From positions 1,116,001 through 1,180,000 of the forward strand of contig NZ_CP047942.1 in NCBI RefSeq assembly GCF_014279835.1: a stretch of DNA of 64,000 bases, in the 5' to 3' direction. The position numbers and the translations under genes were made by a program. The stretch's first letter is position 1, and each line of letters begins with the position of its first letter. The notes under the pieces are model-generated. The model saw only the letters and a program-made list of their open reading frames with translations, was not told the origin of the DNA and searched no databases. Below, in pieces: positions 1 through 64,000 of the stretch. Source of the stretch: Synechococcus sp. MVIR-18-1 (GTDB taxonomy: Bacteria > Cyanobacteriota > Cyanobacteriia > PCC-6307 > Cyanobiaceae).

Positions 1-96
1 TCTCTCGAATAACCAAGTCTTGATGCCGGCCCGTGCAAGCACTTCTGCGGCACAGGATCCGCTCGGTCCACCACCGACAACGGCAACTCTCAGCAT
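1..96 (-). CDS. chlP: Geranylgeranyl reductase ChlP, N-terminal 32 codons only
   Basis: The minus strand from an ATG at 94-96 encodes a Rossmann FAD-binding start (MLRVAVVGGGPSGSCAAEVL) and runs off the window edge. The GGGPSG dinucleotide-binding turn followed by SCAAE and ending TWLFER is characteristic of ChlP, which reduces the geranylgeranyl side chain to phytyl for chlorophyll and tocopherol. It is divergent from the carboxypeptidase gene at 197, so the roughly 100 bp between them must hold both promoters. The rest of the gene is outside the window. Other FAD-dependent oxidoreductases share the turn, but the exact N-terminus fits ChlP best. Confidence 0.8.
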   Translation of the reverse strand, partial: MLRVAVVGGGPSGSCAAEVLARAGIKTWLFER

Positions 97-196
97 CTCA
101 GCAAACTCCGCCGGGTCATTGATTTCAAACTAATCACGCATCTTGAAAAGGGCTACTAGGCCCTAGCCGACCCCCTTACGATTGAAACAACACTGC

Positions 197-964
197 ATGA
201 TTCCTCTGGGAAGGGTCGCCGCCACTCGCCGAAGCACCCGGGATGACATTCCTGTCGCCCGACGCTCGAAACCTGCTCCTCGCAAGCGTGGCAGCGGGTT
301 TGGTGTGTTTTTCGCGTGTCTCTTTGTGGGTGGAGGCAGTTTGGCTGCTGTTTGGTTTGGCCCTGGATTGCTGGCAAGTCGTTCTTTTTTGTTTCCATCG
401 GCTCCAGTTCCAGTGGTGGATGGGATTGAAGCGCCGCCAGATCAAGACGGTCGTCTGCTTGGACACTTTCCTTATGAGGAGGCGATTGTCAGCCAACTTG
501 TGCCCGTTGAGGCAGGAATTGAGCTGCATCAAGATGCAGCACTCGCACTGGACTCGATGCGCCGTGCCGCAGCCTCAGATGGAATCGATCTGAGGCTGAT
601 CAGTGGCTATCGCTCTCATAACTTGCAGCAGGGGATTTTTTTTGATGTGAAATCAGAAAGAAATCAAACGGCCGAAGAACGGGCCAAGGTTTCTGCTCCG
701 CCCGGCTATTCCGAACACAGCACTGGCTATGCGATTGATCTTGGTGATGGCAGTCGCCCAGATACCAATCTTTCGGTTTCCTTTGAAACGACTCCGGCAT
801 TTCGTTGGTTGCAGGATTACGCCGCCAGCTATCACTTCACGCTGTCTTTTCCAGAAGTGAACCCTCAAGGTGTGAGCTATGAGCCATGGCATTGGCGTTT
901 TGAAGGGTCAGCCGATGCATTGCGTCAATTTGAACCGGCACGTCAGCTAGCTCTTGGACGTTGA
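197..964 (+). CDS. M15-family D-alanyl-D-alanine carboxypeptidase (VanY-like)
   Basis: Predicted membrane-anchored peptidoglycan carboxypeptidase acting in the periplasm. From the ATG at 197 the protein is 255 aa: a basic N-terminus, one membrane segment at about residues 34-60, then the catalytic domain. The M15B signature is complete: SGYRS at 136-140, an EHSTGYAIDLGD block at 173-184 with zinc ligands His174 and Asp181, and EPWHW at 229-233 with the catalytic Glu and the third zinc ligand. A TTG at 182 would add five residues; I prefer the ATG. Divergent from chlP. Family members trim the terminal D-Ala of pentapeptide stems; the physiological role here is inferred. Confidence 0.88.
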   Translation: MIPLGRVAATRRSTRDDIPVARRSKPAPRKRGSGFGVFFACLFVGGGSLAAVWFGPGLLASRSFLFPSAPVPVVDGIEAPPDQDGRLLGHFPYEEAIVSQLVPVEAGIELHQDAALALDSMRRAAASDGIDLRLISGYRSHNLQQGIFFDVKSERNQTAEERAKVSAPPGYSEHSTGYAIDLGDGSRPDTNLSVSFETTPAFRWLQDYAASYHFTLSFPEVNPQGVSYEPWHWRFEGSADALRQFEPARQLALGR

Positions 965-1018
965 ACACATCATCTTTCCCAGCGTTGCTTTCCCCAGCTC
1001 CAAGAGCGTTCCCTTGCC

Positions 1019-1288
1019 ATGCCCTTAGAGGTGTTTGTGCGAGGGGCCTTATGCGTGGCCTATTCCTATCAGTGCCTCAGCAGTGATCCGAAATGGCAAA
1101 GCACCTGTCTGTGTCGATCAGAACATGTGGTGACTCCGCTGGATCTGGGGCTTCAGCCCGTTTTGGCTGATGGAGAGCGCGGTAACACCATGAGTCAGGC
1201 CGTTTTGGAGATAACCCGGGATCACGGTTTAGGTCGTGAGCGTTTGGGCGGTACGGGCTGGTCTCTTGCGCTTGTGACGTCTCGTTGA
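1019..1288 (+). pseudogene. Probable remnant of a peptidase U32 (collagenase-like) gene
   Basis: This 89-codon frame opens with EVFVRGALCVAYSYQCLSS, which closely resembles the U32 signature (EVFVHGALCVAYSGQCLSS in typical members). The usual continuation (GGRSANRG, then CAQACR) is missing and the remaining 65 residues are unlike U32. Full-length members run from several hundred to more than 800 residues, so this is a decayed or truncated copy rather than a working protease. It could still be expressed as a short protein. It lies 55 bp after the carboxypeptidase gene on the same strand. Confidence 0.45.
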
Positions 1289-1790
1289 ATCTTGCGAATC
1301 CGCTGAGCTTGCTTTGGTTCCTCGAGTTCTGGGGGCTCGATCGTCTAACAGCCAGTTGTGATTTGAATCTCAGCTAATTGCTTGACTTGGTGGAGGATTC
1401 TCCACCGGAACGGATCGAGGTTTTGTGGAGCACCCGCTGAAAACAGATCATGGCTGTCGCAATACTCTCTTCAACGGCAAGCCATAAACAGGAGTCGAGG
1501 ATCTATGTGCCCTGCTTCATGCGGGAATCAAACGCTATTGCCTGAATCTTTTCGATGAAGACGCCTAGGCAACTCGACTCAGGATTCAGCCTTAGAGCGA
1601 TGCTCTTTTGGGTCACCCCCTCTCAGCGGACGTATGGAAGAGGGAGCAAATCGATCAAGGGCTTGGCGTTACGCGTGGCAGTTTGCGCATCGGAAGCGAA
1701 AATCAAGCGTTACAAGTCTCACTTTGAGATAGCATGTCGCGGCTGCGCCTGCTGGCGTTCCCAAGTTTCCCTTATAACGTTACGGACCTC
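1289..1790. other. Non-coding stretch upstream of typA
   Basis: I see no convincing gene here. A perfect 7-bp inverted repeat with a GATT loop lies at 1389-1406 (GGTGGAG / CTCCACC); no T-tract follows, so it is not a typical terminator. The open frame at 1555-1794 has no recognisable motif and overlaps the typA start. The typA promoter should lie in the last 100 bp or so. Confidence 0.5.
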
Positions 1791-3593
1791 ATGAGCGCCC
1801 AGAATAAGGCGATTCGCAACATAGCGATCATCGCCCATGTGGATCATGGCAAAACCACTCTTGTGGATGCTCTGCTCAGCCAGTCCGGAATCTTTCGCGA
1901 CAACGAGGCCGTTCCAACCTGCGTTCTTGACTCCAATGATTTAGAGCGGGAACGCGGAATCACCATCCTTTCGAAGAACACGGCGGTTACTTATAACGAC
2001 ACGAGAATCAACATCGTTGATACGCCTGGTCACGCTGATTTTGGCGGAGAAGTTGAGCGTGTGCTCGGCATGGTGGACGGATGTTTGCTGATCGTTGATG
2101 CCAATGAGGGGCCCATGCCCCAAACCCGCTTTGTCCTCAAAAAAGCCCTCGAACAGGGCTTGAGGCCGATTGTGTTCGTTAACAAGATTGACCGTGCGCG
2201 TGTTGATCCAGAAACGGCTGTAGATAAAGTTCTTGACCTTTTTATAGAGCTTGGTGCTGATGACGATCAGTGTGATTTCCCTTACTTGTTTGGTAGTGGT
2301 TTAGGCGGTTTCGCGAAGCCCGACATGAAAACAGAGAGCGACAACGTGCGTCCTCTGTTTGATGCGATTTTGCGTCATGTACCACCCCCTGTTGGTGATC
2401 CTGAAAAGCCACTTCAGCTTCAAATTACTACCCTTGATTACTCAGATTTTCTTGGACGAATCATTATTGGACGCGTTCATAATGGTGTGATCAGGCAGGG
2501 TCAAAAAGCATCTCTTATTAAGGATGACGGCAGCATAAAAAGAGGACGTATTAGTAAGCTTTTGGGCTTTGAAGGTCTGCAAAGAGTTGATATCGAAGAA
2601 GCATCTGCTGGCGATCTTGTTGCAGTTGCTGGTTTCGATGATGTCAATATCGGCGAAACGATTGCATGCCCGGATGAACCAAAAGCGTTACCCCTGATTA
2701 AAGTTGATGAGCCCACGCTTCAGATGACATTTGTGGTCAATGATTCTCCTTTTGCAGGAAAAGAAGGCAAGTTTGTCACCAGTCGTCAGCTTCGTGATCG
2801 CCTGCAGCGTGAATTGCTCACGAATGTCGCTTTACGAGTTGAAGATACAGATTCTCCTGATCGTTTCTCTGTATGTGGTCGTGGTGAACTTCACCTCGGA
2901 ATTTTGATTGAGACGATGCGCCGTGAGGGATTTGAATTTCAGGTGTCTCAGCCCCAGGTGATTTTCCGGACGATTGATGGCACACCTTGTGAGCCTGTGG
3001 AAACACTGGTGATGGACGTTCCTGAAGCTGCTGTTGGTAGCTGTATTGAAAAATTGGGAACGCGTAAGGGTGAGATGCAAAATATGGAAACCGGCGCTGA
3101 CAACCGCACGCAGCTTGAATTTGTTGTTCCGTCTAGGGGACTCATTGGTTTCCGCGGTGAATTCATTCGCGCTACGCGCGGTGAAGGAATCATGAGCCAT
3201 TCATTTTTTGAATATCGTCCGATGCAGGGTGATTTTGATAACAGAAGGAATGGAGTTTTGATTGCTTTTGAAGAAGGCACAGCTACTTTTTATGCTCTAA
3301 AAGGAGCTGAAGATCGTGGGCAATTCTTCATTACTCCAGGCACAAAAGTTTATAAGGGAATGATTATTGGTGAGAACACGCGTCAGCAAGATATGGAAAT
3401 TAATATCTGCAAAGCCAAGCAAGTAACGAATATTCGCTCTGCTGGCGCTGATGTTTTGGATTCGCTTCAGTCACCGATTCAGATGACTTTAGAGCGTGCC
3501 TTGGAATATATCGGACCTGATGAAATGCTGGAGGTCACTCCTGAATCGATGCGGTTAAGAAAATTACCTGCCAAAAAAATGGCTAAGCGTTGA
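1791..3593 (+). CDS. typA: Ribosome-associated GTPase TypA/BipA
   Basis: A translational GTPase of the EF-G/LepA class that binds ribosomes and supports assembly and stress growth. The 600-aa protein has the P-loop AHVDHGKTT at 15-23, the switch I RERGIT motif, DTPGHADF (G3) and NKIDRA (G4), followed by EF-G-like domains and the BipA C-terminal domain ending in a Lys/Arg-rich tail. The frame extends upstream to a TTG at 1734, but the ATG at 1791 gives the normal family N-terminus. Its TGA overlaps the DUF309 start by four bases, and it heads the co-directional run to 7315. Confidence 0.96.
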
Positions 3594-3949
3594 GCGTTCA
3601 CGACGATCCCCGATTTCAGCAGGCCGTCGATTTCTTCAATCGACGCGCCTGGTATGAAGCTCACGATGCTTTTGAGGATATTTGGCATGAAACGGCTGGA
3701 GCCGATCGGAGATTGTTACAGGGAATACTCCAAATTGCAGTTGCTCATGTTCACTTAGAACGAGGCAATCTTAGAGGTGCAACAATCTTGTTGGGCGAAG
3801 GTGTAGGTCGACTTTCTTCTGCAAAATCAGGAGATCTTGGGCTCGATTTGCCTTTCGTTCGAGAGCAGGCTCGTTTGAGACTGGAAGCGCTTCAACGAGA
3901 GACCGATCCTGTCGCACTTCCAGTTCCTGAGTTACGTGTGCACTCTTAG
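3590..3949 (+). CDS. DUF309 family protein
   Basis: A 119-aa helical protein of the DUF309 family, whose biochemical function is not established. The family signature is visible: FNRRAWYEAHDAFEDIWHE near residues 16-34, then LLQGILQIAVAHVHLERGN. The start is a TTG overlapping the typA stop (TTGA), which suggests translational coupling. A weak hairpin (CCAGGTA/TGCCTGG at 3954-3970) with a delayed T-run lies just downstream and may be an attenuated terminator before lptA. Confidence 0.8.
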   Translation: MSVHDDPRFQQAVDFFNRRAWYEAHDAFEDIWHETAGADRRLLQGILQIAVAHVHLERGNLRGATILLGEGVGRLSSAKSGDLGLDLPFVREQARLRLEALQRETDPVALPVPELRVHS

Positions 3950-4014
3950 CTGTCCAGGTACATTGCCTGGGATAATTAGTTTGATCTGTTTTTTTTCCAT
4001 CCCTTAGACCTGTA

Positions 4015-4440
4015 ATGATCACTTGGATTGCCAAACTCTCTTCCGTTGCTGCCTTCTTGGTTTTTGCTGGTTCTATGCTTCCGATGCATGCCCAGCAAGA
4101 AGCAGGGGAAGATAATTTGATCACGATTGAATCGGATACGCAAAGTGCAGACAACATCACCGGTGTGGTGACCGCCGTCGGTAATGTTCGGATCGTTTAT
4201 CCGTCTCGGGGAACGGTCGCGACGTCTCGTCAGGCGCAGTATTTCAGCCGGGAGTCGATCCTTGTTTTAAGCGGAGATGTGGATGTGGTGCAAGACGATG
4301 GAAACAGTATTCGTGCTGAGCGCGTGACCTACAACCTTGATGAGGAACGAGCTCTGGCGAACCCAATTCCAGGTCAGCAAGTTCAGTCCATTCTGTTGTT
4401 AAAACAGAGTCCTGATGGTCAGACTCCCTTAACGCCATGA
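4015..4440 (+). CDS. lptA: LptA/OstA-like lipopolysaccharide transport periplasmic protein
   Basis: A 141-aa exported protein: an N-terminal signal sequence ends near MHAQQ (about residue 25), followed by an OstA beta-jellyroll with the repeating pattern of LptA (ITIESDTQSADN, GNVRIVYPSRGTVATSRQAQYF, LSGDVDVVQDDGNSIRAERVTYNLDE). In the LPS export chain LptA-type proteins form the periplasmic bridge to the outer membrane. Its stop overlaps the lptB ATG by four bases, and the permease follows with a further overlap. This operon position is strong support for the assignment. LptC is elsewhere, at 47127-48344. Confidence 0.85.
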   Translation: MITWIAKLSSVAAFLVFAGSMLPMHAQQEAGEDNLITIESDTQSADNITGVVTAVGNVRIVYPSRGTVATSRQAQYFSRESILVLSGDVDVVQDDGNSIRAERVTYNLDEERALANPIPGQQVQSILLLKQSPDGQTPLTP

Positions 4441-5165
4441 GCTTGAGTCTTGATCAGGTCACTTTGACTCTCGGTGGCAGGCCCTTGGTACGCTCCCTAT
4501 CTCTCACCTTGAAGCCAGGTGAAGTGATTGGTTTGCTTGGACCCAATGGGGCGGGCAAAACCACCAGCTTTAATTTAGTGATTGGGTTGTTACGTCCTGA
4601 TCGGGGTCAAGTTCTTCTAGATGGGCATCCCGTTGCTGACCTGTCGATGCCTCAAAGGGCGCGTCTTGGAATTGGCTACTTACCGCAGGAACCCAGCGTC
4701 TTTCGCCAATTGACGGTTCAAGAAAATCTGGAACTTGTGTTAGTTCAAAGCGGACTTTCCAAGGTTGATAGTCATCAACGTTTGCATCAATTAATCGAGG
4801 ATTTCCATCTCGAGCCCTTTATCCATCGTTGTGGCTACCAACTCTCGGGTGGTGAACGTCGGCGTTGCGAAGTGGCCCGAGCTCTTGCCGTTGGTTTAGA
4901 AGGTCCTCGCTACCTCCTTCTCGATGAGCCTTTCGCCGGGGTAGATCCATTGGCTGTGGCCGATCTTCAGCAAATGATCCATGGATTACGCCAGCGAGGA
5001 ATGGGCATCCTGATCACCGATCACAACGTTCGTGAAACTCTTGCCATTACTGATCGGGCTTACATTTTGACGGATGGAAGCATCCTCGCGTCTGGTCGTT
5101 CCGACGAAGTAGCCAATGACCCACTTGTACGACGCCATTATTTAGGGGAGGGATTCCAGTTGTGA
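4437..5165 (+). CDS. lptB: LPS export ABC transporter ATP-binding protein LptB
   Basis: The 242-aa ATPase that powers LPS extraction from the inner membrane. It has Walker A GPNGAGKTT at 35-43, Q-loop LPQEPSVFR near 82-90, signature LSGGE at 136-140, Walker B LLLDEPFAGVD at 160-170 and the H-loop ITDHNVRE, all typical of LptB (YhbG). It overlaps lptA upstream and the permease gene downstream by four bases each. Confidence 0.93.
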   Translation: MSLSLDQVTLTLGGRPLVRSLSLTLKPGEVIGLLGPNGAGKTTSFNLVIGLLRPDRGQVLLDGHPVADLSMPQRARLGIGYLPQEPSVFRQLTVQENLELVLVQSGLSKVDSHQRLHQLIEDFHLEPFIHRCGYQLSGGERRRCEVARALAVGLEGPRYLLLDEPFAGVDPLAVADLQQMIHGLRQRGMGILITDHNVRETLAITDRAYILTDGSILASGRSDEVANDPLVRRHYLGEGFQL

Positions 5166-6340
5166 TAAACGATCTTTGGATTGCAGCTCAACGACAGCTG
5201 CGCAGACTTATTCATCGCGTTCCCTTAATTGATCGTTGGCTTCTTGGTGAACTGATCGGACCCTTGTTATTTGCTCTAACAGCATTCACGGTTGTGTCCC
5301 TATCCGTAGGGGTGATGTTTGATCTGGTTCGCAAGATTGTTGAATCAAATCTTCCTTGGACCATCGCCGTTCAAGTGTTGTTGCTGAAGTTGCCAAGTTT
5401 TATGGTGATTTCCTTCCCAATGGCCACATTGATGGCATCTTTGCTCGCCTACAGCCGTCTTTCTGCCAATAGTGAGCTCACCGCGCTTCGAAGTGTTGGT
5501 GTGACGGCGAGCCGAATGGTTGCACCTGCAATCGCTCTAGCCCTGTTGATGACGAGTCTGTCGTTTCTTTTCAACGACGTCATCGTGCCGCGAACAAATC
5601 GTTCTGCGGAGTTCACATTACAACGTGCTCTAGGTAAAGCGATTGCTGCCGAAAAAGGAGACAATATTGTTTATTCTCGTTTTGGTCGAGTTTCTGGCCC
5701 CGATGGTGATATGGGTAAGGGTTTAACTCAATTATTCTATGCACGTGAGTTCAGGGATGGAACGATGAGTGGCGTGACTGTTTTAGATTTTTCTAGATTC
5801 GGTTTCACCCAGATGCTTGTTTCAGAAAAGGCAAACTGGAATGAGCCGCAGGCTAAGTGGGAATTTAAGGATGGCAAAATACTTACGCTCACTCCCTCAG
5901 GCAGTACAACATCAGCTGATTTCGATCGATACCTTTATCCACTGAGTCCTGCGCCTCTAAGGATCGCAAGATTGCCAAAAGATGCCAACAATATGACTGT
6001 ATCTGAAGCCATAGAGGCAGAGCAACTTTTATCTGATGCTGGTGACCGTAAAGAAGCTCGCAGGCTCAGAGTTCGGATTCAAGAAAAATTCACCGTCCCG
6101 ATGGCCTGCTTGGTTTTTGGTTTGATCGGGTCGAGTCTTGGTGCAAAGCCCAACAGCAGAACGAGTCGCAGTCAGGGTTTTGGTATCAGTGTGGTGCTTA
6201 TTTTTGTTTACTACGTGTTGAGTTTTAGCTTCAGTTCACTTGGTGTCAAAGGGACATTGGTTCCCCTTCTGGCTGCTTGGGGACCTGTCTTGATTTCTCT
6301 TGCAGGTGGTGGAGTGTTGTTGCGACAGGCCAGCCGGTAA
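5162..6340 (+). CDS. LptF/LptG (YjgP/YjgQ) family permease
   Basis: A 392-aa membrane protein with the LptF/G layout: three N-terminal membrane segments (FALTAFTVVSLSVGVMFDLV; a second including PSFMVISFPMATLMASLLAY; a third near 115-138), a central periplasmic domain rich in beta structure (about 150-300), and three C-terminal segments. It should form the transmembrane channel that works with LptB. Only one permease gene is present here; cyanobacteria generally appear to use one LptF/G-type permease, so a homodimer is plausible. The start GTG overlaps lptB. Confidence 0.9.
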   Translation: MINDLWIAAQRQLRRLIHRVPLIDRWLLGELIGPLLFALTAFTVVSLSVGVMFDLVRKIVESNLPWTIAVQVLLLKLPSFMVISFPMATLMASLLAYSRLSANSELTALRSVGVTASRMVAPAIALALLMTSLSFLFNDVIVPRTNRSAEFTLQRALGKAIAAEKGDNIVYSRFGRVSGPDGDMGKGLTQLFYAREFRDGTMSGVTVLDFSRFGFTQMLVSEKANWNEPQAKWEFKDGKILTLTPSGSTTSADFDRYLYPLSPAPLRIARLPKDANNMTVSEAIEAEQLLSDAGDRKEARRLRVRIQEKFTVPMACLVFGLIGSSLGAKPNSRTSRSQGFGISVVLIFVYYVLSFSFSSLGVKGTLVPLLAAWGPVLISLAGGGVLLRQASR

Positions 6341-6373
6341 GCAAACACGTCAGAATTAGGTTATTAAGCGTTG

Positions 6374-7315
6374 ATGGTGTTCATGGAGATGGCTGGGATG
6401 GATCCGGTTCTTGGGCTGGGATTGTTTGCTTTCGCCCTTTTGCTGTTGGCCTTACCGCTCGCCTTCTGGAAAGTGAGCTCAGAGAAGACGTCAGGCCTTG
6501 TAACGCTGTTGATCGCAACAGCCAACCTCGCCTTGACCGCTCAACTCGTTTTCCGTTGGTGGCAGTCGGGGCATTTCCCGATTAGCAACCTCTATGAATC
6601 GCTTTGCTTCCTTGCGTGGGCATGCACGCTTACTCAGCTGTTGGTGGAGAGATCTTGGCCAACACCGATCGTTGCTGCGTCAGCGACTCCAATGGGCCTG
6701 GGATGTATTGCTTTTGCCAGCTTTGCGCTTCCTGATCAGTTACAAGAGGCTTCTCCGCTCGTTCCAGCGCTGCGATCGAGCTGGCTTGTGATGCACGTGA
6801 GCGTGATCATGGTGAGTTACGCCGCCCTTTTGGTGGGCTCTCTGTTGTCAGTCGCTGTTTTGGTGACGGATCGTGGTCATGCCTTGGAACTGCGCAGCAG
6901 CTCGATTGGAAGTGGAGGATATCGGCGTGCTGCCCTTGCAACTCCCCTTGGCAGCGTGGGTGAGCCTGACGTTCAGTTGTCTTCTGTGCAGTTCACGCGT
7001 AATGAGCTGTTGGACAGCCTTAGCTATCGCACCATTACGGTTGGATTCCTGCTTCTTACCGTTGGGATCATTAGCGGCGCGGTGTGGGCCAACGAGGCCT
7101 GGGGCAGCTACTGGAGCTGGGATCCCAAGGAAACCTGGGCCCTGATTTGTTGGTTGGTCTATGCGGCGTACTTGCATACGCGTTTAAGTAGAGGTTGGCA
7201 GGGCAGGCGTCCTGCCCTAGTGGCGAGCGCAGGTTTGGTTGTGATTGGGGTTTGTTATATCGGCGTTAATCTTCTTGGTATTGGTCTCCATAGCTATGGA
7301 TGGTTCTTTGGATAA
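6374..7315 (+). CDS. ccsA: Cytochrome c biogenesis membrane protein, CcsA/ResC type (often labelled CcsB)
   Basis: A haem-handling integral membrane protein of system II cytochrome c maturation, needed for cytochrome f and soluble c-type cytochromes. The diagnostic haem-binding WWD-type motif [15 protein letters not shown] is intact near residues 238-252, surrounded by about eight membrane segments and conserved histidines. Start choice is uncertain among closely spaced in-frame codons (TTG 6371, ATG 6374, 6383, 6389); the ATG at 6374 is used. It lies 30 bp after the LptF/G gene on the same strand. Confidence 0.9.
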
Positions 7316-7570
7316 CCAGGTTTTTCGTTGGCTATTTAGTTGCTATCTCTAAAAAGAGTATTTGGCAAACGTCAAGAACGGCGATAATAGCAAGTTTTCT
7401 TTCTGTCTTTTAATCATCTAACCATTGAATAGAGACAGACTCTCCCATACGTGTGTGATCTCTGAGTACCTCATTGCAAAGTGTGGCAGGATTGAGAGGA
7501 ATGATGGTGAGAGTGGATAGATCTCAGAGATTCTGGAGACACCCTCACCACCTGTAGTGATTGTGATTCC

Positions 7571-9442
7571 CTATTGAGGGGAATCTACGAACTCAGCATC
7601 GATCACATCGTCATCTCTTGAGGAGGTGGTAGATGGTTCCTCTTCTCCTGAATAAACAGCAGCTCCCATCTCTATCAATGCTGTCTGAACACCCTCCACT
7701 CGTTCCTTGATCCTCTGGGTGTCATCAGAGGCAACGGCCTCTTTCAGTTCAGTGAGAACTAGTTCCACCTTGGTTTTGGCCTCAGGAGAGACCTTTTCAC
7801 CTAGTTCTTCTACCTGCTTTTCAGCTTGGTAGATCAAGGATTCCGCTTGGTTTTTGGTGTCGATCGCTTCCCGCTTTTGCTGATCGGAATTAGCATTTGC
7901 TTCGGCGTCTTTCACCATCCGATCCACTTCGCTTTCACTCAAAGTGGATGCACCGGTGATGGTGATCGATTGTTCCTTGCCTGAGCCTTTGTCCTTTGCA
8001 GTAACGCTCAGGATTCCATTGGCATCAATGTCAAAGGCCACTTCCACCTGAGGGACGCCACGAGGGGCGGAAGGGATTCCATCTAAGCGGAAGGTTCCAA
8101 GGCTCTTGTTATCGGACACCATTTGCCTTTCACCTTGGAGAACATGAATCTCCACTGTGGTTTGGCCATCCATGGCAGTGGAATAGATCTCAGTTTTGTT
8201 GGTTGGAATGGTGGTGTTCCGAGGAACCATCACATTCACAACACTGCCCATCGTTTCCACTCCTAGAGAAAGGGGAATGACATCCAAGAGGAGGATGTCT
8301 TTCACATCACCTGAAAGAACACCACCCTGAACAGCCGCTCCAATCGCCACTACCTCATCAGGATTCACAGTCTGGTTAGGTTCTTTCCCAGTCGCTGACT
8401 TCACCAGTTCAAGCACTGATGGAATGCGTGAACTACCACCCACCATCACCACTTCATTGAGGTCACTGGGTGAGAGTTTTGCGTCTTTGAGGGCCTGTTG
8501 AACTGGCTTCTTACACCGATCAATCAGATCAGAGGACATCTCCTCAAACTTGCCTCTGGTCACCGTCATTGTGAGGTGCTTAGGACCATCAGCGGTAGCT
8601 GTGATGAAGGGCAAGTTCACTTCACTCTGAGTTGAGGAGGAGAGTTCGATCTTTGCTTTTTCAGCGGCTTCAGTGAGGCGTTGTAGTGCCTGACTGTCGT
8701 TTCTCAGATCAATCCCCTCCGCACTCCTGAAGGTTTCTGCCATGTGATCGACAAGGACTTTGTCGAAGTTGTCACCACCAAGGTGCGCATCACCACAGGT
8801 ACTGATCACTTCAAACACGCCTTCTCCTACTTCCAGGATGGAAACATCGAAGGTTCCACCACCAAGGTCAAACACCAGGATTTTCTCTGAATTCTTTTTG
8901 TCCAATCCATAGGCGAGAGCAGCCGCAGTGGGTTCGTTGATGATTCTCAGAACCTCAAGACCAGCGATCTTGCCAGCATCTTTCGTGGCCTGACGTTGAG
9001 AGTCGTTGAAATAAGCAGGAACGGTCACAACGGCCTGAGTGACTGTTTCACCCAGATACTTAGAAGCATCATCAGCGAGTTTCCTGAGCACACTGGCGCT
9101 GATCTCCTCTGGAGAGAAGGACTTCTCCATCAGTGGTGACTTGATCTTCACCTTGGTTCCCACGGACTCAACGGTATAGGGAACATCTTTGGTTTCATCA
9201 GTCACCTCATCGGTTCGCCTGCCAATAAAGCGTTTAATGGATCCAAAGGTGTTCTCTGGATTCATCACTGCTTGGCGTTTGGCAATCTGACCCACCAATT
9301 GGTCCTTACCTTTTGTGTAGGCAACAACAGAGGGGGTTGTTCTGAACCCTTCTGCATTGGCGATCACGGTGGGGTTGCCACCTTCCATTACTGAGACACA
9401 ACTGTTCGTTGTGCCCAAGTCAATGCCAACAACTTTTGTCAT
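7571..9442 (-). CDS. dnaK: Chaperone DnaK (Hsp70), DnaK2-like
   Basis: A full-length 623-aa Hsp70: GIDLGTTNS phosphate-1 motif at residues 6-14, the [12 protein letters not shown] connector, [12 protein letters not shown] phosphate-2, VGGSSRIP adenosine motif, substrate-binding domain, helical lid and an acidic tail ending [14 protein letters not shown]. This tail and the N-terminus resemble cyanobacterial DnaK2, the housekeeping type. No grpE or dnaJ is adjacent; the gene sits alone at the edge of an AT-rich accessory stretch, so it may be an extra copy, which cannot be tested from this window. TATATA at about 9459-9464 could be a -10 element. Confidence 0.96.
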
Positions 9443-9990
9443 TTGTTTATTTCGTGTTCATATATACTTATTGGAATAGACAACAAATCAGAAGGGGGCA
9501 AACCCTACAGGCAGGTGAGGGAAACCCCAGTTATTACCGAGGGTGTTCGGTTATGGATGGGTTATTACGACAAAAGGATTAACAAGACATAAAGTTCTCA
9601 ATACTGAGCAGAATCCCACTCATCACGCCATTCAATTAGTGAATGCTCTTAGTGTTCTTCCCAATGCACCGCTAAAAGAGGAAAATACCGATCCAGCAAG
9701 AGCTCTTATCCAAAACGCAGTGCATCCCAACTTTGTTTATGTGCCTCGGTATCCATCAAGCCATGCATGATCCAACCTTCGAGATCCGCTTCTGATGCCA
9801 ATTCTCGATTGGAATTAGTGAGTGTTTGCCCTTCTGTTCATTGACTTAGAGAGAACTCCTCATTTCTAGGAGGCTGCCCTGGTCATCTACATCAGCCAGA
9901 TAGGTAGAATCCGTCAAGGATCTGACTAACTTTATCCGAATTAGAATCAAGTTACTCCTTGAAACTAGAAATAGCATGGTTGCGTTAAAC
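9443..9990. other. Mostly non-coding stretch upstream of dnaK
   Basis: Holds the dnaK promoter region at its left end. A plus-strand frame at 9543-9770 has no motif, odd composition and no clear ribosome binding site, so I do not call it. A short stem (CTCCT/AGGAG around 9857-9873) is present. Nothing else recognised. Confidence 0.4.
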
Positions 9991-10266
9991 TTACTCGCTC
10001 ATCATTCTATTTGGCAAATAGTTTTCTTCGGTATCGGTGGATAGATAATCTTTGATGTCGTGTAGTTGTTGCTTTAGTTGCTTGTTCTCCATCCGAAACT
10101 GATTGTTACTTGCGAGAATCTCAATATTCAAATCTTTCATGTCTTGAAATAGTTGGTACTGTCTAGCGATGCTTGAACCATCTTTGTAGGTGTCAAAGAT
10201 CTCCCAAATCATTTTTTTGATCTCTTCAATACGCTGGTCTGATACTGTATCTTTAGCGTTTAACAT
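9991..10266 (-). CDS. Small coiled-coil hypothetical protein
   Basis: A 91-aa protein, not recognised. It is charged and almost wholly helical: an N-terminal amphipathic segment (RIEEIKKMIWEIFDTYKD) and a coiled-coil-like heptad stretch (QFRMENKQLKQQLHDIKDYL) at about 57-76. No signal peptide or cysteines. It has an ATG start and plausible codon use, but its low GC is unlike the core genes around it. It lies in the accessory region and could be lineage-specific. Confidence 0.5.
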   Translation of the reverse strand: MLNAKDTVSDQRIEEIKKMIWEIFDTYKDGSSIARQYQLFQDMKDLNIEILASNNQFRMENKQLKQQLHDIKDYLSTDTEENYLPNRMMSE

Positions 10267-10954
10267 TAGATCAGATTTGAATTATCCAAGTCCTCTATGA
10301 AAGGTGCAGAGGCAGGATTAAAAAAATAAAAAGCGTGAAGCTAAGGCTTGTACCATCGCTGCTTGGATCTTCTTCACTATAGCCCTCGCCACGTCAATAG
10401 CTGCATACCAGCTTCCCTTGGCCTCATTACTGCGTATCTCCATGTCTTCTACGTTTTAGGATGCGGTTACCCTTTCTGAAGGCGAAGCTAAGTCAAGTAG
10501 AGATTCATTGTCTTCGCCTTAGATACACCTAAGCTAACCAAGTGGTATCGCAGTATCTTGATTCATGTGTTGGCTAAGAGTTATGTAATACTCTTAGCTG
10601 CATTTAGCAATACTTTGCTGATTCTCAGTCACATTTTTTGTTGTCAGACCAGTCAAAATTGAATGGTAAAAGCAAGGCCCAGTGGGAGAAGTAATGCACC
10701 TCCCATTTTTTTTGTTTCATTTACTCCGTGCTAGCAGAGCTTGATTCAAGCTGCTGTCTATGCGAGTTCAAGGCTTTCGATTTGTTCAATCGTTTTCATC
10801 TAGGACTGTCAAGGCAATGAGATGAAAACAAATTGTTTCCAGATCCACACCAATTTCATTGTGATTGTTGATACTATGAGTCTGGACCTACATATTGACT
10901 TAACCCATTTGACAGGAGTGCTCGTTATAGTAAATAAGTTGTTGTACGCCCATC
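10267..10954. other. AT-rich gap with a start-less hydrophobic frame and an orphan terminator
   Basis: No gene is called. The plus strand at about 10325-10455 encodes a basic N-terminus then a hydrophobic stretch (TIAAWIFFTIALATSIAAY), but the frame has no ATG, GTG or TTG before it. A strong intrinsic terminator follows at 10683-10713 with no gene to serve, so a small RNA or a short leader transcript is possible. The CP12-like gene begins at 10955. Confidence 0.35.
10683..10713 (+). terminator. Orphan intrinsic terminator
   Basis: A TGGGAG stem (10683-10688) pairs with CTCCCA (10700-10705) across an 11-nt loop, and is followed immediately by eight T residues (10706-10713). The plus-strand orientation means it ends a transcript coming from the left, where no convincing gene exists. 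Confidence 0.6.
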
Positions 10955-11149
10955 ATGTCAGACATCACTGATAAGTACGAAAAGTTCAAAGTGCCTTACA
11001 GCACCAATGAAAAGCACTCCTCAGAGGAGTTTGATCCTAAAGAGAATGGCGGCTTGGATAATCCAGCTAACCGTCACAAAGATAAAGTGCTTGACGATAT
11101 CTGCGATACCCATCCTGGTTCGCCCATGTGCAAAGTCTTTGATTGCTGA
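10955..11149 (+). CDS. 64-aa protein with a CP12-like C-terminal cysteine motif
   Basis: A short, hydrophilic, probably disordered protein (MSDITDKYEKFKVPYS...). Its C-terminus places two cysteines exactly eight residues apart (Cys50 and Cys59, with a proline in the loop) followed by KVFD, which matches the C-terminal GAPDH-binding element of CP12 (C-x8-C then an aromatic and Asp). It lacks the N-terminal cysteine pair and the central AWD/VEEL core of classical CP12, and has an extra terminal Cys64. A redox-switched binding role is an inference from this motif only. It is alone, with 300-bp or larger gaps on both sides. Confidence 0.65.
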   Translation: MSDITDKYEKFKVPYSTNEKHSSEEFDPKENGGLDNPANRHKDKVLDDICDTHPGSPMCKVFDC

Positions 11150-11614
11150 TTCGGATCTTTTGATTCGTCTGTTTAATTTGGCACTGTGGGAATTCATCCT
11201 CGCTGATGATTTTCTTACGGTCCTTTTTTTTGATTGATTATGTATTGTGTTTCACGTTAATTATTCAAACTGCTTAGACAATTTCAAGAATTACTTGAAA
11301 TTGATATTATACTGCCTGTTATCGATTGATAGTTGCTTTATTGATTTGCCTGGTATTGCATGTGAAAGACCTTTATTTAACATCAATTCTTCTTCGCTTA
11401 TGTATCGTTGGAAGAGACTTTCTTACTTTGATGTCATCACTTCCTATTTTCTTTGGTTCTTAGGCTTAATCTCTGTTTCTTGCTGCGATTTGCCATTCAG
11501 CCCCTTACGACTGGGCAAAGCGGATCAGCCCTTTAGATTTGCTTTACATTTCGCCATCCAAGTTGGCATTTCCTGTTTGAGTGGGTTAGAGCGGTAGCAG
11601 ATAGGGCCGAAGTC
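11150..11614. other. AT-rich gap without a supported gene
   Basis: A frame at 11247-11597 encodes a hydrophobic, cysteine-rich sequence with no recognisable family and atypical composition; I do not support it. A run of T (about 11224-11231) follows no evident stem. Nothing else seen. Confidence 0.35.
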
Positions 11615-11911
11615 ATGAGTTATGAAGCTAAGGAACGAATGCCATTTCCCTATGGACAGGTTGCTTATCCTGCTTTTCTTGGTGTAAAGCCTGGTGATTA
11701 CATCATTGTAAAAGGGGATAATCAAGTCACACTCAAGAAAGACCACAGTTGGTGGATGGGCCAAGTTGTGTCCTGTAAAAAAGAGGCTAGAGACCCTAGC
11801 GGTCATCATGTGATTCAAGTTGTTGATGTTGATGACGAAAAGATTAGTTGGGTCAATGTAGCCGAAATATCACATGTGCTATACGGGTTGGATGGATTGT
11901 CAAATGACTAG
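11615..11911 (+). CDS. DUF3104 family protein
   Basis: A 98-aa protein of the picocyanobacterial DUF3104 family, function unknown. Visible family features are VKPGDYIIVKG at 24-34, a KKDHSWWMGQVV block at 41-52, and a beta-rich C-terminal half with DVDDEKISWVNVAEISHVL. The pattern suggests a small beta-barrel. The ATG start agrees with the fold. No operon partner; both flanks are accessory DNA. Confidence 0.7.
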   Translation: MSYEAKERMPFPYGQVAYPAFLGVKPGDYIIVKGDNQVTLKKDHSWWMGQVVSCKKEARDPSGHHVIQVVDVDDEKISWVNVAEISHVLYGLDGLSND

Positions 11912-12069
11912 CAATCCATCTTTTTCAGGTTGTTATGAATAATGGTTATTGGCCTTAAAGTTTATTTTTGCTTTGTGCACTTGCCAATCCTTGACTCTTT
12001 AGCTTATTGATATTGCAAGCTTTGTTTTATGGGCGGATGGATTCTTGTTGCGTATAACCCATTACCTAT

Positions 12070-12411
12070 TTACACATAGCGTGCCATGAATTCAGATAGC
12101 GTGAGACCTTCTTTCTTTGCAGAAGTACAGCAATCCTTGAAAAGTTCATCATCCGTCTCTGTCCTCGCTAAGTCTCGAAATTGTTCAGAACTTAGCTGAT
12201 TCTGATCATTGCTGCTGTGGCACATCGAATTCCATTTGGCACAGAGTGAATCCACCATCTCTTTTCTTGAATAGGGAAGGTTGATCTTTTTCTGTTTTGC
12301 CAAATGATGTGTCTCCAGTTCTTTACTAAACTCTAGAGACCCGATGCTTGTTTGACAATCACTTGATGTGAGTGCGCCGTTTTTGTATGGGTTTAGCCTT
12401 GATGAATTCAT
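12070..12411 (-). CDS. Hypothetical protein
   Basis: A 113-aa protein, not recognised. The C-terminal half is helical and contains four cysteines (about residues 66, 72, 95 and 96) and ends with a hydrophobic helix, LTLSEFMARYV. The N-terminal 40 residues are low in structure, so a later start (for instance the Met near residue 59) is possible. Base composition is low in GC like its neighbours. Confidence 0.4.
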   Translation of the reverse strand: MNSSRLNPYKNGALTSSDCQTSIGSLEFSKELETHHLAKQKKINLPYSRKEMVDSLCAKWNSMCHSSNDQNQLSSEQFRDLARTETDDELFKDCCTSAKKEGLTLSEFMARYV

Positions 12412-12615
12412 CTTTGCTGATCATCGCGAGATGCATCATATTTCGCTTACTTCATTGATTCTTCTAAGAATCCCAACTCGCGATTCACTGTAAATTCACG
12501 AGTTGGTAGGTTTTCATTTGCAAGTGACGGCTTTTATCCTATTAAACATATTTTGAGTTTTAATCGAATGTTTGATTTGGTTTTGTGGCTTCTTCAATCT
12601 TTAAGGGTGCAGTTA

Positions 12616-12879
12616 CTAACTAGCCAGTGTGTGGCAAGTAGGAAAGTCATCATTCATTCGCGAGTGCCATCTTCTGAGTTCATAGTGGTCGAGCATCGTG
12701 CGCCGAGATTTTTCAGCGTTGGCCAGGCGTTTGATCAATGCATCCGTGTCATGGGTAGAAAGCTCGCCATCCGAATCCCACTTCATGCAGAAAACACCTT
12801 TTTTGGGAATGCTGACCATTGAATTAGCCCTATCTGTTCTGTCACGGTATGCGCACACAACTGCTTTGCCATGGAGCAA
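12616..12879 (-). CDS. Hypothetical protein
   Basis: An 87-aa protein, not recognised. Its middle (KGVFCMKWDSDGELSTHD, then DALIKRLANAEKSRRTML) suggests a beta hairpin followed by a basic helix. No signal peptide or membrane segment. It has an ATG start and no neighbour to suggest a role. A plus-strand frame overlaps it and looks weaker. Confidence 0.4.
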   Translation of the reverse strand: MLHGKAVVCAYRDRTDRANSMVSIPKKGVFCMKWDSDGELSTHDTDALIKRLANAEKSRRTMLDHYELRRWHSRMNDDFPTCHTLAS

Positions 12880-13200
12880 TCCTTAAGAAGTCTTGATTGC
12901 GACTGTTGCGACGGCTTGTCGTTTCCTTGAGGTTTTGATCGTGAGTCTTCAAGCTCTCAGCGCGACAGCAGGTCATGTTTAGTCAGCTAGGCCTCCTCAA
13001 TTGTTTGTCCTAGTTGGTCTTTGGTTCTCTATTGAGATGTTGCACTTTTTTAGGGTTCGCTTGAGTTCATAAACAACCGACTTTGCTTTCATCCTTGACT
13101 CTGGAGAAATGTTATCTGCTTGATCTAGCAGTTGCTCTTCAGCCTGGTTAATGTTTGATTTTACTTGTTTCTTGACTCAGAATAGGAGCCTACGACCTGG
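12880..13200. other. Gap with one start-less minus-strand frame
   Basis: Between the hypothetical gene and the 13201 gene I see one interesting frame on the minus strand (13176 down to 12997, 59 codons) with helical composition (NQAEEQLLDQADNISPESR, then a basic helix). It has no ATG, GTG or TTG before codon 29. It may be a remnant or a short 31-aa peptide; I do not call it a gene. Confidence 0.3.
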
Positions 13201-14004
13201 TTAATTTCCTGTTGGCATTTTTGCTATCAGCTGCTCCTCTAGAAACATATTGAATTCAAATAATTGTTCATCGCTGAGTTGTTGCCTTGATGTTGCTCCT
13301 AATTTTGATTGAAGGAAACTTTTTGCCCGTTCTTGATCCCATTTCAGGGTCGTGAGTATTTCGTCCCCTTGCGTGATCAAGTCGCCTCTGCGTAGAGGCG
13401 TCTGGACTGCACTGGCTTCTGCTCCTACTTCGAAGCTTTTCAGCTTATTGAGATAGGACACTAGATCGCTATACCTCGTTAATTTGTGCCTGCTCCCATG
13501 TCCATATGCTCGCTCTAAATACATGTGTTCATTCTCACGGGTCCATCCGATGCGCTTAAGTTGTAGATCGATTGCGGTGAGTTCTTCGCTCCAATCGTCT
13601 GGGTCTATCGGTGCCTCGCTCGGTTCTGAGATCTGTTCTGTGATCGTTTCGGCGATTTGTCCAGAGACTGCTTTTGGTTGCGATTTCTGATCTTGAGACG
13701 GGGCTAATCGCGATGGTTCTGATCGGCTTTGCTCGTTTTTAGCTTCAACTTGTTGCTTTTTTGGTGGCTTGGCTTCTCCCTGTTCTTGTTTTTTTACGGA
13801 ACTTTCTACGGGATGCTTTCGTTCAGTGGGTGGCTTTGCCATAAGGACCCTTTGTACGAGCCGCTCTCGTGCACGGTCTTCTGCTTGCTCTGCATCAGCA
13901 GCCTCTCCTAGCGAGCTGCCGAGATCCTGTTCACCCTCGATGCCGCTGACACGCACGACACATCGGTCGCTATCGATGTGGCAAATTTCGACCTTTGTCT
14001 TCAT
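13201..14004 (-). CDS. Hypothetical protein with disordered linker and two C-terminal repeats
   Basis: A 267-aa protein. Residues 1-60 form a compact alpha/beta segment (KVEICHIDSDRCVVRVSG, then a charged helix). Residues 61-135 are a Lys/Gln/Glu/Pro-rich linker. Two related segments of about 45 residues follow, at 145-188 and 213-258, sharing the pattern W-x4-E-x4-(F/Y)-L-x4-G-x2-SR-x2-L-x8-L and likely forming small helical units. I do not know the function; the basic linker and tandem small domains could suit nucleic-acid or protein binding, but this is a guess. Start is the first ATG. Divergent from terC. Confidence 0.75.
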   Translation of the reverse strand: MKTKVEICHIDSDRCVVRVSGIEGEQDLGSSLGEAADAEQAEDRARERLVQRVLMAKPPTERKHPVESSVKKQEQGEAKPPKKQQVEAKNEQSRSEPSRLAPSQDQKSQPKAVSGQIAETITEQISEPSEAPIDPDDWSEELTAIDLQLKRIGWTRENEHMYLERAYGHGSRHKLTRYSDLVSYLNKLKSFEVGAEASAVQTPLRRGDLITQGDEILTTLKWDQERAKSFLQSKLGATSRQQLSDEQLFEFNMFLEEQLIAKMPTGN

Positions 14005-14041
14005 GCCTCTGGAGGGGGGTAACCATTTCTAAACTGTTGCG

Positions 14042-14764
14042 ATGGATTCAGCAGCCCTACCATCTTTAACGCCTTTTCTCGATGGCGTTGATCGATGGGC
14101 TGAGCTCTTACCTCTCCTTCCAGTGCTTGTGGCTTTGGAGCTGGTACTCTCCGCCGACAATGCCATTGCCTTAGCTGCTGTTGCTCGTAAGCAAAACGAT
14201 CCAGCTCAGGAAAAGAAAGCGCTCGACTATGGAATTGCGATTGCTTTTTTCCTCAGAGTTGCCTTGATTTTATTGGCTCAGTGGGTTTTGGCGTTTAAAC
14301 CGTTGCAACTCCTTGCCGGTGTTTATCTGCTGTGGCTCTTTCTTTCTCATATCTGGTTCAAGGCATCAAGCTCTGAGACTCCCTCGGGATCCTCAAGGCC
14401 TGCATCTCCGATCTCCTTTACAAAGACGATCGTTGCATTGGCCTTAACCGATCTAGCTTTTTCAGTCGATAGTGTTGCTGCTGCCGTTGCGATTAGTGAC
14501 CAACTTATTCTTGTGATTACCGGTGCTTTCATTGGTGTTGTTGCACTACGCTTTACTTCGGGACTGTTCATTCGTTGGCTTGATATTTATACACGATTAG
14601 AAACTGCGGGCTATCTTGCCGTTGCTTTAGTAGGCGTCAAACTTATTTCTACATTGATCTTTTCTGACTTGCAACTGCCTGAATGGTGGACGTTGTTAAC
14701 TGTTGCGCTACTGATGATTTGGGGCTTTTCAGAGCGGAAAGAGCCATTGGCACACGAAGTTTGA
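14042..14764 (+). CDS. TerC-family integral membrane protein
   Basis: A 240-aa membrane protein of the TerC/YkoY family. About seven hydrophobic segments form two halves, each with the family acidic motif: ALELVLSADN at 31-40 and ALTDLAFSVDS at 134-144. In this family these aspartates sit in the membrane, and members are linked to metal (Mn2+) export or thylakoid protein insertion; the substrate here is not known. It is followed after 4 bp by the DUF6464 gene and then by the riboflavin-kinase-like gene, so the three are probably co-transcribed. Confidence 0.88.
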   Translation: MDSAALPSLTPFLDGVDRWAELLPLLPVLVALELVLSADNAIALAAVARKQNDPAQEKKALDYGIAIAFFLRVALILLAQWVLAFKPLQLLAGVYLLWLFLSHIWFKASSSETPSGSSRPASPISFTKTIVALALTDLAFSVDSVAAAVAISDQLILVITGAFIGVVALRFTSGLFIRWLDIYTRLETAGYLAVALVGVKLISTLIFSDLQLPEWWTLLTVALLMIWGFSERKEPLAHEV

Positions 14765-14768
14765 TCTG

Positions 14769-15107
14769 ATGATTGTTGAACTTCGTCAGTCCGTCAGTCT
14801 TGTTTTGCTCGCCCGCATGGAGTCGACTGATCCTCCAACGCCTGGGCAATGGTTTCTGCATGAACATGTCAGCTACCTCGTTATGCAACGACGACATCGC
14901 TATAAGTTGCACTCTGGTCGTTATGAACTCTCTTTGATTGTTCTCCACGTTAAAGCTCAAAAGCAGCCTGCTGATGCTCACTTCGTTGGTCATGGTTGGG
15001 TGATTGGAGACTCTGATTGTCGCTTTAATGCTTTGAGTCCTCTGCTTCGTTGCGCCGTGTTGCCTGATGGACCATGCGATCGTTGTGTTCATAGAGAAGC
15101 GCGCTGA
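14769..15107 (+). CDS. DUF6464 family protein
   Basis: A 112-aa protein matching the cyanobacterial DUF6464 pattern: a beta-rich region (LHEHVSYLVMQRRHRYKL, then YELSLIVLHVKAQ), the core GWVIGDSDCRFNALSPLLRCAV, and a C-terminal CDRC pair. The cysteines (C82, C94, C102, C105) could bind a metal. Function unknown. Its TGA overlaps the next ATG by one base (TGATG at 15105-15109), indicating coupled translation. Confidence 0.75.
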   Translation: MIVELRQSVSLVLLARMESTDPPTPGQWFLHEHVSYLVMQRRHRYKLHSGRYELSLIVLHVKAQKQPADAHFVGHGWVIGDSDCRFNALSPLLRCAVLPDGPCDRCVHREAR

Positions 15108-15595
15108 TGACCTCCCTTAGCTGGCATGCTGCTGTTCTTCTTGAGGGACACGGCGTCGCTTCTGGTCAAGCTTTGAATTCAGTTCATTTAAAGACATCTC
15201 CGTACCCCAAGGGCACGATTGCGATGCAATCACCCTATTTTGCGGCGTTAGGGCTTGATCTTTCCCCATTTTGGCCTGGAACATTAAATCTTTCATTTTC
15301 ACCTGTAGAGCTCCAGCTTAGGAAGCCTGATTATTTTTTTCAGGATCTTGAATGGACCCATTTGCATCCTCCTGAGACTTTTTCGTTTTGGAAGATTCGA
15401 TTGCGTTCCATTGGTCGTAGTGGTATTAATGTGCCTGGTTTGGTTTATTATCCACATCCAGAAACGAAGGCCAGGCATTGGCAAAATCCATCTGTACTGA
15501 AAATCCTGGCTCCCTATGTTGGTCCCATTTGTTTGAATCAAGCGTTTGAGCTCGGGGTGGATCCTACGGCTATCCAAATCTTATATTCTGTTTAA
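15107..15595 (+). CDS. CTP-dependent riboflavin kinase-like (RibK/DUF120 superfamily) protein
   Basis: A 162-aa protein. Its motif order follows archaeal RibK: an N-terminal strand GVASG (16-20), an LGLDLSPFWPGTLNLSF segment with the GTLN motif at 58-61 (Thr and Asn of this motif hold Mg2+ in the archaeal enzyme), a central beta region, PGLVYYPHPETKARHW (110-125), and KILAP (132-136) followed by a leucine helix and a closing strand (AFELGVDPTAIQILY). The glycine-rich N-terminal loop differs from archaeal RibK and is longer. Cyanobacteria normally make FMN with RibF, so the substrate may differ. The similarity is by eye; I rate the fold as likely and the activity as unproven. Confidence 0.6.
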   Translation: MTSLSWHAAVLLEGHGVASGQALNSVHLKTSPYPKGTIAMQSPYFAALGLDLSPFWPGTLNLSFSPVELQLRKPDYFFQDLEWTHLHPPETFSFWKIRLRSIGRSGINVPGLVYYPHPETKARHWQNPSVLKILAPYVGPICLNQAFELGVDPTAIQILYSV

Positions 15596-15832
15596 TAGTG
15601 TTTTTACGGTTTGTAGGCAATCTTTTGGGTTGTCGTGTTTATGACTTGTCTGATTGTTGGACTAGCGTCTTTTTTTGTGAGTCATTGTGTTTTGTCCATG
15701 CTTTTGCTTGATTGAATCATTTTTGCCGCTTATTGCGCTTAGCTTTTACGGATTCTCTGAGTATGGTTCGGTTGTAGTTCCGTAATGAGCAACACTTAGT
15801 GAGTGGTTCTCAATTGTGCTGGTGGAAACTTG

Positions 15833-16045
15833 ATGACGGACGCTGATCGCATTAAAAATCGCTCAGTATTGCTTGAATTTTTAAAATTCAGGGTCTTGGC
15901 GGCTGGTGAGGAGTTTTTTGACAGCACGGGCTTGGAGCATCGACGTCAGTGGTTGGCGTTGGTCCATCCGCAAGCGCTTGTTCTGTCCGATGAAGACCTA
16001 GAGCAGATTTGGAATCAAGCTCGCATCCTTTATACGGAGTGTTGA
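15833..16045 (+). CDS. Small hypothetical protein
   Basis: A 70-aa protein from the ATG at 15833, preceded by GGTGG about 8 nt upstream. Predicted to be helical: LLEFLKFRVLAAGEEFF, then HRRQWLALVHPQ and a final DLEQIWNQARILYTE. It resembles short conserved picocyanobacterial proteins of unknown role, but I cannot name it. An in-frame start at 15803 would add ten residues. Confidence 0.55.
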   Translation: MTDADRIKNRSVLLEFLKFRVLAAGEEFFDSTGLEHRRQWLALVHPQALVLSDEDLEQIWNQARILYTEC

Positions 16046-16140
16046 AGGTGTGGATCTAGGCTGAATCTTTCGCTTGACCGGCCATTTCCGCTTCCCCTGT
16101 TGCATCGGAGTCCGCAGCCTCTGGTTTTGATTCACTTGGT

Positions 16141-17358
16141 TTGAGTCAGCCGTTGCTTAAGGCTTTGCAGGAGAAGGGATACACCGCTCCCTCGCCGATT
16201 CAGTTGCAGGCCATTCCGGCTGTGATCTCTGGGAGGGATGTGATGGCTGCTGCACAAACAGGAACGGGTAAAACCGCAGGGTTCACGCTTCCGATGTTGG
16301 AGCGCCTTAATCATGGTGCTCGTCCAGGGCGAGGTCAAATTCGTGCCTTGGTGCTCACCCCCACCCGCGAGCTCGCCGCCCAGGTGCTGGCCAGTGTTCG
16401 GGACTACAGCAAGCATCTTCCTCTCACCAGTGAGGTGGTGTTTGGTGGTGTGAAAATCAACCCTCAAATTCAGCGTCTGCAAAAGGGTGTTGATGTGTTG
16501 GTTGCCACTCCAGGGCGTTTATTAGATCTGCTCCAGCAGGGGGCTGTGCGTTTTGATCGGGTGGAGTTCTTGGTGCTTGATGAAGCCGACCGAATGTTGG
16601 ATATGGGCTTTATTCATGACATCCGACGGGTGATTTCACGGCTTCCTGATCGTCGTCAGACTTTGATGTTTTCGGCCACTTTTAGTGCGCCAATTCGAAA
16701 GTTGGCAACGGGGTTGCTCAACCATCCCGTACAAATTCAGGTTGCCCCTGCCAATCAAACGGTGCGATCTGTAGAGCAGGTTGTTCATCCATGCGACATG
16801 GCTCGCAAAATTGATCTGCTTAGCCATCTCATTCGCAGTGGTGAATGGCTCCAGGTGTTGGTCTTCTCTCGAACCAAGCATGGTGCCAATCGCGTCGTGG
16901 AGCGCCTGAGTCAGCAGGGTCTGTTGGCGGCTGCTATTCATGGCAACAAAAGCCAGGGTGCGCGAACACGGGCCTTGCAGGGATTCAAGGATGGATCGGT
17001 GCGCGTTCTTGTTGCCACGGATATCGCTGCACGAGGGATTGATATTCAGCAGCTTCCTCATGTGGTGAATCTCGACCTTCCCAACGTTGCCGAGGACTAT
17101 GTGCATCGCATTGGTCGCACAGGTCGTGCTGGAGAAACCGGCCACGCCATCTCTCTCGTTGCTGCTGAAGAAGCACTGCTCTTGAAGGCGATTGAGCGCC
17201 TCACGGGTGAGTCTCTGCGTCGTGAAAACGTTCCCGGGTTCGAGCCCACCGTTCTCAGTGCTCCACCGCTCGACTTAAGCGGTGGGCGGGGGCGCCGCTC
17301 AGGAGGTTCGTCGCGCCGACGACAAGAGACGCGTAGCACGAGAACGTATCGCCGATAA
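16141..17358 (+). CDS. DEAD-box RNA helicase (RhlE-like)
   Basis: An ATP-dependent RNA helicase, 405 aa from the TTG at 16141: Q-motif around 14-24, AQTGTGKT (38-45), TPTREL, DEAD (147-150), SAT (178-180), and domain 2 with [18 protein letters not shown] and [10 protein letters not shown], ending in an Arg/Gly/Ser-rich basic tail. The start is a problem. The typical RhlE opening [11 protein letters not shown] is encoded in frame upstream of this TTG, yet between it and the upstream stop (TGA) the only possible initiator is an ATT at 16084. Initiation may be at ATT 16084 or at TTG 16141; no clear Shine-Dalgarno precedes either. Confidence 0.92.
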
Positions 17359-17368
17359 CGCTTTAACG

Positions 17369-18397
17369 TTACGTAAACGTGCCGAATGATTGTTTGGGTT
17401 GAGCGTTTATTTGTTGAAGAAGCGAGTCGCCTTCGCTTCGCCCTTTGCCTTCGAGCTGCGCCGCACGAACCAGGATTGGACAGCCACTTGTGCTGACGAC
17501 AATTCCGACTCCCTTCACCGATTCCAGCACGATTCCTGGTGGATGCTCTCCTGTGGCCCAGCGCCCGATGAGGGGGTGTATCTCGGTAGGGAGCTCCTTT
17601 CTCAGTCGCTCGATAAGCGGTTCGCAATGCAAGAGTTTGAGCCGTTTGTCATTCCAAATCGTCACTGCATTGGGATAGAGCGCCATCACTTTGCGGTGAA
17701 TGGTGAGTGCCGAGGCTGACCAGTCAATCTGGTGGTCTTGTTTGGTGAGCATGCGGGCATAACTCGCTTCTCCAGGGCGATCGGCCTGGTCGCTTAGCTT
17801 GAGCCGTGCCCTACGTTCAGCCTCCGATCCGAGTCCTGCCAACGCAATCAATGGCATGGCTTCCACCATGAGATCAGCGGTGAGAGCGCTCATGCGTTCG
17901 GCCAGGGTGTGGCCGTTATCGAGCAACCCAATCGCCAGGTTTCGCTCTATCAGAACAGGTCCAGTGTCGAGACCCTCTTCCATTGCCATCACACCCACGC
18001 CAGTTTCAGCATCGCCTTCAAGCAGCGCCCACTGAATCGGTCCGGCACCGCGCCACTTTGGGAGCAGAGATCCATGGCCGTTCCAGCAGCCCAGCGGCGG
18101 TTGATCCAGCACACTTTTTGGCAAAATCTGCCCGAAGGCCACCACTACGGACAGGTCTGCCTGGAGCTCTGCGAGTTGCTCTTGGCAGCTTTCGTCCTGC
18201 TTGATCCGTTGGGGCGTGAATACTTTCAATCCCATCTCAAGCGCTTTGGCCTTCACGGGCGATGGAATCAATGTCTTCCCACGTCCCCGGCGTCGATCGG
18301 GTTGGGTGACCACTCCCACAAGCGTATGGCCGGCTTGATGCAGTGCCACCAGCGTTGGCACTGCATAGTCCGGTGTTCCCCAGAACAAAATGTTCAT
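17369..18397 (-). CDS. fmt: Methionyl-tRNA formyltransferase
   Basis: Formylates initiator Met-tRNA using 10-formyl-THF. The 342-aa protein has the formyltransferase core: an FWGTPDYAVPTL start, VVTQPDRRRGRG, and catalytic residues Asn106, His108 and Asp144 in the contexts WNGHGSLLPKWRGAGPI and EEGLDTGP, matching the E. coli enzyme spacing. The C-terminal OB-like domain is present. Ten bases separate it from pmbA on the same strand. Confidence 0.95.
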   Translation of the reverse strand: MNILFWGTPDYAVPTLVALHQAGHTLVGVVTQPDRRRGRGKTLIPSPVKAKALEMGLKVFTPQRIKQDESCQEQLAELQADLSVVVAFGQILPKSVLDQPPLGCWNGHGSLLPKWRGAGPIQWALLEGDAETGVGVMAMEEGLDTGPVLIERNLAIGLLDNGHTLAERMSALTADLMVEAMPLIALAGLGSEAERRARLKLSDQADRPGEASYARMLTKQDHQIDWSASALTIHRKVMALYPNAVTIWNDKRLKLLHCEPLIERLRKELPTEIHPLIGRWATGEHPPGIVLESVKGVGIVVSTSGCPILVRAAQLEGKGRSEGDSLLQQINAQPKQSFGTFT

Positions 18398-18407
18398 CGT
18401 TGCGGGC

Positions 18408-19781
18408 TCAGGCTTCGCCTGTAATCGCTAAGCCATCCACCCAAACATGGGGTGAAACGCCCTGATGGGTCACCACTTCGTTGGGTTCTAGGTGAACAAT
18501 CCCTTTCAGAACATCCCGGATATCGCCAGCGATCGTGGCTGCTTCCACAGAAATTCGCTCACCATCCTTCACGAGCCAGCCATCGAATGGCAGTGAAAAA
18601 GCACCTTGACTGGCCTTCACGCCTGCATGGAGTGCATTCAAACTCTCGATCAACACAAAGGGTTCGCTGGCGTTGCGATGGTCGAGATGGTTGGCGGCGC
18701 TGCTCACGCCTGAGCTTGAACTCACTTCAAACCAATCGGGTCCAACGGAGACCTTGGCTCCGAGTCCGGCGTGACCGGTGGGATGCACACCAAACTGACG
18801 AGCCGTGGCCTCTGAATGAAGCAGATTTTCCAACGTTCCGTTGCCGATCAGGCAGAGACGTTTGGTTGGTGTGCCTTCTCCATCAAAGGCAGCTGCTCCT
18901 ACATGAGCGGGATGCAAGCCGTTGTCGTGCAAATTGAAAAATGGCACGGCGAGTTGTTGGCCAAGCGATTCCTTGCTGCTCAGGCTCACGCCATCAAGAA
19001 TGGATCTGGCATTCATCATGCTGCTGAATGCACCAAGAAGATCTAGAAATGCCTCCGGTGTGAAACAGACCAAATAACGACCGGTATCGATCGGTTGGTA
19101 GTTGAGATGGCTGATGGTGCGTTCTGCGGCTTCCTGAATGCAGCCACCCAGGTCAAGATCAGCACTACCTAGTGCCACTCGAACGGCCCCACCGCTGCGT
19201 GGTTTTCTGCCGCTTTCTTCTGCGCGTGCATACAAGTAGAGGCTGGCCTGCGTCCGTTGCATGTGGCGGAGTGCCCCCTCGCTGTTGAGGTAAATCCGCT
19301 CGCTATTGCCTTCGCTCAAACCGTTGTAGGGGACGGTTTCAATCGCAGGGTGTTTGGCAAGCAACTCACCTTCCACATCTTTGAGAGTGCTCAGCAACGT
19401 CTGAATGCTCTGAGAGGGTTTCAGCGGTCGATCAAGCTCGGGGATCGCTGCCGTGGCCAGCGGTGAGAAACCTGGGATGTCTTCGGCATTGCCAAAGGAA
19501 CTGGCCTGATAAGCGCCCTTGAGGGCTTTGTCGAGTCCGCCTGGTGAAAGATCAGAGGTGCTTGTCACACCAATCAGTCCTTGCTCATTCCATACGCGCA
19601 CCGTGATTGAACTGCGTTGAGCCGCCTTCATTTGCTTGGCTTCACCACGGTCCACTTGGACCGAGGCATTCATTCCTCGGCTGGCTCCAAGATCCCACTG
19701 ACGGATCCCGTCCCTGGTTGCTAGGGCGTGGAGCTGATCCCGCAGCTCTTCCACATTGAGAGGTGTATGGGTCATGGTCAA
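18408..19781 (-). CDS. pmbA: TldD/PmbA family protein, PmbA (TldE) type
   Basis: A 457-aa partner of TldD. TldD and TldE form a heterodimeric metallopeptidase that processes peptides and modified precursors. This subunit lacks the HExxxH zinc motif, as expected for TldE. Visible features include LYLYARAEESGRKPRSGG and a C-terminal LIESLNALHAGV... SLPFDGWLVKDGER stretch typical of the family. Its ATG overlaps the tldD stop by four bases, so the pair should be made together. Confidence 0.9.
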   Translation of the reverse strand: MTMTHTPLNVEELRDQLHALATRDGIRQWDLGASRGMNASVQVDRGEAKQMKAAQRSSITVRVWNEQGLIGVTSTSDLSPGGLDKALKGAYQASSFGNAEDIPGFSPLATAAIPELDRPLKPSQSIQTLLSTLKDVEGELLAKHPAIETVPYNGLSEGNSERIYLNSEGALRHMQRTQASLYLYARAEESGRKPRSGGAVRVALGSADLDLGGCIQEAAERTISHLNYQPIDTGRYLVCFTPEAFLDLLGAFSSMMNARSILDGVSLSSKESLGQQLAVPFFNLHDNGLHPAHVGAAAFDGEGTPTKRLCLIGNGTLENLLHSEATARQFGVHPTGHAGLGAKVSVGPDWFEVSSSSGVSSAANHLDHRNASEPFVLIESLNALHAGVKASQGAFSLPFDGWLVKDGERISVEAATIAGDIRDVLKGIVHLEPNEVVTHQGVSPHVWVDGLAITGEA

Positions 19782-21241
19782 CGGCCTCCCACGGTGATCG
19801 AATCAACCTTGATGTGGGGTTGCCCCACGGTCACAAAAATGCTGCCGCTCACTGATCCGCAGTAGCCAGCAGCTAAGTCGAGATCGTTGGCGCACATGGA
19901 AATCCTTGGCATCACTTCCTTGGCCTCACCGATCAGCGTTGCTCCCTTGACCGGACGGCCAAGTTGGCCATTTTCAATGATGTAGCCCTCTTCCACAGAG
20001 AAATTAAATTGACCGGTTGGTCCCACACTTCCACCGCCCATGGACTTGCAATACAGGCCACGGTCGACCGATTGGATCAGGTCATCGGTGCTGTGCGGAC
20101 CGGCTGCGATGTAAGTGTTGCGCATGCGGCTTGCCGCTGCGAAGCCGTGGTTTTGTCGCCTGCCGCTACCGGTCCGCGCATGACCGGTGCGTAGTTCTCC
20201 CGCACGATCACTCAGGAATCCTTTTAAGACGCCCTGCTCGATTAAGACCGTGCGCTGCGATTCCATCCCCTCATCGTCCATGGACAGAGACCCAAAGGCG
20301 CCGGTACTGAGACCTTCATCAATGGCGGTCACTGCAGGGTTGGCAATCGTTTTTCCAACTTGATCTGCAAATGGGGTTGTCCCGCGTTCCACCTGGGTGG
20401 TTTCAAGCAGATGGCCGCAGGCTTCATGAAAAATGACGCCTCCAAAACGATTGGCGAGGACCACGGGCATCTGTCCTCCGTCCACGTAATCGGCATGAAG
20501 CATGGTTGCTGCACTGCTGCACACTTCATTGGCAGCTGCATCCACATCCCATTCCCGTAAATCATCCGGGCGGTCGCTAGATCCAAATCGGCGGGCAATG
20601 CTCGCTCGATGCTCGCCATCGGCGGCTAAAACACTGAGGCCACTGGACTGATGCAGGCGGATATCGCGGGCATATGTCCCATCACTGGCAGCGACAAGGA
20701 CCTCTTGCCAGTCTCGTGAAAAGCTGCCTCGACGAACCTCTAGGTGCTGTCCGATCTGATCGAGTCGAGCTGTTCCTTCCAGAAGTCGCTGCGTGATTTC
20801 ACTGAGCTCAGGAGACTGCGCGAGCCAGGTGTCCTTATTGGCTCCGAAATCCCTGAGCTGACTGAGTCCTTCAAAGCCTCGCTCATGCTGCAGAGCATTG
20901 TGCTCCAATTCGAGCATGGCTAAGGCTTGATCAAGGGCTTGGGCTAAACCGGATTCACTGAGGTCGTTTGTGCTCACGAACCCATCTCGATGACCCATGA
21001 AGACGCGAATTCCAGCGCCCATTCCAAAGGATGGAGACACACTCGTGATGCGCTCCTGTTCCGCAAGAACACCTAAGTGATCCGTGCGTTCTAGGAACAC
21101 TTCAACAAGATCAGCACCAGCACGAACCCCTGTCTGAAGAAGCGTTTCCAGGCGATCTTTCCAGGGAGTGTGGCTCGGATCCAGAGTGAAGGTCTGGTTA
21201 AGAGCGGGATGGGTTTGGACCAAGCCCCTCGTGCGCGTCAA
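19778..21241 (-). CDS. tldD: Zinc metallopeptidase TldD
   Basis: The catalytic subunit of the TldD/TldE protease. The 487-aa protein carries the zinc motif HEACGH at 272-277, preceded by ANRFGGVIF, and the C-terminal glycine-rich segments MGGGSVGPTGQFNFSVEEGYIIENG and LGRPVKGATLIG that surround the active site. It is the promoter-proximal gene of the tldD-pmbA(-fmt) unit. Full length, with an ATG start. Confidence 0.93.
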   Translation of the reverse strand: MTRTRGLVQTHPALNQTFTLDPSHTPWKDRLETLLQTGVRAGADLVEVFLERTDHLGVLAEQERITSVSPSFGMGAGIRVFMGHRDGFVSTNDLSESGLAQALDQALAMLELEHNALQHERGFEGLSQLRDFGANKDTWLAQSPELSEITQRLLEGTARLDQIGQHLEVRRGSFSRDWQEVLVAASDGTYARDIRLHQSSGLSVLAADGEHRASIARRFGSSDRPDDLREWDVDAAANEVCSSAATMLHADYVDGGQMPVVLANRFGGVIFHEACGHLLETTQVERGTTPFADQVGKTIANPAVTAIDEGLSTGAFGSLSMDDEGMESQRTVLIEQGVLKGFLSDRAGELRTGHARTGSGRRQNHGFAAASRMRNTYIAAGPHSTDDLIQSVDRGLYCKSMGGGSVGPTGQFNFSVEEGYIIENGQLGRPVKGATLIGEAKEVMPRISMCANDLDLAAGYCGSVSGSIFVTVGQPHIKVDSITVGGR

Positions 21242-21302
21242 CCTTGATTATGGAGAATCGCGGAAGACATCGGAGACATAGGCCCAAGTCAGCTGCCAGC
21301 TC

Positions 21303-22388
21303 TCAACGAACGCTTGGGTGGTATTGCTCGCTGCGGATCGGTGCCATCAAGAACAGGGATGCCATCTGAGCACCATTGGCCACCCAATGGGGAAGTTTGC
21401 GCAGCAATTTGATGGGTGCAGGGGCTTGGGTGGCATCCACGGCGCTGAGCGCAGCGTTGTTGTTCACCAAGCGTTCGAGACCATTGAAGAAGCGTGGATT
21501 CTTGACATCGAGAACCACTGGAAACACCCGTGCGGTGTTCTCATTGGTCTTGTCGATGACCAAACGGTCGTATTCACGAGCATCCAAACCCAGGGATTCG
21601 TAAAACTCCTTGCGTGCCACATCACGCACATACATAGTTGCGAACACCGCTAGAAGGAAGAAACGGCACCACAGTCGTGCGCGCAATCCCCTCACGGTGT
21701 CTGGCTGAGCTTTCATCAAGGCATCAAAGAAATCACCGTGGCGATTTTCGTCTTGGCACCAATTCTCGAAAAAGTTGAAGATCGGAAATATCTTGCAGTC
21801 GGGATTTTGTTCGAGATGGCGGAAAATAGTGATGTAACGCCAGTAACCAATTTTTTCAGAAAGATATGTGGCGTAAAATATAAATTTTGGCTTAAAAAAT
21901 GTATAGCTTTTGCTGGCTGTTAAGAAGCCAAGATCCAGCTGCAGACCAAAATCACTCATCGACTTGTTGAGGAAGCCGGCGTGCCGCGCCTCATCACGGG
22001 CCATATGCGAGAAGCATTCGGCGAGAAGTGGGTTTTTGGTTTTGATCCGACGGCTGAGTTCTTTGTAAAGCAAAAACCCTGAAAACTCAGACGTGCAACT
22101 TTGTTCTAGAAATTCAACGAACACTTTGCGAGTTTCTGGATCAAGCTGATCTGCAGCTCCATCAAATTCACCATTGCGCACAAAGTGATGGCGGTTGTAA
22201 TCCTTTCGGAACTCTTCGCAAATGGCTTCTAGTTCTGCCTCATTTGGACGCAGATCCATCGCGGCCATCGCCTCGAAATCTGTCGTGTAAAAACGAGGGG
22301 TCAGGATCGTGTCCTTCTCCGGGTCTTTCGCCGTAACGTTGGACCCTGGTGCTGCTGTGGCTTCCGTCACGGCTGTTGGAGGCACCAT
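21303..22388 (-). CDS. acsF: Mg-protoporphyrin IX monomethyl ester (oxidative) cyclase AcsF
   Basis: The oxygen-dependent di-iron cyclase that forms the isocyclic ring of chlorophyll. The 361-aa protein has the expected family length and iron ligands: [19 protein letters not shown], then [17 protein letters not shown], and [15 protein letters not shown] (DENRH). An N-terminal extension rich in Ala/Thr is variable in this family. It is a single gene, separated by about 60-75 bp from its neighbours. Confidence 0.95.
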
Positions 22389-22462
22389 CGGTTGCGTCAG
22401 TCACTACGACTCATCGTAGGTCGCCCTCCGGTAACAAACAGCCCAGTGTTACGACCTCTCAG

Positions 22463-22924
22463 TTAATTCCCACCCAGCCATTTTTGTCCATTCAGCCGCT
22501 GTAGCAATCGGGACTGGAGAAGGGCAAGGTTGATGCGCTTCTCATCGATCAAAAAGGATTCCAGCAAACTTGGTTCCGTTCCGGATTCTGCAAGCGCAAT
22601 GGTTTTACCGGATGTAATCGAATCCGATTCAAAACAGACCCAGAACCGCCGGTCTCCTGGTAAGGCACCGGTGACCATCCAGCATTGGCCACCAACGACA
22701 GGACGGTCCCCTTCGATGAGCTCAATCGAAGCGGTGATTTGGTGATTGCTGCTCAGCGCTTTGCTGAGGGATGGGATGAGATCGTCCTTAATGAACGCCT
22801 GAAAGGGTTTGTCCTCCAGCTTTGGCTTCGGAGCGGGTTTTGCTGCTGGCTTAGCCGCTGGTTTGGCATCTGCTTTGGCAGCCGCTTTGGCAGCCGCTTT
22901 GGGTGTTTCGGGAGTTTCGCTCAC
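22463..22924 (-). CDS. DUF2996 family protein with Ala/Lys/Pro-rich N-terminus
   Basis: A 153-aa protein of a family conserved in cyanobacteria and plastid-bearing eukaryotes, function unknown. Residues 8-35 are a low-complexity Ala-Lys-Pro run built from AAKA/AAKP units. The DUF2996 domain follows: LEDKPFQAFIKDDLIPSL, GDRRFWVCFESDSI, then the hallmark ending PSLLESFLIDEKRINLAL and QRLNGQKWLGGN. Probably soluble; the tail could bind nucleic acid or acidic partners, which is inference. Confidence 0.85.
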   Translation of the reverse strand: MSETPETPKAAAKAAAKADAKPAAKPAAKPAPKPKLEDKPFQAFIKDDLIPSLSKALSSNHQITASIELIEGDRPVVGGQCWMVTGALPGDRRFWVCFESDSITSGKTIALAESGTEPSLLESFLIDEKRINLALLQSRLLQRLNGQKWLGGN

Positions 22925-22969
22925 CGGACTTTGATTGCTGGGCGAACTGTAGACAGCCCAGTGCTCTCT

Positions 22970-23506
22970 CTACCAATCATCGCCAATCTGTTGATTCCAA
23001 TCGTCGGCATCAGCCCCCATTCCTCCCCCTGCATCGGCAGTCGATGGGTCGGCCTGTTGTTGCTTTGGCCGGACGGGCTTGGTGTCTGTGGATTGGGTTG
23101 GTGTTGCGTTGGCCTGGCTGCCTCGATGCACCACCCTGAAGGGCACTGAGACGGTTGGGGCGGGATCGCGCACATCCCTTTCTGGCCAAGGCGTGGGTTG
23201 AGCTGATCTGGCCTGATGGGGTTGCTCACGAGGCAACGGCTCTTGAACATCGGGCCCTTTTGCCGGCCGACGAACCTCTCGGCGCAGCACAGGTCTCGAG
23301 GTCACCATCGCCAATCCAGCCACAGCAGTGACGCTCGATCCCAAGGCCGTTGCGACCGCAATCCAGGCCCCAATGGGCAATGTGGGCAATCTCCATGTGA
23401 GCACCCGCAACGATGACGCTTGTCCGAGATTGAGTGAGGCGATCAACAACATCAACACCACCGGACTCAGACAGGGAATCAGCAGCAAGCGTTGAAAGGC
23501 TGTCAT
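22970..23506 (-). CDS. Hypothetical membrane protein with two N-terminal TM segments
   Basis: A 178-aa protein from the ATG at 23506, which overlaps the ubiX stop as ATGA; a start six codons earlier is less likely. Two hydrophobic segments lie near residues 4-25 (LLLIPCLSPVVLMLLIASL) and 44-67 (IGAWIAVATALGSSVTAVAGLAM), followed by a long polar tail rich in Pro, Arg and Gln with no recognised domain, ending in an acidic Asp/Trp stretch. It resembles uncharacterised picocyanobacterial membrane proteins. Function unknown. Confidence 0.7.
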   Translation of the reverse strand: MTAFQRLLLIPCLSPVVLMLLIASLNLGQASSLRVLTWRLPTLPIGAWIAVATALGSSVTAVAGLAMVTSRPVLRREVRRPAKGPDVQEPLPREQPHQARSAQPTPWPERDVRDPAPTVSVPFRVVHRGSQANATPTQSTDTKPVRPKQQQADPSTADAGGGMGADADDWNQQIGDDW

Positions 23507-24147
23507 GGCTGGCGACCCTGCCAACGCTTTAGAGGACTCAAATCTTCGCCCAGGGAATCGAAGAGTCTTACCACCAAGAAATCAATCATCTCGCTGAGAT
23601 TTTGGGGCTGGCTGTACCAGGCAGGGATGGGTGGTGCAATTCTCGCTCCCGCCTCAGCCAGAGTTGTGAGATTGCGAAGATGAATCAGGCTCCATGGCAT
23701 TTCTCTCGGTGCCAGCACCAGTGGTCGTCCCTCCTTGAGATGAACATCGGCACAACGTTCAAGCAGATCACTGGCTACTCCGGCGGCGATACGCCCCACG
23801 GTGCCCATTGAGCAAGGAACAATCACCATGCCCCTGGTTGCCACACTTCCACTGGCGATGGTGGCGGCTTGATCTCCCCAGCGATGGCAAATCAACGATC
23901 CAGTTTCAACATTCAGCCGCGATCTCCAAAATCGTTCCTGAAGCTCAGGATCGACGGGAACCTGGATGGATTGCTCGGCTAGCCAAACCTCATGAGCCCC
24001 CCGACTCATGATCAGGTGAACGCTGCGTCCCTGCTGAAGCAATAGTTGGAGGGCCCGCTCGGCAAGCGGTTGGGCTGAGGCACCGCTCACCCCTAAGACA
24101 TAGGGACGATCAGGTTGCTCCAAGAAGGACACGTCCCTAACCCTCAC
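23503..24147 (-). CDS. ubiX: Flavin prenyltransferase UbiX
   Basis: Makes prenylated FMN, the cofactor of UbiD-type decarboxylases. The 214-aa protein shows the flavodoxin-like UbiX fold: GVSGASAQPLAERAL at about 19-33, IMSRGAHEV, the IVPCSMGTVGRIAAGVA segment with the Ser/Met flavin site, and LVLAPREMPWSLIHLRN. No ubiD is nearby. It overlaps the exoribonuclease gene upstream by 11 bp and the small membrane-protein gene downstream by 4 bp. Confidence 0.92.
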   Translation of the reverse strand: MRVRDVSFLEQPDRPYVLGVSGASAQPLAERALQLLLQQGRSVHLIMSRGAHEVWLAEQSIQVPVDPELQERFWRSRLNVETGSLICHRWGDQAATIASGSVATRGMVIVPCSMGTVGRIAAGVASDLLERCADVHLKEGRPLVLAPREMPWSLIHLRNLTTLAEAGARIAPPIPAWYSQPQNLSEMIDFLVVRLFDSLGEDLSPLKRWQGRQP

Positions 24148-26518
24148 TCAAGGCCACAGGTATCGGTGACTCTTCCTGTGTTTCTTCGGAGCTCAACACG
24201 ATGTCCAGGTCGATCTGATTGCGCAGGACGTCCACTTTGGTGACCCGAACCGTGACGGGATCTCCAAGTTTGTAAATGCGGCGATTACGACGCCCCACCA
24301 ATCGATTTTGGCGCGAGCGATATTCGTACCAATCGTCGTTCAAGGAGCTGACATGCACCAGACCTTCCACCATGGAGGGGGCAATCTCCACGAAGAATCC
24401 ATAACTCTGAACGCCGCTGATAACACCTTGCTGCTCGTGATCAAGCATGGGTTCCGCGCTTCGTGCTTGAGCCATTGCAATCACATCTCTGCGAAGCTCT
24501 GTCTGCTGGCGACGCCGGGAGTTGAGCCGTTGCAGTTGGCGTTCTTGGAGAAGCTCCTGCAAGCGTTGTTGGAGCGACCCGCTAAACAGCGGCCAGGTCA
24601 TCCTTGAAGCGGCACCTTTGCTGCCCAAGTTGACCGTTTCTTTTTGGCGAACGCTGGGACGATCCTTGCCGTCGTTGAGCAGTTGACACAACACCTGCTG
24701 GTTCAATAAATCGGCGTAATGCAGGCTGGGACAGCACCAAGGAGCCAATAGGAGAGTCGATCCATCCTGAGCAGGACCAGCTATCTCATCCGTGTCGTTT
24801 GCAGTGTCGATGTCTCCAAGACCATCTTCCGTCTCAATCGATGATTGATCGTCTTCACCGGCGAGGGCGATGTGCTTGGCCTTCGACTGGATCAGGCGGT
24901 ACTGGGGATCGGGGAGGGTGTGTCGCAGCTGCAGATTGAGCACCCGTCTCGATGGGCTTGCGATTAAGGCTTGTGCAAGTTCTGAAGCTGAGGTGGTGCC
25001 CTCTTCATCGAGAGAGAGAGGCAGCTCTAAGGCAATGGCTGCTTTGGCGACATCGTTCAGCGGTCCACTGTCGGGATCATTGGCTTGCAGCACGAAAGCT
25101 GGAAGATTGAAATCCAGGCAATGCTCAGTCCAGGTGGCGTGAGCTGCTCGCAGAAATACAGCCAAGATTGAAAAGGGATCCTCTTCCCTTAGCGGTTCAA
25201 TCCATTGCCGATTGCCACCATCAGGTTCGGTGACTCGCAGGTCTCCAAGCGTTTCCAAATCGGGTGTTGGGAGATCCAATTCAATTTGGCCATGTCTCAA
25301 ATCTGCGGCATGAAGAGCTTTGGCACAAAAGATCAAAGTCTCGAGTTGTCCGATCTGATCTTTGATCGATTTGAGTGCTGCTGGGATGGCACGAGATCGG
25401 GGCTTGCGCCCCGCCAAAGCAGCCAAAGCCTCCGACGTCACTTCAGCGACAGGCCGAATCTGAGTCAGACAAAATTCCCAGTCGCGAGCTTCGCCTTCTG
25501 CATCGAGATCAACACGAAGACTCACCGCTGCTTGTGAGTCCCCAACCTTGAAAGCGGCCGCTTTGGAAAGGTTGGCGCTCAGCAACGGGATCCACTTATT
25601 GCCCAAACAAAGCGCTTCGCTTTGTTCGCACAGCCACTGATCAAGGCTGTTGCCCGGGTTCACGCGTTCAGCGACAGCAGGAGCATGAATCCACAGCTGG
25701 GTTCCACCGTCATGGGGGATGACATGGACTGCAGGCAGATGAGGAGCACCATCAATCTCCCAGTTGTTCAGTAGCAAACAGGGCTGATCGGTGAGGTCTT
25801 TGCGGCGTTTATCTGCTGGAGCCTTGATCGTTGTTCTGGGGGCACTGGCCCTGGAGTGCAAATGGGCCTTGGTCAGTAAAAGATCGCGATCAGCATCGAC
25901 ACCACCGTTGAGTGGCAGCGAACGGGCTACATGGCCGCGGGCGGGGTGTTGAGCGATCGGGTATCGGTCCAGCTGTACTTCCACCACTGATGTGGCTGGT
26001 CCCTCGAGTTGGTAGTTGCTATCTCCCTCGGGTAGCTCGATGGAGGCGAGAAGACGATCATCGAGGGGAACGGCGAGCAGTCGCTCATCCTGTTGTTCCA
26101 CTTGGGCCAACAGGCTTGTGGTTGCTCTTTGCAAAATGCATTGCACCCCGCCTTCTGGAGATCGACGACGGCCTGCATCACGAATGATGCGCACCAACAC
26201 GCGGTCGCCATTCCAAGCGTGATTCAGCTGATGGTCACGGATGTAAATGTCTTCGCCGCCGTCATCACGAATGGCAAAACAGAATCCTTTGCTGCTGCAG
26301 CGCAAACGGGCTTCAATGAAGCCAATGTCGTCACCACGGGAGATCGAACTCTCGTCTTCAAGGCTCAGCACACCAAGGCGGTTAAGGCCCTTTAGCGCAA
26401 TGCTGAGTGACTGCTTGTCGGCTCGGTTGGTTAGACGGAGAATCTTCTCGAGTTTGCTGACCTCAAGCGAGCCGTCTTGGGGGACCTGGTCGAGAAGGTC
26501 GGCGACCGTGAATTTCAT
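24137..26518 (-). CDS. RNB-domain exoribonuclease (RNase R / VacB type)
   Basis: A 3'-5' hydrolytic exoribonuclease of 793 aa from the ATG at 26518 (the frame continues 30 codons further up, with no family similarity). The order is: winged-helix-like N-terminus (VADLLDQVPQDGSLEVSKL), cold-shock OB segment (GKGFCFAIRDDGGEDIYIRD), RNB domain, and a C-terminal S1 domain (GVISGVQSYGFFVEIAPSMVEGLVHVSSL). The usual catalytic acidic cluster of the RNB core (D-I-D-D type) is not obvious in my reading, and the core looks divergent, so activity may be altered. A second RNB protein lies at 52413-54503. Confidence 0.85.
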   Translation of the reverse strand: MKFTVADLLDQVPQDGSLEVSKLEKILRLTNRADKQSLSIALKGLNRLGVLSLEDESSISRGDDIGFIEARLRCSSKGFCFAIRDDGGEDIYIRDHQLNHAWNGDRVLVRIIRDAGRRRSPEGGVQCILQRATTSLLAQVEQQDERLLAVPLDDRLLASIELPEGDSNYQLEGPATSVVEVQLDRYPIAQHPARGHVARSLPLNGGVDADRDLLLTKAHLHSRASAPRTTIKAPADKRRKDLTDQPCLLLNNWEIDGAPHLPAVHVIPHDGGTQLWIHAPAVAERVNPGNSLDQWLCEQSEALCLGNKWIPLLSANLSKAAAFKVGDSQAAVSLRVDLDAEGEARDWEFCLTQIRPVAEVTSEALAALAGRKPRSRAIPAALKSIKDQIGQLETLIFCAKALHAADLRHGQIELDLPTPDLETLGDLRVTEPDGGNRQWIEPLREEDPFSILAVFLRAAHATWTEHCLDFNLPAFVLQANDPDSGPLNDVAKAAIALELPLSLDEEGTTSASELAQALIASPSRRVLNLQLRHTLPDPQYRLIQSKAKHIALAGEDDQSSIETEDGLGDIDTANDTDEIAGPAQDGSTLLLAPWCCPSLHYADLLNQQVLCQLLNDGKDRPSVRQKETVNLGSKGAASRMTWPLFSGSLQQRLQELLQERQLQRLNSRRRQQTELRRDVIAMAQARSAEPMLDHEQQGVISGVQSYGFFVEIAPSMVEGLVHVSSLNDDWYEYRSRQNRLVGRRNRRIYKLGDPVTVRVTKVDVLRNQIDLDIVLSSEETQEESPIPVALSEG

Positions 26519-26645
26519 CGGAGCGTGAAAGAAACCGGCCTTCAGGACCGGGAGTTGAATCAAAACCGTTGCACTCGAAGAGTTGGTAATGCAATCAGTC
26601 AATGACAATCCAACTCTAATCGCCCGACTGGGCGCAATCCCCCTC

Positions 26646-26951
26646 TTAGTCGTCGGTCTGGCTGGATCCCAGTCCGGCTTGGAGCATGGGCATCAGCAAG
26701 CGGCCTCCGATGACCAGAAATCCAGTTGAGGCCGCCAGTTGCAGCCAGTCGGCGGGAATCACAGCGGACAAAGACCCTCCAGCAACAGCTCCAATCAAGC
26801 TGGCGAGGACTAAGGCGCTGGAGGATCCGAGAAACACCGCCAACGGTCGATCCGATGTGCCGCTGATCGCCACTGTTGCTAGTTGGGTTTTGTCACCGAG
26901 CTCTGCCAAGAACACGGTCACAAACGTGGAAATGAGAAGGGTGAAGTCCAT
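26646..26951 (-). CDS. GDT1/TMEM165 (UPF0016) half-size membrane protein
   Basis: A 101-aa protein with three membrane segments and the single family motif ELGDKTQLAT near residues 16-25. In eukaryotes and some bacteria the family motif occurs twice in one chain; here the second copy is the adjacent gene, so the two products are expected to form a heteromer. Family members export Mn2+ or Ca2+ from the cytoplasm; Mn2+ is most likely in a cyanobacterium. It lies 6 bp downstream of its partner. Confidence 0.88.
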   Translation of the reverse strand: MDFTLLISTFVTVFLAELGDKTQLATVAISGTSDRPLAVFLGSSSALVLASLIGAVAGGSLSAVIPADWLQLAASTGFLVIGGRLLMPMLQAGLGSSQTDD

Positions 26952-26957
26952 AACTAT

Positions 26958-27287
26958 TTAGCGTGATTGGGTCTCTATCAGTGACTGCAAGGCTTGACTT
27001 CCCAGCCACAAACCCAGTCCAACCATCAGCAAACCAGCCATTTGTTCCAGGCGTTCTGGGGGAAGGATGGTGGAGAGCCAACGTCCCACCAGAACGCCCA
27101 CCAGACTTGAACAGATCAACGCCAGCGCGGCCCCGATGAACACCAACCATGGCTCGCCGGATTGGGCGGACAGAAGGAGGGTGGCTAATTGGGTTTTGTC
27201 ACCCAATTCAGCGAGGAAAACGGTGGTAAATGTGCTCAGTAGAACGGCATTAAAACCAAGCTTGCTGTCGCTACCTGCTTCAGTCAT
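26958..27287 (-). CDS. GDT1/TMEM165 (UPF0016) half-size membrane protein, partner
   Basis: A 109-aa protein with the motif ELGDKTQLAT near residues 26-35 and three hydrophobic segments, closely parallel to the next gene. The pair corresponds to the two halves of a full-length GDT1 protein. It overlaps the YkgJ-type gene upstream by 8 bp. Predicted role: Mn2+ (or other divalent cation) export across the cytoplasmic or thylakoid membrane. Confidence 0.88.
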   Translation of the reverse strand: MTEAGSDSKLGFNAVLLSTFTTVFLAELGDKTQLATLLLSAQSGEPWLVFIGAALALICSSLVGVLVGRWLSTILPPERLEQMAGLLMVGLGLWLGSQALQSLIETQSR

Positions 27288-27654
27288 CGGAATCCTGAGG
27301 TGAGCGAATCAACCGCTCGAACTTACGCAGTTCCAGGCTTCTTCCGCCATGAACCGATCGAATTTGCTGCCGACAGCAATCAATAGCGAAGGCATTGACT
27401 TCCTCCTCAGGTACCGCAAATAAATCGGCCAATCCGCTCACCCTGCAAAAGTCAGGGCGGTCTTCATAAATCCTGCAGCGCCGGCCTCCTTGGTCGAAAT
27501 GCCTGCACCATCCGTCCTCCCCCACCATCTCCAGATAGATCGTTTGCTGATCGTCCGATAACGCTTCAAGAGCGTCCTGTCGTTCAGCCGGAGCAAGCCT
27601 GCAACATGCACCGCAGTGATTCAGGCAGGACCAGTGAAGGGGCGGGCGGCTCAT
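27280..27654 (-). CDS. YkgJ family cysteine-cluster protein
   Basis: A 124-aa protein with the zinc/iron-cluster signature CLNHCGACCRL near residues 9-19, then WCRHFDQGGRRCRIYEDRPDFCR and a terminal DCC motif. This is the CxxCxxxCC-type YkgJ family, of unknown biochemical function. It is the first gene of an overlapping unit with the two GDT1 halves, so a metal-related role is suggested by context only. Divergent from psb30. Confidence 0.85.
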   Translation of the reverse strand: MSRPPLHWSCLNHCGACCRLAPAERQDALEALSDDQQTIYLEMVGEDGWCRHFDQGGRRCRIYEDRPDFCRVSGLADLFAVPEEEVNAFAIDCCRQQIRSVHGGRSLELRKFERLIRSPQDSDD

Positions 27655-27772
27655 GGTTCAATTCAGAGGTTGCTGTGACAAGGCATCACAGTGATACCTC
27701 TTGATAAGGGCAATGCGGTGGAACGCCCCGTACCCTTTTGGAGGCATCACGCTGATCAACTGCTTTCCTTCC

Positions 27773-27880
27773 ATGGGATTTGACATCCACCTGATTGCAA
27801 ATTTTGGGGCTCTTGCTCTCATCACGCTTGCTGGCCCAGCAGTGATCTTCATCCTCTTCTACAGGCGCGGAGCTCTCTGA
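27773..27880 (+). CDS. psb30: Photosystem II protein Psb30 (Ycf12)
   Basis: A 35-aa single-pass membrane protein: [20 protein letters not shown], then [15 protein letters not shown]. The hydrophobic helix with the A-GPAVIF-L turn and the short basic end RRGAL match the Psb30/Ycf12 family, a small subunit at the periphery of the PSII core. The gene is too short for many gene callers. It is divergent from the YkgJ gene, and its last 22 bases overlap the convergent ClC gene. Confidence 0.82.
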
Positions 27881-29223
27881 AGCTTTGCGAGTGCGTGATA
27901 CACCGGTGTTCGCGAGACCAGCCGGCCGGTGTAAGCGGCAATCACGGCCGTGAGACAAGCTCCTGCAAATAATTGTTGATCGCCGACGAGTCGCCAGGAA
28001 AAAATTAAGGAGACCAAGGGCAATTGGGTGGCTCCAGCTAGTCCTGCTGCTAAGCCAAGCCCTACGCCCACTTGGGTGCTGAATCCAATCACCGCACAGA
28101 CCGTGTAGCCGAGAACGGCACCGAAGGTGAGCGATGGGTCGATTAACCCGCCTGGTACTCCTGGTGCGAGGGCGAGCATGGGACCGATCACCCGGACAAC
28201 GGTGATCCAAATGCTCACGATCCCCGAGCTGAAATCAGAATGCTCAGAGCCAAGTTCCGGCAAGCCTCGCTCAAGCAGTTGTTTCACGAGTGCCTCACCA
28301 TCCGCAGTGCTTGTTCCCCAGCTCAACAGGGCGAGCAAACTCAGTGCGGCGCCTAGGCACAGACCGGTGCGCAGGGGACGCTGTCGGACCAATGGAGATA
28401 AGCGTGCTGTGGTCCACACCAGTCCTCGATTGAAGAATCCGCCCACAAGACCAGCGGCGATTCCAATCGGAATCGCCAGCATCAGTTGTTCTTTTTCTGG
28501 CGCATACACATTGATGAGACCTAAGCCGAAGATCGGTTCTCCTCCAAGGTTTGAAAATCCAGCCGCGGCCACACACACCAGCAAAGCCGGCCAGATCGTG
28601 ACGATTGAATATTCAGCTGTGAGCTCCTCAAGCATGAACACAACGCCCAGCAAAGGAGTGTTGAAACCACCGGCTAGGCCGGCTCCTCCGCCAATGGCGA
28701 CCATCTGTCGTTCGGTGAGAGCTGGCATCCAATTGGGCCAACGTTTTTGCGTGGCGCGTGCCACCGCTGAGCCAAATTGCACCACTGGACCTTCCCGTCC
28801 CAGAGGAAACATGGCTGCTGTCGCTACCGACCAAAGGATTCCTCTGTGCAGCGTGCTGCCTGCTTCCATCGCATCTGGCATCAACGATGGATCTTCCAGC
28901 GCGTTCATCGTTGAAGGAATTCCAGATCCAGCGCCGCCTCGCCACGGCCCTCGTTGAAGCATCAACAGGATCGGCATCACCACAACGGGAGCGATTGCAA
29001 TCAGCAGACCAATGGAGGTCCAGCGGGTTTGGCCGGTTGTTGGCAAGAAATCGAACAACCACTCCTGAATGCGATCGACGAGATTCAGGGGGAGGCAAGC
29101 CAGGCCAATCAAGACGCCAACAGCTAGCAAGCCAATGAAATGGCGCCCAAGTCGATTGATTTCGTTCAAGACCGACGCTGGGCCACGGAACCGTGAGTTT
29201 GTTGTGTTGCGTTCAGAGGTCAT
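27859..29223 (-). CDS. ClC-family chloride channel/antiporter
   Basis: A 454-aa integral membrane protein from the ATG at 29223, which overlaps the recJ stop as ATGA. ClC selectivity motifs are present: [17 protein letters not shown] (with the gating glutamate of the antiporter type), and [18 protein letters not shown]. About ten or more hydrophobic segments; no CBS domains. It probably exchanges Cl- for H+. An in-frame ATG eight codons upstream is less likely. Confidence 0.92.
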
Positions 29224-31130
29224 GGAAGAAGGCCAAGGCCAATGCAAGCGTCTTGAATGAGGCCAGCAACGTAAGGGTGTCTTGCCCTGTTGTCTTCACT
29301 TTCAAATACACCGTTGCTGTTGACCAATCCAGACAGCCTTTCCCCAGATGGATTCCGAATCTCTACGGTTGATCCGTGGGGGCTCGTGCAGCGATAAACG
29401 CCTAGGCCGCGGTGCAGATCCAAGCAAGCGTGATGTTCGCGTAGGGCCTGGATTTCGAGCTGCAGTTTTGCTTCTCCTTGCCAGCGGTTGAGGCTGATTC
29501 GAAACGCCACGTCCACGACGGTTGGCAGTGGTTGGGTTTGTTGCCAGCGCCAAGCGATCGCTTCCCTTTCACAGTCGTCTTGCGCCAAGGTGAGTTTGAG
29601 GTGACCGCCGCGGAGCAATCGCTGGGATGTCACCGTGCAAGCTCTCGACCAAAACAGTGGTGCTGGATGGCCGATTCCAAAAGGTTCCAGAGAGAGCAAT
29701 GCGGACCAGAGTTCGTGATTGATCGCTGCGAGCGACAACAATGCTTCTGGTTCCACCAGGATTCCTTCCCCACGCTTTTGAATCCAGTTCAGAGCCAAGG
29801 CATTGAGCTCCTCATGCAGGCGATGCACCTGCTCGGCTTTCACCGTGAATCCCCCTGCGGCGGGGTGGCCGCCATGGCGCTCGAGAAGGGCTGTGCAGTG
29901 GTTGAGAGCGTTGTCGACGGCAAACCCTGCTGGAGCCCGCACCGAGGCTCGCATCAGGCCATCGCCATCAGCAGCCAGTAAGGCGGTTGGACGTTGGAAA
30001 CGTTCCATGAGGCGTGCCGCAACGATGCCAATCACCCCGTGATGCCAGTGGCCTTGCGCGAGAAGAAGAAAGGGTGGTAATGGATCACGGTCAGACTCCA
30101 ATAGGGCCAAGGCTTCGGCCTCAATGGCATCACACAGTTCTCGCCGCTGTCGGTTGAGACTGTCGCATTGGCGGCCAAGCTCAATCGCGCTGTTTTGGTC
30201 GTCGGCGGTGAGTAAATCCACCACCAATTGGGGATCGCCGATTCGCCCTACGGCGTTGATTCTGGGAGCCAGTTGAAAGCCGATGTCATCGGCGCGCAGT
30301 GGCCGATCACCGAGTCCAGCAAGTTGCTGCAGGGCGCGCACTCCCGGACAGTTGCTTTGATGGAGATGAAGCAACCCTTCTCTCAGGAGTGTCCTGTTGG
30401 CTCCTGTCAGCGGTGCCATGTCGGCCACCGTTCCAATGCAAAACAAATCACGAGCACTGGCGATGGCTGTTGGTTGGCACATACGTTCTGCGAGTTCGCG
30501 CGCCAGGACATAGGCGAGTCCAACGCCTGCTAATCCTCGATAGGGAGAGTGGTCCGGCGTGGTGGCCGGATGAATTAAAGCGAGAGCTTTTGGGCGTTTC
30601 TTTGGGAGCGTGTGGTGATCGGTGAGCACCACCTCTATGCCCAGATCTTCAGCTCTACTCAAGGCCTCGTGGGCCGCCACTCCGTTATCGACAGTGACAA
30701 TGAGCCGAACGCCACCATCGTGGAGTTCATTCACCATGGAACAGTTCAAGCCATAGCCATCAGCCATACGGCTTGGGATCGCTGCTTGGGGTTCCGCCCC
30801 CAACGTGCGCAAGGTGCGCAGCAACAACGCCGTACTCGTCATGCCATCGGCGTCGTAGTCACCACAAATGGCAACGCGTTCTGCTGTCAAACAGGCTTGA
30901 TGCAAGCGTTGGACCGCCGTTTCCAATTCAGGGAAGTGGCCATCCGGGTTGGGTAAGGGGGAATCACTCAGTAAGGCATTCACCTGATCTGGTTCTGTCA
31001 GACCGCGGCGGAACAGCAGTGCACGCAGGGGCAGAGGAAGGGGAACCGCATCGAGAGCAGTGAGGTCAATGCCCCGCGGTAGTTGCCATTGCTGAATTGA
31101 GGCGGCAGACGGCAACGGGCAGGAGCACAA
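29220..31130 (-). CDS. recJ: Single-stranded-DNA-specific exonuclease RecJ
   Basis: A 5'-3' ssDNA exonuclease for recombination and mismatch repair. The 636-aa protein contains DHH-family motifs DYDADG at 91-96, VTVDNG, DHH at 171-173 and the DHHA1 region GGHPAAGGFTVKA, followed by the RecJ OB domain. The length is normal, with an ATG start. Divergent from the HAD gene at 31168; the clc start overlaps its end. Confidence 0.95.
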   Translation of the reverse strand: MCSCPLPSAASIQQWQLPRGIDLTALDAVPLPLPLRALLFRRGLTEPDQVNALLSDSPLPNPDGHFPELETAVQRLHQACLTAERVAICGDYDADGMTSTALLLRTLRTLGAEPQAAIPSRMADGYGLNCSMVNELHDGGVRLIVTVDNGVAAHEALSRAEDLGIEVVLTDHHTLPKKRPKALALIHPATTPDHSPYRGLAGVGLAYVLARELAERMCQPTAIASARDLFCIGTVADMAPLTGANRTLLREGLLHLHQSNCPGVRALQQLAGLGDRPLRADDIGFQLAPRINAVGRIGDPQLVVDLLTADDQNSAIELGRQCDSLNRQRRELCDAIEAEALALLESDRDPLPPFLLLAQGHWHHGVIGIVAARLMERFQRPTALLAADGDGLMRASVRAPAGFAVDNALNHCTALLERHGGHPAAGGFTVKAEQVHRLHEELNALALNWIQKRGEGILVEPEALLSLAAINHELWSALLSLEPFGIGHPAPLFWSRACTVTSQRLLRGGHLKLTLAQDDCEREAIAWRWQQTQPLPTVVDVAFRISLNRWQGEAKLQLEIQALREHHACLDLHRGLGVYRCTSPHGSTVEIRNPSGERLSGLVNSNGVFESEDNRARHPYVAGLIQDACIGLGLLP

Positions 31131-31167
31131 GCAGCCTGCATTGTGCTTCGTCCTTCAAGCTGTTGCC

Positions 31168-31941
31168 ATGAATTGCATGGCTGTCATGCCTGTCTTGAAG
31201 ACCGTGTTCTGGGATGTGGATGGCACCCTTGCGGACACTGAAATGGATGGGCATCGACCAGCCTTCAACCGAGCTTTCGTTGAACAGGGTTTGGATTGGA
31301 CCTGGGATCCAGAGACTTACAAGCGTTTGCTCAGCATTCCTGGTGGAATCCTTCGTATGAAAACTTTTGCGCAGCAGCAGGGTGAGGTCTTGAGCGATGC
31401 GCAGTTTGCTCAGCTGCGCATGTCCAAACAGCGTCACTATCTCGATGCAGTGCGTGCCGGAGCTGTGACTCTTCGCCCAGGCGTGGAAAGACTTCTTCGT
31501 GAGCTTCAGGCGCGGGCGATTCCTCAATGGATTGTGACCAGTAGTGGTGGTCCTTCCGTATCCGCGTTGTTAGACACCCTGTTTCCCGGCGGCGACCATC
31601 CGTTTGCTGGTGTGATTAGTGCCGATGATGTATCGAGGCATAAACCCAATCCTGATCCCTATTTAAAAGCGCTTGCATGCAGTGATACCGATCCTGATGC
31701 GGCCTTGGCGTTTGAGGATTCAACGCCGGGCCTTCTTTCGGCCAGAACGGCTGGCCTGCGCTGTCTGCTGATGCCCTCTCCATGGGATCAGGAGCTCCAT
31801 CGCTATCAAGATCAGGCCGTGGCGATGCTGGATCATCTGGGGAGTGCCCAGATCCCATGCACTGTTTCGAGCGGCCCCCCTTGTCTGGATGGGCTTGTCA
31901 CGCTGGAGTACTTGCAGATGCTTCTCGTCTTACCTGATTGA
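31168..31941 (+). CDS. HAD-superfamily phosphatase, CbbY-like
   Basis: A haloacid-dehalogenase subclass IA phosphatase. Visible features are motif I DVDGTLADTE, the cap domain, motif II TSSGG, motif III Lys in VSRHKPNPDPYL and motif IV FEDSTPGLLSARTAG. The VFWDVDGTLADTE start and RPAFNRAF fit CbbY proteins, which dephosphorylate Rubisco-inhibiting sugar phosphates; the exact substrate is inferred. Start uncertain: ATGs at 31168, 31177 and 31186 are in frame. Glycerate kinase lies two genes downstream. Confidence 0.88.
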   Translation: MNCMAVMPVLKTVFWDVDGTLADTEMDGHRPAFNRAFVEQGLDWTWDPETYKRLLSIPGGILRMKTFAQQQGEVLSDAQFAQLRMSKQRHYLDAVRAGAVTLRPGVERLLRELQARAIPQWIVTSSGGPSVSALLDTLFPGGDHPFAGVISADDVSRHKPNPDPYLKALACSDTDPDAALAFEDSTPGLLSARTAGLRCLLMPSPWDQELHRYQDQAVAMLDHLGSAQIPCTVSSGPPCLDGLVTLEYLQMLLVLPD

Positions 31942-32279
31942 TGACGACCCATCTCACCCGCTATGAACAGTTTCAGAGACGGATTGGTGTTCAACTCACA
32001 CGAGCGCTAACTGGATCTTGGCGTCGCCGCAGCCTGGGTGTTCTCTCCCTGCTGCTGGGGTTCCTTTTGGGCAGCAACTTCACCATGTATTGGTTTCAAA
32101 AGGTCGATCAACAACGCCCTTTCGTGGTGTTTTACATGGTGATTGTTATTGAGCTGTTGATTCGAGGACGCAGCTATGTGAAGCAAGAACCATGGCCCCT
32201 GGGCTGGCTAGCTCTCGACAACATCCGCGTTGGAGCCGTCTTTTCCGTTGTGTTTGAGGCCTTCAAGCTTGGCTCTTGA
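31941..32279 (+). CDS. ycf20: Ycf20 / DUF565 family membrane protein
   Basis: A 112-aa protein with two hydrophobic stretches (LGVLSLLLGFLLGSNFTMYW and PFVVFYMVIVIELLI) and the TGSWRRRSLG lead-in typical of Ycf20 (DUF565). The plant and algal homologues affect non-photochemical quenching; the cyanobacterial role is not settled. Its ATG shares its A with the HAD stop (TGATG), so translation is probably coupled. Confidence 0.82.
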   Translation: MTTHLTRYEQFQRRIGVQLTRALTGSWRRRSLGVLSLLLGFLLGSNFTMYWFQKVDQQRPFVVFYMVIVIELLIRGRSYVKQEPWPLGWLALDNIRVGAVFSVVFEAFKLGS

Positions 32280-32289
32280 TCCGTCTCCA

Positions 32290-33210
32290 ATGGCTCCAAA
32301 AGGGTTGCCTTTGCTCCTTGAAGCCTTGGGTTGGTCCGAACCCGAGCGCTGGTGGAGCCATTGGCAGCAACGCGGTGGTGTTGAACTTGCCCGTTGCGTC
32401 TGGCCCGAGAACGTGAACGATGAATGGCTGCTGGGTGTGGCGTTTCCATTGCTCTCGCAGGTAGAGAGCCTCATGGAGATGGGTGGTCGTCCCCTGCTCG
32501 GACTGAGTGCTCTTCCTGGATGCGGAAAAACCACCCTTTGCGATTGGCTTGTGCAAGCCAGTTCCGAGTTGGGATGGTCGATCGCGTTTCTTTCAATCGA
32601 TGATTTTTATTGGCCTGGTCCAGAGCTTGATCGACGGATGGCAGGAAATCCCTGGGGTGTGCCCAGGGCAATACCAGGTAGTCACGATCTGGAGTTGATG
32701 GCCATAGCTCTTGATCAGTGGCGAGAGACAGGGATATTGAACGCCCCTCGCTTTGATAAATCCCTCCGTCAAGGTCGAGGGGATCGCAGTGAATGGGTTC
32801 GATCCACTCCTGATTTAGTGGTGCTGGAGGGATGGTTCGTGGGCGTTTGCGTGCCTGATGAAATTTGTTCCGCTCAGAACTTGCACTCGCTTGAGCTCAC
32901 AAGTGAAGAGATGCTGTATCGCGAGCGGCTCATTCGGCTCATCCCTGACTATGCACCGATCTGGGATCGAATCGATAAGCTCTGGCACCTCAAATCTCAA
33001 AGCGGTACATCGAGCCGGCTTTGGAAGCGACAGCAGGTGGAGACCCAAACCAGGACCACCGGTGTTCAAGTGTCTGAATCCGCTGTCCAAGATTTTGTTC
33101 GGATGATTGAAACTGCATTTCCAGCACCTTGGCTGCAGGATCTGCATCAATCCGATGTTGTGATTGATCTCACAAACCAACGCGCCGTTCGTGAGATCAC
33201 CTTGAAATGA
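32290..33210 (+). CDS. D-glycerate 3-kinase
   Basis: A 306-aa P-loop kinase from the ATG at 32290. It has an atypical Walker A ALPGCGKTT at 74-82, FLSIDDFYW (the kinase Walker-B-like motif), PRFDKSLRQGRGDR and VVLEGWFVG, all hallmarks of the GLYK/glycerate kinase family related to phosphoribulokinase. It completes photorespiratory recycling by making 3-phosphoglycerate. It is 10 bp after ycf20 and probably in one transcript with the CbbY-like phosphatase. An upstream in-frame start would overlap ycf20. Confidence 0.88.
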   Translation: MAPKGLPLLLEALGWSEPERWWSHWQQRGGVELARCVWPENVNDEWLLGVAFPLLSQVESLMEMGGRPLLGLSALPGCGKTTLCDWLVQASSELGWSIAFLSIDDFYWPGPELDRRMAGNPWGVPRAIPGSHDLELMAIALDQWRETGILNAPRFDKSLRQGRGDRSEWVRSTPDLVVLEGWFVGVCVPDEICSAQNLHSLELTSEEMLYRERLIRLIPDYAPIWDRIDKLWHLKSQSGTSSRLWKRQQVETQTRTTGVQVSESAVQDFVRMIETAFPAPWLQDLHQSDVVIDLTNQRAVREITLK

Positions 33211-33212
33211 AC

Positions 33213-33389
33213 TCAGTCCTCGCTGTCATCAGCATCAGCAACCGGATACACAAAACCTTGAGCACGGCCACTCAACACTGACTTGCCGATTGACATAGCA
33301 CGTTGTGCAGCAGTGGCTGCTTTTGCCTTCCAAACAGCATGCCTTTGATTGCGCTTGCTCTTAGAGGTTTTCTTCTTCGGTACAGCCAT
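33213..33389 (-). CDS. rpmF: 50S ribosomal protein L32
   Basis: A 58-aa basic protein starting [20 protein letters not shown], the standard cyanobacterial L32 N-terminus, with an acidic end (ADADDSED). It lacks the zinc-binding cysteines found in some L32 proteins, as is usual in this group. Convergent with the glycerate kinase gene (2 bp between stops) and divergent from ftsH, with an 87-bp shared promoter region. Confidence 0.95.
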
Positions 33390-33476
33390 TGCAGCCGGAA
33401 CTCTTCCAAACGCCCATAATCTACTTTCGAGAGTCCGCTCGTCAAATCGCTACTCTTAATACATCGCAGGAACGGT

Positions 33477-35372
33477 GTGAGTTCAGGTCCGGAAGATCGT
33501 GAAATCATCGTCTCCCAGGCATCTGGGACCGATGCCAAGGAAAGCCCCACCAATCCGTTTGCTCGCTTTAAATCGGATCCCCCGCCGAGTTACAGCGAGT
33601 TATTGACGCAAATTTCAGCGGGAAAAGTCAAAGATCTGCAATTGGTTCCTGCTCGTCGGGAAGTGATCGTGGAATACGACGACGGCCGCAATGCCACTGT
33701 TTCCACACTGGCGAACGATCAACAGATCTTGCGTACAGCTGAATCTGCTGGCGTTCCCTTGACGGTGAAAGATGTTCGTCAGGAACAAGCTTTGGCTGGG
33801 TTGGCAGGAAATTTGGCCCTGATCGCCTTGATTGTGATCGGCCTTTCTTTTCTGCTTCGTCGCTCGGCGCAGGCCGCAAACAAAGCCATGGGCTTTGGTC
33901 GCAGTCAAGCTCGGATCCGCCCTCAAGATGAAATCACCGTTCGATTTGAGGACGTTGCCGGGATCAGCGAAGCCAAGGAGGAACTCCAGGAGGTCGTGAC
34001 CTTTCTGAAGCAGCCCGAGAGTTTTATTCGTCTTGGAGCGCGGATCCCTCGGGGTGTTCTGTTGGTAGGACCGCCGGGAACGGGAAAAACATTGCTGGCC
34101 AAGGCCATTGCTGGGGAGGCTGGGGTTCCGTTTTTCTCGATTGCGGCATCTGAGTTTGTAGAGCTGTTTGTGGGCGTTGGTGCAAGTCGCGTTCGCGATT
34201 TATTCCGCAAGGCCAAGGAGAAATCGCCTTGCATCATTTTTATCGATGAAATTGATGCCGTTGGCCGTCAACGCGGTGCAGGAATCGGCGGGGGCAATGA
34301 TGAACGGGAGCAGACCCTGAATCAGTTGCTCACTGAAATGGATGGCTTTGCTGATAATTCAGGTGTGATCTTGCTTGCCGCCACCAACAGGGCTGACGTG
34401 CTCGATACGGCCTTAATGCGTCCAGGCCGTTTCGATCGTCGTATCCATGTCGACCTGCCTGATCGCAAGGGGCGTGAGGCGATCCTTGCGGTTCATGCCC
34501 GAAGTAGACCTCTTTCAGATGAGGTGTCTTTGGCTGATTGGGCCCTAAGAACACCAGGATTTTCGGGTGCTGATCTGGCCAATCTCATCAATGAAGCCGC
34601 GATCCTCACGGCGCGACATGACCGTTCCTTTGTAGGCAGCTCAGAATTAGAGGCAGCCCTTGAACGCATCACGATGGGCTTATCGGCGTCTCCCCTCCAG
34701 GACAGTGCCAAGAAACGGCTGATCGCATATCACGAAATTGGTCATGCCTTGGTGGCAGCCCTTACGCCTCACGCCGATCCTGTGGACAAGGTGACCTTGC
34801 TTCCACGCAGTGGTGGAGTGGGCGGATTTACCCGATTCTTCCCTGATGAGGAGGTGATTGATTCCGGCCTGGTCAGCAAGGCTTATTTGCGGGCGCGTCT
34901 TGTCATGGCACTCGGTGGACGTGCAGCAGAGACGGTGGTCTTTGGTCCTGGTGAGATCACCCAGGGAGCGAGTGGAGATCTGCAAATGGTCTCTCAGCTC
35001 GCCAGAGAAATGGTGACTCGCTTTGGATTTTCTTCTCTGGGGCCCGTTGCTCTTGAAGGTGGTGATCAGGAGGTGTTTTTAGGTAGAGACTTAATCCATA
35101 CCCGTCCCTCCTATGCAGAGAGCACAGGTAAAGCAATTGATGCTTGTGTTCGCCAGCTGGCAAGCCAAGCTCTCGATGAGGCGATCGCCTTATTAGAGCC
35201 CCGTCGTGAAGTCATGGATCGTCTTGTTGAGGCCTTGATTACGGAAGAAACGCTATCGAGTTCGCGCTTCTATGAAATAGGGGGTCTAGATCAGCCGCAA
35301 AGTAGGGAAAATCAATTGAAGAATGATGATTTTTATAAACCCCTTCTGGCTCAAAAGCCAGCTGCGACTTGA
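33477..35372 (+). CDS. ftsH: ATP-dependent zinc metalloprotease FtsH
   Basis: An AAA+ membrane protease, 631 aa. Walker A GPPGTGKT at 198-205, Walker B IIFIDEID at 253-260, the SRH region [18 protein letters not shown] and the zinc site HEIGH at 419-423 are intact. Oddity: only one hydrophobic membrane segment is seen (about 106-128). The usual N-terminal segment before the small lumenal domain is absent, and no upstream in-frame start exists before a TAA. The start is GTG. Cyanobacteria have about four FtsH proteins; which one this is cannot be told here. It overlaps the UPF0182 gene by 4 bp. Confidence 0.95.
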
Positions 35373-38191
35373 TTCGCTCCACTCCAGTGGCAAAAATCAT
35401 CCAGATGGTGGGGCGTTTTGGGATCTTGTTGATCCCACTGATTGTGATTGTCTCCAGGTTGCAGGTGGAGTGGTATTGGTTCGATCAGTTTGAACTTGGA
35501 TCTGTTTATGGCAAACGTTTATATCTTCAATTAGCAGGCGCACTCTTTGCCTTTTTGTTTGTTGGCGGTTGTGCGCTTTGGCGTCAATCTTGGTTGCGCT
35601 TACCTGAATCCCTCAAGGATGAGAAAAAATCTGTCCTGACCGGCTATCGCTTTGGCTTCAGCCTGTTGGCATGCCTCTTGGTTTTGCTCTCCGTTCTTGC
35701 GATCGATACCCGTCTGGCCTGGCTGGCCTGGAGCGACCCTTTTTCATTGCCGTACTGGTGGAGTCTTCCCTTTTCGACAGCTTGGCCGCTGCTGAGTGTG
35801 TCAATTTTGGCGTTGATGTTGATCATGTTTGGCCTCACGCGCAGCCGACGGTTAGGCCTTGCCCAGGTTTATGGAAGCGCTTGTGTGTGTTTGATCGTTG
35901 CCCGGAGCTGGGGACTCTGGAGCCTTGCTTTTGCGATTCCTGATCTCGGTCGCATTGAACCGATGCTCGGCTCTGATGTGAGTTTTGGTTTGGGTCGTTT
36001 TTCTGCAATCGCGCTTGGCCTTGAGTTAGTCCTTTTACAGCTATCCCTCACGCTGAGTACAGCGTTATGGAGTCGATTAACACGTTCAACTTGCCTTAGC
36101 GATTGGGCTTTTCCAGGCTTAACCGTGCGTCAGCGACATGGTTTGAGGCCAGGTTTTGCTTTGGTGCTGCTTACCTGCTCAGGACTGCTGTGGCTCTCAA
36201 GGCACCAGTTGCTTTGGACTCAGGATGGAATCGTTGCAGGTGCCGGATGGCTTGATGTTCATCTTCTGCTTCCTTTGCGATCCGTGGGCTCGATTGCACT
36301 GCTCGTGTTGGCATTTGTTGTTTTGCCATCACCATTCTCGAGTCTTCGTCGCCGTCAATTACGGCTGATCCTGGCCTGTATTGCCGTGGTGTCGTTTGGC
36401 CTGGAGATGGTGTTATTTCCGTTGATGCATTGGCTTGTGGTGCGTCCGCGGGAATTACAGCTGGAGAGCCCATATATCAGTCGTGCGATTGAGGCCACGC
36501 GTCAGGCTTATCAATTGGACGGCATTACCACCACCCAGGTTGAACCATCTCCTCGCTTGAGTCCCCAGGATCTCCAGGACGGCGCAAGCACCTTACGCAA
36601 TATTCGGTTGTGGGATAGTCAGCCTCTACTCGCGACGAACCGACAGCTGCAGCAGCTCAGGGTTTACTACCGCTTCACCAATGCAGCAGTTGATCGCTAT
36701 CAGTTGCGTCCTGATTTGCTTGAACGTCAGCAGGTGATTCTCGCTGCGCGTGAACTCGATCAGGCAGCTCTCCCCAAGCGGTCACGCACCTGGCAAAACC
36801 GTCACTTTGTTTTTACGCATGGCTATGGATTTACGTTGAGTCCGGTGAATTCAAGCGCAGAAGATGGTCTTCCGGATTATTTCATTAGTGATATCGGTCG
36901 TTCAGCGCGTATTGAAGGTAATGAATTCCTAGATATTAGTCGCGCCGATGTCAAGAAGAATGTTCCGATTGGAAGGGCTGCCCTCTATTTTGGGATGCTT
37001 CCTTCTCCCTATGCCGTTGCACCAACTCAAATTGAGGAGTTCAATCATCCAGAAGGTGACGAAAACACATATAACCATTATTCAGGACGAGCTGGCATCC
37101 CACTGGCATCTTTAGGACAACGGATTGCTGCATCGGTTTACATCCGAGATCCAAGGTTGCTGAATACGGGCGTGTTGCAAGCTGATTCAAAATTATTGCT
37201 TCGACGCGATGTCAAAAAGCGCGTGAAGGCTTTGGCACCCTTTTTGCAGTTAAAAGGTGATCCTTATCTTGTCTCCGTTCCCATGGAGTCTGATCTCAAT
37301 CAGTATCAGGAAGATCAACATCAATATTGGATTGTTGATGGATACACCAGCTCCAACACCTATCCCTATGCCTCAACGCTTCCTGACGGACAAGAGATGC
37401 GCTATGTACGCAATTCTGTCAAGGCAATTGTTGATGCCTACAACGGAACGGTAAGGCTCTATGTGAGCGAACCGGACGATCCGATGATTCGTGGTTGGCA
37501 GAAGGTGTTCCCCGAATTGTTCCAGCCCTTGGCAGCTATGCCTTCGTCTTTGCGACAGCATTTGATGGTTCCTAGTGCCCTATTTGAGTTACAGGTGCAG
37601 CAATTGCTTCGATATCATGTCACGAATCCACGCATTTTTTATAGTGGAGATGATGTTTGGCAAGTTCCAAAAGAGCTTTATGGAAAAACACAGATTCCAG
37701 TGGCTCCGTATCACATTACAGCGCAAGTGAAACCCAGTGTTGACTCTGAATTTTTACTCTTACAACCCCTTACTCCGCTCGCACGTCCCAACCTTTCTGG
37801 CTGGTTGGCGGCAAGAAACGACGCTGAGCATTACGGAGAACTAATACTGTTGCGCTTCCCTAGCGATGTTCCGATTTTTGGACCTGAGCAGATCCAGGCT
37901 CTGATCAATCAAAATCCTGTGATCAGTCAACAGTTTGGCCTCTGGGACCGAGCAGGCTCTCAAGTTGTTCAAGGGAATTTATTGGTCGTACAACTCGGAA
38001 ATGCCCTTCTCTATGTTGAGCCGATTTACCTCAGAGCACGGCGAGGTGGATTGCCGACATTAACGCGTGTCGTTGTCAGTGATGGCAGTCGTGTGGCAAT
38101 GGCAAAGGATTTACGCACGGGTCTTGATGCACTCGTGCAGGGGAGTGGGGCAAAAGATGTTGTTGTCCAGGAGCTGGATAAAGCTTTGTAG
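35369..38191 (+). CDS. UPF0182 family integral membrane protein
   Basis: A 940-aa protein of the COG1615/UPF0182 family, function unknown. About seven hydrophobic segments fill residues 10-350 (including VEWYWFDQFELGSVYGKRL between the first two), then a large extracytoplasmic domain with characteristic stretches such as NIRLWDSQPLL, QLRVYYRF and IPLASLGQRIAASVYI. The length is normal for the family. The start TTG overlaps the ftsH stop, which suggests coupling to this protease; many genomes lack that linkage. Confidence 0.9.
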   Translation: MIRSTPVAKIIQMVGRFGILLIPLIVIVSRLQVEWYWFDQFELGSVYGKRLYLQLAGALFAFLFVGGCALWRQSWLRLPESLKDEKKSVLTGYRFGFSLLACLLVLLSVLAIDTRLAWLAWSDPFSLPYWWSLPFSTAWPLLSVSILALMLIMFGLTRSRRLGLAQVYGSACVCLIVARSWGLWSLAFAIPDLGRIEPMLGSDVSFGLGRFSAIALGLELVLLQLSLTLSTALWSRLTRSTCLSDWAFPGLTVRQRHGLRPGFALVLLTCSGLLWLSRHQLLWTQDGIVAGAGWLDVHLLLPLRSVGSIALLVLAFVVLPSPFSSLRRRQLRLILACIAVVSFGLEMVLFPLMHWLVVRPRELQLESPYISRAIEATRQAYQLDGITTTQVEPSPRLSPQDLQDGASTLRNIRLWDSQPLLATNRQLQQLRVYYRFTNAAVDRYQLRPDLLERQQVILAARELDQAALPKRSRTWQNRHFVFTHGYGFTLSPVNSSAEDGLPDYFISDIGRSARIEGNEFLDISRADVKKNVPIGRAALYFGMLPSPYAVAPTQIEEFNHPEGDENTYNHYSGRAGIPLASLGQRIAASVYIRDPRLLNTGVLQADSKLLLRRDVKKRVKALAPFLQLKGDPYLVSVPMESDLNQYQEDQHQYWIVDGYTSSNTYPYASTLPDGQEMRYVRNSVKAIVDAYNGTVRLYVSEPDDPMIRGWQKVFPELFQPLAAMPSSLRQHLMVPSALFELQVQQLLRYHVTNPRIFYSGDDVWQVPKELYGKTQIPVAPYHITAQVKPSVDSEFLLLQPLTPLARPNLSGWLAARNDAEHYGELILLRFPSDVPIFGPEQIQALINQNPVISQQFGLWDRAGSQVVQGNLLVVQLGNALLYVEPIYLRARRGGLPTLTRVVVSDGSRVAMAKDLRTGLDALVQGSGAKDVVVQELDKAL

Positions 38192-38215
38192 AACTAGTTT
38201 TTGTTTGGATAAACT

Positions 38216-38566
38216 TATTCCATTTGACGACGTACTTCTCTCAATGTTTTTCCAGGTTTGAATAAAATAATTAATCCCCATAGAAACAAAGGTATGACCA
38301 CTAATAATGTATAAGCGCCAACCTGTGGTGAACTGTTAAGGGTTAATTGAGATTCATGCAATTGTTATGAGTGATAGATTTTTATCTCAGGTTTCGGCAG
38401 TGATCTCCAATCCCACTAATAAGCACAGTCCAATATTGACGCCAAGGATCAATAACAGAATCATCAGTCGCTTAATGATCTGTTTGAAATAGTCAAGCCT
38501 TCCAAGCTCACCTCTCCAGTCGAAGAATTGAGGTAAACCTTGGCTAGCAACGTATAAGCGCTTGCT
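38216..38566 (-). pseudogene. Probable remnant of a DUF805-like small membrane protein gene
   Basis: Two minus-strand frames carry membrane-protein sequence but neither has a good start. Frame A (38566-38388) reads GLPQFFDWRGELGRLDYF then a hydrophobic helix (LMILLLILGVNIGLCLLVG); the FDWRG..R..YF lead-in is the DUF805 N-terminal pattern. Frame B (38362-38216, TTG only) reads VGAYTLLVVIPLFLWGLIIL followed by FKPGKTLREVRRQME, like a last TM segment and tail. They are in different frames, so I read this as a broken gene missing its middle. Frame B might alternatively be an intact 48-aa one-TM protein. Confidence 0.4.
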
Positions 38567-38809
38567 TTATGAGGTGCAAAAGGTTTTGGCTTGCTCAACG
38601 CTTTGTTTGTTTTTCATCTCCTTCACGACGCAGTTGCAGGTGGCATTCAAATGGCTCAAGAGCAGTTGTTGCCCAGCTTTCTCGTATTCCTTTCTCATGG
38701 CAGATGAGCACTTGCCGAAAATGATCTTGTCCACCATGCCTGCATGGGCTGGAACAACAGTGATTGCAGCCATTGCAGCAAAAGCAATCACGCCTGGCAA
38801 TCGGGGCAT
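38567..38809 (-). CDS. Small exported cysteine-containing protein
   Basis: An 80-aa protein from the ATG at 38809 (a TTG three codons earlier is also in frame). Residues 1-22 form a clear signal peptide (MPRLPGVIAFAAMAAITVVP ending AHAG). The mature part of about 57 residues has four cysteines, one near its start (KCSS), a CNC pair and one near the C-terminus (FC), so disulphides are likely in the periplasm. Not recognised as a named family. No operon partner. Confidence 0.55.
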   Translation of the reverse strand: MPRLPGVIAFAAMAAITVVPAHAGMVDKIIFGKCSSAMRKEYEKAGQQLLLSHLNATCNCVVKEMKNKQSVEQAKTFCTS

Positions 38810-38818
38810 TGATATCAA

Positions 38819-39208
38819 CGGGCTATTGACTTCATGGCAAGGTTGGCCAGACCTCGTATGAATGTCCGTAGTGATACATACTCATCTTCTCTGCACCAGC
38901 GCTTGCACTTGATCAGCTGCCAATGAGTCAGCAGGTTTTACGCATTCATGAACCTGAAGCATAGGGTGGCTGCTACGACAAGACAGCTAGCAACAACAAC
39001 GAGTCCCATCAGAATGAGTCGAAGACAGTCTCATCATTTGGCTTCAAGTCATCATTTGCCTGTCTCCGATGACACTAATGACACAAGACAGCGGGCTGCT
39101 GTCCCATTGGATCAGTCCGCAAGATCTGTATTCAGATCCGTGTCGCGTCTAAGCATGGGCAACCAGAAGGACTCCTGAAGTATTGGAAACACAGAAAGAC
39201 TAAGCATA
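38819..39208. other. Non-coding stretch with short repeated motifs
   Basis: No supported gene; a plus-strand frame at 38948-39178 is Arg/Ser/His-rich and unconvincing. The region holds TGAGTC at 38924 and 39015, GTCTCA at 39028, a repeated 10-mer ACAAGACAGC at 38978 and 39083, and a repeated TCATCATTTG near 39031 and 39050. These echo motifs concentrated downstream of apcD. Confidence 0.4.
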
Positions 39209-39246
39209 AAAAATCGGGATAGATCAGTGACCTATCCCGTGTTTTT
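39209..39246 (-). terminator. Terminator of the peroxiredoxin gene (possibly bidirectional)
   Basis: An 8-bp perfect stem CGGGATAG (39215-39222) / CTATCCCG (39232-39239) with a 9-nt loop. It has an A-run on the left and a T-run (GTTTTT) on the right, so it can work on both strands; it lies about 30 bp beyond the peroxiredoxin stop. Confidence 0.8.
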
Positions 39247-39277
39247 AATGATCGTTACAGGCTTATGACGGCAGCGA

Positions 39278-39880
39278 TCAGCCGATCGCAGCAAAAAACT
39301 CTTTGCTGCCCTTGGGATCAGGCTTCATGGTCTTCTCGCCTGGAGTCCAGTTCGCTGGACAGACTTCATCTGGATTGGACTGCACATACTGGAACGCCTG
39401 AAGGACGCGCAGGGTCTCATCAACATTCCGGCCAACAGGCAGGTTGTTGATCGTGGCGTGCATGATCACACCCTCAGGGTCGATGATGAACAAACCACGC
39501 AGAGCCACGCCTTCAGCGTCATCGAGAACGTTGTAAGCAGTGGAAATTTCCTTCTTCAGGTCTGAAACGAGCGGATAGTTGATATCGCCGATTCCACCTT
39601 GATTACGTGCGGTCTGGATCCAAGCCAGGTGACTGAATTGGCTATCCACGGAGATGCCCAGAACTTCAGTGTTCTTGCTGGAGAAATCAGAGTAGCGATC
39701 GCTGAACGCTGTGATTTCAGTTGGGCAAACGAAGGTGAAGTCCAGAGGGTAGAAAAACAGCACCACGTACTTACCGCGGTACTGAGACAAGCTGATCTCT
39801 TTGAACTCTTGATCAACTACAGCGGTAGCGGTGAAATCAGGGGCCTGTTGGCCCACGCGCAGGCAACCGTTGTCGGTCAT
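39278..39880 (-). CDS. 2-Cys peroxiredoxin (typical, AhpC/Tsa family)
   Basis: A thiol peroxidase that reduces H2O2 and organic peroxides, recycled by thioredoxin. The 200-aa protein has the peroxidatic Cys52 in [13 protein letters not shown], the conserved active-site Arg region ([13 protein letters not shown]), the resolving Cys174 in DEVCPANW, and a C-terminal extension ending [11 protein letters not shown] typical of eukaryote-like, oxidation-sensitive forms. It is a single gene with its own terminator. Confidence 0.95.
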
Positions 39881-40041
39881 GATGAAAGATCGATGGATAC
39901 GTGACGGAAGCAGCGGACCAGACTCAATCCAAAGTCGGTCCGACTTCTAGTTACATCTTTTAATTTATCACGCTCTCCCCTTGCTTGCGGCCGGCTTGAA
40001 TCGCAGAGAGCACTCTGCTGATGGAGTCCTAAAATCAACGA

Positions 40042-40335
40042 ATGATTGATCAACCAATGTCTTGGGATCAGGCCTTATTGCGGAAATTCAGCAGTACAGG
40101 TCACTTCCGACTTTTAAATCAAGTTCGCAGCGAGCTCAAAAGTCAGCCACTGAACCGTGACGCTCAGACCAGAAAGCTCACGCTTCAGGCAAGGCCTCAC
40201 CATGGACAATCTGTACGACAACAGCGGCGGCCAAATCCTGTTCCAGAAGATCAACCAATTTTGACGCTTGAGGAAACGACGAAGGACAATCCAACATCAT
40301 TCAGAGATCGACTGAATGCGATCGAAATGCGCTGA
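40042..40335 (+). CDS. Conserved hypothetical protein
   Basis: A 97-aa protein. The N-terminal third (MSWDQALLRKFSSTGHFRLL, then NQVRSELKSQP) looks like a conserved helical motif I associate with picocyanobacterial hypotheticals. The rest is basic and probably disordered (ARPHHGQSVRQQRRPNP). An internal ATG at 40057 is an alternative start. Function unknown. It ends shortly before the tRNA gene on the opposite strand. Confidence 0.6.
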   Translation: MIDQPMSWDQALLRKFSSTGHFRLLNQVRSELKSQPLNRDAQTRKLTLQARPHHGQSVRQQRRPNPVPEDQPILTLEETTKDNPTSFRDRLNAIEMR

Positions 40336-40373
40336 AAATCGGTCGCACAAATCGGTTTAATGAAGACAAAAAA

Positions 40374-40447
40374 TGGCTCGGGGGAGACTTGAACTCCCGA
40401 CCTTGGGGTTATGAATCCCACGCTCTAACCAGCTGAGCTACCGAGCC
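40374..40447 (-). tRNA. tRNA-Met (anticodon CAT)
   Basis: The minus strand folds as a tRNA: acceptor GGCTCGG (from 40447) pairs with CCGAGCC, the D-arm has GCTCAGCTGGTTAGAGC, the anticodon stem TGGGA/CCCCA flanks TTCATAA with anticodon CAT, and the T-arm contains GTTCAAGTC. The discriminator base is A and no CCA is encoded after it. CAT could also be tRNA-Ile2 (lysidine-modified) or the initiator. The acceptor pair G-C and lack of an initiator-type C1-A72 mismatch favour the elongator Met form. Confidence 0.93.
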
Positions 40448-40482
40448 GCAACTTTTTAATTTTAGACGATCGCCTGGACGTC

Positions 40483-41487
40483 TTAAGCCCGACGACGTGC
40501 TGGAAGCTTTGCCATTGGATCTAATGCTGAACCACCACGTTGGCGTATTTCGAAATGCAGATGAGGTCCAGTGCTTCTTCCAGTACTGCCCATGAGTGAG
40601 ATTTTTACTCCCTGGGGAATGATCTGTCCTTTGCGAACCAGTAGACGGCTGTTGTGGGCGTAGCGGGTGGATGAACCGTCGGCGTGAGCTAACTCCACTA
40701 AATAGCCGTATCCGCTACTCCAGCCAGAAAATTTCACGACGCCATCTTTGGCCGCAACAATTGGGGTACCAACGTTGTTTGCAATATCGATGCCCTTATG
40801 CATGCGGCCCCATCTCCATCCGAATCCAGAGGTAAAAACTCCTTTTGTGGGCCACATGAAGGATTGATTCCCAACGACACCACCATCCTCCATTCCAGGT
40901 AATGGGGGCAGAGCTGGAAAACTTGCGCCGCCTGAAACGGTTGGACGGATCGCCAAGAGGGCCCGCGGTGAAGCTTTGGCAACACGCACTTCGCTGCCGA
41001 TGGCCAAACGGGCTAGGTCTAGGCCAGGGTTGAGCGAGCGCAATTCACTCAAGCTGACCCCTTGGTCTCGTGAAAAGGTTGAAAGAGATTCGTTCGCTTT
41101 GATGCGAACAACGGATTGCGGATCTGGAGGAGATTGAAGCGGCGCCTTATGAAGAACCGTTGTTCCGTCAAGATGACTTGCGTTTGCGAGGCTTTCCTCA
41201 GCGTCAGCAGGGAGAACGATCCACGAGCCAGCCTTGATCACCTCGAAGGACGTCTGGTCGTTAAGAGCGGTTAAATCAGTGGAGGTAAGGCCAAGATCCG
41301 CGGCTATACCTTTAAGAGTGCTCTTCGTCGAGACCTTGACCCAAATCCTGCTTTGAGTTGCTGGTGCTGATGCCAGAAGAAATGGGGCTTGTACGTGGTC
41401 AGCGTCAGCGAAGCCTGGATGCTGCGCCAAAACAGATAAAGACGTTCCTGATGCGATTGCCGTAACGAGAACGAGAAGGGGCTTCAT
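40483..41487 (-). CDS. M23-family murein endopeptidase with LysM-like domains
   Basis: A 334-aa exported protein from the ATG at 41487, which begins a signal peptide (MKPLLVLVTAIASGTSLSVL). Two LysM-like peptidoglycan-binding segments follow (STKSTLKGIAADLGLTSTDL and a second around NESLSTFSRDQGVSLSELRSL), then the peptidase M23 domain with the zinc motifs HKGIDIAN and HLHFEIRQ. The frame extends far upstream without family similarity and overlaps trmL, so that part is rejected. Likely cell-wall hydrolase or an activator of amidases. Confidence 0.9.
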   Translation of the reverse strand: MKPLLVLVTAIASGTSLSVLAQHPGFADADHVQAPFLLASAPATQSRIWVKVSTKSTLKGIAADLGLTSTDLTALNDQTSFEVIKAGSWIVLPADAEESLANASHLDGTTVLHKAPLQSPPDPQSVVRIKANESLSTFSRDQGVSLSELRSLNPGLDLARLAIGSEVRVAKASPRALLAIRPTVSGGASFPALPPLPGMEDGGVVGNQSFMWPTKGVFTSGFGWRWGRMHKGIDIANNVGTPIVAAKDGVVKFSGWSSGYGYLVELAHADGSSTRYAHNSRLLVRKGQIIPQGVKISLMGSTGRSTGPHLHFEIRQRGGSALDPMAKLPARRRA

Positions 41488-41596
41488 CTGAATCAGCAAT
41501 TGGTAACGCTCCTGGAGAAGCCGCCACAGCTCAGGAACGGGCTGAAAGTAGCGGGTGTAGGAGATTGGCGCAAGGGCTGAAGTGTCAGCTTGCCAA

Positions 41597-42142
41597 TTAC
41601 CACAACTGAAGTTGGGACCCTGCTTGGTGGCTGACGATGGCACAAGCCACAGAGAGATTGAGGCTTCGCACGCCCCCTTGGCCATCTTCACCAGCGCTGC
41701 AGGGCATCGAAATGGTTGTGATTTGAGTGCAACGGCTGCGTGTTGCCTCCGATAGGCCAGTGTCTTCTCGACCGAACAACAAAATATCTCCCCGTTGGAA
41801 ATGCATCTCTTGAAGAAGAACCCCTCCTCGACGGCTACAGCCAATCACCCTTGAGGATTGAGCAAGAGACTCAAAAAATGCATCAACATTCTTATGGATA
41901 GTGATGTCAACATGAGGCCAATAATCAAGACCAGCCCTTTTTAAATAACGATCTTCAAGGCTGAACCCAAGTGGTTCAATTAAATCCAGTGGTAAACCAA
42001 AAGCAGCACAAGTACGAGCAATATTTCCTGTATTTGGAGGTATTCGTGGTTCAAATAGTGCCACCCTCAAAGGTTTTTGGATCAAAGACTGCTGATCTAG
42101 TGATTGATTACTTATGGATTGATTGCTTGAAGCTTTCTTCAC
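41597..42142 (-). CDS. trmL: tRNA (cytidine/uridine-2'-O-)-methyltransferase TrmL
   Basis: A SPOUT-class enzyme that methylates the ribose of wobble nucleotide 34. The 181-aa protein has VALFEPRIPPNTGNIARTCA, the LLFGREDTGL motif and the C-terminal knot RSLNLSVACAI. An N-terminal extension of about 23 residues made of NQS/DQQS-like units precedes the core and is unusual; a later start is possible but no good ATG is present. Its ATG overlaps the cobU stop by 4 bp. Confidence 0.92.
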   Translation of the reverse strand: MKKASSNQSISNQSLDQQSLIQKPLRVALFEPRIPPNTGNIARTCAAFGLPLDLIEPLGFSLEDRYLKRAGLDYWPHVDITIHKNVDAFFESLAQSSRVIGCSRRGGVLLQEMHFQRGDILLFGREDTGLSEATRSRCTQITTISMPCSAGEDGQGGVRSLNLSVACAIVSHQAGSQLQLW

Positions 42143-42705
42143 GGTACGAGTATGCCTAATTGGGTGAGATTCAAAGCTCTTCCTTGAACAACGAGCCAGC
42201 TGTCTATTGCGTGTTGTTCTAATCGTTGAGCCAGCCAGCCTTGGCGGTCCCGAAACAATCCGCCGATTTTGGTGGCTGGGACCACTCCCCAGCCTGTTTC
42301 TTCAATCACAATCACGGTGGGAGATGTTCGCATGAGAAGACTTTCAATCAGCTCTTCAGCCTCTTGCTCCCACTGAAGATCATCGCGATCGAGGTGGAGT
42401 GCTGTAAAGCCACCGAGGGCATCGATCAGCAAGGGGTGATGGGCCTCTTCTGTGCGAATGCATGCAGCAAGCATTGATCCCGGCTCGCGTAGCTGCCAAT
42501 GCAGGGGTCTTCTTTCGCGATGCAGTCGCATCCGTTCATCCCAGCTTGGATCATTCGACCGATGCGCAGAAGTTGCGACGTAGGTGACCATTTCTTGAGA
42601 GCTGAGCAAATGTTCAGCCCACCGGCTTTTCCCTCCACGGCTTGGCCCGCTTACAACAATGAGTCCGTTGGGAACCTCTGATTTTTGTTTGTTTGAATGA
42701 GCCAA
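42139..42705 (-). CDS. cobU: Adenosylcobinamide kinase / adenosylcobinamide-phosphate guanylyltransferase
   Basis: A late step of cobalamin nucleotide-loop assembly. The 188-aa protein has P-loop SGPSRGGKSRWAEHLL near residues 19-34, followed by VTYVATSAH, DERMRLHRERRP and the VIVIEETGWGVVPA region characteristic of CobU/CobP. It sits between pxcA (4 bp upstream) and trmL in the same direction. Confidence 0.92.
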   Translation of the reverse strand: MAHSNKQKSEVPNGLIVVSGPSRGGKSRWAEHLLSSQEMVTYVATSAHRSNDPSWDERMRLHRERRPLHWQLREPGSMLAACIRTEEAHHPLLIDALGGFTALHLDRDDLQWEQEAEELIESLLMRTSPTVIVIEETGWGVVPATKIGGLFRDRQGWLAQRLEQHAIDSWLVVQGRALNLTQLGILVP

Positions 42706-42709
42706 GGCT

Positions 42710-43858
42710 TTATCCGCCTCCGTTCATGCCTCGCAATGTGGCGACAGAGGATGGACTGACACGGTTGAGATAACGGAAGATCCAATATTTGAAAATTGTT
42801 GCCAAAATCACCGGGAATGTAGCGATGAACAGAAGGATAAAATTCTCTCGCGCTGGAAATCCAAAGTGATTGGCAATACCATCAAGCAGCACAGTCCAAC
42901 CTTCTGGACTATGGAATCCAACAAAGATGTCGGTGAAGAGAATAATCGCGAAGGCTTTGGCTGAGTCGCTTAATCCGTAAACAGCCTCATCGAAAAAGCC
43001 GCGAAGAACCCTTAGTTCTTCGCGGCTGAACAGGCAAACCATGACGAAGGCAAGCGTGGCTGATATGTCCGCTAAAACATTTTTTACAGCATGGGTACTT
43101 TCAGCATCAGCCTCTTCTTTGAGCTCAGCAGCCTTTTTCCCTAATTGTTGTTGTAGTTCTTCTTGGCTTGGGATTGAGTCACCGCGAAGAAGAGCATCGA
43201 ATTCAATTTCTGCCTTATACACTCTCAACTTTTCTACTGCCTGTTCTTCAAGTTGTGGCTTTGGGTAACTCAAGAAGGGCAGGTCTGGAGCAAAGCGGTC
43301 GACAGCAGGACTAATGATGTAAGTGCGGCTGACCTGTTGGACTAACAGTGGCACCAGAATCAGGAGTAAAAGAACCTTCAGCGAGATCAGCGTCGAATCC
43401 CTGCGTCTTCGAAAGCCTGCAACTAATGTCGCTTCTCCAGCTGGATTGAGCTGCCTGCGCACCTTGTCGAAGACCCCAAGCAGGGAGCGCGGCAGCGGAT
43501 CTGGAGCTCGAGTCATGGTCGGAGCCGCCGAAGCCCGTCTAGGGCTATACCGATTCACGACACTTTCAATGAGCTGAAGTTGACGCAATTCCTGGGGATC
43601 CAGCTGGGCACGCTGGTACTCCAGTTGATCTAGCGATGCACGACAAACATTGATCGCTACTCGGAACTTGCGCAGTACTGTCGCTTGAACCGATTTCGGA
43701 ACAGAGAGCTCAAGTTCGGGACGGATGGGTCGGTCGCCGTAATACTCCAGTTCCAAGCTCTGGATTAATAGGGCCGCTTCATAGCCTCGATCGAGATCAG
43801 AGTTGACATCAAGCGCGTTGGCTTTGCCAAAGGCTCCTATCCAATTGCGAAATGCCAT
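42710..43858 (-). CDS. pxcA: Proton extrusion protein PxcA (CemA homologue)
   Basis: A 382-aa protein required for light-induced proton extrusion. The N-terminal half is soluble and helical (RGYEAALLIQSLELEYYGDR motif near 24-43). A TM segment lies near 165-185, then a coiled region rich in Glu, and three C-terminal membrane segments (LADISATLAFVMVCLF; FAIILFTDIFVGFHSPEGW; FILLFIATFPVILATIFKYWI) ending with the conserved RYLNRVSPSSVATLRGMN. This matches the PxcA/CemA family. Confidence 0.93.
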   Translation of the reverse strand: MAFRNWIGAFGKANALDVNSDLDRGYEAALLIQSLELEYYGDRPIRPELELSVPKSVQATVLRKFRVAINVCRASLDQLEYQRAQLDPQELRQLQLIESVVNRYSPRRASAAPTMTRAPDPLPRSLLGVFDKVRRQLNPAGEATLVAGFRRRRDSTLISLKVLLLLILVPLLVQQVSRTYIISPAVDRFAPDLPFLSYPKPQLEEQAVEKLRVYKAEIEFDALLRGDSIPSQEELQQQLGKKAAELKEEADAESTHAVKNVLADISATLAFVMVCLFSREELRVLRGFFDEAVYGLSDSAKAFAIILFTDIFVGFHSPEGWTVLLDGIANHFGFPARENFILLFIATFPVILATIFKYWIFRYLNRVSPSSVATLRGMNGGG

Positions 43859-43864
43859 AGCTGA

Positions 43865-44545
43865 TCAGCGGGAGAAGACCCACCAGGTGGCCATCGGCAC
43901 AATGGTTCCCACCACCAGCAGCACAATGACCCAAGTGAAGGCGTTGCTTTCGCTCGTTTCCTCAACCGTGGGAACGTTTGTGGGAAGAGTGGTGCGTTCA
44001 ATTTGAATTGGTGGGCCTGGATCTTCGCCCCCATTGAGAACCACTGCAATGCGTTCAATTCCATCCATGGAGGCCTGGCGGAATCGCTCGCCATCTCGCA
44101 TCGGCTGACTCATCGTGGTCCTCGCGGTACTGCGAAGTAATGCATCTGGCAGTTGATCACTCAGCTCTGCTGAGACAACAACCGCAGCTTGTTTGTTCTG
44201 AGTTTCTTCGAGAAAAAGAATGAGAGGACGCTCACTCGTGTTGTCGTTATTAGACCAACGTTCAACCAACTCTTCCCCAAATCCCGTAAGACTCAGCCCG
44301 TAGTCCAGTTTGCGAACGGTAATCACCCTGGCGTCCACCTTGGAAGACTCCAGTTGATTCAGTCGCGTTTCAATCTCATTTTTTCCAGCCCGACTCAGCA
44401 CATCAGCTGAATCCAGGACGGCCTTATCCGGTGGCTGGGCTGGTAGGTCTTGGGGAGAAAAGGCAAAACCCGCTGGCACTGCCAAAAAGAAACAGAGACT
44501 TGCGGCGATGAGCAGCTGCAGAGACTTGAAGGGGCTAGGCATCAT
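43865..44545 (-). CDS. TPM-domain protein, Psb32-like
   Basis: A 226-aa membrane-anchored protein: signal peptide (LLIAASLCFFLAVPAGFAFS), a TPM domain (VLDSADVLSRAGKNEIETRL, RVITVRKLDYGLS, and RPLILFLEETQNKQAAVVVS), and one C-terminal TM (AFTWVIVLLVVGTIVPMATWW). In Synechocystis Psb32 (same architecture) protects PSII from photodamage and helps repair; the lumenal placement here is inferred. It is six bases from pxcA. Confidence 0.82.
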   Translation of the reverse strand: MMPSPFKSLQLLIAASLCFFLAVPAGFAFSPQDLPAQPPDKAVLDSADVLSRAGKNEIETRLNQLESSKVDARVITVRKLDYGLSLTGFGEELVERWSNNDNTSERPLILFLEETQNKQAAVVVSAELSDQLPDALLRSTARTTMSQPMRDGERFRQASMDGIERIAVVLNGGEDPGPPIQIERTTLPTNVPTVEETSESNAFTWVIVLLVVGTIVPMATWWVFSR

Positions 44546-44572
44546 GAGGCGTTCGATGGGTGGGGTCTGCCG

Positions 44573-44980
44573 TCAGCTGGCAAGGCTGTCGTGATTCAAG
44601 GCCATGATCGCGTCCATGACAGCTTGCGCTTTGCCTTGAGGGAGCTCGACGCTTTTAGCGAGCTCGTCGAGAAACGTTTGTTCCTCAGTGGTCACAGTCC
44701 TATCAGCGTGAACCAGCTGCACGGCCACAGCAAGAGCTGTTTCCTTTTGGGATTCTTTGAGTTGGGGTAGGGCATCTTTGATCAATTGACTTGATCCTTT
44801 CTCGCGAAGGCGTTTGAGTAGTTGGTCAAACAACATTGCCATCTCACTCTCGCTTCGATCCTTGTAAGGGGTTCGATATTCCAATTGAAGTCTTAAAGCA
44901 TGCGCTTCATCTTTGCCCAGTACTCCATCGCAAGCCACTGTGGCCAGCGCAATCGCGGCAAAGGCTTCGGATTCGGTCAT
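44573..44980 (-). CDS. TerB-family protein
   Basis: A 135-aa helical protein with the TerB-like pattern: ALATVACDGVLGKDEAHALR near residues 11-30 and AVQLVHADRTVTTEEQTFL near 86-104, two acidic helix-loop segments that bind divalent metal in TerB. Function unknown. It is 27 bp upstream of the Psb32-like gene in the same direction. A second TerB-like region occurs at 49946-50596. Confidence 0.75.
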   Translation of the reverse strand: MTESEAFAAIALATVACDGVLGKDEAHALRLQLEYRTPYKDRSESEMAMLFDQLLKRLREKGSSQLIKDALPQLKESQKETALAVAVQLVHADRTVTTEEQTFLDELAKSVELPQGKAQAVMDAIMALNHDSLAS

Positions 44981-45048
44981 CAGCGTTGGAGGGTTGACCT
45001 CTATTTCAGCAAAAGTGCATTGATCTGACTGCTCATGAGTTGCAAAAC

Positions 45049-45687
45049 ATGTTGAGATCCCACCAATGGTGTTTGCTCGCAGGTGTTCTTGTTTTGGGGC
45101 TTTCCATCCTTAACGCCAGCACCGCTGAAACCATTACACCAAGCCTGGAGCGAGCCGATGTTCTTGCCGGGATGGCGGGGGTTGGCTTGATGCTCGTTTC
45201 CATCCTCTGGACCCGGGCCTCTCCACGCAGTCCGGAAGCGGTTGCGCTGGAGGGTGAACAGGGTTTTGTCCTCTCCTCCGATTTACCCGATGCTGTACGA
45301 GCGGAAATGGCGTGGGGTAGCCATCAGTTCTTGACCGCAACTTCTGCTGCCACGATTCTTGTTTTTTGGGAGGGCTCGGTTCTGCTTCGCCGGGGCCTTC
45401 TGGGCGTTGGTGATTTTGAACCTGGTGAGATCTGTCGACGATCCGTTCAAAAGCAAGAACTGATTTCGCTTGTAAAAACAGCCCTCTACCCAGGCAAAGC
45501 TGAGTTTGATCCCGTTTTGCCCGGCTTGCCTTCCGTGATGGTGCAACCTCTTGGAGAGAGTGGCTGGGTGGTGATTGGTGGCTGGTCGGAGCGATGTTTC
45601 AGTCGTTCCGATGAACGGTGGCTATCGGGTTGGGCTGAACGCCTTAAAACGACACTGGAGGTTGCAGAATTAGAAGAAGAAAGCTAG
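45049..45687 (+). CDS. Cofactor assembly of complex C subunit B (CCB-type, cytochrome b6 haem attachment)
   Basis: A 212-aa membrane-anchored protein. Two N-terminal hydrophobic segments (WCLLAGVLVLGLSILNAS and ADVLAGMAGVGLMLVSILW) are followed by a soluble domain with features of the DUF2930/CCB family (GSHQFLTATSAATILVFWEG, then PGEICRRSVQKQ and GWVVIGGWSERCFS). The plant CCB2/CCB4 proteins attach haem ci to cytochrome b6. A TTG at 45040 is an alternative start. Confidence 0.82.
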   Translation: MLRSHQWCLLAGVLVLGLSILNASTAETITPSLERADVLAGMAGVGLMLVSILWTRASPRSPEAVALEGEQGFVLSSDLPDAVRAEMAWGSHQFLTATSAATILVFWEGSVLLRRGLLGVGDFEPGEICRRSVQKQELISLVKTALYPGKAEFDPVLPGLPSVMVQPLGESGWVVIGGWSERCFSRSDERWLSGWAERLKTTLEVAELEEES

Positions 45688-46112
45688 TCATAGCCTTTAG
45701 TCTCGATTGGCTGTGCTTGCAGTTGCCTTAACGGGATAGGGCAACGCGTCAACTTATTGAGGACTGATCGCGACCAACCAACCCTCTGTTCTTTCTCGCT
45801 TTGATCACAGGAGCTGGTTATCAACCCATCTGATGAGGCCAAGCCACCGAAATTCCTGAGCATTGAAGCTGGCAACTGGTGATTGCCTCATCAGTTCAGC
45901 AGGTTGCACTGAAGGCTGATGAAAATTGGTCGAGGGGTCCGGTTCTCTGTGAATGAGGCGCGAGTGATCCAAGGGCAAAACACAATGTTTTGAGCGCCAG
46001 TGCAGATGACGAGTGCATCACTTGAGTCAACGGAGATGCGGCAACGCACTTAGCGCGATTTCTGTCTGGATGGACATTCCACCTTTGATTCAAGCTTGCG
46101 ATTCTCAAAATG

Positions 46113-46126
46113 GTCTCATCTGAGAC
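46113..46126. repeat. Inverted repeat GTCTCA-TC-TGAGAC
   Basis: A perfect 6+6 inverted repeat with a 2-nt spacer. The same arms recur with a CT spacer at 59522-59535, in another non-coding region 13 kb away. Confidence 0.75.
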
Positions 46127-46178
46127 AGGCGATGGTCCCTTCGAAGGGAAATGATCATTGAGTGTTCAAGTTCTTCCC

Positions 46179-46253
46179 ATGGGCTTCATCGCTGTCGCTA
46201 GTTGCCTAGCCCTTGCTGCTGTTGTGTCCAATGCACTCATTGAAAACTTCTGA
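46179..46253 (+). CDS. Possible 24-aa hydrophobic mini-protein
   Basis: An ATG-to-TGA frame of 25 codons, encoding MGFIAVASCLALAAVVSNAL followed by IENF: one hydrophobic helix with almost no charge. No clear Shine-Dalgarno is seen, and the sequence matches no small photosystem subunit I know. It may be real or chance. Confidence 0.25.
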   Translation: MGFIAVASCLALAAVVSNALIENF

Positions 46254-46488
46254 TCGCTAGATGGATGGCCGTTCGACGCTTGCGTTTGCTTAAGCATTCG
46301 CCAGGTTTATGAAGACAGAATTGACCATGATGGCGAACCAGGCAGTACACAAGGAGGCGATTAAATGTCGCTCCAGGTCCCGATGGCAAGGGATGTCTAG
46401 ATGGTTATCGATATTAATCCATGTATTAACGCCATTAATGCCGTCTATTTTCTAGCTCAAATTCATAGATTGTGATTGGTTGTCTACA

Positions 46489-46761
46489 TTATTTCGTCAT
46501 GAAAGAAAGCCATCTGGATCGATTCTTTTTGGTGGTAAACGTCTTATTTACTTCGATTTCATCGATTTCGTCTGCGCACTCAATGTGATAAATCTCTTTG
46601 AGAGTGTTTGAGTATGCAAGGCAGCGTTGGCGAACCTCCATAGGCTCTGCATAGTATTTTCCATAGGCCGCATTTGTTCTTAATTCATGATCTGGTTTGA
46701 TAACTGATTCAGCAAATAGGTCAAGAGCGCGTCGACAGGCTTCGGGACAAGAGGAAGGCAT
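46489..46761 (-). CDS. Hypothetical protein
   Basis: A 90-aa protein starting MPSSCPEACRRALDLFAESV, with helical segments and four cysteines (5, 9, 48 and about 62). The C-terminus is basic (TTKKNRSRWLSFMTK). It resembles small picocyanobacterial proteins in style, but I do not recognise a family. Isolated between two long gaps. Confidence 0.5.
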   Translation of the reverse strand: MPSSCPEACRRALDLFAESVIKPDHELRTNAAYGKYYAEPMEVRQRCLAYSNTLKEIYHIECADEIDEIEVNKTFTTKKNRSRWLSFMTK

Positions 46762-47126
46762 GGGTAGAGGTGAATTTGGCTTATCAAAGCGAGCTATCGC
46801 TTGTTTGTTGCTTGATATTTGGCAAAAACGACAAGTATATATACTTAAGGATTGGCAGTGGAAGCTAGGGCTACTTCTGGGCTGAATCCCTAAAGGAATA
46901 GCAAGCTAGAGCCTCAGAGAGGATTGTTGTCACTATTAATTTCATCGCTAAGCAATAACTAGCGGCACTACTACTGCCTGGAAATTACCAAAATCGATGG
47001 GAGATTGTTCGCTGAAACGTGAGCCACCCAGCCTGTCCAGGTTCTCGTAATGGGGTAGCTGATCCTTCTTGGGTTATTGGCAGCTTTAGGCGACGGATTT
47101 AAGCCATAGAGCCAATCGGAACCGTC
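46762..47126. other. Gap downstream of lptC
   Basis: About 365 bp with no supported gene, RNA or strong terminator. The AT-rich part near 46835-46850 (TATATATACTTAAG) could be the promoter of the minus-strand hypothetical gene. Confidence 0.4.
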
Positions 47127-48344
47127 TTAAAACAACACCGGAGGTTGAGAGCTCTTGGATGTCTGATCCTGACCGTTTGCCTTCTCCTCAATCGTGAGCT
47201 CGGAACGCACCTTGTTACCTGGCGCAGAAAAAATCAGTGCCCCCTTCTCGCCGATGGATCCGTTGAGCTTTTGTGCCTCTGTAATTTGATTGTTGTCATC
47301 GCGTTCTACTCGAACGTCTCCTGTCGCTAATATCTCGTCTGTTTCCCAATTCCAACGGCACTGGCGAGAGAATAAACGTTCACCTGGTTGCTTAATTCGG
47401 CAGACTTCAGGAATTATCACAGTATTTTGGTTGAGTTCAGCACGGAATTTTTCGCCGTTGATCTGGATTTTATTGATCAATCCCTCGAATGGATCAGTAC
47501 TGCTAATAATTTGTTTGCGGAAATTCCAGGTTGTATCTTTTGCACGTAAAAGGCCTTTGTTTTTAGGCATAGTCACAATCACAGGAGATTTAACCGTGAT
47601 CATTCCTTTTAGTGTATTTCCGTTCAATTCCCGTCCTTTTAATTGTTCAAGAACAACGCCCTCTTGATCAAGGCGTTGTCCGAGAACGGGTCCTTCTGCT
47701 GTGAGCGCGCCGTTTTCTAAATTCCATAGCGTCTTCCCTGCTTGAATAGCCGTATCTGGTTTCTTGGTGAGCGCCAGTTTGTCTTTCCATCGATACAGTT
47801 GGACAGGACTGGTTAGCGTGAGATCATTGGTGTCTTGCTGAAGAACAGCTACGGTTGCTGTGATCCTTGAACGAGCATCAAAAGCGCGTGGCTGTATTTC
47901 CATGGCTAGACGTGAATATTTTGGTTGCCAGCGGAGTCTTTCGCCTTTAAACAATATTTTTTGCCCATTAAGCTGTTGTAGTTGAACATCACCTTCAAGG
48001 ATAATTTGCTCGCCATCATTGAAGACGACCGCATAGTCAGCCCTGATTTTAAAAGAAGGTTTATTGTTGCTAAATAGAACTCCACTGGGTAGCTTGGCTC
48101 TTACTAATCTTCGAGAAAATTCATATCGAGCTTCAGGACTCGAAAGGATCCAGTCGGGATCTCCATTGGATTTTTTCTGCTCTAGCTCCAGCTTGCGAAA
48201 CACAAAAGGTATGGGTGCTGCTTTTTCCGAGCGGTTCCTTGTTGAGGAGGAGCAGCCCAGCAAAAGGGCACCAACAATGACTGGTGAGATCCAGATCGTT
48301 TGTTTCAGAATTCTGCTGGAATGGTATGGCTTCGCAAGAGTCAC
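47127..48344 (-). CDS. lptC: LPS export periplasmic protein LptC
   Basis: A 405-aa lipoprotein: a signal ending at the lipobox LLGCSSS (Cys31), then a long repeated beta-jellyroll of the OstA/LptC class (phrases such as ILEGDVQLQQLNGQKILFKG and EILATGDVRVERDDNNQITE recur). Typical proteobacterial LptC is about 190 aa; this is about twice as long, which is usual for cyanobacterial members and suggests two jellyroll units. It bridges the permease and LptA. Its ATG overlaps the metG stop; the other lpt genes are 40 kb away. Confidence 0.85.
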   Translation of the reverse strand: MTLAKPYHSSRILKQTIWISPVIVGALLLGCSSSTRNRSEKAAPIPFVFRKLELEQKKSNGDPDWILSSPEARYEFSRRLVRAKLPSGVLFSNNKPSFKIRADYAVVFNDGEQIILEGDVQLQQLNGQKILFKGERLRWQPKYSRLAMEIQPRAFDARSRITATVAVLQQDTNDLTLTSPVQLYRWKDKLALTKKPDTAIQAGKTLWNLENGALTAEGPVLGQRLDQEGVVLEQLKGRELNGNTLKGMITVKSPVIVTMPKNKGLLRAKDTTWNFRKQIISSTDPFEGLINKIQINGEKFRAELNQNTVIIPEVCRIKQPGERLFSRQCRWNWETDEILATGDVRVERDDNNQITEAQKLNGSIGEKGALIFSAPGNKVRSELTIEEKANGQDQTSKSSQPPVLF

Positions 48345-49885
48345 AATGCTTCCTCAAGTTCCAGTCGTTGCATGACTGGCTGAGGCTGGGGGAGGGGATG
48401 GCCTGATTCGAGGCCTCCCCATACCAGTTGTCCAGACCAGTTGTCTAAATCTGAGGATTGGTTGAGCTGGGCCAAAATCCGCTCGCTTAAATCGGGAACG
48501 AGGGGTTGCAGGAGCCAACCCACCAGTCGAGCGCTTTCAAGGACTCCATAGAGATCCAAAGCAACTTCGGCGTCTTGACCACCCTTCTTCATTTTGCTCC
48601 AAGGCGCTTGGTCGTTGAGGTATCCGTTCGCTTGAATGGCAAGCTGAAGAATGGCCTCAGCTGCTTTCTGAAAGGCCATGGAGGGCATGGACTCGCGGAC
48701 AGTTGCGATGGCTGTTTCGGCTGCTTGGCGTAACGCATGGTGATCGCTGTCTTTGGACTCAACGATGGGTGTGGACTCGTTGAACCATTTGCGAGACATC
48801 GAAGAGGTTCGATTTAGTAAATTGCCGATGGTGTTGGCGAGGTCATTGTTGACGAGATCAACAAAACGCTGTTGTTGGAAATCACCATCATCTCCAAATT
48901 GAATATCGCGCAAGAGATACCAGCGCACGGCATCGGTGCCGCAACGATCCAAGAGCACGTCTGGATCAAGAACATTGCCAATCGACTTGCCCATTTTTTG
49001 CCCCTCTCTGGTTAAAAAGCCATGTCCGAATACTTTTTTGGGTAGAGGTAAACCTGCTGACATCAACATTGCTGGCCAATACACAGCATGGAAACGCAGG
49101 ATGTCTTTGCCAATCACATGTTGATCTGCAGGCCAGCCAACAGCGTTTAGGCGTTCAAGGTCAATACTCCCACCGTCATCTAATAGAGCTGTGAGGTAGC
49201 CAAGTAAGGCATCAAACCAAACATAAAAGGTGTGGCCTTGATGTCCTGGTACAGGTAATCCCCAGTCCACATTGACCCTTGAAATGGAAAAGTCGCGCAA
49301 TCCTCCCGCTACGAAATTCTGAATTTCTTTGCGCCGACTTGCTGGTGCAATGAAATCAGACTGGTTGAGAAGAGCTTCAATTTTGTCCTGGAAGTGCGAT
49401 AAACAAAAGAACAGGTTCTCCTCATCTCTCCATTCCAATGGTTTCTGGTGGATGGAACAGGTTGGGTTGATTGCTTCGGCAGGATCATCTTTGAACTCCT
49501 CGCAGCCGACGCAATACCAACCGGTTTGACGGCCGCTACGGATATCTCCAGCCTGTTCACAGCGTTGGAAAAACTGTTGGACGAGAGGTAAATGGCGAGC
49601 CGATGTCGTGCGGACAAATCGATCGTGGCTGATGTCCCATTCTTTCCAGGCTTTTTCGTAGCTGGCTGTGACCCGATTGCAGTGATCGATAGGACTGATT
49701 CCTTGATCAGCGGCTGTGCGTTGAATCTTTTGACCATGTTCATCCACGCCAGTCACAAAGACCACTTCATGGCCTTCAAGTCTTTCAAAGCGAGCCAGTG
49801 CGTCACAGGCAACGGTGGTGTAAGTGCTACCTAGATGTGGTTTGTCGTTGACGTAGTAAAGAGGGGTTGTAAGGGTATAAATCAT
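48341..49885 (-). CDS. metG: Methionyl-tRNA synthetase
   Basis: A class I aminoacyl-tRNA synthetase, 514 aa. The HIGH-like signature (NDKPHLGSTYT) is at residues 13-23, the catalytic Cys region includes TGWYCVGCEEF (one zinc-type cluster), and the KMSKS-like loop is KMGKSIGN. The anticodon-binding helical domain follows; no C-terminal EMAP domain, consistent with the short form. It forms a 4-bp overlapping pair with lptC. Divergent from the TerB-fusion gene at 49946. Confidence 0.95.
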   Translation of the reverse strand: MIYTLTTPLYYVNDKPHLGSTYTTVACDALARFERLEGHEVVFVTGVDEHGQKIQRTAADQGISPIDHCNRVTASYEKAWKEWDISHDRFVRTTSARHLPLVQQFFQRCEQAGDIRSGRQTGWYCVGCEEFKDDPAEAINPTCSIHQKPLEWRDEENLFFCLSHFQDKIEALLNQSDFIAPASRRKEIQNFVAGGLRDFSISRVNVDWGLPVPGHQGHTFYVWFDALLGYLTALLDDGGSIDLERLNAVGWPADQHVIGKDILRFHAVYWPAMLMSAGLPLPKKVFGHGFLTREGQKMGKSIGNVLDPDVLLDRCGTDAVRWYLLRDIQFGDDGDFQQQRFVDLVNNDLANTIGNLLNRTSSMSRKWFNESTPIVESKDSDHHALRQAAETAIATVRESMPSMAFQKAAEAILQLAIQANGYLNDQAPWSKMKKGGQDAEVALDLYGVLESARLVGWLLQPLVPDLSERILAQLNQSSDLDNWSGQLVWGGLESGHPLPQPQPVMQRLELEEAL

Positions 49886-49945
49886 GGTCGTCCCGGGGTG
49901 ATCCCCTTCCGGCCTTGGATCCTAACGACCTCCCTTCGTTTCGTC

Positions 49946-50596
49946 ATGCCACTTCTCAACGTTGCGTCTGTCGATGAGGCCAGGTCAACTTGGCTGGCAG
50001 CGTTGCACCATTTGGCCCTTGTTGATGGAGACTTCGATCCTGAGGAACAGCGGCTGCTGGCCGAGCAGCTCAATGAAGACTGTCCACTTCAAGGTTTTGA
50101 TTGGAACCACTGCCGTGCTCCCGATTGTTCTGACATCAACCGTCTGTTCTCTTCAGACCCCAATCGTGCGGAGCAATTCCTGAGGTCAGCGGTCGTGGTT
50201 GCTTTAGCGGATGGTCATCTCAGCCAATCTGAACTTGATTTACTCCAAACCTGGGCCTCAGCGCTTGGCCTCAACAGTGAACTGATTAACAGCTTGGTTC
50301 CCTGCTCTTCACGGGAGCCCCAGCCTTGGAAACCCTTGGATCCCCTGAAGCAATGGCTCGATGATTTGGATCCTCGTGACGAGAGGATTTCGTCCTTCAT
50401 TGTTCAGCTGATTCCCTCTCAGTGCCCTTTTGAGCGAGACATTATTTTGTTTGGCCGCAAGCTGGTTCATGTCCCAGCGATGTGCAAAATCAATCCCTTG
50501 TACGAGCAGCTAGTAGCGCTGCGTTTTCGTTGTCTTGGCCACCTTTCCATGGATGAACAACTGCGGATCAGTTGTCGCGAATCGGCTCAGGTATGA
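49946..50596 (+). CDS. TerB-like plus Mo-dependent nitrogenase C-terminal domain protein
   Basis: A 216-aa two-part protein from the ATG at 49946. Residues about 5-110 are TerB-like (LAALHHLALVDGDFDPEEQRL and AVVVALADGHLSQSELDLL). Residues about 130-205 match the domain named Mo-dependent nitrogenase C-terminus (DERISSFIVQLIPSQCPFER, then DIILFGRKLVHVPAMCKINP and LYEQLVALRFRCLGHL). The name is historical; such proteins occur in non-fixing cyanobacteria. No nif gene is present here. Its stop overlaps the next ATG by 4 bp. Confidence 0.82.
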   Translation: MPLLNVASVDEARSTWLAALHHLALVDGDFDPEEQRLLAEQLNEDCPLQGFDWNHCRAPDCSDINRLFSSDPNRAEQFLRSAVVVALADGHLSQSELDLLQTWASALGLNSELINSLVPCSSREPQPWKPLDPLKQWLDDLDPRDERISSFIVQLIPSQCPFERDIILFGRKLVHVPAMCKINPLYEQLVALRFRCLGHLSMDEQLRISCRESAQV

Positions 50597-52416
50597 CCAC
50601 GCAAACTTGCCATAGCCCAGTGGTGGTCTGGGGTGGTGGCACGGGCGGTGTTGCCGCCGCCCTTCAAGCTGCTCGATCCGATGCCAAGACACTTCTGCTC
50701 ACCCCAGGTCGTTGGCTCGGAGGAATGGTCAGTACAGCAGGAGTGTGTTGTCCTGATGGCAATGAACTCGCCCCTTGGCAGACCGGCTTGTGGGGTGCCT
50801 TCCTCAGGGCTCTTTATCAAACCGAGCCAGAAGGCCTCGATCAGAACTGGGTGAGTTGTTTTGGTTATCGGCCAACGACAGCTGAACGGATTCTTCAAAA
50901 TTGGGTGCAGGCACTCCCGAATCTTGAGTGGTGGGCTAATTGTCAGCTGCTGGATGTGGAACGTTCAGGATCAGCGGTGCAAGCAGTGCTGATCGAACGC
51001 GCTGGAGGTGTCCATCGCATTGGTTGCGACGTGGTGATCGATGGCAGTGATCGCGGAGAGTTACTGCCCTTGGTTCAGGCACCCTTTCGTTTGGGTTGGG
51101 AGGCTCAGGAGCTGTGGGGGGAACCGAGCGCTCCTCAAGCGCATCGTCTTAAAACGGAAGCCTTTTTTCGAGAGCAGCCAGTGCAGTCACCCACCTGGGT
51201 GGTGATGGGTCAGTTGCACAGCGATCACCCTTTCGCTGATCCTGCGTCAGAGCGGGAACTCGATGCTCCCCCGGTGTTGTCGGAGCCGTTTGAACAGGCC
51301 TGCGCAGCCTTTGGTGTGAATCGCACCATCAGTTACGGGCGCTTGCCTGGGGGATTGGTGATGCTGAACTGGCCCTTGCATGGCAACGACTGGCATCGAG
51401 GATTAGATCGAGCTTTCGACCCCAATCCCAAGGTCCAGCAGGAGCTGATGGCTGAAATGCAAGCCCACAGCCTGCATTTTGCCGATGAACTTCAGCGGTG
51501 TAGTGCCGGTGGGTTAACGCGGGGCGAGGCGTTCCCCCACGAGTCTGGAAGTCCTGCTCCCTGGTTGGCGGCCATGCCCTATTGGCGTGAGGGGCGCCGG
51601 ATGGTTGGTCTCAAGACGGTGATCGAACAGGAGCTCCTGCCTCAGACGACCGGGCAATCGATCGCTGCGCTTCCATTCAATGACGCTGGTGCGTTGGACT
51701 CGATTGCTGTTGGCAATTACGCCAACGACCATCACTATCCCGGTCCTGATTGGCCGCTTGCCCCCAAAAGCTGTCGCTGGGGTGGCCGTTGGTCCGGGAC
51801 TCCCTTTTGCATTCCCTATCCAGCACTAGTCAGTGCTGACCTGGAGAACTTGTTGAGTGCTGACAAGGCCTTCAGTACTAGCCATATGGCTAACGGGGCC
51901 ACAAGGCTTCAACCGCTTATTTTCAATGTGGGGCAGGCTGCTGGAGCAGCCGCGGCCTTGTCGATTCGGCTCCAGCGTCCACTCGCTGCTCTGCCCGTTC
52001 GCCTTCTTCAAGAGCTCCTGATCGAGGAGCCCACAGCTCCCTCTGGAATCGTTCCGCTTTGGGACACTCCTTGGCATCATCCGGATTGGCAACACAGACA
52101 GCGCGCATGCCTAGATAACCCTGAGCTTCTCGGCGGCGATGGGGCTTGGCTCGGTTCTGATGCGCACTCTGGGATGGCACCTCCTCCCCAGCCTCAACAG
52201 GATGTTTGGTCAGGAACGCTGCTGCCTGATGGCCAAGGTGGATACGAATTGGAACTTGTGAGCGGCCGGCGTTGGCCCTTGATCACCCTCGAGCCTGACT
52301 TGAGCAGTTGGCTGGCGCATCAGGAACGCCCGAAGGCCGTTGAGTTGCTCGCGGTGGCCAACCCCTGGGGGCCCTGGTTACGGGGCATCAGCCTGCAGGG
52401 CTCCAGTGGGATTTAG
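50593..52416 (+). CDS. FAD-dependent oxidoreductase (FAD_oxidored family)
   Basis: A 607-aa flavoprotein from the ATG at 50593 (overlapping the previous stop as ATGA). A dinucleotide-binding start VVVWGGGTGGVAAALQAARS is followed by GRWLGGMVSTAGVCCPDGNE, VVIDGSDRGELLP and a C-terminal FAD contact segment STSHMANGATRLQPL then FNVGQAAGAAAAL. This is the PF12831-like family; the substrate is unknown. It is convergent with the RNB gene (4-bp overlap of ends). Confidence 0.85.
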   Translation: MTTQTCHSPVVVWGGGTGGVAAALQAARSDAKTLLLTPGRWLGGMVSTAGVCCPDGNELAPWQTGLWGAFLRALYQTEPEGLDQNWVSCFGYRPTTAERILQNWVQALPNLEWWANCQLLDVERSGSAVQAVLIERAGGVHRIGCDVVIDGSDRGELLPLVQAPFRLGWEAQELWGEPSAPQAHRLKTEAFFREQPVQSPTWVVMGQLHSDHPFADPASERELDAPPVLSEPFEQACAAFGVNRTISYGRLPGGLVMLNWPLHGNDWHRGLDRAFDPNPKVQQELMAEMQAHSLHFADELQRCSAGGLTRGEAFPHESGSPAPWLAAMPYWREGRRMVGLKTVIEQELLPQTTGQSIAALPFNDAGALDSIAVGNYANDHHYPGPDWPLAPKSCRWGGRWSGTPFCIPYPALVSADLENLLSADKAFSTSHMANGATRLQPLIFNVGQAAGAAAALSIRLQRPLAALPVRLLQELLIEEPTAPSGIVPLWDTPWHHPDWQHRQRACLDNPELLGGDGAWLGSDAHSGMAPPPQPQQDVWSGTLLPDGQGGYELELVSGRRWPLITLEPDLSSWLAHQERPKAVELLAVANPWGPWLRGISLQGSSGI

Positions 52417-54503
52417 TGAGCAGAAGCCACCAGCCTGAGTTGATCACGAGCCGAGTCAACATGCTGCACATTGACGAGCAGGCCCTCACCTGGTTCTGAA
52501 TCTCTTGGACATTCAGCCGCCACATCCATGGCTAGATCGTCAATGCGCACCAGTCCAAGCTGATCCTGAGGACGCAACCAGCGCAAGAACTGAGCAGCCC
52601 ACTGCTCTTTGTGATGGAGTTCAAACCACACCTGTTGCCAGTGGCGTTGGTCTTCCCTCGAAATACCAATGCCTTCACGCACCGCTGCATCAAAGTCGCT
52701 GATGAGCAGTTGCATGGCATCGCGATCCAGGGCTTCCTCGCCATTGAGTTGGGCTTGGAATTGCCGCTGCACAACAAGATCGCCATAGCGGCGAATGGGT
52801 GATGTGGCTTGGGCGTAGGAGGCGAGTCCCAAACTGAAGTGGGCCGCAGGTTGTGTTCCCATCAATCCGCGACTGAGACAGCGCTTGATAGCAGCGAATC
52901 GAACGGCTCCATCTGGCAGTGCCTCCAATTCGGAGCTGGGGGGGAGGTCAGCGGGGAGCTGGCTGCGGAATGGCAAAGCCAGGTCCTGCACTTCCGCAAT
53001 TCGGGCTACCACCGCACCAGCCAAAATCATCGCTTCAGCCACCATCTGCCTGGATCTCCCAGGTTCACTGACCTCAAGAGAGGGCTGACCATCTCGACAA
53101 CGAATCCTGCCTTCTGGCAGATCCATGAGAAGGGCCCCATTGCGAACTCGGCAGTCCCGCCTGCGGCTGAGAAGCGCATCCAATTCTGCTAAATCGGTGT
53201 CTTCTGGTGGCGCTAAGTCGATCAACTCATCGGCGTCTTCATAGCTGAGTCGATAGGTGGGTTGCACCCAGCTGCGTTGGATTCCGTGATCTCCGAGCTC
53301 ACCGTCGCTGGTGAGTTCAGCCCAAATGCTCCAGGCAGCCGTTCGCGTGCGTGCTCGCAAACTGAAAGGCCCCGTCGACAAGCAATCTGGAAACATCGGC
53401 AGATTGCCTTTCGCTAAGTAGAGGCTGCTTCCGCGCCGCCTGGCTTCGAGGTCGAGAGCTGAGTCTTGATCGATCAGTCGCCCCGGGTCTGCGATGTGAA
53501 TCCAGAGTCGTTGCGTGCCATCCTCGCGACGCTCCAGCGCGATCCCGTCATCAATATCTCGCGTGTCTTGATCGTCGATCGTGACGCAGCGTTGATCGCA
53601 AAGATCGATGCGCTTGGAGTCACCGGGGCGTTCGCTTGTATTGAGCTCCACCAAGCGCTCAGCCTCCTCAAGCAGAGCCGGGCTGAATCCTGATGACCAG
53701 GTTGTGCCAGCCATCGATGCGAGTTGATGGGGGTCCCAAAGGCCGAGGTCCACCAAGAGAAGGCGAAGATCTGCCCGGTCTTGATCAAGACGCAGACCCA
53801 CCAGGCTTTGCTGAACGACCCGGTCAAGTTGGGCGAATTCGAGGGACCCTGAAACCACGTCCATGAGTTGTTCCAACCTGTTGCTAAGCGCTGGTGGAAG
53901 GCTTTGCAGATCAAGTTGTTGTCGAGCGCTGAGTAGCTTTTTCCAACGCTGCTCTACTTGCTGTTCAAGAGCTTTGAGCCGTTGTTGTCGGCGTAGCGGT
54001 TTTAGTTCGACAGCCGAGCGAGCCTTGATCTGATCCTGTTTGTAACGGAACCAAAGTTGGGGCCCCATCAAGGCCAACCAACACAGGGCTAATTGGCTCG
54101 GGTTGGTCCCTCCACAGACGAGATCACTAAAAAAGTCGATCTCGACCGTCTCGTCTGATTCCAGGAGCAAGAGCCAAGCTGCGCCCCAACTGCGACGATC
54201 GAGACAGGAGGGATCAAGCTGCTCGGCCTTGAGATGCCATGGAGAAGCCCCCAGTCCATCGGGGAGCTCAGCTCCAGATGGCAGGGGGCAAATGAGATCT
54301 AATTGCCGCTGGGGTAATACAACGGATTTGCGATCAAATCCAAGCTTCAAGCGCGCTTTGCTGCCTTGAAGAGATTCAACGACAGCCAGTTGATTCCCCT
54401 TCGACTCTTGAACGCCGACAAGATCTCCTGGTTGGAGAGCGGACGAAGCCAGTGGATCAGCCTTCTGGGTTAACGAAGGGAAGCAACGCCACAATGCGTG
54501 CAC
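52413..54503 (-). CDS. RNB-domain exoribonuclease (RNase II family)
   Basis: A 696-aa 3'-5' exoribonuclease. An N-terminal OB-like segment ([20 protein letters not shown]) precedes the RNB core, which has the acidic metal cluster [17 protein letters not shown] and HIADPGRLI, then [15 protein letters not shown] and the [16 protein letters not shown] motif; a short S1-like C-terminus ends it. Unlike the 24137 gene, this has the classical D-x5-D-DD catalytic set. It overlaps rpsR by 47 bp if the GTG at 54503 is used; a TTG three codons later is also in frame. Confidence 0.9.
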
Positions 54504-54678
54504 GCTTTACAGCATTGGTCAGGTCGCGCTGCTGCTTGGCAGTCAACCCAGTCAAACGACGAGGAAGGATTTTTCCGCGTTCGGTGATGAATTTCTTGAG
54601 CAGATCCACATCTTTGTAATCAATGGGATCTCCAGGTTTGATCGGAGAAAGACGCTTCTTAAAGAAGGAACTAGACAT
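54457..54678 (-). CDS. rpsR: 30S ribosomal protein S18
   Basis: A 73-aa basic protein with the S18 signature: [20 protein letters not shown], then [22 protein letters not shown], ending in [10 protein letters not shown]. The usual ATG start. It follows rpmG by 38 bp in the same direction and leads into the RNase II-type gene. Confidence 0.96.
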
Positions 54679-54716
54679 AACTCAGGAAAGCTGTTGAACG
54701 ATGGACACCTGCAAAA

Positions 54717-54917
54717 TCACTTGATTTCCTTGTGGAGAGTCATTTTGTTGAGCTGGGGACAGAATTTCATGATCTCCAGCCGCTCAGTGGTGTTCCGTCG
54801 GTTCTTCTCCGTCGTGTATCTAGACACGCCGGGAGAACGCTTTTCGGAGGCGGAGGCGGACCGGCATTCAGTGCACTCGAGAGTGATCACGATCCGGACG
54901 CCCTTGTTTTTAGCCAT
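54717..54917 (-). CDS. rpmG: 50S ribosomal protein L33
   Basis: A 66-aa protein from the ATG at 54917: [20 protein letters not shown], then [11 protein letters not shown] and [20 protein letters not shown]. This is the cyanobacterial/plastid L33 form with two or three retained cysteines. The frame extends 23 codons upstream but that part has no similarity. First gene of rpmG-rpsR-RNase unit; divergent from pheT. Confidence 0.95.
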
Positions 54918-55045
54918 AAAGGACGTTGCGCCGCAGAAGCGAAGCGTAGTAACAAACAACGACTTTACATCTTCAGCTGACAGCACAAACAGTTTTGATG
55001 ATTGCGCGGAGCTTCGTAGGATCGATATCCGATTGAAACGTTGAC

Positions 55046-57496
55046 GTGCGGGTCTCCCTTTCCTGGTTGCAGGATCTCGTCCAGGTAAATGAAGCCGCTG
55101 ATCAACTCGGCGAACGCCTATCCATGGCTGGATTTGAGGTGGAGGAGATCGATGATTTGAGTCGATTCGCCCAAGGTGTTGTGGTGGGCCATGTGTTGGA
55201 GCGCGATAAACATCCCAATGCCGACAAACTCAGTGTCTGTGTTGTGGACATAGGGGCGGAGGAGACGGTTCAGATCGTTTGTGGTGCCAGCAATGTGCGG
55301 GCAGGCATTCATGTTCCTGTCGCCACCATTGGTGCTGTTCTTCCTGCGGTCAATCTCACGATTAAGGCTGGTGAGCTGCGTGGAGTGGCGAGCCAGGGAA
55401 TGATTTGTTCGCTCGCAGAGCTCGGGCAACCCACCGACGTTGACGGCATTGCTGTCTTGGACGATCTGCTTGAAAGCCTTCCGGCACCTGGTACGGCAGT
55501 GGCGTCTTGCCTTGGGTTGGATGACACTGTTCTGGAATTGGCGATCACCGCGAATCGGCCAGATGGTCTGTCGATGACAGGTATTGCAAGGGAAGTGGCG
55601 GCACTGACAGGTGCCGCCCTGCAGTTGCCCAAGCCGGTGGCGCCACAGGCGACAGCTGATTTGAACCCCTCAGCCGACCATGCTGCTGCCATGAAAGAGG
55701 GGGGTGTGTACGCCTTGACCGAAGTGAGTGGTCTCGATGGTGGGAAAGATGCTCCTGCCTGGCTTCAACAGAGACTTCTCCGGGCTGGTGTAAAACCCGT
55801 TAACGCGATTGTGGACATCACCAATTTGGTGATGTTGGAACAAGGTCAACCTCTCCATGCCTTTGACCTTGATGCCTTGGAACGGTTGTGTGGACCCGAT
55901 CTCAAGCCAGCTGATTTTGGACTTAGGCAAGGACTGGCGAAGGAACCCTTTACGGGATTAGATGGCCGCACCATCACGGTTGACGAGCGTGTTCAGTTGG
56001 TCACCTGTCGTGATCGACCGGTTGCGATTGCGGGGGTGATCGGCAGTGCTGAGAGCGGAGTCACGGCCACGACCACCAAAATCTGGTTGGAATCAGCCCT
56101 GTTCACTCCCGCCTCGATTCGCAGCAGCAGTCGTGCAACAGGGTTGCGCACGGATGCCAGCTCTCGTTACGAAAAGGGGTTACCGCGTCAGATCACCTTG
56201 CCTGCAGCGGGTCGTGCACTCGAACTGATGGAACAGCTCCTAGGCGGAGTGGCAGGCCGCAGTTGGCTGTGCTGTGCCGAGGAAGGCCCGGAACCCGTGG
56301 TGACCCTTCGCCGTCATGCTCTTCATCAACTTCTTGGTCCTTTGGCTTCTGAAGAAGAAGAGGGATCCGATGTGAGTGATCAACAGGTAGAGGATTGTCT
56401 TTCCGCACTCGGCTGCCACCTCAGCTCTACTGAGGATGGCTGGACGGTGGTTGTGCCTCCCTCCCGTCGGATGGATCTTCTTCGCGAGGTGGATCTGATC
56501 GAGGAGGTGGCGCGTCTTGTGGGATTCGACTGTTTTGGTGCTCACTTGCCTGACCCCCTGGCTCCCGGGGGTCTTACGGACATGCAGCAGGCGGAGCGTC
56601 GGTTGCGTCGCCGCCTTTGCAGTGCAGGGCTTCAAGAGATCACCTGCTTATCGCTTACGGGCGCTGATGCGGATGATCCCAATCGCATTCCAATCAGTAA
56701 CCCACTGTTGGCGGAAACCAGCCATCTCAGAACCACGCTCTGGCAGGAGCATCTCCAGATTTGCCAACGCAATCTTCAGGCTTCTCAACCCGGTTGTTGG
56801 CTGTTCGAAATTGGTCATGTTTTCCATCCCCAGGACAGAGAGATTGTGCAGACAGCACGTCTCGGCGGCGTGATTTGCGGAGAACGGCGTGTTTCACGCT
56901 GGGCGACCAGCGGCAAGGCACTCGCTCCGGATTACTTCAAGGCTCGCGGAGCACTCGCCACTGTTTTGAACTCCTTGGGTCTTGAAACCCAAGACCGTCC
57001 CCTAGCGGATGACCCCCGTCTTCATCCCGGGCGGGCTGCAGCGGTGGTGGTGGAAGGCCGAACCCTTGGTTGCTTTGGTCAGCTCCATCCGGTTTTGTGT
57101 GCTCAGTACGAGCTCCCCGACGCCACCTATCTGTTTGATCTTGATCTCCCCCGTCTCCTGGAAGCGGTGACGCGTCGCAATCGTTGGGTGCCTTCCTTCA
57201 AAGCGTTCTCGACACTGCCTGCGATGGAGAGGGATCTTGCGATGCTTGTGCCGAAGACATTGCCAGCTGCAGACTTAATGCAAGCCATTCGTAAAGCTGG
57301 CAAGCCACTTCTAGAAAGTGTGGAGTTGATCGACCGATTTGAAGGAGGTCAACTTCCTGATGATCAATGCAGCCAAGCCTTTCGACTTCGCTATCGCGGT
57401 AAAGACAGCACGCTTACGGATGAGCAACTTCAGCCCGTACAAGACAAAGTTCGGCAAGCCTTGGTTAAACAATTCAAGGTTGAACTGCGCAGTTGA
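55046..57496 (+). CDS. pheT: Phenylalanyl-tRNA synthetase beta subunit
   Basis: An 816-aa subunit of the (alpha-beta)2 PheRS. Domains in order: B1 and the EMAP-like tRNA-binding domain ([19 protein letters not shown] near 48-66), B3/B4 editing region, B5, the class II-like catalytic fold, and the C-terminal ferredoxin-like anticodon-binding domain ([20 protein letters not shown], then [16 protein letters not shown]). GTG start. The last 23 bases overlap the convergent rlmD. pheS is not in the window. Confidence 0.96.
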
Positions 57497-58868
57497 TGCG
57501 CTTCATCAGCACCAGACATTCCAGATGGGTTGTCTGGGGAAAAAAGTCCACGGGTTGAATGCGATCAATGGCATAGGGACCGTCTTCTGAGACCAGTCTC
57601 TTGAGGTCCCTCGCCAAGGTTGCTGAGTCACAACTCAAGTAGGCCAAGCTCTTGGGCGGGCAATTCAGAATGGCGTCAAGTACATCTGGCGCCAATCCTT
57701 TTCGCGGTGGGTCCACCACAAGAGCATCGTGACTCGGAAGGTAATCACTTAGCAGCAAGGCCACATCACCCGCTTCAAAGCTGGCATCGGTGATTCCATT
57801 CAAGGCCGCGTTTTGTTGTGCCTGTTGAACAGAAGCGGGATTGATTTCAAGACCAACCACGCTGATGCCTGTTGCAGCGATCGGCAAGCTGATGGTTCCG
57901 ATGCCGCAATAGGCATCAATTAAGCGTTTGCAGTCCCCACGCTTCAAAAGCCAATCCCGCAACACAATCACGATCTGCTCCGCCCGCGCCGTGTTGATTT
58001 GGAAAAAGGTGGTTGTTTTAAGCAGAAGTTGAAGATCGCAGAAGCGTTCGCTGATGCAATCTCGACCCGCGAGGGTGTGGGTGATCGCACCGAGCACGGT
58101 GTTGCTCCGGCGCGGCTGCAGGTTCAAGGTCACACCGGCTACTGCAGGCCAACGGCTCATCCACTCCACGGCCAGGTCTTTCACACCGTTGAGTTCGCTG
58201 GTTGCACTGACCAGCGTGATCAGCAGTTCCCCGGTTCGCATACCCACGCGCAAACCAAGGTGGCGCAACCCCAGTTCGCCATGCAGGTCAGCATCAGCCG
58301 GCCACCCGCTGGCTTCAAGGTCCTGTTTCAGGGGTTTGATGAGGGCATCGATGCGTGGGTCTAAAACAGGACAACGATTGAGGTTCACGATGCGATGGCT
58401 TCCGCGTCGGTAGTAACCCAAACGCAGCTGATCGTTTTGTCGAAGCAGAGGAATGAGGGCTCGATTGCGGTAGCCCAAGTGTTCAAGATCGTGATGGATC
58501 GGGGCAGGCGACTGGATGTCGATCCCACCGATTCGTTTCAGGGTCTGTTCAAGTCGCGTGCGCTTCCATTCCGACTGAATGCTCTCCTCGAGGTGTTGCA
58601 GAGAACAACCCCCACAGTCTTTGGCAAGGATGCACGGAGGTTTTCTCGCACCTGGAGCGGCAACGAGTGTTTTGAGATGGCGCGCAAACCATTGCGACTT
58701 CTTGCGTTGCAGCAATTGCACCTGGGCCTCTTCACCTGGAAGCAACTGGGGAACAATCACCACCCAGCCTTGCCAGCGCGCGAGTCCGAGGCCCTGATGG
58801 TTGAGATCGCTCCCCAGAACGGTGATGATTTGACCAGCTACTGGTGGGTCGCTCAAGGACTGGGCCAT
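57474..58868 (-). CDS. rlmD: 23S rRNA (uracil-5-)-methyltransferase RlmD/RumA type
   Basis: A 464-aa SAM-dependent methyltransferase. An N-terminal TRAM domain (GQIITVLGSDLNHQGLGLAR) is followed by the 4Fe-4S cysteine set CILAKDCGGCSLQHL, the SAM motif LIDAYCGIGTISLPIA, VDPPRKGL and the catalytic cysteine in LAYLSCDSATLARDL. Members methylate U1939 or U747 in 23S rRNA or U54 in tRNA; which target applies here is not certain. Divergent from apcD. Confidence 0.9.
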   Translation of the reverse strand: MAQSLSDPPVAGQIITVLGSDLNHQGLGLARWQGWVVIVPQLLPGEEAQVQLLQRKKSQWFARHLKTLVAAPGARKPPCILAKDCGGCSLQHLEESIQSEWKRTRLEQTLKRIGGIDIQSPAPIHHDLEHLGYRNRALIPLLRQNDQLRLGYYRRGSHRIVNLNRCPVLDPRIDALIKPLKQDLEASGWPADADLHGELGLRHLGLRVGMRTGELLITLVSATSELNGVKDLAVEWMSRWPAVAGVTLNLQPRRSNTVLGAITHTLAGRDCISERFCDLQLLLKTTTFFQINTARAEQIVIVLRDWLLKRGDCKRLIDAYCGIGTISLPIAATGISVVGLEINPASVQQAQQNAALNGITDASFEAGDVALLLSDYLPSHDALVVDPPRKGLAPDVLDAILNCPPKSLAYLSCDSATLARDLKRLVSEDGPYAIDRIQPVDFFPQTTHLECLVLMKRINCAVQP

Positions 58869-58948
58869 TGCAAAGGCGTAACACCAATCGCTGCAACTTC
58901 ATGCGAAGCGATCGATAGCTCTAGACTCATTCAAGCTTGCCAGCTGAC

Positions 58949-59443
58949 ATGAGCGTTGTTCGGGATCTGATTCTCAAAGCAGATGACGATCTGCGTTACC
59001 CCAGCAGCGGTGAACTGCGATCAATGGTTGATTTTCTCAGCCAGGGTTCGACTCGTTTATCTGTTGTTCGAAGTCTCACAGAGAACGAGAAGAAAATCGT
59101 TGATGAATCCGCCAAACAGCTGTTCTCACGAAAACCTGAATACGTTGCTCCAGGAGGCAACGCCTTCGGTCAGAAGCAACGCGCCCAGTGCCTGCGTGAT
59201 TACAGCTGGTATTTGCGCCTTGTGACCTACGGAGTTCTTGCAGGAAGTACGGAGCTCATCCAACAGATTGGTCTTGTTGGCGCCCGTGAGATGTACAACA
59301 GTCTTGGAGTTCCGATGCCTGGGATGGTGGAAGCCATGCGCTGCATGAGAGAGGCTTCCCTCACACTGCTTTCCGAAGATCAGCAAGCCCTCGCAGCTCC
59401 ATACTTTGATTACCTCATTCAAGGAATGCAAACGTCCACTTAA
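58949..59443 (+). CDS. apcD: Allophycocyanin-B alpha-type subunit ApcD
   Basis: A terminal energy emitter of the phycobilisome core. The 164-aa protein from the ATG at 58949 is a globin-like phycobiliprotein with phycocyanobilin attachment Cys81 in RAQCLRDYSWYLRL, an ILKADDDLRYPSSGELRSM start and the MYNSLGVPMPGMVEAMRCM segment. These features fit ApcD better than ApcA. The frame extends four codons upstream to 58937. It has its own strong terminator, so it is likely monocistronic. Confidence 0.92.
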   Translation: MSVVRDLILKADDDLRYPSSGELRSMVDFLSQGSTRLSVVRSLTENEKKIVDESAKQLFSRKPEYVAPGGNAFGQKQRAQCLRDYSWYLRLVTYGVLAGSTELIQQIGLVGAREMYNSLGVPMPGMVEAMRCMREASLTLLSEDQQALAAPYFDYLIQGMQTST

Positions 59444-59462
59444 ACGGTCTTGCTTTTCTTCG

Positions 59463-59489
59463 AGAGCCGCCCGTAGGGGCGGCTCTTTT
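59463..59489 (+). terminator. Intrinsic terminator of apcD
   Basis: A perfect 10-bp stem AGAGCCGCCC (59463-59472) / GGGCGGCTCT (59477-59486) with loop GTAG, running into TTTT. It begins 20 bp after the apcD stop. Confidence 0.93.
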
Positions 59490-59521
59490 AATGCCAAAGA
59501 GATTCAAAACTGCTTGCAGTA

Positions 59522-60241
59522 GTCTCACTTGAGACGCTTTATGAGTCCAGTTAAGGGTCTTGGATGAGCCGCATGAGACTCAACTTTGGTTGCTGACAGC
59601 GGGTTTGCCTCGCATTGTTGAGGCGGGTTTCTCGTTGCGGATTGCAGCTGTGCTTTGTTTCAGAGCGAAGGGGCTCGTTTGGGGTGATCCCCGAAATTAT
59701 TGTCTTGTATGTCGTGAATGAGACTTGCACTGAGTCTTGACACAAGACTCGATTGCGATTGTTGTTTCCTTCGTTTGGTGCGGCAAAAGCCTGCAGCGCT
59801 GTTGTCTTGCTGCGCAAGGTGGCTTGAGTCATAGGCCTGGCCAGGTCGTCCAATGGTCTTGCGTCACTGTGTCTACAGCAGGTACGCAAGCTTCAAAAAT
59901 GGTGCTATCACTTGTGTCTTTATTGGCCAAGAATCGCTTGGACATCCGATTGACGGGCTTGGACAGGTTTTAGGCGATTGATTCGTTGCTCCTCGACTCG
60001 CTGTGGACGTTCGGGTCTGGATGATCGATTGATTTTTGTTGGCTCTAGGAATGAGGATTCGGCAAGGGTGGCATTTAAAACAATCGAAAAGTGAGTTCAT
60101 AACAACAAATCAATCTTCTATCTGGCTTGGGACTTGCTCTGAGACCAGTTGTAAGACTCAGCTGAGATTTATGACCCTTAGTCGTCTTGCATGCGTCTTA
60201 TTATGAGTCCTACTCTGATGCATGCTTGAGATTACTGAGAC
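59522..60241. repeat. Dense array of TGAGWC motifs in non-coding DNA
   Basis: This stretch between apcD and the J-domain gene has no supported gene. By my count it holds about 12 copies of TGAG(A/T)C on either strand (59522, 59530, 59542, 59574, 59577, 59719, 59731, 59825, 60140, 60155, 60204, 60236); fewer than one would be expected by chance. Longer elements include GTCTCA-CT-TGAGAC (59522-59535), an 8-bp inverted repeat GAGTCTTG-ACA-CAAGACTC (59732-59750) and a repeated 10-mer TTATGAGTCC (59539 and 60201). GTCTTG recurs too. A GCCTC/GAGGC hairpin flanked by two GCGGGTTT copies lies near 59599-59630. The last copy touches the end of the J-domain gene. Confidence 0.7.
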
Positions 60242-61314
60242 TCTTTGTCTCTATAAAGCTCCCGCAGCATCTGATAAGCCTCATTCAGTCGTCTCATTCC
60301 ATCCGTAGATCCCCCGGCGTCTGGATGGGCTTCGATCGCTTTTTTCTTGTAAGCGTCTCGGATGGTACGCAGAGTGAGGGAGGCTCCAGCTTGCGTTGGT
60401 AGATCTAGCAATCGCAGCGCACCATGCAGGGTCATGGTGGATTCCAAGGTTTCAAAGGACGTCACACGCCGACTTCGTTTGAAGCGGTTCACAAAGCGAC
60501 GAATCAACGTTGGGATGCGATCTTCCACGTTGCCTGCGGCAAATGGATCTTCGAGAACTGCAGCAGCGACAATCACATGTTCAAATTTTGGAGACTGCAC
60601 GGACCAATCAGTGCAGACATCCTGCATTGATTGGTTGACCTGGCTCCAGGTGAAGGTGCGCCCCTCGCTTCCGTCCAATTGGGGCCAAATATCTCGGGCC
60701 ATCCACAACATCACAGCTTCAAGAACCGTTGCCCCTGGCGCTGATCCATACAGGCTGGTCCAGTGATCGATGGCTTTATTGCAGCAAGCGGTTAAGTGAT
60801 CAAAGCTCACCACTGGTACAAAGGGACTGTCACGTCCTTCTTCTGGCGTTTGAGGCTGTTGAAGGCTGGTTCGGATGGCCTGCGTGCGGCTTCTCACAAA
60901 TCCAGGTAAGTCAATGCCTCGTTTTTTTGTGTTGATCTCCCTCGGCTGACTGGTGTCGGGGGTGAGCACTGATGTTGTGTCTTGCTCTTTCGGGTCTTGA
61001 CTACGGCGAACCAAGACGATGGCCCGGTCCTCGTTGTAGGAGGGTTCCGTTGGTCGCTGGTCTCGCTTTAATTCGATGGCATCAGGCGAGGTCGCGACTG
61101 ATACGTCGTCCGTTGGCTCCTTGTTGGCTCCAGTGCTGAGAAGATCAGCGACACCTGCCTCGAGGTCTGTCTCGAAATCCGTCTCATCAGTCCAGATTTC
61201 TTCCAGCAATCGCGTTAAGCAATCTCCTCTGGACCTGATGCACCACTCTCTCTTCAGCTCGTCGATGCGATCAACGAGATGATCAGGAAGTTCAAGTGTG
61301 ATCCGACGCCCCAT
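60232..61314 (-). CDS. RHH-like and J-domain protein
   Basis: A 360-aa protein with an unusual layout. Residues 1-41 (MGRRITLELPDHLVDRIDEL, then REWCIRSRGDCLTRLLEEIW) look like a ribbon-helix-helix DNA-binding unit. A disordered acidic/charged middle (about 42-160) and a helical central domain (about 165-300) follow. A C-terminal J domain has TIRDAYKKKAIEAHPDAGGS with the HPD at 330-332. The J domain recruits Hsp70. The DNA-binding reading is an inference. The only Hsp70 gene in the window is far away at 7571. No operon partner. Confidence 0.75.
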   Translation of the reverse strand: MGRRITLELPDHLVDRIDELKREWCIRSRGDCLTRLLEEIWTDETDFETDLEAGVADLLSTGANKEPTDDVSVATSPDAIELKRDQRPTEPSYNEDRAIVLVRRSQDPKEQDTTSVLTPDTSQPREINTKKRGIDLPGFVRSRTQAIRTSLQQPQTPEEGRDSPFVPVVSFDHLTACCNKAIDHWTSLYGSAPGATVLEAVMLWMARDIWPQLDGSEGRTFTWSQVNQSMQDVCTDWSVQSPKFEHVIVAAAVLEDPFAAGNVEDRIPTLIRRFVNRFKRSRRVTSFETLESTMTLHGALRLLDLPTQAGASLTLRTIRDAYKKKAIEAHPDAGGSTDGMRRLNEAYQMLRELYRDKESQ

Positions 61315-61355
61315 TCAGCCTGCCGCGATGATCCGAGTAAAACAATGCGCGAAGC

Positions 61356-63023
61356 CTATCGACCTTGCAGTCGGCGCAGCCAATCCTGCTGAGCCTTGAT
61401 GGCATCGCGATAGCGCTGCTCCAATGAATCGTTAACGCGCTGAGGCATGATCATCGCTGCTGGCAACTGATTGGCACCACTTGATGGCGCGGCAATCGTT
61501 GAAGGCTGAATTCTTGGGGCTGGTTTCGGAGTGGTCCGAGGTGTGGCTACAGGTCGAGGAGATCTGATGATGGGGTTTGGCTTGTTGTCTTTCGCCTTAG
61601 GGGGATTTGGCTGCGCATTGATCGCCGGTGGAGGCGTTGGCGGAACAACCTTGCGTTTTTTCGCTGCTGCTTCAGCTTTTCTTGCTGCTTCCAGTAACTC
61701 TTCACGCCGACGAAGCACTGCGAGCTGGGTCACTGGAACCACGCTTAACAAGTGTCCTGGCGTGGCATCAGCTGGATAAACAACGCTGATTGTGACGGGA
61801 TTGACAGCGTTTGCCTGAACATTGATTTGGCCGAGGGGCAGGCTCTGCCCCGATTTCATCCCAACATGAACTTCTCGATAGCCTTCCTGACTTTTGATTC
61901 CGATCGATCCCCGAAAAGCTGTGAAAGGTTTTCGACCGGATGCCACTGGATGGCTTAAAACCAACTCGTGAGCGCCAATGCCAGAGAGATTCAGCTCAAC
62001 ATCAAAGCGCACTCCGTAGGTGCCAACATTATTAAGAGCGGAATCAATCATCCGTGTTGATAATTGATTGACCTGAATATCTCTCGTTCCAAAGTGATGC
62101 TTGCGAGTGCTTGTTAAAGGAATGTGTAATGCACTTTGTGAGAGGTCATGATTGATCGAGGCTTTGTATTCGTCACCAAGGGCCACACCAGCCACTCTTG
62201 AAAATACTTTTCCCGTACGAATCTCATTGAGACGGTTCAAATAAATGCGCCCCGGTGCCAGTCTATTGCTATCAAGAACAGCAATAAGCTCTTGCTCTTG
62301 GTTTGTTTCCTCTGCTGCTACCACAGCAAGTTGGAATGGCCCGTCACTACGACCTCTCAATAGACCGTTCATAATTCCTCTCGCAGGAAGAACTGAACTC
62401 ACAATCACTTTGCGACTTCGAGCTGGGATCGTTATTTGCTGTGGGAGCTTGCGATCAAGTTCGCCTCTCAACATTTGCACTGCTGTGGCGTCACCTGGGC
62501 CCGTATTCCATGGACGACGGCCAAGGGGCTTTACGCCCATCAAACGATTGGACTGATAGGGCGCCTCAAAACTGTTTTTAACAGAGCCTCTTTTTAATTT
62601 GAGGGTCACAGGTTTGCTACCTGGATTGATAGCAATTGCTGCAACTGATAGCAATCCTCTGGATCGACGACCTCCTAACTTACTGCTGTCTTGAGGATAG
62701 TATTTATGGTGCATATGCAACCCGAATTCGCCATTAAAAGTGAATTCAGCATTCCTTAATGGCTGGTTGTTTTCAGCGGCGACAGCTGAACCTGGAGCTG
62801 TATTGACGAGGATCCCAGGCCCTTTGACAATTTCGGGTTGGTTCGAATGAAGGACTGGAACGTTATTAAAGGTGCCATTGAGAGCACGAGCTCTCTGCCC
62901 AGCCATCAAGGGCACGTAAGCATGCGCCTTCTCCACGACACCTAAATCACATGTCGCAATTGCGACGCTGACTAGGACCAGTTTTGATAATCGGTGCGAC
63001 ACGCGAGACTGGTTTTGGGCCAT
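61356..63023 (-). CDS. DUF3370 family exported protein
   Basis: A 555-aa protein from the ATG at 63023 with a signal peptide (VLVSVAIATCDLGVVEKAHA). The DUF3370 domain fills most of it: VPLMAGQRARALNGTFNNVP, HSNQPEIVKGPGILVNTAPG, FTFNGEFGLHMHHKYYP and ALGDEYKASINHDL. The C-terminal 110 residues are Pro/Ala/Lys-rich and disordered, ending RDAIKAQQDWLRRLQGR. The family is cyanobacterial, probably cell-envelope related; function unknown. Confidence 0.85.
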   Translation of the reverse strand: MAQNQSRVSHRLSKLVLVSVAIATCDLGVVEKAHAYVPLMAGQRARALNGTFNNVPVLHSNQPEIVKGPGILVNTAPGSAVAAENNQPLRNAEFTFNGEFGLHMHHKYYPQDSSKLGGRRSRGLLSVAAIAINPGSKPVTLKLKRGSVKNSFEAPYQSNRLMGVKPLGRRPWNTGPGDATAVQMLRGELDRKLPQQITIPARSRKVIVSSVLPARGIMNGLLRGRSDGPFQLAVVAAEETNQEQELIAVLDSNRLAPGRIYLNRLNEIRTGKVFSRVAGVALGDEYKASINHDLSQSALHIPLTSTRKHHFGTRDIQVNQLSTRMIDSALNNVGTYGVRFDVELNLSGIGAHELVLSHPVASGRKPFTAFRGSIGIKSQEGYREVHVGMKSGQSLPLGQINVQANAVNPVTISVVYPADATPGHLLSVVPVTQLAVLRRREELLEAARKAEAAAKKRKVVPPTPPPAINAQPNPPKAKDNKPNPIIRSPRPVATPRTTPKPAPRIQPSTIAAPSSGANQLPAAMIMPQRVNDSLEQRYRDAIKAQQDWLRRLQGR

Positions 63024-63144
63024 GCGGCTGGATTCTTCCGCAAGTTCCAAACCTAATCGTCTGGTTCAGAAGCGCCAAGTGTGTGTTGGCAGTCTCGATT
63101 TCTGGAACAATTCGCCAGGATTATGGAAGATCGTGTGTTTACGC

Positions 63145-63333
63145 ATGTTGCCTCCATTTTTCTGCCAGTCCTCATGTGAGCCCTCCAGTCATTGGCGGAG
63201 TCATCACCAACAACGCAAGTTGGAGATGCTCCGTTTCTGGCGCGATGGGCTTGAGCGTCAACTTGCTGCTGTCAACGCGGCGATGACCACACTTGAGGGC
63301 CAAATTCAACGGGACCACAGCGACGAATCCTGA
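63145..63333 (+). CDS. Short conserved hypothetical protein
   Basis: Up to 62 aa. The convincing part is C-terminal: HHQQRKLEMLRFWRDGLERQ then LAAVNAAMTTLEGQIQRD, a coiled-coil-like helix of a type I associate with small picocyanobacterial proteins. The start is unclear: ATG 63145 gives 62 aa with an odd Cys/Ser-rich N-terminus, ATG 63223 gives 36 aa. The 3' end overlaps the convergent sigma-factor gene by 28 bp. Confidence 0.5.
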   Translation: MLPPFFCQSSCEPSSHWRSHHQQRKLEMLRFWRDGLERQLAAVNAAMTTLEGQIQRDHSDES

Positions 63334-63959
63334 TCTACCAACTCCTGCCGCAATTGGGCTAGGGCCCGTTTCAGCCTCCGCTGCATTGTCATTGCGCTGA
63401 CACCCTGCTTTGTCCCAGCAACACGGAGGCTGGCACCTTCGATCACGACCTCAATCAGCGCCTTTTGCTCCGTTGGCGCTAATTGGTGAATGGCCTTCCA
63501 GATTCGGCGGGCGCTTTCCTGCATCAGCATCGGCTCCCATCCAGGTTGGTCTGCTGCCACTCTGCTTTCGTCTAGGGGCTCCCACGATTGACGACGGCGA
63601 TAGGCATGGACCTGAAGTTCCCTCTCCGCTGACATCGAAGCTTTTTGCGGTTCTGAAGAGGTGTTTTTAATTGTGTTTTGGGCTTGTTCTTGGAGCCGTC
63701 TAGGGAGTCGCACCAGTCCCACGCTGTCTCTGAGGTAATGAAGAATGGCTCCTCTGATGTGAGGCCTTGCAAACACCTCAAATGGTTTGTCTTGACCTTG
63801 CTCATAGCCTTCTGCCGCTCGCAATAACCCAAGCCTGCCCACCTGCTCGAGATCATCTCGATCCAGACCTGATCGTCTTGCGTAATGCCCTGCAATCGGA
63901 TCGACCAGGTTCAGATGATGCTTGATCCGTGCATTTCTGATCGTGTGGTTTTCGTTCAT
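63306..63959 (-). CDS. RNA polymerase sigma factor, group 3 (SigF/SigB-like)
   Basis: A 217-aa alternative sigma factor. Region 2 is GLDRDDLEQVGRLGLLRAAE and FEVFARPHIRGAILHYLRDS; region 3 start VRLPRRLQEQAQ; region 4 has LAPTEQKALIEVVIEG then a helix-turn-helix VAGTKQGVSAMTMQRRLKRA. It lacks region 1, which places it outside the primary sigma group and close to type III sigma factors of cyanobacteria. No adjacent anti-sigma gene is visible, but the window ends 41 bp upstream. Confidence 0.9.
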   Translation of the reverse strand: MNENHTIRNARIKHHLNLVDPIAGHYARRSGLDRDDLEQVGRLGLLRAAEGYEQGQDKPFEVFARPHIRGAILHYLRDSVGLVRLPRRLQEQAQNTIKNTSSEPQKASMSAERELQVHAYRRRQSWEPLDESRVAADQPGWEPMLMQESARRIWKAIHQLAPTEQKALIEVVIEGASLRVAGTKQGVSAMTMQRRLKRALAQLRQELVDQDSSLWSR

Positions 63960-64000
63960 GGTTGTTATCGAAGAAGGGGGTCGGTATCGGACGGTTGTCC

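Follow-up and report, generated by a model that had tools for sequence, protein, structure and literature searches.

A cyanobacterial protein family with the predicted fold of archaeal CTP-dependent riboflavin kinase and altered signature positions

The window analysed here (64,000 nucleotides of the Synechococcus sp. MVIR-18-1 genome) carries a gene whose product resembles the archaeal CTP-dependent riboflavin kinase RibK, and this resemblance stands as one of fold and distant homology, as judged from a predicted structure and from sequence profiles. The protein should be described as belonging to a RibK-fold sister family and not as a RibK member, since it scores under the cut-off of PF01982 (DUF120) and lacks the presumed CDP segment with Arg115. 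By a slim balance of probability, the conserved residues point to a Mg2+-dependent RibK-fold phosphotransferase with another small-molecule acceptor and perhaps another donor.

The RibK fold is known as the archaeal route to FMN, and among bacteria from a handful of DUF120 proteins. A strongly conserved family of its own, in cyanobacteria that already bear RibF, would mean that the small-barrel kinase fold has been recruited for another reaction, and the RibK-like protein, small and easy to purify, is a concrete target in the search for it. Moreover, the gene is common in marine Synechococcus, which are globally abundant.

The RibK-like gene and its surroundings

An earlier note, made from the DNA letters alone, had proposed an archaeal-type RibK at 15107-15595, in one transcription unit with genes for a DUF6464 and a TerC protein. 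The ORF is indeed intact (162 aa), and the motifs on which the proposal leaned, i.e., GTLN at residues 58-61 and KILAP at residues 132-136, lie where they had been placed. The TGATG overlap between the DUF6464 ORF (14769-15107) and the RibK-like start is likewise present, as is the 4-bp gap between the TerC and DUF6464 genes, although TerC (14042-14764) comes first in the row, upstream of DUF6464, and not behind it as the note had it. The features, in order along the window, are:

13201-14004, minus strand: slr1353-family protein (NF058667), divergent from TerC and syntenic in picocyanobacteria
14042-14764, plus strand: TerC-family membrane protein of the YkoY subfamily (TIGR03716), first gene of the row
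14769-15107, plus strand: DUF6464 protein (PF20065, E 7e-30) of 112 aa with four invariant Cys, overlapping the RibK-like start as TGATG
15107-15595, plus strand: gene of the predicted RibK-fold protein, 162 aa, with ATG at 15107 and stop at 15595; G14, T59, N61 and PHPETKxxHxQ conserved, Lys at position 132
15278-15289, plus strand: GTLN motif, residues 58-61 of the RibK-like protein, of which Thr59 and Asn61 align to Thr43 and Asn45 of the archaeal RibK MJ0056
15500-15502, plus strand: codon 132 of the RibK-like gene, AAA (Lys), where 49 of the 50 family sequences code for Glu
15833-16045, plus strand: small protein of about 70 aa, a separate ORF here, which opens with GTG at 15803 and has its likely start at ATG 15833

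Searches of Pfam, NCBIfam and PADLOC with the window protein alone returned no match, and PF01982 found no match in this genome. The gene is at present a hypothetical protein, outside any Pfam or NCBIfam family.

Fold and distant homology to archaeal RibK

The AlphaFold model of the window protein (pLDDT 91.6, pTM 0.88) was best matched in VIA-align by MJ0056 (PDB 2vbv, the complex with CDP and FMN), with a Z of 13.7 and an rmsd of 2.5 Å over 127 residues. Ranks 1-6 were all archaeal RibK or RbkR proteins (e.g., RbkR TA1064, PDB 5trd), rank 7 followed at Z 6.3, and the flavokinase modules of bacterial RibF (PF01687) showed a weak structural similarity at Z 5-6. The RibK match arose by re-alignment of Foldseek candidates; in Foldseek's own ranking RibK stood outside the top 50, with no match at E <= 0.001. 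Over these 127 residues, the window protein is predicted to share the cradle-loop barrel of archaeal RibK. Of the helix and closing strand that had been proposed to follow KILAP, the C-terminal strand was recovered and the helix was not: residues 135-145 were predicted as coil, followed by strands at 146-151 and 156-160.

Since a sequence-profile search of solved structures was uninformative (two chance matches only), profile-profile and structure comparison were needed. With hhalign, the family matched nine RibKs at E 2.6e-8 (probability 95), and on trimmed alignments the score was 48.9, whereas 200 column shuffles reached 25.8 at the highest and reversed columns gave 12.1. PF01982 was weakly matched by 9 of 32 family members (best E 0.0069) and was the only Pfam family weakly matched by many, while the best NCBIfam match of one member was the PRK14165 riboflavin kinase (0.0067). 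When a RibK HMM was run over 3997 ORFs, family members ranked straight after the true RibKs. The MJ0056 sequence in these comparisons was verified against the PDB.

In a phylogenetic tree, the RibK-like family formed one clade, split from RibK with support 96/88 and on a very long branch; some RibK branches were also very long, and only this split, not the deeper order, is to be trusted. The case for a RibK fold in the modelled protein rests on structure re-alignment and sequence profiles, and on both the earlier note's central claim of an archaeal CTP-dependent RibK fold was borne out: the profile and structure comparisons, which it had put forward as a check, gave the significant hhalign match to nine RibKs and the structural match with RibK or RbkR on all of ranks 1-6 reported above.

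RibK signature positions

We take Thr43 and Asn45 of MJ0056 to be Mg2+ ligands, Glu107 (in the EIIAP strand) to contact the flavin, and residues 112-115 to contact CDP. In the profile alignment, T59 and N61, the counterparts of Thr43 and Asn45, were present in 50 of 50 family sequences, and with both invariant in homologues across cyanobacteria the motif resemblance goes beyond chance. Like archaeal RibK, the family thus has the GTLN Mg motif, and it shares the first glycine of the G-x-G loop (Gly14 in 50 of 50 sequences; Gly16 in 35 of 50, the window protein included) and the C-terminal strand. It also shares the E-I-x-A-P strand: Glu107 is invariant in all nine RibKs compared, and its family counterpart, position 132, is Glu in 49 of 50 members. 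The K of KILAP is peculiar to the window sequence (AAA, versus GAA or GAG in the five close relatives checked). On this count the window copy departs from RibK at a third point besides the PF01982 score and the Arg115/CDP segment. No other sign of decay accompanies Lys132 in the window's RibK-like protein.

Other positions set the family apart. In the profile alignment, MJ0056 residues 112-115, including the invariant Arg115, fall opposite a 4-residue gap in the RibK-like family, and relative to RibK the window protein is longer by about 5 residues between the P-x-x-T region and the xILAP strand, so that the matching spacing claimed for all motifs did not hold throughout. Identity to archaeal RibK is about 15%, and scores lie below the PF01982 gathering cut-off of 25 bits, with the window protein unmatched at E <= 10 and the member at locus L072 reaching 13.2 bits. 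Unlike RibK, moreover, the family has the new stretches SPYPxGTIxMQ and PHPETKxxHxQ and its own invariant Gln41, Trp83 and Glu90, and its hosts are cyanobacteria with RibF. Read from the residues, the conserved pattern resembles that of a functional active site whose specificity has changed.

Distribution and conservation of the family

A single-sequence search detected RibK-like homologues in 30 of 291 cyanobacterial genomes, and a profile search found them in 46 of 386 genomes sampled from the phylum. All carriers found share the window genome's class. In the genus of the window genome, 13 of 24 good genomes carry the gene, i.e., it is missing from about half. Identity is 72-79% in the closest relatives and 36-49% in other families. 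A 32-sequence family alignment contains 22 invariant columns, and the residues invariant over 50 sequences are G14, A18-G20, G36, Q41, F45, G49, T59, N61, W83, E90, F92-F94, Y114, P116, T120, K121 and H124. Strict conservation extends over the stretches GHGVASG, SPYPxGTIxMQ, HPPExFSF and YYPHPETKxxHxQ, and a nearly invariant polar set comprises S19, Q41, E90, S93, Y114, H117, T120, K121, H124 and Q126. Against close relatives, the dN/dS of the gene is about 0.2, which indicates purifying selection.

Frameshifted or partial copies were found in three genomes (G255:C1:1066329-1066767, G266:C1:940463-940681 and G185:C8:66-278), and in one genome of the window's genus (G286, locus L106) the TerC, DUF6464 and small genes are in place with the RibK-like gene cleanly missing between the latter two. 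These broken copies and this clean absence show that the gene can be lost, and its patchy presence together with several broken copies fits a dispensable role. Phages and viral contigs held no relatives of the family, a PHROGs scan gave chance-level matches only, and no paper on DUF6464 or on the RibK-like family was found in the open-access literature.

Gene neighbourhood

Picocyanobacteria show a conserved gene order, i.e., slr1353 (divergent), TerC, DUF6464, RibK-like gene and small gene. In many of them the RibK-like protein and the small helical protein are fused into one ORF of about 215-230 aa, with the small protein C-terminal; the small gene also occurs in genomes without a RibK-like gene. 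The three-gene module suggested by the earlier note therefore stands as picocyanobacterial synteny and not as an obligate unit: DUF6464 is present in 105 of 291 genomes, mostly without a RibK-like gene, and the G286 row does without it. The three genes were found together in picocyanobacteria only; around the other carriers, the TerC-DUF6464 arrangement was absent. Among 16 non-picocyanobacterial carriers and two outlying picocyanobacteria, neighbour clustering revealed no recurrent partner beyond close relatives, and no flavin gene lay beside the RibK-like gene in the neighbourhoods examined. An Rfam search near TerC returned neither a yybP-ykoY riboswitch, a possible link of the unit to manganese, nor any other match. 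For DUF6464, the predicted structure matched no fold clearly (best Z 5.6).

Two genomes of a single genus have a cpYpsA domain (PF12694, SLOG) fused N-terminally to the RibK-like protein (L163:2951-3865 in G369 and L072:8006-8869 in G193), with PF12694 matches at E 1.7e-22 and 9.6e-32. In the G193 fusion, the first ~30 residues of the cpYpsA domain lie in another frame. SLOG-type domains are thought to bind nucleotide-derived ligands, and the fusion weakly favours a nucleotide-like ligand for the RibK-like protein; cpYpsA was not found in trans in the other carriers tested. A further RibK-like gene, annotated as hypothetical, lies behind a class I methyltransferase on a plasmid of Pseudanabaena sp. 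ABRG5-3 (NZ_AP017562.1; L090:9974-10435) that also has a MOBP relaxase.

Function of the RibK-like protein

RibF was present in all 25 RibK-like carriers tested and in this genome (26 in total), which indicates that bulk FMN supply does not depend on the RibK-like protein. The bacterial RibF flavokinase family is itself a beta-barrel kinase with a Thr/Asn Mg site; unlike it, the window protein has no PF01687 match, and the sole match of the genome, a separate RibF gene, lies elsewhere. With RibF in every carrier tested and several RibK signature positions changed, the sequence data favour the earlier note's alternative that the protein acts on another substrate.

Computation having shown the fold, the distant homology, the conservation and the coexistence with RibF, we lean slightly towards reading the RibK-like protein as a cyanobacterial enzyme of the RibK fold and a remote sister of the archaeal CTP-dependent riboflavin kinase. 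A nucleotide would serve as its phosphate donor and a small flavin-like or nucleoside-like molecule as the acceptor, with Thr59 and Asn61 holding the Mg2+ site for the transfer. Catalysis by the family is suggested by the retained T/N pair, first G-loop glycine and Glu of xEIxAP, together with the nearly invariant new polar set, and a change of donor and/or acceptor relative to RibK by the missing CDP segment with Arg115 and by RibF already making FMN. In the window's own copy, E132K may weaken or change the activity. Points against this explanation are the Foldseek miss, the lack of a Pfam match for the window protein, E132K, the lack of a substrate-pointing operon outside picocyanobacteria, and the patchy presence.

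A bolder version is possible, if doubtful: the family could be a new cyanobacterial class of RibK-fold kinases with its own nucleotide site, a non-riboflavin acceptor and an undescribed metabolite. In picocyanobacteria, TerC and the fused small protein would link it to metal handling; in the genus with cpYpsA fusions, the link would be to a SLOG-type nucleotide-ligand domain.

Alternatively, the protein could bind a ligand without catalysing a reaction, e.g., as a sensor of a flavin, a nucleotide or a metal-nucleotide, and modulate the neighbouring TerC transporter or the small helical protein to which it is fused. The picocyanobacterial operon and C-terminal fusion agree with such a role, as do the absence of the conserved Glu from the window copy and the precedent of archaeal RbkR (5trd), in which the RibK fold is joined to a DNA-binding regulator. 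Nevertheless, the fully conserved Mg ligands and many polar residues are typical of catalysis, and most members outside picocyanobacteria have neither TerC nor DUF6464 nor the small protein beside them, so we consider this role unlikely.

A second genuine riboflavin kinase, one that makes FMN, perhaps with CTP or a different donor, to back up RibF or to salvage riboflavin or flavin analogues, would account for the shared MJ0056 fold and for the Mg ligands and flavin-contacting Glu kept in nearly all members. This is quite unlikely in view of RibF in all 26 carriers checked, the missing Arg115 and CDP segment, an invariant PHPETKxxHxQ stretch without RibK counterpart, scores far under the PF01982 cut-off, and no adjoining flavin gene.

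Decay could be confined to the window copy, inactivated through E132K in an otherwise active enzyme family. Lys132 against the family's Glu would fit, as would the lack of the gene in about half of the genus's good genomes and its disruption in a few others; the open frame, the dN/dS of about 0.2 versus neighbours and the absence of a long terminal branch make it distinctly unlikely. Chance resemblance of short motifs without homology, for which the unmatched window protein and Foldseek's sequence-aware ranking might speak, is highly improbable given a whole barrel aligned at Z 13.7, the shuffle-controlled profile match and the weak but convergent PF01982 and PRK14165 matches.

DUF120 proteins outside the archaea

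True PF01982 members outside archaea are the bacterial DUF120 proteins, such as those of the Azoarcus plasmid pAZKH (L070) and of one cyanobacterium (L036). These either pass the Pfam cut-off, as L036 does, or group with archaeal RibK, unlike the window family with its separate long-branch clade. The L036 protein (1459-1869, G125) is a genuine PF01982 protein (E 1.7e-14), and a short frame of ~60 aa homologous to it was seen in the same genus (L044, G068); both are distinct from the window family. On plasmid pAZKH of Azoarcus sp. KH32C (L070:2378-3976), the DUF120 gene sits in a phenylphosphate carboxylase/UbiD cluster, between genes for a UbiX-type flavin prenyltransferase and a NUDIX hydrolase, and its product may supply FMN for prenylated-FMN synthesis.
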